From the IMG/VR virus record IMGVR_UViG_3300025870_000023, positions 1 through 47,034 of that record: DNA of 47,034 bases. One strand, written 5' to 3'. The translations under genes and the position numbers were made by a program. A model generated the notes under the pieces. It searched no databases and was not told the DNA's origin. It worked only from the letters and a program-made list of their open reading frames with translations. Origin of the DNA: a virus. Shown piece by piece: positions 1-47,034 of this stretch (within the stretch, counting starts at the first letter, position 1; each line of letters starts with the position of its first letter).

Positions 1-341
1 GCAGGTTCGGATGTGATTTGAGATGCTTCTACATCAAATCTATTAGCAAAAAGCAAAGGATAAAGTGTTTCGTATGCAACATATAGAGCTTCGGTAATTT
101 CATTTTGATCAGTTACATTACTAATAGTAGCTGGCAAAGTGCCATTTTGATGTGCATATACAGCTACATAATCATTGTATAGTTTATTCATATCTTCTGC
201 ATAAACTATTCTAGTCTTAGGTAATCTTTGACTTTCAACTGTTTGGTTATATCCAGAATCTCCCGAAGGTATTCCTAAAATATTTTCAATAGCTTCAAAT
301 AAAACATTGTATCTATATGCTGAAATTATCTGGTTAACCAT
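1..341 (-). CDS. Virion-associated protein, partial (C-terminus beyond the window)
   Basis: The reading frame opens with ATG at 341 on the minus strand and runs off the left edge, giving 113 codons. It begins MVNQIISAYRYNVLFEAIEN and is rich in Tyr, Asn and Glu with no low-complexity sequence. The start is supported by an AAGGAAAAG purine tract just upstream. It lies 24 bases after the stop of the last fibre gene on the same strand, so it belongs to the late tail/fibre operon. I do not recognise a named family. Position suggests a small structural or fibre-associated protein, but this is inference from context only. Confidence 0.6.
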   Translation of the reverse strand, partial: MVNQIISAYRYNVLFEAIENILGIPSGDSGYNQTVESQRLPKTRIVYAEDMNKLYNDYVAVYAHQNGTLPATISNVTDQNEITEALYVAYETLYPLLFANRFDVEASQITSEP

Positions 342-365
342 GCTCTTTTCCTTTGTATATAATAC

Positions 366-1877
366 TTATGTTTTTAAAACACATTCGACTAATTTTTCTT
401 CTTCGGCTTCGTTGCTTTCTAGAGCTACTCCAATAAATGCAGTTGTTTGTACTGTTGTGCATACTCCGTCTTCCCAAGCATATACACCTTGACCTTTTTT
501 TACTGCACCTTTAACACGTACAGGCAAACGACCTTTTAAACCAATGTATTGTCCTTCGGCTTCACTGTTCATCATGTACGCTGGATCTGTTGATACTACA
601 CCAATAGCTATACTGCTAGACTTAGCAGGACCTACTTCATGATCTGTATCGCTGCATACTGCAACTGCGGTACCTGGTGCTAGTTCTTCGCTTGTTGTAT
701 ATTTTTCTGCTAAGTCAGCATATCTAGCTCTACTTGCAACTCCGACAAATTCTACAGCATAAACTTTTTGGTCTGCGTCTCGTGCTACTACTGTATCTGC
801 TGAACTTGCTGTTGTTGCGCTTACATAACTAGATCCTAATTTTACAGTATCGGCTTTATCTGCAATACCCTTAAAATTGTTAGCCCATACAGCGTTCCAT
901 TTATTGGTTTCAATTCCTAATGTATAGGAATCTGTTGCGCCAGGTAATATACCTTTTCTTTCGTTATTGTTTATAACCTTTGCTATCACTGTTGCAGAAA
1001 CATCTGTGTTTAATTTTGCACCAAGTCTAACTTCTTCGCCAACAGTATTTTCAATATAGCCTACATTGCCGTCGACAACTCTAACTGCTAAGTCATTACT
1101 ATCCCCGACTCTCAATCCTACATCGTCAAAAGTTACTAGGCTTGTAAAGTCTGTTTCGTTTACTGTAATATAATCAGCAGCAGGAATACCGCCTAAACGT
1201 AAAGTATCGCTTGTTGTTGCCCATATTACAGGCTCGTTTGCATTACCAGCATTAGTAGTAATACCATTTGTATCAGTATTGATTAGTGTGATACCTTTTT
1301 TAATTTTTTGGAAATTAGAACTATTTACACCAACAGGAACATTTGAATCTTGTGTAGATTTTAGAGTAAATTCTTCGTCGCTAATTATAAATTGTACATT
1401 ATCGTTTACTAATGCTACAATTACAGGTTTAGTAACGCTTCCGGTATCAACAACTTCTATACTTCTCATTTGAGTTTGTCCGCTACCTGCGGCTTGTGGC
1501 CCTACTAAGACAAAGTCATCTTGTGACGTTCTTGCATAAACTTGATTGGTTTCATTGTTAAACCAAAAGTCTCCTACTGTTAGCCCTGATGGTGCGCTAC
1601 TACTTACTTCAGCACCTCCGGTATTTTTCCATTGATTGCCTGTGTAAAATTTCAACTTGTTTAATGATGCATCAAACCAAATTTGTCCACTTATTGCCTT
1701 TGTTGGTGCTACTGTTCCAGAAAAGTTTTCTAACAAAAACAAATAGTTTTCGTTTTGTATTTCTCCGTAACCACTATAGTTCTTACCAACAAATTTAATA
1801 TCTGTGGTATTATCAACTGTACCGTCTTCAACTGATAGCAGTTGTGTACCGTTAAATTTATTAATTATATATGCCAT
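366..1877 (-). CDS. Tail fibre-like structural protein (paralogue 3, short)
   Basis: 503 aa. The N-terminal ~130 residues form a domain shared with the two genes upstream: start MAY, a GKNYSGYGE-type motif, NxxxLLENF, then GQIWFD, GDFWFNN and VLVGP blocks. In such families the conserved N-terminus usually attaches to the virion and the rest is variable shaft and tip. The C-terminal ~110 residues contain YADLAEKY and GVVSTDPAYMMN, a pattern I associate with the tips of marine phage fibres, possibly related to an autoproteolytic chaperone domain. An AAGGAA ribosome site lies 8 bases before the ATG, and a late-promoter box (CATAAATAT) lies at 1901-1909. It is probably a host-recognition or decorating fibre. 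Its exact place on the particle is unknown. Confidence 0.7.
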   Translation of the reverse strand: MAYIINKFNGTQLLSVEDGTVDNTTDIKFVGKNYSGYGEIQNENYLFLLENFSGTVAPTKAISGQIWFDASLNKLKFYTGNQWKNTGGAEVSSSAPSGLTVGDFWFNNETNQVYARTSQDDFVLVGPQAAGSGQTQMRSIEVVDTGSVTKPVIVALVNDNVQFIISDEEFTLKSTQDSNVPVGVNSSNFQKIKKGITLINTDTNGITTNAGNANEPVIWATTSDTLRLGGIPAADYITVNETDFTSLVTFDDVGLRVGDSNDLAVRVVDGNVGYIENTVGEEVRLGAKLNTDVSATVIAKVINNNERKGILPGATDSYTLGIETNKWNAVWANNFKGIADKADTVKLGSSYVSATTASSADTVVARDADQKVYAVEFVGVASRARYADLAEKYTTSEELAPGTAVAVCSDTDHEVGPAKSSSIAIGVVSTDPAYMMNSEAEGQYIGLKGRLPVRVKGAVKKGQGVYAWEDGVCTTVQTTAFIGVALESNEAEEEKLVECVLKT

Positions 1878-1900
1878 TGACGATTTCCTTACTCTACACT

Positions 1901-1909
1901 ATATTTATG
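1901..1909 (-). promoter_or_regulatory. T4-type late promoter box
   Basis: On the minus strand this reads CATAAATAT, matching the T4 late -10 consensus (TATAAATA) recognised by gp55-RNA polymerase. It lies 24 bases before the ATG of the 503-aa fibre gene and just after the stop of the preceding gene. The similar placement of boxes at 6370, 23428 and 30581 supports it. Confidence 0.6.
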
Positions 1910-1910
1910 C

Positions 1911-3743
1911 TTATACTGCCGAACTTACCGTGCTGCTATATGTCCAAGCATTGCTGGCGTTCACACTATAAGTCATTATTGTTCTAGTATAAGTTGTTGT
2001 TACTGTTGTTGATACACTTGCTATACTAAAGTCACTTACTACCGATTGGTTCTGTACACCGTTACTATCAACGCTAACAAACGTTTTACTAACTGCACTA
2101 TTTACATCAATCGGGTCTGTACTTGAACTACTTGCTACACAATAAACCTTTGCTACTGTGCCTACTTCTGCTTGTGCTGCTGGTGACAATTCATCTAAAA
2201 CTGTTCCTACATTTGCTTGTAACGTTACACCCGTTCCCATTCCATCTGTAACAAGACTAAAAAATAGTGGTTGTGCATTAAGAGCAGTATCTACATATCC
2301 CTTTGTAGCAGCGTCCGTTGATGTTGTTGGTGCAGATAGATTTGCTATTTTTTGCTGGGTTACTAATTGAATTGTACCTGCGCTTTCAATTTGTAAACCT
2401 TGTATCCTACTTTTTATTCTGTTACCATCTATGTCGATGTTATCTACTGTAAGAAATCCTAACGTACCGATATTTGTAAGTCCCGGTGCACTTACAACTG
2501 TACTAGATAAGGCATTTGCACTTAAAATATTATTACCATCAATCTTATATGCATAATTAGCAGGAATATCAATATTACTCGAACTTGTCCAACTATCAGT
2601 TGCAAGTTCCCAAGTCCAGTATTTGTCATCGCCCGATGCTCTAATTGCAATACCAGCACCATCTACATCTGCTTCCTCTAACAACGTACTGTCGCTTGTA
2701 ATAGCTAATTCTATTAACTTATCTTCTACACGTAAATTAGCAACATCTAAGTTTGTTGTATCGCCTTCGACTCTTAAATTTCCTGTTATTCTTGCATCGC
2801 CAGTTACATCTAAATTATATTCTGGATCTGTTTTAAATATACCAACACGTTGATTTATTGTATCAATATGAATAGCATCTACTACATCAGGAGCTAAGTC
2901 ACCGTTGGTATCAACCTTGACTTGTATTTTTATATCAGTGTCTTCGGTTTCTGCCTTGATCAAAATATCAGAACCTGTGGCTATTCTAACTAAAGGACTT
3001 TGTCCTATAACAATGCCGTTGTTGTTATAAAAGTTAATTTCTGCACTAGTCGTATCTTGCCCTTGACCAGATTGTGTTGTTAAGAAGTCATTTTGTGTAT
3101 ATTCTACACCAAGACTATCAGTTAGTTTTAAACTGTTTGCTGCTGTTCCGTAGAATTGAAAATTAAATAAACTGCTTATGTTTGTTCCAATTTTTATATC
3201 AGTAAACCCTGTCTTTGGAATAGCAGGAGTAAATGCTGTTTTACTATGTATTAATACTAGACTTCCATTAATAAATTCTTCTGTAATGGTTTGATTTGTG
3301 CCTGTTGTATCTCTTATAGTTTCTATGAACTGACCTGATTTTAATTGACTTGTATTATAAGTTGGCCCTACAAGTTGTATGCCGCTATCGGTAGCAAAAT
3401 ACATTTGTTGATTAGCAGAGTCAATCCAAATATCGCCTTCAACTAATCCTGCTGGTTGTGTAGGTGTATAGGTACTGTTATCTGTACTCCTAAATGTTGT
3501 GCCGTTATAAACTTTTAATCTGTTTTCTCCAGTATCAAACCATAACTGCCCTTTTACAGGTTTACTAGGAGGTGCTGTATTAGCAAATGTTTCTAAAAGT
3601 TTGATAAAATTTTCATTTAAATATTCACCGAAGCCTTTATAATTCCTACCAATAAAAGTTAAATTTGTACTATTTTCATCTATCTTGCCGTCTATTATTT
3701 CAGTAAGCAAAGTTCCATCTGTTTTGTTTAATTGATACGCCAT
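1911..3743 (-). CDS. Tail fibre-like structural protein (paralogue 2)
   Basis: 610 aa. The N-terminal ~130 residues are clearly paralogous to the flanking fibre genes: MAYQLNK, IGRNYKGFGEYLNENF, LLETFANT, GQLWFD, GDIWIDS and QLVGP. The middle and C-terminus carry beta-rich fibre motifs such as YNLDVTGDARITGNLRVEG and a repeated NLRVE unit, then a Ser/Thr/Val-rich tail. This looks like a trimeric shaft built of short beta repeats. Its ATG overlaps the stop of the preceding gene by one base (TAATG), implying translational coupling. The divergent C-terminus relative to its paralogues suggests a different receptor or position. Confidence 0.7.
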   Translation of the reverse strand: MAYQLNKTDGTLLTEIIDGKIDENSTNLTFIGRNYKGFGEYLNENFIKLLETFANTAPPSKPVKGQLWFDTGENRLKVYNGTTFRSTDNSTYTPTQPAGLVEGDIWIDSANQQMYFATDSGIQLVGPTYNTSQLKSGQFIETIRDTTGTNQTITEEFINGSLVLIHSKTAFTPAIPKTGFTDIKIGTNISSLFNFQFYGTAANSLKLTDSLGVEYTQNDFLTTQSGQGQDTTSAEINFYNNNGIVIGQSPLVRIATGSDILIKAETEDTDIKIQVKVDTNGDLAPDVVDAIHIDTINQRVGIFKTDPEYNLDVTGDARITGNLRVEGDTTNLDVANLRVEDKLIELAITSDSTLLEEADVDGAGIAIRASGDDKYWTWELATDSWTSSSNIDIPANYAYKIDGNNILSANALSSTVVSAPGLTNIGTLGFLTVDNIDIDGNRIKSRIQGLQIESAGTIQLVTQQKIANLSAPTTSTDAATKGYVDTALNAQPLFFSLVTDGMGTGVTLQANVGTVLDELSPAAQAEVGTVAKVYCVASSSSTDPIDVNSAVSKTFVSVDSNGVQNQSVVSDFSIASVSTTVTTTYTRTIMTYSVNASNAWTYSSTVSSAV

Positions 3744-5743
3744 TATACTAGCACTCCATGATAAATTATGTAATTAATTGCAACATATGGCGGAGTAATG
3801 TCTACAGAACTAGCCAATGTTGGATTATCAACGCCGCCAGTTTTTGTTATACCGCTTGCAGCAGTACTAGATATTTCTTGGTTGTAAACATCAACGTCTG
3901 TTTCTGCACTATTATCTACTTTACTAAGTGCATAATAAGTATCTCCACTGTCACTAGTTAATGTGTGTTTGTGGTCTGGTATGTTGTTAACATCTAGCGT
4001 AATGTTTTCTTCGCCGCCCACGCCGCCTAATTGTCCTATTGCAGGATCACTAATTAATCTATTAGGTCCAGAAAGTCCGTTGCTTATACCTGTTGGAAAT
4101 CTTCCTCTAAGATCAGGAATTACGAAGAATGTAGCAGGATTGCTAGATGTGCCCCAATACCATGTATTGTTATCAGCAGCATCGTAGCCTATTGCAGTTG
4201 CTAGTAAAAAGTAATTTAACAAACTTTTTTCACTACCGTCACAAATAAACCAGCCTGTCGGTGCTGTTAATCCTGCATATGGAACCATTGTTCCTACAGG
4301 AATAATTGGAATATTTGCAATTAAATTATTTTGTGTAATTTTCCTAAGACCAGTTCCGGGTCTGTTTATTAATATTTCATCAGCGCTGTCTGGCGTAGTT
4401 ACAGCAGTTTTATCTGCAACAAAAGGTTGATTTATTTGTGTGTTAAATACTTTAGTTAAACCGCCTGTTTGTCCGTCAAATACTATTGTATTTGTACTAC
4501 TAACTTCACCTGTCATACTAAATGACGTTGCACTAGTAAGTTTACCTGTACTTCCTGCACTACCCGTAACATTACCATTTACATCACCATCTAATGCACC
4601 TGTAAATTTGTTTGCAAAAATGTTATTAAACTTATTTGCGTTAGTACCAATATTAGTTATACCAGCTTCGTCTGGAAAAACGTTGTCAGTAGTAAGCGAA
4701 CCGCTCAATGACAAAGAACCAGCTATTGTTAAATTATCATTTAGGGTGGCAGCACCTGATACTGTTAACGTTCCTGCTGATACAATATTTCCTGTATTTT
4801 TAATATTTCCTGTAACGTCTAATGCTTCATTAGGATCAGCAGTTGAAATACCAACATTACCATTATTTTTTATACGTATAGGAGTTATTTGTGTACCTTC
4901 GTTGTTTGTTCGTAAATCAAAAAATCCATTACTTTGAGCTTGGCTTATTATTGCAGTTGTGCCTTCAACTTCTAAAGCGATTGTACGTGTGTTACCAATT
5001 TCTAATCCATCGTTTGTACGCACTGTAAACGGAAACGAAGTTATTGTAGCTTCGTCATTCCTTGTAAATTTATTACCATCAACAGGATTTCCATTTACAA
5101 GTAACTGTTCAGCCTTGTCAGCAATGCCTTTAAATCTTCCAACTGTACCTGTAATGTTTGTAGAAACATTTATGCCAGGATATAATATACCAAATCCTGG
5201 TATTAATATTTTTGGAGTAAACTGAGCACCTACAATTATACTAACTGCAACATTATCTACATAATTGATAATTGCTTGCCTATCTGTATTGTCGGTATCT
5301 GTAATTACAACTGCTTTTGCACCAGTGTTTATACCGCCAGCAATTTCTGGCCCAACTAAGATCCATCCGCTTCCGCTATAAATGTATAATTGTTGTGTAC
5401 CTGTATTAACCCATATGTCGCCTAATACACTATTTGATATATCAGGCTCTGTTGTGCCTTTTTTAAGACCGCCTGCACTAACCCAATTGGTGCCATCATA
5501 TACTTTTAACACATCATTTTGCGATGTATTATCATACCATAATTGTCCTTCGACAGGATTATTTGGAGGATTGTTATCTGCAAAATTTTCTAGTAAATGT
5601 AGAAAATTTGTTAATACTGCTTCGCCAAAGTTTGTGGTATTTCTACCAGGCAGTCGTAAACTTGTATCTTGGTTTATATCGTTATCGATTACTTCGATAC
5701 TTCCTTTGTTAACAGAATCAGTAAAGTTAATTTGGTATGCCAT
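3743..5743 (-). CDS. Tail fibre protein with C-terminal tail-collar domain (paralogue 1)
   Basis: 666 aa. The N-terminal domain is shared with the next two genes: MAYQINFTD, LPGRNTTNFGE, LLENFADNNPP, GQLWYD, GDIWVNT and ILVGP. A middle section of short beta repeats follows (DVTGNIKNTGNIVSAGTL and similar). From about residue 475 there is a classic phage tail-collar domain: PVGTMVPYAGLTAPTGWFICDG, then IPDLRGRFPTG, as in T4 gp12-type short fibres. The tip is His/Gly-containing (NIPDHKHTL). This is the best candidate for a receptor-binding fibre. It is joined to its neighbours on both sides by TAATG overlaps, so the fibre genes are translated as a coupled series. Confidence 0.8.
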   Translation of the reverse strand: MAYQINFTDSVNKGSIEVIDNDINQDTSLRLPGRNTTNFGEAVLTNFLHLLENFADNNPPNNPVEGQLWYDNTSQNDVLKVYDGTNWVSAGGLKKGTTEPDISNSVLGDIWVNTGTQQLYIYSGSGWILVGPEIAGGINTGAKAVVITDTDNTDRQAIINYVDNVAVSIIVGAQFTPKILIPGFGILYPGINVSTNITGTVGRFKGIADKAEQLLVNGNPVDGNKFTRNDEATITSFPFTVRTNDGLEIGNTRTIALEVEGTTAIISQAQSNGFFDLRTNNEGTQITPIRIKNNGNVGISTADPNEALDVTGNIKNTGNIVSAGTLTVSGAATLNDNLTIAGSLSLSGSLTTDNVFPDEAGITNIGTNANKFNNIFANKFTGALDGDVNGNVTGSAGSTGKLTSATSFSMTGEVSSTNTIVFDGQTGGLTKVFNTQINQPFVADKTAVTTPDSADEILINRPGTGLRKITQNNLIANIPIIPVGTMVPYAGLTAPTGWFICDGSEKSLLNYFLLATAIGYDAADNNTWYWGTSSNPATFFVIPDLRGRFPTGISNGLSGPNRLISDPAIGQLGGVGGEENITLDVNNIPDHKHTLTSDSGDTYYALSKVDNSAETDVDVYNQEISSTAASGITKTGGVDNPTLASSVDITPPYVAINYIIYHGVLV

Positions 5744-6348
5744 TACGAATTACCTCCGCTTAGACTTTGTATTCTTACAGTATAATCAATTTGTATTAAT
5801 CTATTCAAAGACTTTTGCACAGGATGGAAAATAACATGGGTAAGCAATCGTCCATTTCCATCTGCGGCATAACTACGTAAACCTAATTCGTCAAAAACAA
5901 ATTGATTTTCTGAATCACCACTAGTATCAAATGCATCTTGTCCGTTTGGTTCACTATAATCAAGTAAACAATTTACAAACAGATCTGTGTAATTCTGTCC
6001 ACTTACATGACGAATTTCCATTTTATTTCTTGTAGGATCAGTGTTGTTAACACTTCTATCATCTACAACTTTGCTGTATGTTTGATTATACAAACTTGCA
6101 GTTGTTCCTGTACTATTTGGTGTTAAATATGTAATAACACCTGTAGGATCTACACTTGTGCCACCATTACCAAAGCTCATTTCATAAACAAAGCCAGTGC
6201 CTTGATTACCTAAACTTTCTGCTAGTGCAATACTCATATTTTCGTAATGTATTGCATTTCTTTTGTTAATTAAAACTTCTCCATTCGTAGGGTCATGTAT
6301 TTTTATATGCCCTTGAATATTAAGTTTATTTGAGTCGTTGTATTGCAT
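5743..6348 (-). CDS. Conserved virion structural protein of T4-like marine phages
   Basis: 201 aa. It contains NKRNAIHYENMSIALAESLG, GTGFVYEMSFGNGGTSV and YSKVVDDRSVNNTDPTRN. I recall this signature in structural proteins of T4-like marine phages encoded among baseplate and fibre genes, but I cannot name a function. An AAAGG ribosome site and a late-promoter box at 6370-6377 precede the ATG, so it probably starts a new transcript that continues into the three fibre genes. The stop overlaps the next start (TAATG). It may connect fibres to the baseplate; that is inference from position. Confidence 0.65.
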   Translation of the reverse strand: MQYNDSNKLNIQGHIKIHDPTNGEVLINKRNAIHYENMSIALAESLGNQGTGFVYEMSFGNGGTSVDPTGVITYLTPNSTGTTASLYNQTYSKVVDDRSVNNTDPTRNKMEIRHVSGQNYTDLFVNCLLDYSEPNGQDAFDTSGDSENQFVFDELGLRSYAADGNGRLLTHVIFHPVQKSLNRLIQIDYTVRIQSLSGGNS

Positions 6349-6369
6349 TTGCTTACCTTTACTTATACT

Positions 6370-6377
6370 GTATTTAT
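6370..6377 (-). promoter_or_regulatory. T4-type late promoter box
   Basis: Reads ATAAATAC on the minus strand, 22 bases upstream of the ATG of the 201-aa virion gene. It overlaps the TAA stop of the giant upstream gene (6374-6376). It would give extra transcripts for the fibre genes independent of the 13.6-kb giant gene. Confidence 0.6.
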
Positions 6378-9300
6378 TTGCTTAACTTAATTGTTCCTGC
6401 TCTTACAAATCTAGCAATTTTAGCATCGCTAATTGATAGATCGTCTGTCCAAAGTTTACCCTCTTTACGCTGAACTACAATTCTTACACCAGTTGGAGCA
6501 TCGTCTCTTAATGTTATTGTATTGTCGTCTGGGTTTATAGTAAACTCTGGTAATTCTATTTCGTCTGCTTCTGGACTATCTTGATCAATAGTTTTATTGA
6601 ACACTTTGAAATCTTGTGTAGCTGGTTTTCTAAGTTTTTTGCCGCCTACTACAACTTCAATTTCGTTGTATGATGTAATATCAAAGTCCATAGTATATAT
6701 GTTTGTACTACCGTCTGATACAAATATTTGTGTCAAGTCTTTGTCTGCGTAAGGAATAGTTTCTCTTTCACCTTGTTCCATTAAAATAGTACCAGCAGGG
6801 TATTGAGATTTTACACCTGTTCCTAATGTACCTCTGCGTATTTGTCTCAACAAATTGCCTTCAAGCACATAATACTCGATGCGTTCTCCTTCTATAAACA
6901 CAACACCAGGTTTACCTGTTGTTCTGTTAGGAATAGGAAGGTTTGTTGTATCTTCAACTGATATAAATTGATCATAAAAGTTTAGAGGCTGACTTAATTT
7001 TACAACAGATTTTTCATTTAATCTTTTGTAATGTACACGGTTTAACATATCTTTAAATATTCTGAAACCATATTTTGTTGTTGTTAGTGTTGCTGCAAAT
7101 TGTATGATTTCAATAATTTCATTATCATTTGGTTTTTTAAACAAATTAACAATAGAATTATCACTTACTAATTCATAATCTATACTTGGTCTTAATAATT
7201 TATTATTTTGTATTACCCAAACATAATTTACACCAGCAGCAGGTTGATTTAGTTTTATTCTACCATTGGTTAATGAAATTGCTGTAGGGTATTCTGGACT
7301 ACTTGAACTTATTACAGGAGAATATAGTACTTCAAAACTCAACCTATCAAAGTTGTTAACGTCATGCTCACTAAAGGTTATAATTTCAACCTTTTCGTTT
7401 ACAGCTGGAACTGTTTTAAATGTTAAATTTTCACTTTCAACAAAACGTACATTATCTATTCTTATTGCTGCCGGATATGCTTCGTCTTTAACACCTGTTA
7501 GTTGTAAAGGCACATCGTTTTCTGATGCTTTGACTTTTAATTCTTTAAAGTATCCATTTAATGTTAGTGTAACACCTGTATCTGTTTCAACTGAAGATTT
7601 TACAGTTGCAAATATTTGAGTACTGTCTTCCATTACAAAAGATATTAAATCACCTTCGTCGTGCAGTAACCCTTGCTTAGTACTGTCTTCCATATCAGTT
7701 AGATCAACTACAGTATCAATGAAATAGTATTCACCGTTACCTAAAACATATATTTCTAAAACATCACCTACTTTGCCTAACAAAGGATTTAAAAATTCAA
7801 TTCTACTGTTTATTGCATCCCATCTATAATCAACAGCATCAATAATAATTTTATTGTTTAATAAAACTAATACATCGTCATTTGAAATTTTTGTAGGTTG
7901 TCCAAACTGCCAAGTTTGTATACCATAAACTCTGTCATTTGTTAAAACATGTCTTATGTTATAACCTGCATTTAAAAATTTATCACCTTGCTTGACTAAC
8001 ATTTTATGAGTAAATGGTTTTTCAGTAAATGGCGTATTATTATTAAATTTGTACACGTAATTTACACCATCGCCGATAAACGATTTGTCAACTGTAATTT
8101 CACTAAACGATTTAGTGTCATTATTATATAAACTAAATCCAATAACTTCGCCAACTCTAGGTGGTATACCAAATCTTATAGCAGCACATTTTTCGTTTTT
8201 ATATGTAGCATCAGTTTCAAAAATTTCATAAGCAAAACTAGGCTGTTGCACTACACCATTAATAGTTACAAAACTACTAATTGGGTTAGTATATTTTACA
8301 CCTGTTACAAAAATACTAGTAGCACCGTCGCCAATAAATGTATCACTTTCTAAAATATCAGTACCGTTATTACCAATAACTAATATATGTAAATCCATAT
8401 CATCTTGTATAGTGCTGTCATCTTCAAAAATTAACAAATTATTTTCATAATCTATTGTATAGCTTTCGTCATCAACCTTTTGTCCATTTATATTTACAAT
8501 AACAGCTTGTTGACTTTGAGGAAGCATATCTATTGAATATGATAATATAGAACTTTTTGTTTTATAAATGTAACTTGTTTTGATTCCTTGACCGTCTGCA
8601 GGTTTATGTTTAACTTGTATATCTAATGTATCTACAATTTGTCCAGGAACAACTTCTTCAGGACCTGCACTTGTAGTCTGTGTAACAAATCCATCGCCAT
8701 CGACAGTAATTTCTCCACTCTCTAAACCTTTTGCAGTATTATCGTATCCGCCGCCACTCAGTTCTGTGTCAAGCACATTATCAGCTGGCTCAAAACTACC
8801 ATCGCTAGTTTCTTTTCTTACAATAAAAATATCGCCTGCTGCTGTAGGAACAGTATCATCTATAGGAATTGTATCTTGAATCCCATCACCATATATTGTG
8901 TTCATTAACGCATTTTTGTTGATTATTACACTGCTGCCATCAAAATTAGGATCGTCAATACGTACATTATTTTTATATATGTTGTAAGAAACACCGTCTT
9001 CTAATGGCTTACTTAATGTGAATACCAATGTACTACCATCAAGAACAAATATTTCATCTTCGCTTTCGCTAAAGATATCCCAAGGAATAATACCAAAGCC
9101 ACCAACGTCGAACCCTTGATCAGTTGAAAAATCAACACTTTCAATGTTAACACCTTCGTAATCAAGTCCGGTCATTAACTGTCCTAAATTAATAGTTCCA
9201 TCTTCGTTTTTAGTAATACCTGGCATGCCTTCTTTTGGATTATAAAAAGCATTTATTCTGTCTGCTGCGGAAAGCATTGCAGGATCTTTGTAATATGTAA

Positions 9301-12300
9301 TTTCAATAGTTGCATTATTAGCAGGAGCAGTTTCAAATAAAAGGTTGCCTAAATTTCTGCTATAAGTTTTTGTAGTATCTTCAACATTACTTAAAGTATA
9401 ATTAGTGTATAGAACATTGTTGCCATCTACAGTTACGTTTACTCTTGATTTACGTAAATCTAGTGGCCATTTAGTGTTGAAAGATTTTTTTGCACCTGTT
9501 CCAGTAAATGTTTCTACAGTTTTTAAATCTGTAAACACAAAATTTCCCGACACTCTATCAAACTTCATTGTCATATGAGTTGATCGTACAGGACTATCGC
9601 CTAATATTGCTATTACTACTGGTAATTTGTAATCATCAGCAAAACTTCCATTTATAGTTATAGTAGGTTGTGAAGTATATACTGCTTCGTTATATGCAAT
9701 ATCAATTGATGTTAACTTATCTCCTGTTCTATAACCTTTGCCTGTTAGTGTAGGACCATTGCCTCCAGATACAGTAACAACAGGTTGATTTAATAACCCA
9801 TATCCAGCGTCATGTATTACCAATTCTTTGATTTTAAATTTATAATTATCTAACCAATTCTTTTGAGGATATGTGTTTACAAACTCTCTATTGCCTACAA
9901 CATTTGAATTGTAAAACTTTATTGTTTCTGTAACAATTTTATTTTGTATATCGTCATATCGAGGAGGCAAATCAAAGTCAGTTGTTAGTGTTTGAGAATT
10001 TTCTAAATTCTCATATGCACTAATGTACTCTCTGATTTTACTACTGTAAGGCTTGACTTCATTTATAAACTCTTTGTAACTATCTAAATTATCTGATTTA
10101 AAATTAGTTCGCTGATCAAACATACCGATATTATGCTTTGCTGTTAGGAAACTTGTTTTGAAAATCCAATCAACTGTCTGCTGCTCATACAGCGCATATC
10201 TTATAGCAGTAAATAATATATCATTAAATTTTATACTTAAATCGTCAATAAAAACTTTATCTTTAAGTGTTTGTAAAATAATACGTCTTTCATTTACTGG
10301 CTCAGTGTCGTAAACTAAATTATCAAATCCTACCTTATCGAATCCAAAATTAGTGTTTTGATATAATTTAGAACTAAATTGGATAGTGCCGTTTTGTCTA
10401 CCGACTGTTTTATAATTTACAGTATAATCTACTTCTGTCTGCACATCAATTTTTTGTAGTAACAACCAGCCGCCTGTGCCAATGTCTTTTATTTTTACAA
10501 CATCGCCTATAATATCATTAAGCCCATCTAATTGATAACTTCCATCAATTAAATAATTTATAGAAGTATTTTCATCATAGCCAGTTGCATACCAATCGGC
10601 ATAATTCCAAAAGTTTGCAACATTCCATTTTTGATATTGTACTCTATTATAATTTAATGAATAATCATATTCGTATAAAGCCCACTTACCATTTATTGTT
10701 GAATCATTAGTGACAAGGAAAGTAAATGGACGTACTGAAACATTTATACTCGAATAGTTCTTGCCTGTATTAATAATTGTTGCACCGATGACTCTTCCAA
10801 GATTGTCTATTGTTGTTTGAATTTCAGCTTCTGTGCCATTGCCTGTGATAATAACTTTTGGTGCAGATTTATATCCATACCCTTGTTCGTCTATAGACAC
10901 ACTTACTAATTTACCATCTAGTAATGTAGGAGTTATAACTGCTAATTTTGCATTAGCAACACCTATATTTGCAATTTCGTCAAGTGTAGCAACTTCAACA
11001 TCAAAAATACCTTCTAATAATCTAGGCTTGATATCATTCTTATCTAGGTCTTTGAGATCTTTAAAATCTGTAATTATTTGTTGACGCAAAATATAGTTGA
11101 TACGTTCTATGGTTTGTTTTAGTGCTTCTAAGCTATTTCTAAATAATCCTTGTCTTGGACGATTTTCAATACCGTACTTTTTACTTTCTCCTAATTCTAA
11201 ATCAGGAACAGGTCTTAAGTTTTTATCATATCCAACTAAACTATCAATCCATTTTTCAATAAATGTGTCTGGAGGATTACTTCCTGCAAGTCCTTCGCTT
11301 AACAATTTATATTCAGTATGAATATTTCTATCGTTGATTTCACCTTTATATACATCAATATGTAATGCAATATCTTTGTCCTTAACAAAAGGTTGTACAT
11401 TATGCAAAGCAAATTTATCAGTACTCAATGCACTCATAAACACATACCCAGCACTTTGAGGATCTGTAATCAGTTGTTCTGCATCATATGAACTTATTTT
11501 TTTATTTGTGTTTGATAGTAATCTATTGTTTTGTACCCAGAAATAATATTTGGTGTTAAATGTTTCTGTTACTGCATTATATTTTCTACCTACACTATAT
11601 TTAAAATCTCCATATTTACTAAAACCGCTTATACCTAATTCGATTCCTTCGTTTGTATCTGCTAATTCATCATATTCGCTAGGTATATAATCACTTTCTA
11701 CCCATTCATAAACTTGGGTATCACTATCAGGTAATAATTTATTCCAAAAACTAGTTTGTGTTTCTGCATTACCTTGAAAAGGATTATACCATTTTGTTGA
11801 TTCTGTGTTCCACCAGTATGTTCCTACATATTCATTTGCCCAAAAATCTTGGTTATTTGATGTTGTAGTGTCAACACTATAAGAAGCAGGATCAAATGCT
11901 AATTTTAAATCAATTGCTTCATCAGCTACTCCTGCAATTTTTCCTTGTATAGGATCTATTACATCTAAGAAAGTAACAATATCATTTGTATTTTTGTCAA
12001 ACAAGAAAGCACGTTTAATTTTACTAATATCAGGCGTATCAATTTGCTCAGATAATTTTGTCCAACTATAATTTTGCTTGTCTCTTTTAATATCTAATAC
12101 TACACCATAATCAGCTGTGTATTCTAATCTTGGATAGCTAATATAAATGTGATTTGCATTTGTAAGTAACACTGGAGTACTACTATTTTTTGTATCATAA
12201 TTCCAATCCAATTCTTCAGCATACAAATAATTGTTGTTGAAATTTTGGAAAATATACACTGTTCCTGCATTTGGAAATTTATTAAAAAACTTAGTTGTGT

Positions 12301-15300
12301 TACTATCAAACGATGTATCATTGTTGCGAACAATTGTTTGGTCAAACAATGTTGGTACAAATCTACTACCATTTGCACTTGCAATTATAAGATTTTCTTC
12401 GCTAAAGTTTAAACTAATTCCAAATAATTCACCTGGTTCGCCTGTAGGAGGATATAATGTTTGATTTAAACCATACTCGTTGCCTGTATATCTGTATACA
12501 AAGACCGCTCCGTTATTTGTTCCTGTGTCATCATTTCTAATAGCATTAATAGCAATTGCATTACCATTTGCACTTACAGCAACTTCACTTCCAAACTCTT
12601 GTGCTAAATTTGCTGTTTCAATTGTTTCATAGTATGCATATCTATTATTAACTCTTCTGTACACACTTACTACATTTGTGTTAAGTGTATCTTCGCCATT
12701 TACAACTAAGACCTCTCCGTTAACACTTACATCAAAACTAGTTGCAATTTTTTGTCCACCAGCAACACCTAAATTGTCGCTTTCGTCGTTGAGTAGTTCG
12801 TTTTGTGGAGGTATATAACCTTTGTGGTCAACATACTGATCTAGTAATTCCCAATTAGTTTCGCTAAATGACTGTGCTGGAAGATCTTTGTTAGCACGCC
12901 ATAAATGACGATTGCCGTCTGCTCCGCCTGTTGTATTATACCATACAATTTCGCCTTGAATGTAATTTTCAGTTGGATTGAATGTTCCTCTGTAATTATC
13001 ATCTCTACTATATTTCCAACTTCCATCAGTTGTGTCATTATCAAAAAAGTAGATTCTTCCTTCGGCTTCATTACTTGCAATGTAGAGTCTTAACACACCG
13101 TCAATATCTTTTCTACATTTTACTATTCTACCAAAATTGTCATCTGATACCGGCTCTGGGCTTAGAATAGTGGTTACTAATTCGTATTCATTTCCAACAT
13201 CTTCTTTTTTATACACACAAACAGCACCTAGTATACTGCCAGTTAAACTTCCATCAGGATCAACATCAATTAAATTTGCACGTTCCCAATCTTGGCTCAT
13301 TTTATTAATAGTGCTTACATCGCTACCATCAACATCAACTTTTGCTCTCCACAATGTTCCTCTGTCGTTTACTATTTCACCTGCGCTATAACTTGTACCA
13401 GGTAATATATTACCTTTATAACGTGTACGCAAGTTTGCAGCATTAGGAGCGCCTACGAATAAAAAATCACCGCTTGGAGATAATGCAACGCTGGCTCCGA
13501 ATTGGCTGTTGGTTCCAACTACACTAGTGTCGGCTTGATAGTTTTCAGGAGAACTAAAGTCGCCGCCGTCTCCGATACGAGTATATACTATTACTCTGCC
13601 GTTTGTATTTGGATCGCCTACTGCTAATTTTGTGTTTGTTTGATTTACTGCTAACGAATCACCAAAATTAGTTACAAGTCCAGTTTGTGGATTGACTACT
13701 ATGTCTTCAACATCATACACAGGTTTATTTTCTAACACAGCCCATTTGTTGTTGCCTATGTCATCTATCCATGCTTTGTTACCAACTTGCACATCTGTGT
13801 TTCTTAAAATTGTATTGTAGTCATCAAGATTTGTAAATCTACGTGGTGCTACTTGAATTACAATCCCAGCACTACTGTCAGATAAATCTATATCTTCTGT
13901 AATATTTTCTTCAGTATAAAATTCTAATTCTTTATAACCTGTATAAATTACTTGTCTAAATCCATCTAACTCATCGTTAATATTTGTCAATCCAATAATA
14001 TCACCACTTTTTAGGTTGTGGTTGCTATCTAAACTGACTTTAAATCCAGTTAATGTTTTTGTAATGCGTTCAACTTGATAATTTGTTTTCTTAAATTCGT
14101 ATACATTCCAAGACAGCTTATCATTCGTTACCCAAACGTACTGCCCTTGTTTGACTAAATTAATATCAAATCCTAAAAGTTGATCTACTCCACTTGTAAT
14201 AAAATCGATTTGTGCAGGAGCAACATACCCAGCTGTTTTTGTAACTTCTTCATATTCAGCAAATGGAAATAATTTGTTATTATAATTTGCAGGTTTAATG
14301 TTTATATCAGATCTTGGAACTTGATATATAAAATCAGATCTAGTTTTGTCTACACTAGATACAAGTTCAAAAGGCTGAGGAGTAAGTTTATATTTTGATT
14401 CATCTATAGTAATTTCAAATTCTTCAAAACTATCTGTGGCGCCGTATTGACCTGCTCTAATAGCCCATTCTTCAAAAAATTCAATACTGTCTTTACCAGA
14501 CGAACTAAGTTTATCAAACAATTTTGTAAGGACATTTTTAGTTCCTTTATCTTGTATCATTCCTTGATAAAATTTATATTGACTTATTTCATCATTTATT
14601 ATATTTTTAAGGTATTCACGCTTTTGATAACCAATAAGATGCTGTGCTAGTCTTTGTTGTTCAGTATCGAAATTATCTGTGTCTAAATCATAAAAATCAG
14701 CAAATTGAGAAGCTCTGTAATCAAAGTTTGGAATTAATTGATTCTTTGGAGTCTCTGTTAATACTGTCCAATTTGTTTGATCAAAAAATTCTCCACTAGT
14801 ATGGCTTAGTGTTGCTGTGTAGTATTTGTCTTTGTAAGCAATTACATCGCCGATAATGTAATCAGAAAAACTCTTCCATTTAGTTGCTTTAGGTTCGTCA
14901 AATACAAACCCTGGAATGTTAAGTGTACCTGACCAATCAGCTGTCCTGTATCCTATTACTTTTAATCTTTCTTGTCTATACCCACTTGTTTCATTATAAA
15001 TGGTATCTGCAAAAACAGTATCATTATCAATAACAATACAATGTTCTTTTTGAACTAGGAACAATCTAACAAAATATACACCAGTGCCTTCGTCATTACT
15101 TGCTAGGCTAAATGTGTTATCTGTTTCACGCACTAAATTTACAAAATCCGTTTTGAACAATTTTCCATCTTGATCTAAAATTTCATAATTGAATATGCTA
15201 TCATATAAATTGTCTGGTAAGTAAAAATCACGTTTGAATACAATTTTGTTTGCACTAGGCGATAAACTAATTACACTTTGATCTCCCCAGTTTTGCGTAG

Positions 15301-18300
15301 TCCAAAACAAGAACTCTTTTGCAGCTAATCTAAAGTTTTCAACTATACCATATTTTGCATTATTATAATCAAATCTAAATCCAAGATCTTGTAGTGCTTT
15401 ATCGTACCCTAACAAAAAGTCTATTACATCTTGATATCTAGGTAAAACAGTTCCGTATTGCAAATAAGAAACAGAGGCAGAGAATCTTTTACTAAACCTA
15501 CCTGCTCGTCCGCCGACTGTAGGCAACTCTGCAAGTTCTGAAAATTTAGCACTCTCAAACTCGTCAACACTAGTATGTGTTTCGTTTACTCTGTAAAACT
15601 TTTGCGAATATCTTACAATGCCACCTGCCACGTATAATTTTTCAGCTGCCCATTCTGCAAACTCTTCACTTATTCCGCCTACAGTTATAAACGGATCGTT
15701 TGCACTTTCTATTACTTTATTGTATGTAAATTTAGGATTATTTCTATCGTATCCGTTTATTTTATATCCTGTAGAAACCTTTTCAATTACAACGCCGCTG
15801 TATGTAACAACATCAATTGGAGAACTAGTCTTTAGGAACAAATTATAATTTTCTTGCGGAGTAAAGATATCTCCTGAACTATTAGGTGTTTTACTATCTA
15901 AAACTAAATTTACTTTTTCTTTATCACTAAATCCTGCCAATCTAAAACTTAAATTATAACGTAAATTTGCAATATTATTTTTATAATCATCAAAAGACAT
16001 ATTGTTGTATTTGATATAATCTTTTACATAATTTAACAATCCTGCACTAGGATTTACAAAATCTATTTCTTTTGCTGATATAGCATTCTTATGATTGTAT
16101 ATTAAGTTACCAGATAAACTTCTAGAAATTTTTGAATAGTCGTATGCATAACCAAATACTTTTGCAGGTTTTAAAAGCAATAATGCATTCAATAAGCTAA
16201 ACGGATATTCACTACTTCTACGCCAGGCAGTTTCAGCAGGTCCTTGATCGCCGAATTCAAATGTGTATCCTTCTTGGCTTGAAAAACTAAAGTCTTTTGA
16301 AAATCCAGTTTCAAACGGACTTCTAATTCTTCCATTTTCGTCAGTTGGTATTTGGCTAGTTAAATTTGGTCTTGCAAATCTAATATCTTTTCTTATTAAT
16401 TTGCCTGGCTCTCTAATGATTCCAGCTTCTAAATCTTTCCATAATGGTATATTATTGCTAGTATAAGGAGCAGGACCGTAAACAGTTTCCCACCAGCTAG
16501 GCTGAATCGAAAATCCTAACATTTTCCATGGTGTTAAATTTGGTGTATCGGTGTCGTAGGCATTATTGTAAACTGCACGCCAGAATCCTTCTAATTGCTT
16601 ACCACTAATATCACTTGTATTTCTATAATTATAACTGAAACTGTCACTTATGTCAATATTTTTATTTTCATTAAAATCATAAACTTGTGCAACATTAGTC
16701 CAATTAATAAAATCAGCTATCATTATATTTTCAATATCATTACGAGCTAATCCTGTAGATCTAAATCTACCAGGAATGTAATCAAATATATCAAATAATT
16801 CAGCATTATATCTAGTTTTTACATTGTTAAAAATACGTTTTTCTAATTCAATTAAGAGGTCGTCGCGGAAGTCGTTAAATGCTACTGTTCTGCTTCCGTC
16901 ATGTCCTTGGATAACTTTAGTAGGTGTACTAAATGTATTATCGAGTATAATTTGCGGTTCGTATAAAGGATACAATCCTAACTTACTTGGCGTTGGAGGA
17001 ACAAAACAACCATCTGTTGTTTCAAATTCATGTATATGAATTATATCATCATTTTCAACACCTGGAATATTTACAAATCCTTCATCGGTAAACATATAAT
17101 CTTTTATATATGTTAGCTGGACATTATTGTTATAAACTAAAACTGCTTTATGATTTAATTTGTTTAGATTAAATGCTGTAGTCAAAGGAAAATAAGGGTT
17201 TCCGGAATCTAATACAGTATACTCAATAATGTTTTTTGCACCAAACGGAACAACATCACTATCATAGTATGCATCTAATCTAGTTTTACTTGTAGCAAAT
17301 TGCGCTAATAAATAATCAACATGTTTTTCTACAGTGTTGTTATAGCCGTCATATGTTGCAAGTCTTAAAAATTCTCTTTTAAATTTACTGTATTCTTGTA
17401 ATGCAAGTTTTATAGAGTTTACTATATTATGTTCTTTAGAAGTGAAATGATATAAAGGCAAACCTATAGGGCCTGCATGTGTTACAAATCTATCTCCGTA
17501 TATTTCAATATTACCCTTATCACGCAGATTTCCTACACCAGGATGTATGCCTTCAAAATTTTCTATATTTTCTACAATAGTTTGCACATGATCGTTTACT
17601 TCGCCTATTGTGAATTCTTTTACATCAAGGTTATTTGGATTACGTTCTAGATTGTATGCAGTTTCATAATATGCATTATCGTTTTTATCAGCACTAGTAT
17701 AACACTTAATAATTATTCTATCATCAGGTTCAATTGGAGTTGTTAGTGTTACTAGTACGTTTTCAGTAAGTGTTGCACCTAAGGTATAATCTATACCTTC
17801 TTTTAAAAACTTTCTATTTGTAAATATTTTTAATTTTAAGTCTGAGAGTGTGTTACTTTTTGTAAAACAATCTATTTCAAAATTATTTGTTTGATTTGCT
17901 CCTTGCACATCAATGATTACAGCCTGCCTACTTTTTGTATAATGCTTTTTCCAAGCATTTTCGTATAAGGTTTCTTTATCATAACTATCGGTAATTTTCA
18001 CAAAACCTTGACTAGCAAGTAAATCTATATTTTCCTCGTCTTGAATGTAGCTATCTTTTTGAGCTAACAAATCAAACTCAAATACAATATCGCCTACGTT
18101 ATCTATATTTTTATATGTTACAGGAAATCCTAATTCACTATCAAGTGCTCCTGTGCCTTCTTTGTAAGCAAAAATCTTATTGCCTGTAAACGTAGTGCTT
18201 TCGTAATACGTTGTATTACTATAACTTGTTTCTGTTTTATCAAATATATCAAATACAGGTGTTTGATTTACTGAAGTTTTTTCTTGTGCTTTTTTCCATT

Positions 18301-19960
18301 TAGTACCATCAAAGAAATATTGTTTACCTGCATTTACTTTGCCGTCTTTTATTAAAACAATATCATTTTCAGATGCTGTGCTATCAGTTGCTTCTATTAA
18401 ACTAATTTGTGTTTTGTTTTGAAATTTTATAAAATTCACTACATAAATTTTATTATTCACTACAGTGTCTGAATCATTAGTAAACAAAATACGCATTCCG
18501 TCTACTAAATTTACATTGTCAATATTGTAACCTTCTTGTCCTTCGATAATAGAAAATATATCATTTGTCCAGTCATCTATTAGATCAATCGGATCTTTAC
18601 ATACAGTACCGTTATGATACATTTTGATGCCTGGCTTAAATTCAATAATTGGACGTTTTCCTCTACTGTTTGCAGGCAACGTATATTCTTGATTATTAAT
18701 TTTTGCACTTTGTTCGATTACACTTATATGGAACCATCTGTTGTATCTTGCCCAAGGGTTTTTGTCTACACTAGAACGATTACTTACAATATAATCTTTT
18801 ACAGCAGGATAACCAAGTGCTGTACTCCAAGGCAATCTATCAAACCCATATACATCAAACGCTACATCTTCGTCGCCTAAAAGCAAATCTGCTGTGCTTA
18901 AATCATCAACAGAAATTAAAACAATTTCTTTGCCTACGCCGTCAACATAAAACACACCATCTTGATATTTTTCAGGAATTACTGTTCCGGTAAATTGCAC
19001 TTTCATGCCATTAGATAAATTCCACCCATCAGCAGTTGTGTAACTTACTTTGCCTAAAATTTCTTTATCTATATCAATAAAACTATTTTCTTCAATAGTC
19101 GATATTCTTATAAGTCCGCTTGTATTAATATCTTCTTTACTAATATAAAAAAGTTCATCTGGAGCATTTTCAGGCACTGTAAACTCAATTACACCTTTGC
19201 TTACATAACCATCTGCATCTGCATCTGTCGTTACAATACCGTCTGTATATAATGTGCTTTCGTTTGTTACACTATCTTCAAATGTAAGTCCAGGTAAAAA
19301 TTCTCTACTTATTGCAAAAGCAAAAGGATTTCCTTCTGCATTTATTTCAAATCTATATGTCTGCCCTCTATACAAGTTAAGCAAAGGATTTCTAGTAAGT
19401 TTATCTGGTGTAAATAAATATGCAAAATTGTCTGTTTCTTCAACTACGTTGATTTTGTATGTGCTTTCGACATCACGCGAATTGCCAGGAACAGTTACAA
19501 CTTGAGGACCGTTAGGTAACCAGTAATATTCACGAAAATTTGTAAATTTGTCAAAATCAATATGAGGGTTCCAAGAATATATTTCTTGTTCATTTAGTTT
19601 ACTGTGATTGCTTGTGTTGCTATAAAAACTTTTTATTTGCCCTATATAGTCAATATAATCCTTATGAAAAGTAATATTGCCTAAATCGTCTCTGATGTTT
19701 ACACTAGGATCTAATTGATAATTTGATCTTAGAGAATTTATTTCAGTAAGATATGTACTATTGTTTGCATTTGCTTTTGCATTTTTTCTTCCAACAAATG
19801 CATTTATTTTTTCAACTGCACCCGAAGAAAATAATTGATCAATTGTAGAACTTGTAAGTTTTTCATTAGTACTTGTTCTAAAATAACGAGGTAAGAACCT
19901 ACTACTTTTTTTACTGTTATCACCAACTGGAAATTCTGGTTGCTGGTCTTCGTATGCCAT
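6374..19960 (-). CDS. Giant 4528-residue baseplate/tail-fibre structural protein
   Basis: One uninterrupted 13.6-kb frame, nearly 29% of the window. It sits directly after gp6, where T4 carries gp7, so it probably belongs to the baseplate or its fibres. What can be seen: an N-terminal ~150-residue unit rich in Tyr/Asn/Trp; several WxxxxxY..G.IV.Y....Y modules (about residues 1435, 1692, 2182 and 2323); an FG-GAP-like beta-propeller stretch (about 2094-2604) with repeats such as FGASVALSPSGDFLFVGAP and FGSEVAVSANGNAIAI; and, from about residue 3480 to the C-terminus, repeated beta modules of the type FxGDGxxxxF then IxVNGxxQ then GxxIxI. No peptidase or lyase motif was recognised. The start has an AGAGGAA site. 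A gp7 relationship rests on order only. Confidence 0.7.
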   Translation of the reverse strand: MAYEDQQPEFPVGDNSKKSSRFLPRYFRTSTNEKLTSSTIDQLFSSGAVEKINAFVGRKNAKANANNSTYLTEINSLRSNYQLDPSVNIRDDLGNITFHKDYIDYIGQIKSFYSNTSNHSKLNEQEIYSWNPHIDFDKFTNFREYYWLPNGPQVVTVPGNSRDVESTYKINVVEETDNFAYLFTPDKLTRNPLLNLYRGQTYRFEINAEGNPFAFAISREFLPGLTFEDSVTNESTLYTDGIVTTDADADGYVSKGVIEFTVPENAPDELFYISKEDINTSGLIRISTIEENSFIDIDKEILGKVSYTTADGWNLSNGMKVQFTGTVIPEKYQDGVFYVDGVGKEIVLISVDDLSTADLLLGDEDVAFDVYGFDRLPWSTALGYPAVKDYIVSNRSSVDKNPWARYNRWFHISVIEQSAKINNQEYTLPANSRGKRPIIEFKPGIKMYHNGTVCKDPIDLIDDWTNDIFSIIEGQEGYNIDNVNLVDGMRILFTNDSDTVVNNKIYVVNFIKFQNKTQISLIEATDSTASENDIVLIKDGKVNAGKQYFFDGTKWKKAQEKTSVNQTPVFDIFDKTETSYSNTTYYESTTFTGNKIFAYKEGTGALDSELGFPVTYKNIDNVGDIVFEFDLLAQKDSYIQDEENIDLLASQGFVKITDSYDKETLYENAWKKHYTKSRQAVIIDVQGANQTNNFEIDCFTKSNTLSDLKLKIFTNRKFLKEGIDYTLGATLTENVLVTLTTPIEPDDRIIIKCYTSADKNDNAYYETAYNLERNPNNLDVKEFTIGEVNDHVQTIVENIENFEGIHPGVGNLRDKGNIEIYGDRFVTHAGPIGLPLYHFTSKEHNIVNSIKLALQEYSKFKREFLRLATYDGYNNTVEKHVDYLLAQFATSKTRLDAYYDSDVVPFGAKNIIEYTVLDSGNPYFPLTTAFNLNKLNHKAVLVYNNNVQLTYIKDYMFTDEGFVNIPGVENDDIIHIHEFETTDGCFVPPTPSKLGLYPLYEPQIILDNTFSTPTKVIQGHDGSRTVAFNDFRDDLLIELEKRIFNNVKTRYNAELFDIFDYIPGRFRSTGLARNDIENIMIADFINWTNVAQVYDFNENKNIDISDSFSYNYRNTSDISGKQLEGFWRAVYNNAYDTDTPNLTPWKMLGFSIQPSWWETVYGPAPYTSNNIPLWKDLEAGIIREPGKLIRKDIRFARPNLTSQIPTDENGRIRSPFETGFSKDFSFSSQEGYTFEFGDQGPAETAWRRSSEYPFSLLNALLLLKPAKVFGYAYDYSKISRSLSGNLIYNHKNAISAKEIDFVNPSAGLLNYVKDYIKYNNMSFDDYKNNIANLRYNLSFRLAGFSDKEKVNLVLDSKTPNSSGDIFTPQENYNLFLKTSSPIDVVTYSGVVIEKVSTGYKINGYDRNNPKFTYNKVIESANDPFITVGGISEEFAEWAAEKLYVAGGIVRYSQKFYRVNETHTSVDEFESAKFSELAELPTVGGRAGRFSKRFSASVSYLQYGTVLPRYQDVIDFLLGYDKALQDLGFRFDYNNAKYGIVENFRLAAKEFLFWTTQNWGDQSVISLSPSANKIVFKRDFYLPDNLYDSIFNYEILDQDGKLFKTDFVNLVRETDNTFSLASNDEGTGVYFVRLFLVQKEHCIVIDNDTVFADTIYNETSGYRQERLKVIGYRTADWSGTLNIPGFVFDEPKATKWKSFSDYIIGDVIAYKDKYYTATLSHTSGEFFDQTNWTVLTETPKNQLIPNFDYRASQFADFYDLDTDNFDTEQQRLAQHLIGYQKREYLKNIINDEISQYKFYQGMIQDKGTKNVLTKLFDKLSSSGKDSIEFFEEWAIRAGQYGATDSFEEFEITIDESKYKLTPQPFELVSSVDKTRSDFIYQVPRSDINIKPANYNNKLFPFAEYEEVTKTAGYVAPAQIDFITSGVDQLLGFDINLVKQGQYVWVTNDKLSWNVYEFKKTNYQVERITKTLTGFKVSLDSNHNLKSGDIIGLTNINDELDGFRQVIYTGYKELEFYTEENITEDIDLSDSSAGIVIQVAPRRFTNLDDYNTILRNTDVQVGNKAWIDDIGNNKWAVLENKPVYDVEDIVVNPQTGLVTNFGDSLAVNQTNTKLAVGDPNTNGRVIVYTRIGDGGDFSSPENYQADTSVVGTNSQFGASVALSPSGDFLFVGAPNAANLRTRYKGNILPGTSYSAGEIVNDRGTLWRAKVDVDGSDVSTINKMSQDWERANLIDVDPDGSLTGSILGAVCVYKKEDVGNEYELVTTILSPEPVSDDNFGRIVKCRKDIDGVLRLYIASNEAEGRIYFFDNDTTDGSWKYSRDDNYRGTFNPTENYIQGEIVWYNTTGGADGNRHLWRANKDLPAQSFSETNWELLDQYVDHKGYIPPQNELLNDESDNLGVAGGQKIATSFDVSVNGEVLVVNGEDTLNTNVVSVYRRVNNRYAYYETIETANLAQEFGSEVAVSANGNAIAINAIRNDDTGTNNGAVFVYRYTGNEYGLNQTLYPPTGEPGELFGISLNFSEENLIIASANGSRFVPTLFDQTIVRNNDTSFDSNTTKFFNKFPNAGTVYIFQNFNNNYLYAEELDWNYDTKNSSTPVLLTNANHIYISYPRLEYTADYGVVLDIKRDKQNYSWTKLSEQIDTPDISKIKRAFLFDKNTNDIVTFLDVIDPIQGKIAGVADEAIDLKLAFDPASYSVDTTTSNNQDFWANEYVGTYWWNTESTKWYNPFQGNAETQTSFWNKLLPDSDTQVYEWVESDYIPSEYDELADTNEGIELGISGFSKYGDFKYSVGRKYNAVTETFNTKYYFWVQNNRLLSNTNKKISSYDAEQLITDPQSAGYVFMSALSTDKFALHNVQPFVKDKDIALHIDVYKGEINDRNIHTEYKLLSEGLAGSNPPDTFIEKWIDSLVGYDKNLRPVPDLELGESKKYGIENRPRQGLFRNSLEALKQTIERINYILRQQIITDFKDLKDLDKNDIKPRLLEGIFDVEVATLDEIANIGVANAKLAVITPTLLDGKLVSVSIDEQGYGYKSAPKVIITGNGTEAEIQTTIDNLGRVIGATIINTGKNYSSINVSVRPFTFLVTNDSTINGKWALYEYDYSLNYNRVQYQKWNVANFWNYADWYATGYDENTSINYLIDGSYQLDGLNDIIGDVVKIKDIGTGGWLLLQKIDVQTEVDYTVNYKTVGRQNGTIQFSSKLYQNTNFGFDKVGFDNLVYDTEPVNERRIILQTLKDKVFIDDLSIKFNDILFTAIRYALYEQQTVDWIFKTSFLTAKHNIGMFDQRTNFKSDNLDSYKEFINEVKPYSSKIREYISAYENLENSQTLTTDFDLPPRYDDIQNKIVTETIKFYNSNVVGNREFVNTYPQKNWLDNYKFKIKELVIHDAGYGLLNQPVVTVSGGNGPTLTGKGYRTGDKLTSIDIAYNEAVYTSQPTITINGSFADDYKLPVVIAILGDSPVRSTHMTMKFDRVSGNFVFTDLKTVETFTGTGAKKSFNTKWPLDLRKSRVNVTVDGNNVLYTNYTLSNVEDTTKTYSRNLGNLLFETAPANNATIEITYYKDPAMLSAADRINAFYNPKEGMPGITKNEDGTINLGQLMTGLDYEGVNIESVDFSTDQGFDVGGFGIIPWDIFSESEDEIFVLDGSTLVFTLSKPLEDGVSYNIYKNNVRIDDPNFDGSSVIINKNALMNTIYGDGIQDTIPIDDTVPTAAGDIFIVRKETSDGSFEPADNVLDTELSGGGYDNTAKGLESGEITVDGDGFVTQTTSAGPEEVVPGQIVDTLDIQVKHKPADGQGIKTSYIYKTKSSILSYSIDMLPQSQQAVIVNINGQKVDDESYTIDYENNLLIFEDDSTIQDDMDLHILVIGNNGTDILESDTFIGDGATSIFVTGVKYTNPISSFVTINGVVQQPSFAYEIFETDATYKNEKCAAIRFGIPPRVGEVIGFSLYNNDTKSFSEITVDKSFIGDGVNYVYKFNNNTPFTEKPFTHKMLVKQGDKFLNAGYNIRHVLTNDRVYGIQTWQFGQPTKISNDDVLVLLNNKIIIDAVDYRWDAINSRIEFLNPLLGKVGDVLEIYVLGNGEYYFIDTVVDLTDMEDSTKQGLLHDEGDLISFVMEDSTQIFATVKSSVETDTGVTLTLNGYFKELKVKASENDVPLQLTGVKDEAYPAAIRIDNVRFVESENLTFKTVPAVNEKVEIITFSEHDVNNFDRLSFEVLYSPVISSSSPEYPTAISLTNGRIKLNQPAAGVNYVWVIQNNKLLRPSIDYELVSDNSIVNLFKKPNDNEIIEIIQFAATLTTTKYGFRIFKDMLNRVHYKRLNEKSVVKLSQPLNFYDQFISVEDTTNLPIPNRTTGKPGVVFIEGERIEYYVLEGNLLRQIRRGTLGTGVKSQYPAGTILMEQGERETIPYADKDLTQIFVSDGSTNIYTMDFDITSYNEIEVVVGGKKLRKPATQDFKVFNKTIDQDSPEADEIELPEFTINPDDNTITLRDDAPTGVRIVVQRKEGKLWTDDLSISDAKIARFVRAGTIKLSK

Positions 19961-19978
19961 ACTGTCTTATTCCTCTAG

Positions 19979-22900
19979 TTATTCACTTAATGTACTACTT
20001 TGAATGTTAACATTTTCAGTATTTGTTGCTGTAACTACTTGTCCGGTAGCTTTTAATCTTGTTGCTGTAATAGCATCGATAATTTCAATGTCGTTTACTG
20101 TTGCTGCGCTAACAAATATTTCATTGCTTTCCGCTTTAATTTCATAAAGACTACCAAAACTTTGATTTTCTTGAACCGGCACTAATACGATGCTGGCAAT
20201 ATCTGGACTTAATTTAGAAACAATATAAGTAGAAAGTTCACTAAAATAAAACGTTTCTCCAAAGTCCCAATTTTCTAAACTAAAAAATGTGTTAATAGCA
20301 GTAATAACTCTAGCTTTTACATCATTGTCATTTAATACTTGTTCGTTATTTTTAACAATCTTAATTTTTGCTTGTAAATCAACAGCAGCTTTGTTACCAA
20401 ATAATGCTTTGTATTTTACCGGATGATATATTACTTCATCGCTTATGCTTTTACGTTTGTTGATTTCTTGTCCATATTGTATAAACAATTCATCACTACT
20501 CGGCGGCAGAGGTTTATCAACAATTTCATTGGTTAACCATTTTCTATATTCTGTGTCATAAGATCTAGTTAATAAAAAAGTATCAATCATGTTAGATACA
20601 CTTGGATCAAGTCTACGATTTTCGTTTGCAGCATGATAATATCTAAATTTTATATTATCTCTACCAATAAATGCACGATATTCATCTGTAATAACTAATC
20701 TATTACCAGTAAGTTTTTTAAATAAATCTACTGCTCTAAAATAAAATACTGTACCTTCGGTGTACTGGCTTAATGCGCCAATGTTTTGTTCTACTTCAAA
20801 AGTATCTACAATACCTTCTACTGAATTATCAACAGCATAAAACGCCTCTGCATCACCTTCTAACATTTTTTTCTCATATACATAAGTGTTGTTATCAACT
20901 GCTACAAATTGAGTAAAAATATCAGGGTCATCAACTATTCCATCATCGTCGGTATCATAAAAGTCTATTTCAACTTTTGTGCTATCAACATAATTGTCTA
21001 TGTTTATATAATCACTAACAATTTGCCAATCAATATCTGTTGTAAAATAATCTAAAGATAATGGCTTATTATTAATATTCAAAAGTTGTATTTTATCTTT
21101 AACTATTTTCTGCGTTCTACTATCGTAAATTTTATCTACTTTATCAAAGTAAAATCTTATTTCATCTAAACTACTGAAAACATAACGCAATCCTCTGTAT
21201 GTTACAGTATAATAAACACCATTGGTTTCAAATAATATCAACCAGCTGCCGTCTAAGTTTCTACCACTTATGTCTCCAGTACTACTTAAACTGAATTCTC
21301 TACTTGATGTTAAATCTTTGTCTAAAATTACATCCCATTGACTTTTGTTAAAATCATAACGTAAACCAAAACGTTTAAATGCAAACATCTGTTCTACAAA
21401 CAGGTTTATAGTATCATCTGTAAACACTTTATTAAGTACAGGAATTATTTCAACAAGTTTACTATTTGTTGGAATATTATCATTTAAAATAACAGGTCCT
21501 AAATTAGTATTTGGATCGTTTACTGTTCCGTTTTCAAATACACTAATAACCTTTACCCATTTATAAAGTATTGCACCTTTAGTAGTTGGATTTCCTAGTA
21601 CAAGTTTATTGTTATTTGTACTATCAAAATAATATCCAGTTGGTGCTTCAAATTTTAAGTAAGAGCCTGGCTTGACATATGTTAACAATCCGCTTGTAAA
21701 ACTACCTAGTGTTGCTACGATTGTATCACTATCTATAAATCTACCACTACATCTGTTTAGATCAAACGTTTCTTTGTTCCATGCTAATTCAAAATTACTA
21801 ATAGTTTGATTGCGAGGATATTGATCTAAATAATAATTACGCATTTTGCTATCTTTAATTAAATCAATTATTGTGTTTCTTGCAAAAAATTCTATATCTG
21901 TTTGATTTACAAATTCAAAGTTAATTTTTTCTTGCATATATTCGCGGTAAATGATTCCATCATTGCCGTAAAGATTTGTGTTACTGTATTTTCCAGTACT
22001 ATCTCTTAAATCAAAATATCTACTTACGCCACTGCTAGTTCTGTTAACACTTTTAGTTTTAACAATTTCTTGGCTAACACTTAGCGGACCTACATTGTAG
22101 TCTTCGCCTGTAATAAGTCTATCTTGTGTGTAATAATTACTCGGTGCATTTTGTTTAATGCTTTCGTTTGTTTCACTTGTAGATGCATTAGTAACAGCAT
22201 TTTGTAATTCTAGTACAAGTGATATTTTTTCTGCTTTTCCTGCTTTGCTTATGTAAGGTACAACTACGTTAATACCTGTAAATTCTGCAGGAACAATACG
22301 CACAGAACTATTAGCACTTTGTCTATAATAAATTCTAAACTGACCTTTTGGAATGTTGCCAAAAATTCCATCACTGAATACTAAACTTACTGTATCATTT
22401 ACTTTTGTTAAAACTGTATAAATGTCTTTAACATTTTTTTCTAAACTGTTATATACAATGTTGTTGCCTTCAACTGCATCAACTTTATTCCATAAATCTG
22501 ATTCATTTCCGTCTGCATTAAGTTTGTATAACCAGACATCGTCATTGTTGATATTTGCAGTGTTTACATCTACCGTTTCGTGTGGTGCTGCTACTTCTAA
22601 ATTAAATTGATTATTAAGTAATTTACCCTGTCTAAAGTGTAAAAAATATCCACTGTTTGAACTACCTGGTCCTCGACCATTGTCTCTATATAAAAATGCT
22701 AAATTATTTCCAGGTAATGGTGCTTCTTCATATATTGAATCATTATCAAAGTTAGTGCTAACAACTTCAAACGATTCTTTTTTGTTATCTATTGCTTTTG
22801 AAAATTCATATACTGGCACAGTGTTACTTGTGCTGTTAAATCTATACAACTGTGTTGTAACTCCATTAACCGAACCTGCTTTTAAAGGTTTGCCAATACC

Positions 22901-23404
22901 ATTTTGCACTGGTAATGCAGCATTTAAAATTCTTGTATATTGCTCACGCCAGTTTGTGTTTGTAGTATCATTCCACAATATACTTTGATTTGCTAAATTA
23001 AGATTATTACTGTCAACAATAGATTCAGTAGTACTCAAACTTACAAGTTTGAGTAGTCCGTTTGCAGGTTTGTTTCTTTTTGGATTATAACTTAATAATC
23101 TAGCATGTCTTAACACACTTTCTCTACGCTCAGCAAGTTCTAAAAAGTTATCTCTGGCATTTAGATCAACACGATAACTGATGTTTTGACCTAAAAATGC
23201 AATCAAGTCAATAAGTGCAATATATTCACTGCTTTCAATATAATCGTTAAAATCTTCTGGATAGTTTTCACGAAGATAATTGATCATTGTTCTGCGAAGA
23301 TTGTCAAAATCATAACTCTTAAAGTCAGCATTGCGGAAGGTTTGATATATACGCTTCCAGTCTTCGGCTTTTAGCAGTTTGTTTTGTCTATCAGTTATAG
23401 CCAT
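19979..23404 (-). CDS. gp6: Baseplate wedge subunit gp6
   Basis: 1141 aa, much longer than T4 gp6 (660 aa). The N-terminus has the gp6 hallmark: a region around LRRTMINYLRENYPEDFNDY, then SSEYIALIDLIAFLGQNISYR, DLNARDNFLELAERRESVL and ARLLSYNPKRN. gp6 forms the ring that joins adjacent baseplate wedges and drives the star-shaped rearrangement on contraction. The extra length is mostly in the middle (about residues 150-900), suggesting inserted domains. A strong TTAAAGGAAT ribosome site and a late box at 23428-23436 precede it. It lies between gp25 and the giant gene, matching the conserved 25-6-7 style order of contractile systems. Confidence 0.92.
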   Translation of the reverse strand: MAITDRQNKLLKAEDWKRIYQTFRNADFKSYDFDNLRRTMINYLRENYPEDFNDYIESSEYIALIDLIAFLGQNISYRVDLNARDNFLELAERRESVLRHARLLSYNPKRNKPANGLLKLVSLSTTESIVDSNNLNLANQSILWNDTTNTNWREQYTRILNAALPVQNGIGKPLKAGSVNGVTTQLYRFNSTSNTVPVYEFSKAIDNKKESFEVVSTNFDNDSIYEEAPLPGNNLAFLYRDNGRGPGSSNSGYFLHFRQGKLLNNQFNLEVAAPHETVDVNTANINNDDVWLYKLNADGNESDLWNKVDAVEGNNIVYNSLEKNVKDIYTVLTKVNDTVSLVFSDGIFGNIPKGQFRIYYRQSANSSVRIVPAEFTGINVVVPYISKAGKAEKISLVLELQNAVTNASTSETNESIKQNAPSNYYTQDRLITGEDYNVGPLSVSQEIVKTKSVNRTSSGVSRYFDLRDSTGKYSNTNLYGNDGIIYREYMQEKINFEFVNQTDIEFFARNTIIDLIKDSKMRNYYLDQYPRNQTISNFELAWNKETFDLNRCSGRFIDSDTIVATLGSFTSGLLTYVKPGSYLKFEAPTGYYFDSTNNNKLVLGNPTTKGAILYKWVKVISVFENGTVNDPNTNLGPVILNDNIPTNSKLVEIIPVLNKVFTDDTINLFVEQMFAFKRFGLRYDFNKSQWDVILDKDLTSSREFSLSSTGDISGRNLDGSWLILFETNGVYYTVTYRGLRYVFSSLDEIRFYFDKVDKIYDSRTQKIVKDKIQLLNINNKPLSLDYFTTDIDWQIVSDYINIDNYVDSTKVEIDFYDTDDDGIVDDPDIFTQFVAVDNNTYVYEKKMLEGDAEAFYAVDNSVEGIVDTFEVEQNIGALSQYTEGTVFYFRAVDLFKKLTGNRLVITDEYRAFIGRDNIKFRYYHAANENRRLDPSVSNMIDTFLLTRSYDTEYRKWLTNEIVDKPLPPSSDELFIQYGQEINKRKSISDEVIYHPVKYKALFGNKAAVDLQAKIKIVKNNEQVLNDNDVKARVITAINTFFSLENWDFGETFYFSELSTYIVSKLSPDIASIVLVPVQENQSFGSLYEIKAESNEIFVSAATVNDIEIIDAITATRLKATGQVVTATNTENVNIQSSTLSE

Positions 23405-23427
23405 AGAGATATTCCTTTAATACAGTA

Positions 23428-23436
23428 ATATTTATC
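23428..23436 (-). promoter_or_regulatory. T4-type late promoter box
   Basis: Reads GATAAATAT on the minus strand, 24 bases before the gp6 ATG, in the 52-base gap after the gp25 gene. Same spacing as the boxes before other late genes here. Confidence 0.6.
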
Positions 23437-23456
23437 GCTTTGAATAAACTACGCAG

Positions 23457-23885
23457 TTAAATTAAACCAGCATTTTGGTCGAAGCGCATTTGTAATTTTT
23501 CGCTGATACTATAAGGCAAATATGTAAGTTGAACTTCAATTTGTAGACCGTGTTCATAGCTATCTATTGCAACTTTATCTACACTTACTCTTGGATCGTA
23601 ATTTACTATATCTGTAACATTTTTTTCTACTGCTAATTTTAAATCGTCGGTAAGAGGTTCAAATAATATATCCCAAATAATTGTACCAAAGGTAGGATTT
23701 TCTAATTTTTCGCCCTGTCTTATATGAAAATGATTTAGAATGTCTTGTTTAATTAATTCTAAATCATATAATTTAAATTTTTTAGGACGGCCAACAGTGC
23801 TAACACCTTTATAGGATTTACTTTTCACAGGTGATTGAACAGTGTTTATACCAACAGTAGTATTTTTGTATATCTTTTGTACCAT
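23457..23885 (-). CDS. gp25: Baseplate wedge subunit gp25 (GPW/gp25 family)
   Basis: 142 aa, close to the family's usual length. The core LYDLELIKQDILNHFHIRQGE, NPTFGTIIWDILFEPLTDD and the YDPRVSVDKV strand are diagnostic for the gp25/GPW lysozyme-like fold that initiates sheath assembly on the baseplate. The EPLTD element is the family's most conserved motif. A Lys-rich N-terminal ~35-residue extension precedes the domain. It is followed after 52 bases by gp6 and preceded by the glycine-rich gene. An AAGG ribosome site lies close to the ATG. Confidence 0.93.
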   Translation of the reverse strand: MVQKIYKNTTVGINTVQSPVKSKSYKGVSTVGRPKKFKLYDLELIKQDILNHFHIRQGEKLENPTFGTIIWDILFEPLTDDLKLAVEKNVTDIVNYDPRVSVDKVAIDSYEHGLQIEVQLTYLPYSISEKLQMRFDQNAGLI

Positions 23886-23921
23886 AACGTATTTACCTTA
23901 AAAAATTAACCTATAATATTG

Positions 23922-25421
23922 TTACCGAGGACCTGTAACAGGAGTTCCGTATCTATCTCTTACAACATTTTGAGATGTGTTATTTCCTATTGTGCCATTG
24001 GATCTTAAATTTCTATCAGCAGCATTGCTAAATCCGTTTGCTGCACTTGTTAAGTTAAGCAAATTTCCTGTATTTGTGATATTATTTGCTGTTGCTATAT
24101 TGACTAAATTTCTAGCTGATGTACCCATATCAATTGATAATTGTCCCATTGGCGAATCAAATTGCAAACCTGCTAATACAGCATTTCTATCATCAATACT
24201 TAAACTGATACTTCCGCCGCTTAACCTAGTTGCAAATGCACCAGCAACTATAGCTTTAACTTCAGGTGGCGAATTTAAAATTGCATCGCCTATATCACCT
24301 ACAAATGCACCTACTCCGTTTCCAAACGCAGACAAGGAAGGTCCGATGCCCGGAATGCTATTCAACGAATCACCTAATCCGCTTGCAAAATCTCCTACAA
24401 CGCCAGTTATTGAACTACCTATCTTGTCCATTGCATCGCCTAATCCATTGGCGCCAATTGCTTTAAATAAATCTCCCGAAAGGCTTGATAACAATGCTGC
24501 TCCGCCAATGCTGCCTAACAGTCCTGCTAACAATCCTCCTAAGCCTGCTGCGCCGCCGCCACCTTTTAAAAATGTATCAATAGCTATTTCAACTTTACTT
24601 TCAGTTGGATTAGTTACTTGAGTTGGATTTTCTTTTTGATATCTATCAATGGCTCCAGTACCGTTGCCGCCAACTGTGTGCGGGCCTCCGCCACCGAATC
24701 CAAAATAACTTCCACCAAGACTTAAATTAAATCCGCCGCTGCCTATACTAAAGTTTAATCCACCTACACTACCGCCTATTCCAAATCCACCTGGACCAAA
24801 GCCTGCTGTTATACCACCAGCACTAAAACTGCCACTTGTAATACCTTGTGGACCAAATTGGAAGTTTGCAGGTCCAGCACTAAATCCACCGCTTAATCCG
24901 CCTTCAGTTAAACTTAAACTTAGAGGTCCAGCGGTTATGTTACCGCCTGAAATGTTACCTGCGCCGTCAAAACCTAAACTTAATGGTCCAGCAGTTATAC
25001 CTTGTATCTTTCCGTCTTGAAATCCAATACCTGCATTACCTACACGAAACCCGCCAAGCTGACCGTCTTGTATTATTACACCAGCATTTCCGTTATCAAA
25101 GCCAAAACTTGTATTATCTTGTGTTACCCTAGCAAACAAACCGCCCGCGTTTATATTAACTCTTACATCATTGCCAATAGTGTTAGCAATAGAATTACTA
25201 GCTTGCCTGCTAAAACTTTGAGGACTACGATAGTCTGTATTTTGTCCTCCAACATTTATTCCTAGAGATTGCAACGCATTACTAACTGGATTTTGAGGTA
25301 ATCCAATCGGTGTAGTGCTTACAGCACCGTTGTTTACTCCATATACTTGCGGAGTACTTCTTACTGGATTTCCCCTGCTATCTCTAACAGGATTTCCGTT
25401 TCCATCTGTTACAATACTCAT
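23922..25421 (-). CDS. Glycine-rich baseplate-locus protein of unknown function
   Basis: 499 aa. It does not match a family I know. Residues 1-100 hold two similar RGNPVR-type motifs. Residues ~105-246 are a run of short Gly-rich repeats alternating with hydrophobics (GPLSLGF, GPANFQFG, GGITAGFGPGG) that should form a beta-roll or beta-helix. Residues ~280-330 are Gly/Ala/Leu-rich and hydrophobic (GLGGLLAGLLGSIGGAALL). The C-terminus is Asn-rich and ends in another VRDRYGTPV motif. It lies between gp5 and gp25, where contractile systems often place spike-tip or hub-lumen proteins, so it could cap or extend the spike. That is a positional inference. Confidence 0.6.
   Translation of the reverse strand: MSIVTDGNGNPVRDSRGNPVRSTPQVYGVNNGAVSTTPIGLPQNPVSNALQSLGINVGGQNTDYRSPQSFSRQASNSIANTIGNDVRVNINAGGLFARVTQDNTSFGFDNGNAGVIIQDGQLGGFRVGNAGIGFQDGKIQGITAGPLSLGFDGAGNISGGNITAGPLSLSLTEGGLSGGFSAGPANFQFGPQGITSGSFSAGGITAGFGPGGFGIGGSVGGLNFSIGSGGFNLSLGGSYFGFGGGGPHTVGGNGTGAIDRYQKENPTQVTNPTESKVEIAIDTFLKGGGGAAGLGGLLAGLLGSIGGAALLSSLSGDLFKAIGANGLGDAMDKIGSSITGVVGDFASGLGDSLNSIPGIGPSLSAFGNGVGAFVGDIGDAILNSPPEVKAIVAGAFATRLSGGSISLSIDDRNAVLAGLQFDSPMGQLSIDMGTSARNLVNIATANNITNTGNLLNLTSAANGFSNAADRNLRSNGTIGNNTSQNVVRDRYGTPVTGPR
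24684..25109 (-). repeat. Glycine-rich beta-repeat region inside the 499-aa protein
   Basis: Encodes about residues 105-246. Units of roughly 12-20 residues recur: GFQDGKIQGITAGPLSLGF, NITAGPLSLSLTEGG, GGFSAGPANFQFGPQG, SFSAGGITAGFGPGG and so on. The DNA is degenerate rather than exactly tandem, indicating an old protein repeat rather than recent slippage. Confidence 0.65.
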
Positions 25422-25433
25422 GTTGCCCCCTTT

Positions 25434-27329
25434 TTATCGATCACGTTGTGGTATCTCAGGATATTTTATGCCCTCGCCGCTATCCCATACATCACTAATT
25501 AATGATCTGTCTTTTGCTAGTCTTGATTCGTCTTCAACTGGAATATGAATATCTTGACTATCTGGCTTTGCTTCTGTTTTATCAGGAGTAACTGCTGCCG
25601 GATCCCAATTTTCATGCCCACTCCACGGTTCGTGCTGTGGTACTCTTGCAGGAAATAATGCTGCTAACGCAACTTCTTCGATTATTTTCGATTCTTCCGA
25701 AACAGTTGCTTCGGTTGCTTCAGTAGCTGCTGTTGCTTTGGCTGCTGTAGGTCCGTTCATGTGAATCGGGTTAGCAGTTTCGTAATGACCTTTACTGTTT
25801 ATATTGCTATTACCACTACTGGTTATGTTTGTATTGCCTGTTGTAAGTGTTTCAAAGTTGCCGCCACTGGTGATTTTTGTAGTTTCTCCTACAAGTATTT
25901 CCATATTAGTACCAACTTTTAATTTCATACTACCGCTTCCAGCAATACCTTCAATGCCTTCTAGTGCATTTATAAACAAAGATTTATCTGCTGTGATATG
26001 TGTGTTTTCAAATGAATGACTAAACAGATTCTTTTCAGTTAAAACGTGCATATCTTGAAGCGCAGTAACATATGTTTGCAAATAACTGTTGAATAAGTTT
26101 CTTTCTCCTGCTGTAACATAATTGTCTTGTACAGCGTACAGTTCAATATTTTTTGCAGCACTAGTTTTGTATGTTTCGCCTACACGATTTTCTATATTCT
26201 TACCAACAGTATGATATTGATTTTCTACAGCATTAGTGTTTATATTTCTACCTGCTTCTAGATTAATATCTCTATCTGCAACAAAATTTATATCCTGTTC
26301 ACTGTGAACACTAATACTATCTTGTGCATATATGTCAATCTTGCCATTGCTAGTAAGTTCAATCCAACTAGTTCCTCTACCGTTACCAATATAAATTAAA
26401 TCTTCACTATTATGCAGCAAAATTTGATGACCTGTACGTGTTCTAAAACGTATCATTTCGTTATGAGGAATTGCTTTGTCACCACCAGATGATGTTTCTT
26501 GATCTATATACTCATAAGGAGTATCTTGAGCAGATCCTTTACGCAGTCTTTTATCATCACCGTCATCAATAACAAAACTTTGTCCACCTAATCTACTTTT
26601 TGGTACAATAGCTTTGTTATTCTTAGTTCCTCGTTGTGCTCTTGGTCCTGCTTTATCACTTGGTCCAGGACTACTGATACCATATACACTACTAGGTATT
26701 TCTCTTCTTGCACTAGTGCTTGTTATTCCTCTAATGTCGTCTTCGGCTAATCCACTTTCTTTTAATTTTTCAATAAATTTTAAATTTAATGCTTTTTTAT
26801 TTTTTGTAGGATCTTTTTGCTTGTCGCCATCAGTCCTTTTATTATATTCTGCGGTTGGTAATTTTTTACCTTTAACACCTTCGGGCGGTTTTCCTTTATA
26901 AAATTCAGTAGCTGGTTGACCACCAGGTACCATAAAATTCATAAATCTGTCTTGAACACATGCAAACCAATATCCTCTATTAATATCACCATCTACAAAT
27001 CCGCATAACACTCTTGTTCCTACATCCGGCGGCACTGCCCAAAATCCATAGCTTTGCTGTGTATCAGAATATGCATCACCAGGCGTTAAATGTTCTGCAG
27101 GAGTAGTGCCATAAAACACTGGTGCATAATCTACATCAACAGTTTCGCCTTCATCCTCTAATTCGTTTCCTGATGTATCAAAATTAATTAATGTTACTTT
27201 TAGTGCGCCCATGTAATGAGGATCCATATGACTAACAATACGTCCTATTTTAAAGCCATATTTTTTTGCAGCTTCTGAATCCTCCTGAGTTCTAGTCACT
27301 TGATTATTTTTTGTATTATCTTGTGTCAT
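25434..27329 (-). CDS. gp5: Baseplate central spike/hub protein gp5
   Basis: 631 aa. Residues ~20-140 form an OB-fold-like domain (FKIGRIVSHMDPHYMGALKV, then FWAVPPDVGTRVLCGFVDGD), as in T4 gp5. The C-terminal half (~330-530) is a run of 8-residue-type repeats (IDIYAQDSISVHSEQDINFV, DINLEAGRNINT) typical of the triple-stranded beta-helix of gp5/VgrG needles. Between them is a Lys/Pro-rich linker, with no recognisable T4-lysozyme domain (no E-x8-D-x5-T pattern), so this spike probably pierces without its own muramidase. The tail end is Ala/Glu/Pro rich. It lies directly after the gp27-like gene, its expected hub partner. Confidence 0.85.
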   Translation of the reverse strand: MTQDNTKNNQVTRTQEDSEAAKKYGFKIGRIVSHMDPHYMGALKVTLINFDTSGNELEDEGETVDVDYAPVFYGTTPAEHLTPGDAYSDTQQSYGFWAVPPDVGTRVLCGFVDGDINRGYWFACVQDRFMNFMVPGGQPATEFYKGKPPEGVKGKKLPTAEYNKRTDGDKQKDPTKNKKALNLKFIEKLKESGLAEDDIRGITSTSARREIPSSVYGISSPGPSDKAGPRAQRGTKNNKAIVPKSRLGGQSFVIDDGDDKRLRKGSAQDTPYEYIDQETSSGGDKAIPHNEMIRFRTRTGHQILLHNSEDLIYIGNGRGTSWIELTSNGKIDIYAQDSISVHSEQDINFVADRDINLEAGRNINTNAVENQYHTVGKNIENRVGETYKTSAAKNIELYAVQDNYVTAGERNLFNSYLQTYVTALQDMHVLTEKNLFSHSFENTHITADKSLFINALEGIEGIAGSGSMKLKVGTNMEILVGETTKITSGGNFETLTTGNTNITSSGNSNINSKGHYETANPIHMNGPTAAKATAATEATEATVSEESKIIEEVALAALFPARVPQHEPWSGHENWDPAAVTPDKTEAKPDSQDIHIPVEDESRLAKDRSLISDVWDSGEGIKYPEIPQRDR

Positions 27330-27338
27330 TACGTTTCC

Positions 27339-29453
27339 TTAAAACGGGCTGTACGGCCCAGACTGACCTGATTGTAGTATTGGTTGAGAATCTTCACTCG
27401 GTACTTCGTCTTGATTTCGAAGCCTTAATAAATTTAATCTCTGTGTAAATTTACCGCTATTAATTGTATTTGTAATAGTCAATACTCTATATAATCCACT
27501 AAATGCGTTTACTGCTATACTTTGATCTTCTGGAAAATACATTGTATTATTTTCATTATAATCTATAGGTGTTCTAAAATTAACAATTACACTAGTTTCA
27601 CTTCTTTGATAATCTAAGCTACCATCGCTATTGAGAAACAGAGCTGCTTCAGTACTATTATAATTTCCCATGCCGCTATCTGCCATAAAATACGGATCAC
27701 CAAATATATCTATATCTAACTCTAATAAATCTACATCACTATTAATAATTAAATTATGAAATTGCTGTGCAGCAGAAATTTTACTGTTACTAATGCCATT
27801 GCCGCCGGCAGAACTAGTATTAGAAGTTAACACATTTCCAGTTTTTGCTAAACCTCCTGGATTTTGTGCATTGGAACTGCCTCCTATTTGCACATATTCA
27901 ACTGCGCCTTGCCTTGTATTATCCTGTGTATTGCCAGTTGCATGATCTCCAGTAATATTGCCAAGATCTGTTTTTAAACCAACAAAAAACGCTGCATTAA
28001 GTCTTATATCAAAATTTATAATATCGCTATTAGCACCAGTGTAGATGTAATTGTATTCTTTTGCTACAGCATTAGCCATAGGACTGTATCCAGGGCCTCC
28101 TGTAGTAGGCATTTGTATGGTACTCATATGAACTTTATAAGGAACTACTTCATATATGTAAGTTCTTGCTAATCTTCCGCTGTGTCTTTGCTGAGTTTTA
28201 TTTGAATCTAGTAATACTTTACTTTGTACTCTAAACCAATCTACATAACCATTAGAGTCAGGAGAAACTTCAGTTAAACCTTGCCCCCATTTACTGCTTA
28301 ATATAACATCTTCTATAATTTTTGTAACTTTTGTATTTTGTCCATAGTTGTAAACACGTAATTCGTCATTAAGTGTAATATTACTCCTATCAAATACATC
28401 ATTTTTATATTTTGATCCTTCGGTAGGCATCGGACTTTTACCTGCTTCTGAAAATCCATCGATAATTTTAGCTGCACCAAAGTCATTGAGTCCTATTGAC
28501 TCTGCTACACCAAACTGCGTACCTTGTGTTGCAACAAAGTTATCAACATAATTTTTTATACTAGGATCGATTGTATTTTGCCCTACTCCGCTATCCAGTA
28601 TACCTGTTTGAAAACCTGATATTACTGCGCCAGGCACTCCTGGGTTGTCTACATCAATAAATTGCGCTGCTCCTATTTGAGTAGCTTGTAATGTTCCTAA
28701 ATTATTAGTAGACGAAACACTTGTTGGAAATATAATTGCAATACTATCAGCTTCTACTTCTTTACCTTCAGCAGTTTGACGTTGTAAGTTTGCATTTAGT
28801 ACTGTAGATAAACTAAAAGGCCCATCTTGTAAGACTTCTGCTACTGTTCTTCCGGTAATTTGTATATCGCTATTTGTTCTTTCAATTTGATCAAAAAATG
28901 CAGTTTCGTTCCAAGGAATAGCTTCTATATTATATGTACTACCGCTTGAGTTTACATTAAATTGCAAATCTGTTAGTTGGATAGGATAGTGTCTTGTTAG
29001 GTTGTCAGTAACTACCACAGGATTTCCGTTGTCATCATATCCTATAAATTCAATTGTTAACAAATAAGGAGTATCTAAATAATTTACGTATTCATTTCCA
29101 TAGGCTTCTTTAGCTGCAATTGCCAAAGTTTGTAAGAAAAGTCCCATACTATATGGTTCTACTACTTCAAAATTTACTGAAGTAGCGTTTGAACTTCTTG
29201 TTGTACTATTATTAGTAACTAAACTTTCAATGTTTACATTATCAATAAAATATTCTAATTTGATACCTAATCTATCTTCATAATAGGTTGTTGTTTTGTT
29301 TGTGGCTCCGCCGCCTGAACGTAATAATACATTGCTAGGCTCTCTTATTTTATAAGTCGAGTTAGGTGAATTTACTTCGTTTGCAGTTAAAACTGATAAC
29401 GTAAAAATTGTGTTAAATGTACTAAATGCATGAAGCGGATTAATTAAAGCCAT
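27339..29453 (-). CDS. Baseplate hub protein, gp27-like
   Basis: 704 aa. It is assigned as the hub partner of gp5 mainly by position, immediately upstream in the same operon, as gp27-type genes often are. Visible features are an N-terminal beta-rich region (LGIKLEYFIDNVNIESLV, FEVVEPYSMGLFLQTL), a central part with NTKVTKIIEDVILSSKWGQ and YVDWFRVQSKVLL, and a C-terminal DLLELDIDIFGDPYFM segment followed by FSGLYRVLTITNTINSGKFTQ. The last resembles the interface domain of hub proteins that carries the vector from sheath to spike. It is longer than T4 gp27 (391 aa). The ATG overlaps the gp53 stop by one base (TAATG). Confidence 0.6.
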   Translation of the reverse strand: MALINPLHAFSTFNTIFTLSVLTANEVNSPNSTYKIREPSNVLLRSGGGATNKTTTYYEDRLGIKLEYFIDNVNIESLVTNNSTTRSSNATSVNFEVVEPYSMGLFLQTLAIAAKEAYGNEYVNYLDTPYLLTIEFIGYDDNGNPVVVTDNLTRHYPIQLTDLQFNVNSSGSTYNIEAIPWNETAFFDQIERTNSDIQITGRTVAEVLQDGPFSLSTVLNANLQRQTAEGKEVEADSIAIIFPTSVSSTNNLGTLQATQIGAAQFIDVDNPGVPGAVISGFQTGILDSGVGQNTIDPSIKNYVDNFVATQGTQFGVAESIGLNDFGAAKIIDGFSEAGKSPMPTEGSKYKNDVFDRSNITLNDELRVYNYGQNTKVTKIIEDVILSSKWGQGLTEVSPDSNGYVDWFRVQSKVLLDSNKTQQRHSGRLARTYIYEVVPYKVHMSTIQMPTTGGPGYSPMANAVAKEYNYIYTGANSDIINFDIRLNAAFFVGLKTDLGNITGDHATGNTQDNTRQGAVEYVQIGGSSNAQNPGGLAKTGNVLTSNTSSAGGNGISNSKISAAQQFHNLIINSDVDLLELDIDIFGDPYFMADSGMGNYNSTEAALFLNSDGSLDYQRSETSVIVNFRTPIDYNENNTMYFPEDQSIAVNAFSGLYRVLTITNTINSGKFTQRLNLLRLRNQDEVPSEDSQPILQSGQSGPYSPF

Positions 29454-29755
29454 TAGATTCCTAATACCCTTTTAATGTTTGAACTCTTAGGAAGATAGAT
29501 TTGTGTGCCTGCTTTAAAATCGTTAACTGGATCTTCAATTGTATCCATATTACGTTGAGTAAATACCCACCATAACTTACTCGTTCCGTAAATATCGTAA
29601 GCTAACAAATCTGGTCTGTTTTCATATTGTGCTTCAATTGTGTAAACAATATCATCATCTTGTGCAGGAACCGGTCTTATAGAAAAATATCCTAAAGACC
29701 CGTCTTGTGCATATGGAGTTGTTTTATAAGGACTGGAACTACTATAATCTGGCAT
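29453..29755 (-). CDS. gp53: Baseplate wedge subunit gp53
   Basis: 100 aa, shorter than T4 gp53 (196 aa). The C-terminal two thirds carry a LysM-like core: IVYTIEAQYENRPDLLAYDI, YGTSKLWWVFTQRN, then FKAGTQIYLP. This NRPDLLA...LWW...AGTxIxLP pattern is characteristic of gp53 and related baseplate LysM proteins, which clamp gp6 and gp25 in the wedge. TAATG overlaps link it to the genes on both sides, so it is translated as part of the hub/wedge cassette. Confidence 0.88.
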   Translation of the reverse strand: MPDYSSSSPYKTTPYAQDGSLGYFSIRPVPAQDDDIVYTIEAQYENRPDLLAYDIYGTSKLWWVFTQRNMDTIEDPVNDFKAGTQIYLPKSSNIKRVLGI

Positions 29756-30564
29756 TATAAATATCCTTGTTCAATTAAATTACCATTAACAAAATCGTCT
29801 AAACTAAAGTTGTTAACTTTATTTCTGCTGTATGCTACTTTAAATACACATGTAATAGTGCTAAGTGTAGGCACCATACCGTTATTACTTAAACCAAAAC
29901 CATCAATGTCTGCTCCTGTAGCAAATTCAGATCTAATGTAATCAACATCTGCAGGCAAGTCAACTGTAAAAGAAGTTAATAATACAGGAATGTTTTTCAT
30001 TACATAATCACCATACCCGTTTAATCTCATAAGAGGAGGAGGTGATCCTTTATTACTAGTTTGACCATACGCCATTTTGCTTACACTTCGTAAAAAGTGT
30101 ACTGCTGCAATCCAATACTTGCCATCTTCAGAATTTTGCACAGGAAATTGTCCTGCAATTTGAATATCTTCAACTCTACTGTTCTCATACTGAGGAAAAG
30201 CATAATTATTATGAGTAGGACCAAACTCAGAATAGTTTGCACTATGGCTAAGTAACACTGTAGGAACGGTAGGCCATACCAAGGAGTTATTTGTATTTTT
30301 TAATGGAGCTAAAACAGGGCTACTACTAAATGCACCAGTAGTGGGGACACTTACACGCACTCTCCAATCATCGGTATAATCATTTGTGTAGCTAAAACTT
30401 GCTTGTGCAGCATTAGCTTGCGCAGGTTCAGCACCTGGCAATATGTTTCTACTCCTAAATCCAGACATTAGGTCATTTACATTACCTAAAAAGTCTGCTA
30501 TAGGTGTGTTGTTGTTAGGTTGGTTGCCAGCAAAGGTTGACGGCGAACTTACTCTATTACTCAT
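29755..30564 (-). CDS. Baseplate-tail tube junction protein, gp48/gp54-like
   Basis: 269 aa. The first ~65 residues are disordered (Asn/Ala/Gln rich). Then come a beta-rich domain and a block FGPTHNNYAFPQYENSRVED, IQIAGQFPVQN, KYWIAAVHFLRSVSKMAYG, PPPLMRLNGYG. This block resembles the tube-like domain of T4 gp48/gp54, which caps the hub and nucleates tube polymerisation. The Phe-Pro-Val-Gln and FLR elements guided the call. I cannot choose between gp48 and gp54. It is the first gene of the minus-strand tail operon, with an AGGAG ribosome site and a late box at 30581-30588. Confidence 0.6.
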   Translation of the reverse strand: MSNRVSSPSTFAGNQPNNNTPIADFLGNVNDLMSGFRSRNILPGAEPAQANAAQASFSYTNDYTDDWRVRVSVPTTGAFSSSPVLAPLKNTNNSLVWPTVPTVLLSHSANYSEFGPTHNNYAFPQYENSRVEDIQIAGQFPVQNSEDGKYWIAAVHFLRSVSKMAYGQTSNKGSPPPLMRLNGYGDYVMKNIPVLLTSFTVDLPADVDYIRSEFATGADIDGFGLSNNGMVPTLSTITCVFKVAYSRNKVNNFSLDDFVNGNLIEQGYL

Positions 30565-30580
30565 GGTAGTCTCCTATATA

Positions 30581-30588
30581 GTATTTAG
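30581..30588 (-). promoter_or_regulatory. T4-type late promoter box for the tail operon
   Basis: Reads CTAAATAC on the minus strand, 17 bases before the ATG of the gp48/54-like gene. It directly abuts the -35 hexamer (30589-30594) of the opposite-strand gp55 promoter, so early and late polymerases would compete for the same few bases. Confidence 0.65.
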
Positions 30589-30617
30589 TTGACAAAATTA
30601 AGTGCGTGTATTATAAT
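30589..30617 (+). promoter_or_regulatory. Sigma70-type promoter for gp55
   Basis: TTGACA (30589-30594), a 17-base spacer and TATAAT (30612-30617). Both hexamers match consensus exactly at the optimal spacing. Predicted start is near 30624, giving a short leader with an AAGGAAA ribosome site before the ATG at 30640. This would be used by the unmodified host polymerase early in infection. Confidence 0.85.
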
Positions 30618-30639
30618 GTAATTAAATTAAGGAAATTAA

Positions 30640-31464
30640 ATGGCAAAAAGAGTAAACTACTTAAACAACAAAGACATGTTAGCTGAAATACATCGTTCAA
30701 AAGCAACATTTTGCAGTTATGTATCGCCCGAATATGCAACATACGATATCATACTGCCTAGCCTTGACAAGGTGAACATACGAACGGTAGCAGAAGCAAA
30801 AAGAAACAAAGCAAAAATACAAAGTCAACGTGCTTATGAACAGCAAAAAGCTATTAATAAAAAAACTAAAATGGCAGAATGCGAAGTTGACTACAGAACA
30901 ATTAAAAAACAAGATTTAGTATTTAGAATCATGATGTTTGATCACATCCCCGAAGAACCTGGACGTAAAAAGAATCCAAAAACCGTTGCAGATACCAAAA
31001 CTAAACTAAATTTTCCTCCTTTTCAGCATTACAAATATGATGAAAACGACGAGTTAGTATGTATTGGTAAAAGTCATTGGGTAGGTGGAATGGAAAACGG
31101 ACATTTTGATAAGACACATGGGCAAGCAACCAATAAACTTGCAATGATGTGGTTAAAATTAGTTGATCGTTATGCTACAAGAGGCAATGTACGTGGATAT
31201 ACCTACAACGACGAGATGAAAGGACAAGCAATCCTGCAATTATCACAAATAGGCTTACAATTTGACGAATCAAAGTCAAACAACCCCTTTGCATACTACA
31301 CTGCGGCAGTAACTAACAGTTTTGTACGTGTTATCAACCTAGAAAAACGCAATCAAAACATTAGAGACGACATTCTTGAAATGAACGACATGAATCCGTC
31401 GCATACAAGACTACATAGCGGCGAATGGGAAGCAGCATTAAAGCGTGAAAAGAAATCAGGTTGA
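30640..31464 (+). CDS. gp55: Late transcription sigma factor gp55
   Basis: 274 aa (T4 gp55 is 185 aa). The C-terminal half has the gp55 core: KTHGQATNKLAMMWLKLVDRY, then EMKGQAILQLSQIGLQFDES, NPFAYYTAAVTNSFVRVIN and KRNQNIRDDILE. This corresponds to sigma region 2-like helices that read the TATAAATA late box. The N-terminal ~100 residues are Lys/Arg-rich and longer than in T4. gp55 redirects the host core enzyme to late promoters. The gene has its own sigma70 promoter, and its TGA stop lies within the -35 element of the next promoter. Confidence 0.9.
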   Translation: MAKRVNYLNNKDMLAEIHRSKATFCSYVSPEYATYDIILPSLDKVNIRTVAEAKRNKAKIQSQRAYEQQKAINKKTKMAECEVDYRTIKKQDLVFRIMMFDHIPEEPGRKKNPKTVADTKTKLNFPPFQHYKYDENDELVCIGKSHWVGGMENGHFDKTHGQATNKLAMMWLKLVDRYATRGNVRGYTYNDEMKGQAILQLSQIGLQFDESKSNNPFAYYTAAVTNSFVRVINLEKRNQNIRDDILEMNDMNPSHTRLHSGEWEAALKREKKSG

Positions 31465-31489
31465 CCTATAGAGTATTTTGTTATACAAT
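31461..31489 (+). promoter_or_regulatory. Sigma70-type promoter for gp47/gp46
   Basis: TTGACC (31461-31466), 17-base spacer, TACAAT (31484-31489): five of six matches in each hexamer. The -35 overlaps the gp55 stop codon (TGA 31462-31464). Predicted start is near 31496, about 19 bases before the gp47 TTG start. Confidence 0.7.
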
Positions 31490-31514
31490 AGCTTGAAACA
31501 ACCGGAGAAATTAT

Positions 31515-32528
31515 TTGTTTAAGAAAGCGGCAGTGTTTACTGACATACACTTAGGTATGAAAGGCAACTCTCGAGTCCATAACCAAGACTGCGAAGACTA
31601 CATAGATTGGTATATTGAACAAGCCAAGGCACATAATTGCGAAACTGGCTTGTTCTGTGGCGACTGGCACCATAATAGGAACAGTCTTAACCTTACAACT
31701 ATGGATACAACCATTAGGCTGCTAGAAAAACTAGGTGCTGCCTTTGAAAACTTCTATATGTTTGCTGGTAACCACGACTTGTATTACAAAGACAAACGTG
31801 ATGTCAGCTCTACGGAGTTTGCAAGACACATTCCGGGTATAACTGTCATAGAAGATATGCAAGTTATCGAAGATGTAGCATTGGTTCCGTGGCTTGTAGG
31901 CGACGAATGGAAGAAGATTGAGAAGTTAAAGGCAAAATACTTGTTTGGTCACTTCGAACTTCCATCGTTTTACATGAATGCTATGGTACAAATGCCAGAC
32001 CATGGTGAATTAAGAAGCGAACACTTCAAGAATCAAGAGTATGTGTTCTCAGGCCACTTCCACAAGCGTCAGAAGCAGGGTAAGATCCACTATATTGGTA
32101 ATGCTTTCCCGCATAACTATGCAGATGCTTGGGACGATGAACGTGGTATGATGATATTAGACCGTGAGAACAATGTAGAACCGTTGTACATCGACTGGTC
32201 AGAGTGTCCTAAGTACCGTACAGTTAAGTTATCCAAGCTAATTGACGAAAAAGATACGTTTATTAAAAGTAAAATGTACTTGCGTGTTAACCTAGACATT
32301 GATATTAGCTACGAGGAAGCTAGTTTCATTAAAGAAACGTTTATGGAACAGTATAATTGTAGAGAAATCACTCTTATACCTCAAAAACACCTAGAAGAAA
32401 TTACTACAGACTTAGACATTGAGCAATTTGAAAGCGTTGACCAGATTGTTAGCAACGAAATACTAGCAATCGATAGTGATAACTTCAATAAGTCGGTGCT
32501 ATTGGAAATATATAACGGATTAGAATAA
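31515..32528 (+). CDS. gp47: Recombination nuclease subunit gp47 (Mre11/SbcD-like)
   Basis: 337 aa, matching T4 gp47 (339 aa). All phosphoesterase motifs are present: D10-x-H12, GDWHH 49-53, GNHD 85-88, GHF 145-147 and GHFH 180-183, which bind the two catalytic metals. With gp46 it resects DNA ends to make 3' overhangs for recombination-dependent replication and helps degrade host DNA. The start is a TTG at 31515 with a GGAGAAA ribosome site 5 bases upstream; no ATG is available before the motif I region. The gp46 gene follows after 4 bases, so the subunits are co-expressed. Confidence 0.95.
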   Translation: MFKKAAVFTDIHLGMKGNSRVHNQDCEDYIDWYIEQAKAHNCETGLFCGDWHHNRNSLNLTTMDTTIRLLEKLGAAFENFYMFAGNHDLYYKDKRDVSSTEFARHIPGITVIEDMQVIEDVALVPWLVGDEWKKIEKLKAKYLFGHFELPSFYMNAMVQMPDHGELRSEHFKNQEYVFSGHFHKRQKQGKIHYIGNAFPHNYADAWDDERGMMILDRENNVEPLYIDWSECPKYRTVKLSKLIDEKDTFIKSKMYLRVNLDIDISYEEASFIKETFMEQYNCREITLIPQKHLEEITTDLDIEQFESVDQIVSNEILAIDSDNFNKSVLLEIYNGLE

Positions 32529-32532
32529 CATT

Positions 32533-34308
32533 ATGATAAAGATCAAAGATCTCACAGTAAAGAACTTCATGAGTGTGGGCAATGTTACCCAAGCAGTTGA
32601 CTTTAACGAAGAACAACTAACACTAGTGCTAGGTGAGAACCTAGATCAGGGTGGCGACGACACTGGATCACGCAACGGTACTGGTAAGACAACCATTATC
32701 AATGGATTAAGCTATGCATTATACGGCACAGCGTTAACAAATATCAAACGCAACAACCTTATTAATAAAACCAATAGCAAAGGCATGTTGGTTACTCTTA
32801 ATTTTGAAAAAGGTGCTAACAAATATCGCATCGAGCGTGGCAGATCACCAAATATATTTAAGTTTTATATAAACGACCACGAACAAAAAGAAGAAGTTGA
32901 CGAATCTCAAGGCGATAGTCGTAAAACACAAGAAAGTTTACAAGAACTACTCGGTATGAGTCACGATATGTTCAAACATATCCTTGCTTTAAACACATAT
33001 ACCGAACCTTTCCTTAGTATGAGAGCAAACGACCAACGTGGCATCATTGAACAGCTACTTGGTATTACTATCCTTACTGAAAAAGCAGGTTTACTTAAAG
33101 AAAAAGTAAAACAAACCAAGGATGCTATTACAGAAGAAACAATAAAAATTAATGCTATCGAAAGTGCAAACAAAAAAATTGAACAAAGTATTGAAACACT
33201 TGCTGGAAGACAACGTGCATGGCAATCAAAGAGTAAAACTGATGCTGCAAAGTTAGATGCAGCTATTATTGAGTTAGAAAAACTTGACATTGACACAGAA
33301 CTTGATGCACATGAAAAACTAACTAACTGGACTGAGTTGAATAATCGTATTACAAGCCTTAACAAAGAAAAAGCAACACTTGAAAGCGCACTAATGAGAG
33401 CAACCAAGAGTGTCGATAAGGCAGAAAAAGACATCACAGATTTAGATGATGCAACATGTTATACTTGTGGACAAGCTCTACACGAAGATAAAAAAGCAGA
33501 AATTGAATCAAGAAAGCAAAAAGAATTAAGTGATGCTGTTACATATCAGTCTGAAGTTGCAAATAAATTAGAATCTACAATGGCACTTCTAAACGATATT
33601 GGAGACATTAACGGACGTCCTAATACATTTTATGAGAATGCAAAGGAAGCATATGAGCATAGAAACAATGTAGATAATCTACGTGCAGCATTGATAAGTA
33701 AACAGCAAGAAGAAGATCCGTATCAAGCACAAATTGACGATATGACTAACACAGCGTTACAAGAAATAGATTGGCAACCTGTAAATGAGTTAACTAGTTT
33801 AAAAGATCATCAAGAGTTTCTTCTTAAACTATTAACAAACAAAGATAGTTTTATACGCAAAAAGATTATAGATCAAAACTTAGCGTATCTAAACAATAGG
33901 CTCACACATTATCTAGATAGATTAGGCTTACCACATCAAGTTAAATTCCAAAACGATCTAACTGTTGAAATTACTCAATTAGGTCAAGACTTAGACTTTG
34001 ATAACTTGAGCAGAGGCGAACGTAATAGGTTAATATTAGGAATGAGTTTTGCATTTAGAGACGTTTGGGAGTCATTGTACCAAGGTATCAATTTAATGTT
34101 TATTGACGAACTTATTGACAGTGGAATGGACACTGCTGGTGTTGAAAGTGCGTTACATGTTTTAAAGAAAATGGGTCGTGAACGCAACAAAAATGTTTTT
34201 CTTATTTCACACAAAGACGAGTTAGTAGGAAGAGTGAATCATGTACTAAAAGTAATCAAAGAGAACGGATTTACATCATACGAAAACGATGTTGAAATTA
34301 TAGAATGA
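32533..34308 (+). CDS. gp46: Recombination ATPase subunit gp46 (Rad50/SbcC-like)
   Basis: 591 aa (T4 gp46 is 560). The Walker A is GSRNGTGKTT (45-54). A coiled-coil region (~180-440) is interrupted by a zinc-hook CYTC at 309-312. The ABC signature is LSRGERNRL (from 492), and the Walker B is MFIDELID with D525/E526. ATP-driven clamp movements of gp46 control gp47 nuclease access. The complex is needed for recombination-primed replication in T4. The hook Cys pair confirms that it is an SMC-like arm and not a plain ABC protein. The stop overlaps the next ATG (ATGA). Confidence 0.95.
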   Translation: MIKIKDLTVKNFMSVGNVTQAVDFNEEQLTLVLGENLDQGGDDTGSRNGTGKTTIINGLSYALYGTALTNIKRNNLINKTNSKGMLVTLNFEKGANKYRIERGRSPNIFKFYINDHEQKEEVDESQGDSRKTQESLQELLGMSHDMFKHILALNTYTEPFLSMRANDQRGIIEQLLGITILTEKAGLLKEKVKQTKDAITEETIKINAIESANKKIEQSIETLAGRQRAWQSKSKTDAAKLDAAIIELEKLDIDTELDAHEKLTNWTELNNRITSLNKEKATLESALMRATKSVDKAEKDITDLDDATCYTCGQALHEDKKAEIESRKQKELSDAVTYQSEVANKLESTMALLNDIGDINGRPNTFYENAKEAYEHRNNVDNLRAALISKQQEEDPYQAQIDDMTNTALQEIDWQPVNELTSLKDHQEFLLKLLTNKDSFIRKKIIDQNLAYLNNRLTHYLDRLGLPHQVKFQNDLTVEITQLGQDLDFDNLSRGERNRLILGMSFAFRDVWESLYQGINLMFIDELIDSGMDTAGVESALHVLKKMGRERNKNVFLISHKDELVGRVNHVLKVIKENGFTSYENDVEIIE

Positions 34309-34526
34309 CAGATACACAAGACAAATTAGCACAAACATATCTAAAATATTTTGAGGCAAACGAAAAATTTGAACGCAGGCCAAGCGAACGTACCAAGCGT
34401 TCTGCAAGAAGAGAACTTAGGCATTTAATAAACTTAGCAAAGCAAAGGCAAGAAGAAATAAAAAATACTTACAACGAAGTGTTAGAAGACATTAGGCAAA
34501 ATCAGAAATGGCAAAAGAAAAAATAA
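34305..34526 (+). CDS. Small basic helical protein, conserved after gene 46
   Basis: 73 aa, Lys/Arg/Glu-rich and predicted almost entirely helical: QTYLKYFEANEKFERRPSER, then ARRELRHLINLAKQRQEEI. Similar small proteins sit beside the 46/47 genes in marine T4-like phages as far as I recall. Function is unknown. It is translationally coupled to gp46 by an ATGA overlap. The net positive, heptad-like sequence would suit nucleic-acid or protein binding, but nothing specific can be claimed. Confidence 0.7.
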   Translation: MTDTQDKLAQTYLKYFEANEKFERRPSERTKRSARRELRHLINLAKQRQEEIKNTYNEVLEDIRQNQKWQKKK

Positions 34527-34543
34527 TCAATGGTACATAATGT

Positions 34544-34969
34544 ATGCATTGGAAATACAAAGGAAAAAAAGTTGAATCGATACCAGATGAATACGAAGGC
34601 TTTGTATATCTAATAACAAACATTAAGACAAAACAAAAATACGTAGGCAAAAAGTTAGCAAAATTTAAAACAACTAAGCCACCATTAAAAGGCAGAAAAA
34701 ACAAACGTCGAGGCTACAAAGAAAGCGATTGGCGTGAATACTGGGGAAGTTCAGACAGACTGAACGAAGATGTAAAAAACTTAGGCGAAAAAAATTTTAC
34801 TCGTGAAATACTTTACTTCTGCAAAAGCAGAGCAGAAATGAGTTACATTGAAGCACGAGAACAATTTGATAGGCGAGTATTAGAAACAGACGAATACTAC
34901 AACGGTATCATCAATGTTAGAGTTGGTGGATCAAACAAACTACGCCAGGCACTACTAGAACACAAATAG
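34544..34969 (+). CDS. GIY-YIG nuclease-like protein
   Basis: 141 aa. Residues ~18-37 hold a GIY-YIG-type start: GFVYLITNIKTKQKYVGKK, where VYLI and YVG replace the canonical GIY and YIG strands. A Lys/Arg-rich stretch follows, then SDWREYWGSS, NFTREILYFC, and MSYIEAREQF with a Glu in the position expected for metal binding. Such proteins are common in T4-like marine phages, either as free-standing homing-type nucleases or with unknown roles. It lacks a recognisable DNA-binding tail. The upstream ribosome site is poor. It lies directly before a ~470-base non-coding stretch. Confidence 0.7.
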   Translation: MHWKYKGKKVESIPDEYEGFVYLITNIKTKQKYVGKKLAKFKTTKPPLKGRKNKRRGYKESDWREYWGSSDRLNEDVKNLGEKNFTREILYFCKSRAEMSYIEAREQFDRRVLETDEYYNGIINVRVGGSNKLRQALLEHK

Positions 34970-34984
34970 GCTATATATTGAGCT

Positions 34985-34992
34985 CTAAATAA
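34985..34992 (+). promoter_or_regulatory. Possible T4-type late promoter box before the non-coding region
   Basis: CTAAATAA, matching the late-box pattern seen elsewhere, 15 bases after the GIY-YIG stop. There is no gene within 440 bases downstream, so it would drive the putative structured RNA at about 35000-35400. Confidence 0.45.
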
Positions 34993-35253
34993 AATCCAAG
35001 ATCCAGCCGAGGTAATGCTCGTCGCCGGTGGTGTGGAATGCTCACGTGAAGGAACATACGATAGGTTTTAAAGGATAGTGGCTCTGAGAAAAAGCAACCA
35101 CGTGGTAAGTATTTTCGCTTGTTAGGGAATTACTACCTTCCGTTGATATGACAAAGCTAGAGTAGGGGGATACAGGTCAACCGCCTCCGACAATGTAAAT
35201 TGAATCTCTTTTAACAAGATGGCTGAAGCGACTCGAATAATGCGCTTACCATG

Positions 35254-35273
35254 TTTGCCCGGCAACGGGCAAA
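35254..35273 (+). other. Perfect 8-bp hairpin with GCAA tetraloop
   Basis: TTTGCCCG, GCAA loop, CGGGCAAA. A GNRA loop on a GC-rich stem in otherwise A+T-rich DNA points to RNA-level selection. It is followed by ATTATG rather than a T-run, so it is not a simple terminator. Confidence 0.6.
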
Positions 35274-35304
35274 TTATGACTTCACAATCTGAATAATACT
35301 AAAA

Positions 35305-35323
35305 GCATATGCATAGCATATGC
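35305..35323. repeat. Repeated palindrome GCATATGC-ATA-GCATATGC
   Basis: Two copies of the 8-base palindrome GCATATGC separated by ATA. It can act as a hairpin with a 3-base loop, or as two adjacent dyad sites for a DNA-binding protein. On the minus strand the hairpin is followed by CTTTT, but no minus-strand gene ends here. Confidence 0.55.
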
Positions 35324-35378
35324 CTTATTAATATTGTTATCAAGAACTTATAGTTCGTGTTGAGTGTAACGAAAACAC

Positions 35379-35397
35379 AGTTGAACTTTGTTCAACT
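35379..35397 (+). terminator. Possible 3'-end hairpin of the non-coding RNA
   Basis: AGTTGAAC, TTT loop, GTTCAACT: 8 bp, followed by TATAATAA. The T content after the stem is weak, so intrinsic termination is uncertain. It could be a processing or stabilising hairpin. It sits 9 bases before the next late-promoter box. Confidence 0.35.
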
Positions 35398-35405
35398 TAT
35401 AATAA

Positions 35406-35413
35406 CTAAATAC
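35406..35413 (+). promoter_or_regulatory. T4-type late promoter box
   Basis: CTAAATAC, identical to the box at 30581-30588 on the other strand. It lies 25 bases before the ATG of the 414-aa gene. Confidence 0.6.
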
Positions 35414-35438
35414 ATTATAATACTTGGAACAGTTCTAA

Positions 35439-36683
35439 ATGAAATTAAGTGATGTAACAAATAAAAGCAATTATATCTTAAAGGAATCACCTAGCGTTAG
35501 TATTCCTACAACTATAAGACAGATGGCTAATGGCTATATGTTTATAGCAGGCAATGATGTATTTAGATTTACTGTAGGCCAAGGTGGTATTACTACTATG
35601 CGAGAAGCACAGAGAATGGCCACTGAATTAAAAGATAAATGGAGTCTTAGAGGACAACGTCCTGGTTTACGAACTCAATTTGCAGATAATAAAGTAAATC
35701 CACGAATGCTTCCTGGTAATGCTAAACAGAGAGTTAGGCAAATAGGTGCAATCAACAGAGCATCCTTTCCAAAAACAACTGCCTTAATGAATAGCGGCTT
35801 TGGTAAAGTCTTTATGCGTTTGTTAAGAGCGTTCCTTGTAGAAGAACAAATTAGAAATAGTATACTTATAACCATGGCAAATATCGAAGGTGAATTTGCT
35901 GCTGGTGAAATTACCGAAGCTGAATATGTAGATAAAATACAAGTTGCTTGGGGCATGTATGCTGTACAACTTACAGCAATTATGTTGGCTACACTAAGAG
36001 CCGGTAAAAGCGGTGCAGCAATTATTAGAGGCATACGAACTATTGTAAGAAGCGGCCAACTTGCAGTAGGAGCAAGTGGCATTGGTACTGTTCCGGCAAT
36101 ATTAAGTGCTATTGCAACAGAAGCTGGATTTCAACTTGCAATATATTTAATTAGTAACCCTGCTGTACAAAAAGCATTAGTTGATTGGATAGTTGCTTGG
36201 GGTCAAGAATCCTTGTTTGGTTCAATGCTTCAAGGTGCCGTTGAAGGAGCAGGAACTCTTCTAAACGGTGCAGCGTCAGCACTGAATAATCTTACCGGAG
36301 GGTTAGTTGGCAGCGACGATTTTTTTGCAGCCAGCGGCGCCGCAGAAGCAAGTGGTTTTACAGATCCTGGTGCAAGAGATATACCAGGTATAAACGGACA
36401 AGCATATGCTACATCGCAGTGGGCTAGACTTGTCTTCCAAGACATGATATTTCCTCCTGGAAGCAGTCTTGAAAGCAAACGAGTTCCTTATTATAACAGA
36501 CGTCAGCGAGAAATGATGATGGCAGAAGACTTTGGATCACTTACTACTGCACCTGTCGCTGGCGGCAGAGGCGATGGTAATGCAGAAGTTGAAAGACGTA
36601 GACAAGACGGCAATCGAGCACCTAGCACAACAAGTGAACCTGGAATGCCAGTAAATCCAGATGCTACACCTGGACCGCAATAA
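35439..36683 (+). CDS. Putative virion protein with hydrophobic helices
   Basis: 414 aa, not recognised. Residues ~125-160 are helical (FGKVFMRLLRAFLVEEQIRN). Two hydrophobic stretches follow (about 175-190, YAVQLTAIMLATLRAG; 210-245, with IGTVPAILSAIATEAGFQLAIYLI) and could insert into membrane. The C-terminus (~370-414) is Gly/Pro/Asn-rich and disordered. This resembles internal or injected virion proteins that breach the inner membrane, but no family is claimed. It has a late-promoter box and a weak ribosome site. It ends at TAA 36681-36683 with no gap to the stop of the convergent gp51-position frame. Confidence 0.65.
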   Translation: MKLSDVTNKSNYILKESPSVSIPTTIRQMANGYMFIAGNDVFRFTVGQGGITTMREAQRMATELKDKWSLRGQRPGLRTQFADNKVNPRMLPGNAKQRVRQIGAINRASFPKTTALMNSGFGKVFMRLLRAFLVEEQIRNSILITMANIEGEFAAGEITEAEYVDKIQVAWGMYAVQLTAIMLATLRAGKSGAAIIRGIRTIVRSGQLAVGASGIGTVPAILSAIATEAGFQLAIYLISNPAVQKALVDWIVAWGQESLFGSMLQGAVEGAGTLLNGAASALNNLTGGLVGSDDFFAASGAAEASGFTDPGARDIPGINGQAYATSQWARLVFQDMIFPPGSSLESKRVPYYNRRQREMMMAEDFGSLTTAPVAGGRGDGNAEVERRRQDGNRAPSTTSEPGMPVNPDATPGPQ

Positions 36684-36917
36684 TTAAATCCATGCCATTT
36701 TAGTATTTTTACTAGTTTCAATATTATCTTTTATAATATTGTTGAAAATCTCCAAGTCGCCTACATCAGTATCACTAATTAGATCGTGAATATTTGCACT
36801 ACCTCGCATATACCATCCAACACGATACCAATTGTCTTTGATTTGTTTTATTTCATTTTCCATTTCATCGGCTAGCAGATATACTTCTTCGTCAGATAGT
36901 CCTACTAGCCTTTCCCG
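36684..36917 (-). CDS. gp51-position C-terminal extension, read by -1 frameshift from gp26
   Basis: 77 codons in the -1 frame relative to gp26, continuing from the slippery site (RERLVGLSDEEVYLLADEME, then WYRVGWYMRGSANI, ending KNTKMAWI). An ATG does exist upstream at 37004, but the residues it would add are a shadow of the gp26 sequence. The first ATG after the overlap would remove ~20 residues of good coding sequence and lacks a ribosome site. In T4 gene 51, a baseplate-hub assembly factor, follows gene 26, so this is the positional equivalent, though homology to gp51 is not demonstrable by eye. The predicted fusion is 353 aa (276 + 77). Confidence 0.65.
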   Translation of the reverse strand, partial: RERLVGLSDEEVYLLADEMENEIKQIKDNWYRVGWYMRGSANIHDLISDTDVGDLEIFNNIIKDNIETSKNTKMAWI

Positions 36918-36924
36918 AAAAAAT
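36870..36924 (-). promoter_or_regulatory. -1 programmed ribosomal frameshift signal
   Basis: On the minus strand: slippery heptamer T TTT TTC (36923-36917) exactly in the gp26 frame as (GA)T TTT TTC, then a 6-base spacer GGGAAA. Next is the stem GGCTAGTAG (36910-36902) pairing with CTGCTAGCC (36878-36870): 9 bp including one G-U. The gp26 stop TAG (36907-36905) is inside the 5' arm. Heptamer type, frame, spacer length and stem are all those expected for -1 frameshifting. Confidence 0.75.
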
Positions 36925-37744
36925 CCGATGTGTCCAGTGTAACTTTCATATCTTCGTCGTGGCTGCAAGTAATACATTGTACTTTGTGCAAAGGAGGAGA
37001 CCAATTTTTAAAATTGTTTTCAATAGCGGCTTTTACTTTTGCAATATACTTGGTATCGTTATTATTAAAAAAGTCAACTACTTCTTGTCTAGATTGTTCA
37101 ATTTCACCGTCGACTTCGATTCCAACTATTGCATTGTATATTGAATCTAATTGTGCTTGAGCAAGTTGTACATACAATGGATCCATTGCTTTTGCTTTTG
37201 CATCTTCGTCAAAATCTTTATTTGTAATAATTTGATTTAATGATCTTCTTACACCTAATAACTTTTTTTGTCCGTTTGTAAATTCTCTATAACTTAACGG
37301 CCGCAAATGAAAAATAAAATTATCAATTTCAACTTTGTCGTTGAATTTCTTTGTGAGATATGATTCTAAATATTTTGACAAGGGTATTTCATACTGATTT
37401 TCAGATCCACATTCTCCGCAAACTTTTTGCACATTCATAGTATTACCGTAACTTGCAATACGCATTGCTACCATTACTGTGTCAATATCAATTGTTGGTA
37501 TGCTCCAAGGATCGGTAATTGTAGGTATACAACTTTTTACTACTGCTACTGTAGCATCGCCATTGATTAAAGCATCTGGAGTTTTAAACATGATTTCATC
37601 GTTGGGTGTCATGCTAAACACCGGAATATCATTGTGTTGATTATCGTATAGAGCACCATTTGGATAAAACGTTCCACCACTTGGTAAATCAATTTGTAAC
37701 TTTGGTTGCCGTCTATATTTTTTTAAAATGCTTTGATTGTTCAT
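36905..37744 (-). CDS. gp26: Baseplate hub subunit gp26-like / tail assembly protein
   Basis: 279 aa (T4 gp26 is 208). The N-terminus has LPSGGTFYPNG, PVFSMTPNDEIMFKTPDALI and NGDATVAVVKSCIP. A CxxC pair at C109/C112 and another at C257/C260 suggest a zinc ribbon. This pattern is that of gp26 baseplate-hub proteins in T4-like phages. It is transcribed divergently from the tape-measure gene, with a late box at 37778-37785 and an AGGA site before the ATG. The 3' end carries the frameshift signal, so two products are likely: 279 aa and a 353-aa fusion. Confidence 0.75.
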   Translation of the reverse strand: MNNQSILKKYRRQPKLQIDLPSGGTFYPNGALYDNQHNDIPVFSMTPNDEIMFKTPDALINGDATVAVVKSCIPTITDPWSIPTIDIDTVMVAMRIASYGNTMNVQKVCGECGSENQYEIPLSKYLESYLTKKFNDKVEIDNFIFHLRPLSYREFTNGQKKLLGVRRSLNQIITNKDFDEDAKAKAMDPLYVQLAQAQLDSIYNAIVGIEVDGEIEQSRQEVVDFFNNNDTKYIAKVKAAIENNFKNWSPPLHKVQCITCSHDEDMKVTLDTSDFFGKG

Positions 37745-37761
37745 ATTAGTTGTCCTGTCAG

Positions 37762-37769
37762 GTAAATAT
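37762..37769 (+). promoter_or_regulatory. Possible T4-type late promoter box for the tape-measure/head operon
   Basis: GTAAATAT, 43 bases before the TTG start chosen for the tape-measure gene. The same octamer occurs at 42639-42646. It supports a start at 37813, since an upstream ATG at 37750 would precede the promoter. Confidence 0.45.
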
Positions 37770-37777
37770 ACTATATG

Positions 37778-37785
37778 ATATTTAT
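37778..37785 (-). promoter_or_regulatory. T4-type late promoter box for gp26
   Basis: Reads ATAAATAT on the minus strand, 33 bases before the gp26 ATG. It lies downstream of the opposite-facing box at 37762, so the two late transcripts would overlap briefly at their 5' ends. Confidence 0.5.
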
Positions 37786-37812
37786 TTTATCATTAACTTG
37801 GAGTATTTTAAA

Positions 37813-39969
37813 TTGGCTGATACCAGTAACGTCTTGAGTATGTTTACAAATGAAATAAAAGGTGCGGCATCTGCCGGTCTAGGTTTAGCCGGTAATTTGT
37901 TAAGCGGATCTCAAAATTTAAGTGCATATTCAGACGCCTTACAATCAAACACAAAGATTTTGGGTACAGCCGGAAAAGCTATAGCCGGTCTTGTACAATT
38001 TGCAGAAGGTAGTTTAAAAGAATATCAGCAACTTACTAACATTGGTGCTACTTTTGGTGCAAGCATAGTTGATATTAAACAAAGTGCAGCTGAAATGGGC
38101 ATGGAAGTAAAAGACATGACAGAGTTTTTTATGAAAAACCAAAATGCGTTAAGGGTGCTTGGAGGAACAACGGAAGATGCTACACAAAGTTTTATTCAAA
38201 TGAGTAAAGACTTTTTAGATAGCGACTTTGGTACAAATTTACGTATGTTAGGATATGATGTAAAAGATATAAACGAATCTCTTGCTACTTTTGCTGACTT
38301 ACAATCTGTTGAAGGTATGCGTAGGATGCGTACTGACGGAACTCTTAATCAAAATGCAATGGAATTTGCAACTACTTTAGACGAATTAAGCAAACTAACA
38401 GGCAAGCAACGAGATCAAATTGCAGAGGAAATGAGACAAAGACGTAGAAACGGTCAAGTGCAAGCACTACTATCTACTCTTGAAGAAGAACAAGCAATGG
38501 CATTGCAAGAAGGATTGCAAACTGCTGGCGAGTTAGGACCTGGATTTGAAACACTAATACAAGATTTAGTAGCCTTTGGTGCTCCAGTTAGTGATGCAAG
38601 TAAAGACATTGCAAAAGCATTACCTAGTGTAATCGATGAATACGAAGCATATGCAGCCGCAATACGCAACGGTGCTAGTGCCGAAGAAGCACAAGCATTA
38701 CTAGATGATGCAATTGGCGCAAGTGTTGAAGGAATGGAGTCTCCTGATTTTGCTAATTTAGCTCTATTAGGTAACTTTAGTGATGTTGGCGCTAATGCAG
38801 CTGACATGTTAGAAAGTAGTTTTGATTTACGTAGAGGTATTACATCAGCAGCAGAAGGCGCAGAAGATTTATCTGCTGTAATAGGTAGTTTAAGAGATAC
38901 TATTGCTGATCAACAGCAGAGTCAAATGGGTGCTGGCGGTATTATTAGACAAACTGTTGACATGCAAGAAGCATTACGTGAAACTATAATGTATGTTCAG
39001 CAAACTGCGCTACCTGCGTTAGTAGGTGCAGCTGAAAGTGCATTAGTTAAAGTTACAGAAGCAATGGGCGATGATGCTGCATTGCGTAGACAAGTTGAAG
39101 AAGCTATTAGTGGTGTGTTAAATCCAGCAGCAGACGCACTTGATCGGATGTCAGAAGCATTTCCTATGAACACAGCCCAGGCAAACATAGATGCAGAAGA
39201 AGTTGTGCTAGGCGACGGTACTGCTGCTGATTTAGCTGATCAACTTGAAATGGATGTTACTAGTGCGTTAAACGAAAATGATATTTCTACAAACGAAACT
39301 GTTACAACAGCAATTGGGGAAGCAAGAACCGAACTTTCAGATGCACAAGCTGAATTGGCTAGATTGCACGAACAACAAGCACAATTAACTAGCGAAGGCT
39401 TTACTGGGCTAGAAGGCCCTATGCAACAGACACAAGAATTAATTACACAAGCCGAAGCTAGAGTTGCATTAGCGGAAGCAAACTTAGCAAATGAAATACA
39501 AACGACTGTTGCTGATGCACAACGATATACTTTAGGAGCAATTGAACGTTTTCAACAAGCACAAGCAAGTGGTCGACGCTATGCTGGAGGCTTTGATAAC
39601 GGCGGTATGATTTCAGATGATGAATTTGGAATCGTAGGAGAACGTGGTCCAGAGATAGTAAGCGGCAGAGCCAATGTCACAGGACGAATGAAAACTTTTG
39701 ATGTAATGAATAAAATATCAGAAAGAATGAAAGCTGTAGCTAATGCACAGGAAAATCAAGTAAATTCGGTTGACAAAACGTCACAGATAAGTAATAATAA
39801 TAATGAACTCAATGCCATGATTAAGAACTTAAACGATTCAATTAATAATCTGAATGCAGGTATACATAACGTTGCAAGCATCAATCAACAACAATTAGAC
39901 ACAGGGATTAAAAATCTACGTGCAACTAAAGGCTTGCAAGGCAATGTACTGAAAGGGGTCGCTCGATGA
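37813..39969 (+). CDS. Tail tape-measure protein (gp29-like role)
   Basis: 718 aa from a TTG start at 37813, chosen because GGAG (37800-37803) lies 9 bases upstream. The in-frame ATG at 37750 would add a 21-residue hydrophobic leader overlapping the promoter. The protein is mostly alpha-helical and Ala/Glu/Gln-rich. An N-terminal Gly/Ala region (IKGAASAGLGLAGNLLSG) is followed by long helices. Near the C-terminus is FDNGGMISDDEFGIVGERGP, then EIVSG, a near-signature of tail tape-measure proteins. Tail length is set by such proteins at about 0.15 nm per residue, so roughly 105-110 nm would be expected. Its TGA overlaps the portal ATG (ATGA). Confidence 0.82.
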   Translation: MADTSNVLSMFTNEIKGAASAGLGLAGNLLSGSQNLSAYSDALQSNTKILGTAGKAIAGLVQFAEGSLKEYQQLTNIGATFGASIVDIKQSAAEMGMEVKDMTEFFMKNQNALRVLGGTTEDATQSFIQMSKDFLDSDFGTNLRMLGYDVKDINESLATFADLQSVEGMRRMRTDGTLNQNAMEFATTLDELSKLTGKQRDQIAEEMRQRRRNGQVQALLSTLEEEQAMALQEGLQTAGELGPGFETLIQDLVAFGAPVSDASKDIAKALPSVIDEYEAYAAAIRNGASAEEAQALLDDAIGASVEGMESPDFANLALLGNFSDVGANAADMLESSFDLRRGITSAAEGAEDLSAVIGSLRDTIADQQQSQMGAGGIIRQTVDMQEALRETIMYVQQTALPALVGAAESALVKVTEAMGDDAALRRQVEEAISGVLNPAADALDRMSEAFPMNTAQANIDAEEVVLGDGTAADLADQLEMDVTSALNENDISTNETVTTAIGEARTELSDAQAELARLHEQQAQLTSEGFTGLEGPMQQTQELITQAEARVALAEANLANEIQTTVADAQRYTLGAIERFQQAQASGRRYAGGFDNGGMISDDEFGIVGERGPEIVSGRANVTGRMKTFDVMNKISERMKAVANAQENQVNSVDKTSQISNNNNELNAMIKNLNDSINNLNAGIHNVASINQQQLDTGIKNLRATKGLQGNVLKGVAR

Positions 39970-41720
39970 GTTGGAAAAAACATTTTAAACCAGTCCCAAC
40001 TGGAAATAACCCAGGTGGAAGTTATAGTCCTTTCAGCTTCAAACAAGGCCAAGGCACAGGTATGGGACCAGCAGCGGCAAACTATAGTTCACATTTACCA
40101 GATGTGTATGTAGGTTCTCCTAATCGTATTGAACGTTATAATCAATATAACACAATGGATAGTGATAGTGAAGTAAATGCTGCACTTGATATCCTTGCAG
40201 AATTTTGTACACAAAAAACAAATGATAATGATACACACTTTAGTTTAGACTTTAATAAAAAAGCAACAAACATAGAAATTCAAATATTAGGACAATATTT
40301 GAAACAATGGTGTAAGTTAAATAAATTTGAAACACGTATGTTTCGTATTATGCGTAATGTTTTTAAATACGGAGACGGATTTTTTATTAGAGATCCTGAA
40401 ACACAAAAATGGTTTCATGTAGATCCAAGTCAAGTTACAAAAATTATTGTCAACGAAAGCGATGGCAAACGTCCAGAACAATATGCAATAAAGAATTTAA
40501 ATTTTAGTTTTGATAATTTAGAAGCTACTCCTTTAAACACACAAAACAGTTACGGTCCTGGCGGTACTAACGGTTATCAGCAAGTTAAACAACAAGGCAT
40601 GACTGGTAATAATACACCTGCAGGTGGAACAAGTAGATTTGAACAAGGCGAAAAAGAAACTTTTGTAGATGCTAATCATGTTGTTCACTTGTCAATGAGT
40701 GAAGGCTTGGATCAAAACTTTCCTTTTGGTAACAGTTTATTAGAAAGTATTTTCAAAGTTTACAAACAAAAAGAATTACTTGAAGATGCAATTATTATCT
40801 ATCGAGTACAACGTGCTCCTGAAAGAAGAGTATTCTACGTTGATGTGGGCAACATGCCATCACACCTTGCTATGCAATTTGTAGAACGTGTTAAAACGGA
40901 AATACATCAAAGAAGAATCCCATCCAAGACTGGCGGAGGACAAAATGTCATAGACAGTAGTTATAATCCGCTGTCAATCAACGAAGACTACTTCTTTCCA
41001 CAAACTGCTGAAGGACGTGGCTCTAAGGTTGAAACACTGCCAGGCGGTACTAACCTAGGAGAAATTGATGATCTCAGATATTTTACTAATAAGCTCGTAC
41101 GCGGCTTACGAATTCCTTCCAGCTATCTACCTACAGGGGCTGATGACGGAGCAAGTCAGTACAACGACGGTAGAGTAGGCACTGCATACATTCAAGAGTT
41201 ACGCTTTAATAAGTATTGCGAACGACTGCAAAGCATGGTTGAGGAAATATTCAATCAAGAATTCAAATTATATCTAACTAGTAAAGGTGCAAATGTTGAC
41301 TTTGCAATGTTTGATGTAAAACTAAATCCACCACAAAACTTTGCAAGTTATCGTCAAGCAGAACTTGATAATAATAGAATTGGCACATTCTCACAAATGA
41401 GTGCTATACCTTATATTTCTAACAGATTTGCTATGTCACGTTTCTTAGGAATGAGCGAAGAAGAAATTGCAGAGAATGAACGTTTATGGCGTGAAGAAAA
41501 CGATGAAAATCTACAACCAACTGATGCAGAAGGCAGTGCAGAAATGCGTTCAGCTGGTGTAACTGGTGGAGACTTAGGTGGAGACTTAGGTGGATTAGAA
41601 ACAGGATTAGATGACGACTTAGGCGGCATTGATGGCGGTGAAGATACTCCTCCAGAAACTACAACAGCTGACGACTTAGGAGGTGCCGATTTAGGCGAGC
41701 CTACAGATCAAACAGTTTAA
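39966..41720 (+). CDS. gp20: Portal vertex protein gp20
   Basis: 584 aa (T4 gp20 is 524). The T4-type portal core is clear: RIERYNQYNTMDSDSEVNAA, LDILAEFC, then FRIMRNVFKYGDGFFI, HVVHLSMSEGLD, FPFGNSLLESIFKVYKQKEL, IIIYRVQRAPERRVFYVDVG and LPGGTNLGEIDDLRYFTNKL. Twelve copies form the DNA entry channel and initiate prohead assembly. The last ~55 residues are a low-complexity acidic Gly/Asp tail (DLGG repeats). Gene order tape measure-portal differs from T4, where tail sheath and tube genes 18 and 19 precede gene 20; those genes are outside this window. Confidence 0.95.
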   Translation: MSWKKHFKPVPTGNNPGGSYSPFSFKQGQGTGMGPAAANYSSHLPDVYVGSPNRIERYNQYNTMDSDSEVNAALDILAEFCTQKTNDNDTHFSLDFNKKATNIEIQILGQYLKQWCKLNKFETRMFRIMRNVFKYGDGFFIRDPETQKWFHVDPSQVTKIIVNESDGKRPEQYAIKNLNFSFDNLEATPLNTQNSYGPGGTNGYQQVKQQGMTGNNTPAGGTSRFEQGEKETFVDANHVVHLSMSEGLDQNFPFGNSLLESIFKVYKQKELLEDAIIIYRVQRAPERRVFYVDVGNMPSHLAMQFVERVKTEIHQRRIPSKTGGGQNVIDSSYNPLSINEDYFFPQTAEGRGSKVETLPGGTNLGEIDDLRYFTNKLVRGLRIPSSYLPTGADDGASQYNDGRVGTAYIQELRFNKYCERLQSMVEEIFNQEFKLYLTSKGANVDFAMFDVKLNPPQNFASYRQAELDNNRIGTFSQMSAIPYISNRFAMSRFLGMSEEEIAENERLWREENDENLQPTDAEGSAEMRSAGVTGGDLGGDLGGLETGLDDDLGGIDGGEDTPPETTTADDLGGADLGEPTDQTV

Positions 41721-41737
41721 TAAAGGTAAATAGTATT

Positions 41738-41983
41738 ATGATATTAAGAGAATTGTTTTATTTTGATGACGAAACTTTAGAACCTACTGAAAATGATAGG
41801 TACGATGCTTCTGATGATAAAAGCATTATGCAAATGTCTGATACTAGAAAAGCAAAACTTACACTCAAAAACATCAATAAAGTGCGTAAAGCAAGTGACA
41901 TGAAACGTTCAGAAGAAGTCGAAGAGTTAAATTTTGTTAAACAAATGTATGGAATAGCAGCACAAGCACAAGCTGGAATTTAA
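41738..41983 (+). CDS. Small prohead core protein (gp67 position)
   Basis: 81 aa. It begins MILRELFYFDDETLEPTEND and ends with a helical KRSEEVEELNFVKQMYGIAA stretch. It lies immediately after gp20, where T4 and cyanophages carry the small core protein gp67. Family membership is by position and size. AAAGG lies 8 bases before the ATG. Its TAA overlaps the next ATG (TAATG), coupling it to the cargo gene. Confidence 0.6.
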   Translation: MILRELFYFDDETLEPTENDRYDASDDKSIMQMSDTRKAKLTLKNINKVRKASDMKRSEEVEELNFVKQMYGIAAQAQAGI

Positions 41984-42591
41984 TGTCTGATATAGCCTTT
42001 GTGCTTGGAAATGGCACAAGTCGAAAACAAATTTCAATACCTACACTAAAAGAACATGGCACTATCTATGCCTGTAATGCAGTTTATAGAGAATGTGCAG
42101 TAGATCATTTAATTGCAGTTGATACTAAAATGGTTATGGAAATTGCAAGCCACGGTTATTATAAAGAACACAAAGTATACACTAATCCTAACAAATATTC
42201 ACAAACAGTTGAAGGTTTAAATTTACTAAATCCTAATAAAGGATGGAGTAGTGGTCCTACTGCCTTATGGTTGGCTAGTACACACAAATATAAAACAATT
42301 TACATTTTAGGCTTTGATTACTTAGGTATTGGTAGCGATAATGATAAAGTAAATAACCTGTTTGCAGATACAAAAAATTATAAAAGAAGTGACGAACGTG
42401 CTACATATTATGGTAATTGGGTACGTCAAACTACTATGACTATAAACACTAATCCTAGGACTAAATACATCCGAGTAACAGAAAATAATAGAGGGTTTGT
42501 ACCAGATCAATTAAAAGATTTGCAGAACCTATATCATCAATCAATACCTGAATTTGTTCAAAAATTCAGTTTAAAAGTATTACCTGTGTAA
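41983..42591 (+). CDS. Glycosyltransferase-like (GT42/DUF115-type) cargo protein
   Basis: 202 aa. The N-terminus FVLGNGTSR followed by IYACNAVYREC resembles the nucleotide-sugar-binding GNGPS start of GT42 sialyltransferases and DUF115 proteins. GWSSGPTALWLASTHKYKTI, then YILGFDYLG, matches the TSG...A...YKEIYLSGIDF block of the same group. It is inserted between the gp67-position gene and the core/protease/scaffold genes, where T4 has none. This makes it cargo (a 'moron') rather than a capsid component. It may modify a host or phage surface glycan or a small metabolite. Substrate and activity are unknown. Confidence 0.5.
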   Translation: MSDIAFVLGNGTSRKQISIPTLKEHGTIYACNAVYRECAVDHLIAVDTKMVMEIASHGYYKEHKVYTNPNKYSQTVEGLNLLNPNKGWSSGPTALWLASTHKYKTIYILGFDYLGIGSDNDKVNNLFADTKNYKRSDERATYYGNWVRQTTMTINTNPRTKYIRVTENNRGFVPDQLKDLQNLYHQSIPEFVQKFSLKVLPV

Positions 42592-42610
42592 AAACACGCT
42601 GTTTTTACAC
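42586..42610 (+). terminator. Perfect 10-bp hairpin at the end of the cargo gene
   Basis: GTGTAAAAAC, ACGCT loop, GTTTTTACAC. The stem overlaps the TAA stop (42589-42591). The run following it (CATTTTAAG) is a weak T-tract, so it may be a partial terminator or a processing/stability hairpin that separates the cargo gene from the core genes. Confidence 0.5.
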
Positions 42611-42638
42611 CATTTTAAGCGTATATTTTAAATAAAGT

Positions 42639-42646
42639 GTAAATAT
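42639..42646 (+). promoter_or_regulatory. Possible T4-type late promoter box for the capsid genes
   Basis: GTAAATAT, 35 bases before the ATG at 42682. A second related box (TTAAATAA) is at 42628-42635. It would restart high-level transcription of core, protease, scaffold and capsid genes after the hairpin at 42586-42610. Confidence 0.5.
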
Positions 42647-42681
42647 AATAGACAGCCTTGTAACAATTAAAGGAGAAAAAC

Positions 42682-43641
42682 ATGACTGAACGCAACAAGT
42701 TTGAAGAGATGCTTGAGCGCCTAGTAAACGAAGACCGTACTGGTGCAGAAGAACTTTTCCATGAAATCGTGGTAGAAAAATCACGTGACATTTACGAAAC
42801 ACTACTATCTGAAGATGAAGTTGAAGTTGAAGAAACAACTGATGAAGAAGTAGATGAAGCAACTGACGAAGATCTAGATGAATCAGATGATGAAGACCTA
42901 GACGAAGCAACTGATGAAGAATTAGACGAAGCTGACGAAGAAGTAGAAGAAAGCTTCTTTGATGAGCCACAAGTTGAAGGCGATCCAGCTGACGACATGG
43001 CAGCAGCAATTGAAATGCCTGGAATGGACGACGAAGCCGGCGATATGGACATGGAACCAGATATGGGCATGGACGACGAAGACGAAGGTGATGTAGAAGA
43101 TCGTTTAACTGACATCGAAGATATGCTTGACGAATTAAAAGCAGAATTTGATCAAATGATGGGCGACGAAGCACCAGCTGATGATGATGACATGGGCGAC
43201 GAAATGCCAATGGATATGGATTCAGAAGAAGGTGACGACGACGAAGCTGAAGAAGAAGCGTATGCTTTTGAAGCAGACGAAGAAGTAGAAGAAGCAACTG
43301 ATGAAGAAGTTGACGAATCTGCTAAGTCAGCAGGCGAAATCATGCGTGAGTACACAGACAAAGTAACAGCGTCAATGGGTGATGCAGGTACAGATGGTAC
43401 AAAATCAGCAGTAGCAAAACCAAACAATATGGGCGGAACAAGTGCTAATATTGCAAAAGGTTCAGCTGATGAAACAGGCAGCAAAGCAGCAGCACCAAAA
43501 ACTGACGATCACGGTAACGTGAACAAACCAGGTGGTAAAGCTTCAAAGTCAATGACAGCAGCAAAAAAACCAGCAATGGCAGGCAGCGACGATAAAGCAG
43601 CCGGCTCAATGCTAAATGGTGCTCCAAAAAGAGCAAAGTAA
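42682..43641 (+). CDS. Highly acidic prohead core/structural protein
   Basis: 319 aa. Residues ~1-40 (NKFEEMLERLVNEDRTGAEE, LFHEIVVEKSRDIYE) are an ordered helical head. Residues ~45-215 are dominated by Glu/Asp in repeats such as TDEEVDEATDEDLDESDDED. Residues ~220-319 are Ala/Lys/Gly-rich and basic at the end (GAPKRAK). It lies between the portal group and gp21. Prohead core proteins gp67/gp68 of T4 are similarly charged and are degraded by gp21. A strong AAAGGAG site precedes the ATG. An open frame opposite this gene is an artefact of its GAA/GAT-rich codons. Confidence 0.65.
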   Translation: MTERNKFEEMLERLVNEDRTGAEELFHEIVVEKSRDIYETLLSEDEVEVEETTDEEVDEATDEDLDESDDEDLDEATDEELDEADEEVEESFFDEPQVEGDPADDMAAAIEMPGMDDEAGDMDMEPDMGMDDEDEGDVEDRLTDIEDMLDELKAEFDQMMGDEAPADDDDMGDEMPMDMDSEEGDDDEAEEEAYAFEADEEVEEATDEEVDESAKSAGEIMREYTDKVTASMGDAGTDGTKSAVAKPNNMGGTSANIAKGSADETGSKAAAPKTDDHGNVNKPGGKASKSMTAAKKPAMAGSDDKAAGSMLNGAPKRAK

Positions 43642-43655
43642 TTAAGGACTGATTG

Positions 43656-44279
43656 ATGAATTTAATTCAAGAACATCTGAGTTTCGACCAAGCTAAAATT
43701 GTTGTTGAGTCTGCTAATGAAGGCAAAGATCTTTTTATGAAAGGTATTTGTATTCAAGGCGGAGTACGCAACGCAAATCAGCGTGTTTATCCCGTTAACG
43801 AGATTGGCAGGGCTGTCACCACACTCAACGAACAAATAAGTGGTGGCTATTCAGTGTTGGGAGAAGTAGATCATCCAGAAGGACTTAACATTAACTTGGA
43901 CCGTGTAAGCCATATGATCTCAGAAATGTGGATGGATGGACCAAACGGTTATGGCAAGTTAAAAATCTTGCCGACTCCAATGGGACAATTAGTAAAAACA
44001 ATGCTTGAAAGCGGCGTTAAGCTAGGTGTTTCGTCTCGTGGGTCAGGCAATGTAAAAGAAGATGGATCAGGAGAAGTAACTGATTTTGAAATAATCACCG
44101 TGGACGTAGTGGCTCAGCCCAGCGCCCCCGGTGCTTATCCTACACCAATTTATGAGCATCTTATGAACACCCAGGGTGGTTTAAAGGCGTTCCATACAGC
44201 TAGGGAAGTACAAGGCGACAAAAAGGCACAAAAATATATTAAAGAGAGTCTATTAAACATAATAGACAAACTCCAGTGA
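43656..44279 (+). CDS. gp21: Prohead maturation protease gp21
   Basis: 207 aa, close to T4 gp21 (212 aa). Motifs of the herpesvirus-assemblin-like serine protease are present: LGEVDHPEG with H73 and GVSSRGSG with S126/S127, then EIITVDVVAQPSAPGAY. This protease degrades the scaffold and trims capsid proteins after Leu/Ile-x-Glu sites. The start is taken at ATG 43656, 8 bases after AAGGA; a TTG directly before it would add one residue. The scaffold gene follows immediately. Confidence 0.95.
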   Translation: MNLIQEHLSFDQAKIVVESANEGKDLFMKGICIQGGVRNANQRVYPVNEIGRAVTTLNEQISGGYSVLGEVDHPEGLNINLDRVSHMISEMWMDGPNGYGKLKILPTPMGQLVKTMLESGVKLGVSSRGSGNVKEDGSGEVTDFEIITVDVVAQPSAPGAYPTPIYEHLMNTQGGLKAFHTAREVQGDKKAQKYIKESLLNIIDKLQ

Positions 44280-44293
44280 CCAAGGAGAAACAA

Positions 44294-45394
44294 ATGAATG
44301 ATGCACTGAAATCACTCTTTGAAAACACTGCTATTTCAGAAGAAGTTCGTACAGAACTTGAAGAGGCATGGAACGCTAAGGTGAAAGAAAATCGCCTTGC
44401 TGTTACTGCTGAACTACGTGAAGAGTTTGCAGGCAAATATGAGCATGACAAACAAACTATGGTTGAAGCAATTGATTCGTTAGTAACTGAAAAACTAGCT
44501 GAAGAAATTGCAGAATTCCAAGACGATCGTAGACAGCTTGCAGAAGCAAAAGCTAAATTTGCTGTTGCACAACGTGAAAACGCAAACCTACTAAAGGATT
44601 TTGTGTTAGAATCGTTGAAAAAAGAAGTAACAGAATTACACTCAGATCAAAAAGCAATGGCTGACAAGTTTGTTGCAATGGAAGAGTTTGTAGTAGAGTC
44701 ACTTGCTAAAGAACTTGCAGAGTTTTATGAAGATAAAAAGGACCTAGCCGAAACTAAAGTACGTTTAGTACGTGAAGGTAAAAGTCAACTTGAAAAAGTT
44801 AAGTCTAACTTTATCAAGAAAAGTGCAGCATTAGTATCGGAAACAGTAGGTAAAGGATTGAAACAAGAAATTACCGCACTTAAAGAAGATATTGATAGCG
44901 CACGTAAAAATGACTTTGGTCGCAAAATATTCGAAGCATTTAGCAACGAATATACACATAGCTTACTAAATGAAAAGTCTGAAACAGCAAAACTATTAAA
45001 AGTAGTTAGCACTAAAGACAAGCAAATTAGAGAAGCTCGTGAAGCTGCGGCAAAGGCAATAAGACTTGCAGAAGCGCAAGACACAAAGATTAAACAAATC
45101 AATGAGTCAGTCGCTCGCAAAGACACAATTAATGAACTGACTGCTCCTCTAAACAAGGATCAAAAGGAAATTATGACAGACTTACTGGAATCTGTACAAA
45201 CGAAGAAACTTCGTGAATCGTTTGACAAGTATCTACCGGCAGTTATTGACGGTAAAAGTCCAGCAAAGAAGAAGGCAGTATTGGCAGAGGCAAAAGAAAT
45301 AACAGGCAACCGTGAGCAATCACAACCAAATGACATACAAGCAAGCGCAGAAGATAGTAACGTAATTGCTATTAAGCGTTTAGCTGGATTATAA
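44294..45394 (+). CDS. gp22: Prohead core scaffolding protein gp22
   Basis: 366 aa from ATG 44294. AAGGAG (44282-44287) lies 6 bases before it, which is preferable to an in-frame GTG at 44276 that overlaps the gp21 stop. The protein is almost entirely charged coiled coil (Lys/Glu/Ala), e.g. LVTEKLAEEIAEFQDDRRQL, with LTAPLNKDQKEIMTDLLESV near the C-terminus. Length and position between gp21 and gp23 fit gp22, the major core component degraded during maturation. T4 gp22 is 269 aa. Confidence 0.88.
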   Translation: MNDALKSLFENTAISEEVRTELEEAWNAKVKENRLAVTAELREEFAGKYEHDKQTMVEAIDSLVTEKLAEEIAEFQDDRRQLAEAKAKFAVAQRENANLLKDFVLESLKKEVTELHSDQKAMADKFVAMEEFVVESLAKELAEFYEDKKDLAETKVRLVREGKSQLEKVKSNFIKKSAALVSETVGKGLKQEITALKEDIDSARKNDFGRKIFEAFSNEYTHSLLNEKSETAKLLKVVSTKDKQIREAREAAAKAIRLAEAQDTKIKQINESVARKDTINELTAPLNKDQKEIMTDLLESVQTKKLRESFDKYLPAVIDGKSPAKKKAVLAEAKEITGNREQSQPNDIQASAEDSNVIAIKRLAGL

Positions 45395-45407
45395 TAAGGA
45401 GAAACCA

Positions 45408-46580
45408 ATGTCAGAACTATTAGAAAGTCGCTGGCACGATACAAAAAGCGCACTTCTTGAAGGCCTAGCAGGCACAAAGAAAGCAGTAATGGCTTCCACA
45501 CTAGAAAATACTCGTAGGTATTTAATGGAGACTGCAACTGCTGGTGCTACATCTGCCGGTAACATCGCAACACTAAATCGTGTGATTCTTCCAGTAATCA
45601 GACGTGTTATGCCAACAGTCATCGCTAACGAGATTGTGGGTGTACAACCAATGACTGGTCCAGTGGGTCAAATCCACACATTAAGAGTACGTTACTCAGA
45701 CACAGCTGATGACGCAACAGCAGGTGAAGAAGCATTAAGCCCATTCAAACTAGCTATTGGTTATTCAGGTGATGAAGCTGGTTCCGATGCTGGTAAAGCT
45801 AACGCTACAGCAGCAATGGAAGGTAGTGCCGGTAACAAACTAAGCATCCAGATCCTAAAACAAACTGTTGAAGCGAAAACTCGTAAGTTGAGTGCTCGTT
45901 GGACGTTTGAAGCGGCTCAGGACGCTCAGTCACAGCATGGTATCGATGTTGAAGCAGAAATTATGGCTGCTCTAGCACAAGAAATTACTGCTGAAATTGA
46001 CCAAGAGATCATTGCATCTCTATACAGCCTAGCAGGTTCAGCTGAATCAGACGTACAGTTTGATCAAAACAGCGTATCTGGTACAGCTACATTTGTTGGT
46101 GACGAACATGCTGCTCTAGCAGTTATGATTAACCGTGCATCTAACAAAATTGCACAGCGCACACGCCGTGGTGCAGGTAACTGGGCAGTTGTGTCACCAC
46201 ACACACTAACAGTCCTACAGTCTGCAACAACTTCAGCGTTTGCACGTACTACAGAAGGCACATTCGAAGCACCAACTAACACTAAAATGGTTGGTACATT
46301 AAACAACGCAATGAAAGTATATGTAAACACATATGCATCAGACGCTCAAGATGTACTAATTGGTTATAAAGGTTCTTCTGAATCAGACGCAGCAGCGTTC
46401 TATTGCCCATATATCCCACTAATGTCAAGTGGTGTTGTACTAGATCCAACATCATTTGAGCCAGTAGTGAGCTTCATGACACGTTACGGTTATGTTGAGC
46501 TAAACAACACAGCATCGTCTTTAGGCAATGCTGCTGATTACCTAGCTCGTGTAAGCGTTGCAAACGTATCATTCAGCTAA
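45408..46580 (+). CDS. gp23: Major capsid protein gp23
   Basis: 390 aa, shorter than T4 gp23 (521 aa). The HK97-fold gp23 core is clear: NIATLNRVILPVIRRVMPTV, IANEIVGVQPMTGPVGQIHT, then KQTVEAKTRKLSARWTFEAA, QDAQSQHGIDVEAEIMAALA and QEITAEIDQEII. The N-terminal propeptide likely ends after E41 (YLME, before TATAG), a Leu-x-Glu site for gp21. AAGGAG lies 6 bases before the ATG. Codons look less A+T-rich than in the neighbours, as expected of the most expressed gene. A strong terminator follows. The reduced length suggests that the T4 insertion domain is absent or small. Confidence 0.96.
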   Translation: MSELLESRWHDTKSALLEGLAGTKKAVMASTLENTRRYLMETATAGATSAGNIATLNRVILPVIRRVMPTVIANEIVGVQPMTGPVGQIHTLRVRYSDTADDATAGEEALSPFKLAIGYSGDEAGSDAGKANATAAMEGSAGNKLSIQILKQTVEAKTRKLSARWTFEAAQDAQSQHGIDVEAEIMAALAQEITAEIDQEIIASLYSLAGSAESDVQFDQNSVSGTATFVGDEHAALAVMINRASNKIAQRTRRGAGNWAVVSPHTLTVLQSATTSAFARTTEGTFEAPTNTKMVGTLNNAMKVYVNTYASDAQDVLIGYKGSSESDAAAFYCPYIPLMSSGVVLDPTSFEPVVSFMTRYGYVELNNTASSLGNAADYLARVSVANVSFS

Positions 46581-46599
46581 GGCTAATATAAAAGTTAAT

Positions 46600-46626
46600 A
46601 AAATAGGCCCTACGGGGCCTATTTTT
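46600..46626 (+). terminator. Rho-independent terminator after gp23
   Basis: AAAATAGGCCC, TACG loop, GGGCCTATTTTT. The core is an 8-bp stem capped by a C(UACG)G tetraloop of the stable UNCG class, extended by A-T pairs into a T-run. It ends the head operon 20 bases after the gp23 stop. Confidence 0.93.
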
Positions 46627-46654
46627 ATGATAAGTACATTGTATTGGAGTGATT

Positions 46655-46855
46655 ATGGAACACACAGGAACAGTTATAAAAAGCAGCAAAAGAAAAAAAT
46701 ACGGCACTATTCTGCCTGATCAATGGAAATCATTAAGACAAGATGTTTACTACGAAACTGTAAATTATGAATTTTCAGATGGAGACAAAGTTGTGTATAC
46801 GTACCTAGAAAAAAAAGGTAGAAGATATGCCGAAAGTGTTGAAAAAATAGGTTGA
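46655..46855 (+). CDS. Small cold-shock-like (OB-fold) protein
   Basis: 66 aa from ATG 46655, with TTGGAG 5 bases upstream (a GTG at 46649 overlaps this site and is less likely). The sequence MEHTGTVIKSSKRKKYGTIL, PDQ, then FSDGDKVVYTYLEKKGRRYA, ESVEKI follows the layout of a cold-shock domain: GTVK strand, GxIxPD strand, the DGDKVxF strand and a final A-xVxxI strand. The RNP aromatic motifs are not conserved, so nucleic-acid binding is uncertain. It is isolated between the gp23 terminator and a sigma70 promoter that begins in its stop codon. Confidence 0.6.
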   Translation: MEHTGTVIKSSKRKKYGTILPDQWKSLRQDVYYETVNYEFSDGDKVVYTYLEKKGRRYAESVEKIG

Positions 46856-46879
46856 CTTCTCCTACAGATATGTTATATT
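46852..46879 (+). promoter_or_regulatory. Sigma70-type promoter at the right edge
   Basis: TTGACT (46852-46857), 16-base spacer, TATATT (46874-46879). The -35 overlaps the TGA stop of the 66-aa gene, exactly as at the gp55/gp47 junction. Predicted start is near 46886. Confidence 0.65.
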
Positions 46880-46885
46880 AAGTAC

Positions 46886-47034
46886 ATAAGCTAAACGACG
46901 GTTTAGATTAGATAGTGCAAGGAACGGTGTTGCGTAGTGACACAACTTGGCTAGTAGCTGTAGTGGCAACATATGAGTGTAGAGATACAAAGATATGTTT
47001 TTGGAAGTAACTATCCGATGCTAGGCTCCTCCGA
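46886..47034 (+). other. Start of an early transcript: leader with hairpin, possible gene start
   Basis: After the promoter comes a perfect hairpin CTAAAC-GACG-GTTTAG (46891-46906). About 65 bases of leader follow with some GTTG/CAAC self-complementarity. A frame beginning ATG at 46973 (MSVEIQRYVFGSNYPMLGSS) stays open to the edge, but it has no clear ribosome site. It may be a 5' untranslated leader of a coding gene, or a second structured RNA; the window ends too soon to say. Confidence 0.4.

Follow-up and report, generated by a model that had tools for sequence, protein, structure and literature searches.

A probable programmed -1 frameshift at the end of gene 26 would append a gp51-like extension to a T4-like tail assembly chaperone

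Does gene 26 of this T4-like phage encode one protein, or is it also read past its stop codon into a second, longer product? Tail assembly chaperone genes with a programmed frameshift are known from lambda G/GT and from the P2 tail operon and adjoin the tape measure gene, in most cases on its upstream side; such frameshifting was reportedly treated by Xu, Hendrix and Duda in 2004. The stretch of viral DNA analysed here (47,034 nucleotides, called the window throughout) carries the following features around the end of gene 26:

36905 to 37744, minus strand: gene 26 (TAC-N, putative short tail assembly chaperone), 279 aa, ATG start, TAG stop; PF12322 T4_baseplate with E 2.9e-16, phrog_150
36917 to 36923, minus strand: slippery heptamer T TTT TTC in the gp26 zero frame; identical in eight other contigs of the window clade (L002-L006, L029-L031)
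36911 to 36916, minus strand: 6-nt spacer GGGAAA; identical throughout the window clade
36870 to 36910, minus strand: predicted stem-loop stimulator of 10 bp with arms 36910-36901 and 36879-36870; z -4.12, covariation
36905 to 36907, minus strand: zero-frame stop TAG, inside the 5' arm of the stem
36684 to 36917, minus strand: -1 frame extension (putative gp51-like C-terminus of TAC-NC), 77 codons plus stop; open frame, amino acid identity, third-position differences
37750 to 39969, plus strand: divergent tape measure protein gene; phrog_1538 (tail length tape measure) 5.4e-05, phrog_167 3.7e-04, PF20155 TMP_3 0.0054, the latter below the family cut-off
39966 to 41720, plus strand: portal protein gene (T4 gp20), used as synteny marker; PF07230 8.7e-113

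A preliminary description of the window had proposed a frameshift cassette at this place, and all of its elements are present in the sequence of the minus strand. Gene 26 ends in its zero frame with GAT TTT TTC GGG AAA GGC TAG; the heptamer (36923-36917) and the 6-base spacer GGGAAA (36916-36911) were found as described, and reading in the -1 frame from the C at 36917 indeed meets no stop for 77 codons, until that at 36686-36684. The stem holds the zero-frame stop in its 5' arm, as had been stated, but comprises 10 bp counting one G-U pair rather than 9 bp. Folding of 86 nt of the minus strand gave a minimum free energy of -21.4 kcal/mol (z -4.12) that was matched by 0 of 200 dinucleotide shuffles; the plus-strand fold of the cassette region revealed nothing notable, the stem appearing on the minus strand. 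The gene 26 product scored 60.2 bits against PF12322 T4_baseplate in the profile scan (curated cut-off 24.5) and 3.3e-15 against phrog_150, baseplate hub, in the PHROGs scan. The window contains 46 frames that span 100 codons or more from stop to stop. An XXXYYYZ motif within the last 15 codons occurs in six of them and a -1 frame open for at least 50 codons beyond the stop in eleven; a heptamer near the end and such an open -1 frame coincide in a single frame, which is gene 26.

The window clade consists of the window and the eight IMG/VR contigs listed above, whose gp26 proteins are 97-100% (three contigs), 76% (two) or 72% (three) identical to that of the window. Heptamer, spacer and stem are kept in all nine contigs, which represent three lineages (gp26 72-100% identical). 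The stem was aligned at the DNA level in the window and seven of the eight contigs, L002 with its 100% identical gp26 being excluded, which yielded four distinct rows. All 40 cells of these rows are paired; six of the ten pairs are invariant, two changed on one side and two on both sides. When the partner was shifted by 1 to 3 columns, at most 50% of the cells were paired as compared with 100%. In 500 shuffles the observed covariation score was reached 7 times and the number of pairs changed on both sides 333 times. As read from this alignment, the covariation is clean, yet few sequences (four distinct rows) stand behind it.

The longest run of nucleotides invariant across the window, L005 and L029 measures 22 nt and covers heptamer, spacer and stop; the runner-up (18 nt) lies elsewhere in gene 26. 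The last six codons of gp26, few as they are, contain 0/6 synonymous differences in each lineage pair, whereas the remaining codons differ synonymously at 81/193, 84/181 and 86/188 (42 to 46%). An alignment check suggested in the preliminary description, namely whether the cassette is conserved while synonymous sites elsewhere vary, came out as predicted for these three lineages of the clade. Past the gp26 stop, the differences fall on the first, second and third codon positions of the -1 frame in the ratios 7/4/28, 11/3/32 and 6/4/31, i.e. 28/39, 32/46 and 31/41 are third-position differences, and the extension of the window is 88% and 84% identical in amino acids to those of L005 and L029, respectively. 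The extension evolves as coding sequence, and both frames look to be under coding selection. With heptamer, spacer and stem conserved in nine contigs of three lineages, the cassette is not a product of chance.

Outside the clade, we surveyed a first set of 22 loci (the window, L005 and 20 phage records) and a second set of four more. In 18 of the 22 loci, gp26 has a T6 heptamer in its zero frame close to the end, and the -1 frame stays open for 56-76 codons past the stop. These loci are XacN1, Atu_ph07, PA5oct, 121Q, RaK2, Munch, SCTP-2, RAS14, Kaldavass, Phosso, GAP32, P-SSM2, phiM7, Aeh1, Desulfovibrio 7757, HTVC008M, L005 and the window itself; in all 18 the heptamer sits at a Phe-Phe. In the second set, nt-1 and RHph_I34 have the heptamer (in the latter as TTTTTTG), and BX-1 and KEP4 have the open -1 frame only, without a canonical XXXYYYZ. 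Vibrio K362, FKP10 and Cygsa01 likewise keep the open -1 frame and miss XXXYYYZ; LR756508 has neither the heptamer nor a long -1 frame. Taken together, the heptamer is present in 20 of 26 loci, window included, and the -1 frame stays open for 54 codons or more beyond the stop in 25 of 26; some of the gp26 proteins surveyed are merely 20-28% identical to that of the window. The P-SSM2-type contigs examined were the best 80 of 570, with gp26 proteins 74-100% identical to that of P-SSM2; TTTTTTC lies 3 nt before the stop in 80/80 and the -1 frame is open for 59-62 codons in 77/80, the contig end intervening in the other three. The arrangement, which had been put forward as a trait of this T4-like lineage, is therefore not peculiar to it.

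For the five loci with an open -1 frame and no canonical heptamer (K362, FKP10, Cygsa01, BX-1 and KEP4; L018, L020, L021, L115 and L116), a non-canonical slip or reinitiation are options; FKP10, BX-1 and KEP4 belong to the Ackermannviridae. A further distant gp26 relative (L032:3700-4000, 24% identity, outside the 26-locus count) reads GAC TTT TTT TGG and has its gp51-like frame in +1, not -1; this +1 frame is open from codon 219 to 311, and an ATG lies 4 nt past the stop, so that access to it would come through a +1 slip on T7 or through a start of its own.

What the extension is had to be addressed by comparison of profiles, since the 77 amino acids returned no match at E <= 1 in Pfam and PHROGs. 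One profile was built from the fusions of gp26 and extension in the jumbo group (14 rows, window included) and another from those of other T4-like phages (15 rows: P-SSM2, seven P-SSM2-type contigs, HTVC008M, phiM7, Aeh1, K362, Desulfovibrio 7757, FKP10 and Cygsa01), for which the fusions of K362, FKP10 and Cygsa01 were built assuming a slip at TTTTC. In hhalign the two profiles matched each other over both halves (99.4%, E 4.8e-22), and that of the other T4-likes matched T4 gp51 over residues 6-247 of 249 (97.3%, E 2.7e-11) as well as T4 gp26 (99.3%); controls with nine other T4 proteins, two reversed and five shuffled sequences reached at most 1.4%. Residues 48-352 of the jumbo fusion aligned with residues 31-256 of a family of five gp51 proteins (probability 93.2, E 2.9e-7), the reversed gp51 alignment reaching 1.6% and ten column shuffles at most 0.7%, in line with the gp26-51 fusion of the preliminary description. 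Against single T4 sequences the jumbo fusion gave weak signals (10.7% for gp51, 5.7% for gp26). The extension alone, compared with the five gp51s, was again weak for the jumbo group (34.7%, shuffles of this test at most 1.5) and scored 96.8% for the other T4-likes. The comparison indicates that gp26 plus its -1 extension is homologous to T4 gp51 over most of its length, and that T4 gp51 corresponds to the fusion written in one continuous frame. If so, one gene would yield both a short (gp26) and a long (gp51-like) tail assembly chaperone.

T4 has the homologous proteins, gp26 as the short and gp51 as the long form, and differs from the window in that it has two genes, that gene 26 is without the T6 heptamer and that the frame past its stop is gene 25. 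The frameshift cassette was found in none of five phages with a full gp51 (T4, Aeromonas phage 31, KARL-1, phiP4-3 and RB43), nor was a T6 heptamer at the end of their gene 26. In T4, Aeromonas phage 31 and KARL-1, position and annotation identify the frame after the gene 26 stop as gene 25; phiP4-3 and RB43 carry AAATTTA and TTTAAAG near the gene 26 end, and their -1 frames close after two and four codons, respectively. T4 thus appears to make both proteins from two genes, 26 for the short form and 51 for the fusion in one frame. In Sullivan et al. (2010, PMC3037559), cyanophage gp51 is given as about 20% of the usual length and gp51 as missing only in Aeh1. Aeh1 carries the heptamer and the open -1 frame and thus has a gp51-like extension too. 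On our reading, cyanophage gp51 would be short and Aeh1 gp51 would have been reported missing because the short gp51 is the -1 extension. Of 24 phage records fetched, 21 are annotated around gp26 and three are not; none of the 21 joins gp26 to the next frame, so that the long protein is missing or split in them.

The sequences around the slip site vary more than the slip site itself. In the window clade the stem reached z values of -4.5 to -5.9 (best of six windows per locus). Across 21 loci evaluated in the same way, z was below -3 in seven, three of which belong to the window clade, and above -2 in nine; a strong downstream structure is thus not general, and the stem is specific to the clade. 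P-SSM2 and HTVC008M, with their gp26 and 'short gp51', share the T6 run, the -1 frame and the fusion with the window and have a shorter extension. In the P-SSM2 types, unlike the window, the stop comes 3 nt past the heptamer, the hairpin is another one, and a GGAGG-like stretch precedes the slip site. This stretch lies 10-15 nt upstream of the heptamer in the P-SSM2-type contigs (L033-L112; 75 distinct genes), where the mean anti-Shine-Dalgarno energy is -8.8 versus -1.9 elsewhere in the same genes, and Glu is encoded by GAG in 72/75 cases versus 398/1632 elsewhere. Their hairpin, examined in 38 distinct junctions, holds its six outer pairs in 37-38 and its two inner pairs in 30 and 22. As stimulators differ between clades that have the same slip site, the sequences point to the slip site as the constant part and to the stimulator as the variable part, and the family provides a range of naturally varied stimulators for one and the same slip site.

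We conclude that gene 26 very probably encodes a tail assembly chaperone and undergoes programmed -1 ribosomal frameshifting. The principal alternative, which we consider improbable, is that the extension forms a small gene of its own (gp51), translated from its own start, by stop-start coupling or by reinitiation and unfused to gp26, as the annotation of a short gp51 or a hypothetical ORF after gp26 in P-SSM2, phiM7, 121Q, nt-1 and others and the TAATG or TAGTG at the gp26 stop of some relatives would suggest. Candidate starts in the -1 frame were compared across the clade. Upstream of the heptamer the window has TTG 37004, ATG 36977 and TTG 36968, which recur in L002 and L003 (3/9) and are absent from the other six contigs, and codon 5 of the extension is a GTG, with AAAGG before it, in 5/9 (L005, L006, L029-L031) and not in the window. 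The preliminary statement that the extension has no good independent start therefore calls for some qualification; of the candidates, the ATG at extension codon 19 (36863), present in 9/9, is the only conserved one. No Shine-Dalgarno-like stretch was seen before it by eye, and initiation there would lose 18 extension residues that are largely conserved over the three lineages, whereas remote phages again show FF and, after it, a related stretch at the fusion junction. A separate gene would also leave the in-frame heptamer and the covarying stem at 6-nt spacing unexplained, and T4-type gp51 is a single continuous fused chain.

Slippage of the polymerase on the T6 run, giving mixed mRNAs and a fusion made without ribosomal frameshifting, could draw on the T6-T7 runs found at the junction in 20/26 loci. 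Runs of six to seven are, however, short for efficient polymerase slippage, and the phase, the spacer and the covarying stem, as well as the internal Shine-Dalgarno-like stretch upstream of the P-SSM2-type slip site, fit slippage by the ribosome; we regard this explanation as very improbable. An assembly error or a pseudogene, i.e. one broken gene, has practically no chance of being correct and is refuted by conservation across contigs and records: a homopolymer is a typical error site, but the same frame break is present in nine clade contigs and in many separately deposited phage records, and both frames look to be under coding selection.

With programmed ribosomal frameshifting as the preferred reading, translation by most ribosomes would end at TAG, with gp26 (TAC-N) as the product. 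Some ribosomes would pause at the stem-loop 6 bases downstream and slip on T TTT TTC, both Phe tRNAs re-pairing one base back; once the stem is unwound, the stop would be bypassed and 77 residues added, giving a rarer gp26-51 fusion of 353 aa (TAC-NC). On the model of lambda gpG/gpGT, coating of the tape measure protein would fall to the short form, and the long form would use its C-terminal extension to bring in the tube protein or parts of the baseplate hub. The cassette, its conservation and covariation, the coding character of the extension and the homology of the fusion to gp51 are read from the sequences; that slippage occurs, its rate and the chaperone role we infer, as we do the fixed ratio of gp26 to fusion.

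Combining the loci, we think it likely that frameshifting in gene 26 is ancestral in the T4-like superfamily including the jumbo phages, that a duplicated gene 51, fused in frame, took its place in the T4 core lineages, and that stimulators were exchanged between lineages while the slip site stayed fixed, which would account both for the short cyanophage gp51 and for the gp51 reported missing in Aeh1. The stimulators would then be a covarying stem in the window clade, an internal Shine-Dalgarno sequence plus a hairpin in P-SSM2-type cyanophages and none that is obvious in several jumbo phages. For T4-likes outside the T4 core, this offers a testable account of how the long tail chaperone is made. 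The locus resembles lambda G/GT in its short and long forms from overlapping frames, the slip site near the end of the first frame and the adjoining tape measure gene. Differences are the divergent tape measure gene, a first frame of the T4 gp26 family (PF12322), and T TTT TTC plus a stem as slip site. The G/GT-like arrangement proposed earlier is supported by the zero-frame heptamer near the gene end and the long open -1 frame, conserved in divergent relatives, and by the adjoining tape measure.

The kind of system is known, and Vladimirov, Gautam and Davidson are said to have named the T4-like tail assembly chaperone genes in 2022. Frameshifted chaperones of the lambda G/GT type are treated in PMC8785237 and PMC12859696, and PMC3004832 counts T4 gp26 and gp51 among the hub assembly chaperones. 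PMC12846349 refers to poly-T slippery sequences as known in 'TAC-N genes of T4-like phages', citing Vladimirov et al. 2022; for the TAC of Vandenendeviridae and Andersonviridae (phage Adele, GTTTTT motif), the same paper proposes a conserved -1 frameshift at poly-T with a fused C-terminal domain. The preliminary claim that the arrangement is undescribed for T4-like phages is not supported in that form: two papers citing Vladimirov et al. 2022 imply that T4-like TACs, some with poly-T frameshift sites, are already published. A search that was not exhaustive found no literature on frameshifting at T4-like gene 26 beyond these two papers. What may be new is the frameshift in this clade with its covarying stem, the variation of stimulators from clade to clade, and the account given here of why cyanophage gp51 is short.

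The position of the cassette beside a divergent tape measure gene, also part of the preliminary description, agrees with the profile matches of the plus-strand gene at 37750 to 39969; its longest ORF starts with TTG 37750, and 37813 is probably the better start. A gene annotated as structural protein occupies the same place between portal and gp26 in five jumbo phages (PA5oct, 121Q, RaK2, Kaldavass and GAP32), and the RaK2 copy is annotated with similarity to tape measure protein. In HTVC008M a putative tape measure gene follows gp26 on one strand, with two short genes in between; the neighbours of gp26 carry no gene names in XacN1 and RAS14, and in Atu_ph07 no tail genes were seen among them.

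The structure model of gp26 (pLDDT 73.8) had no match with E <= 0.001 among PDB structures, the best VIA-align hit (Z 7.9 over 65 residues) being to helical stretches of proteins that we took as unrelated. In BFVD it matched phage baseplate-hub proteins, including Aeromonas phage 25 gp26. The model of the extension was poor (pLDDT 64.9). C109, C112, C257 and C260 are invariant in seven aligned gp26 proteins, which suggests a split zinc knuckle. Beyond the extension, a 414-aa ORF (window 35439-36683) is convergent with it and abuts its end; this ORF matched no Pfam or PHROGs family above cut-off. Further along lie a gene at 32533-34308 that by eye resembles gp46/SbcC and, after it, a SegE-like GIY-YIG homing endonuclease gene at 34544-34969 (PF19835, E 1.3e-32).
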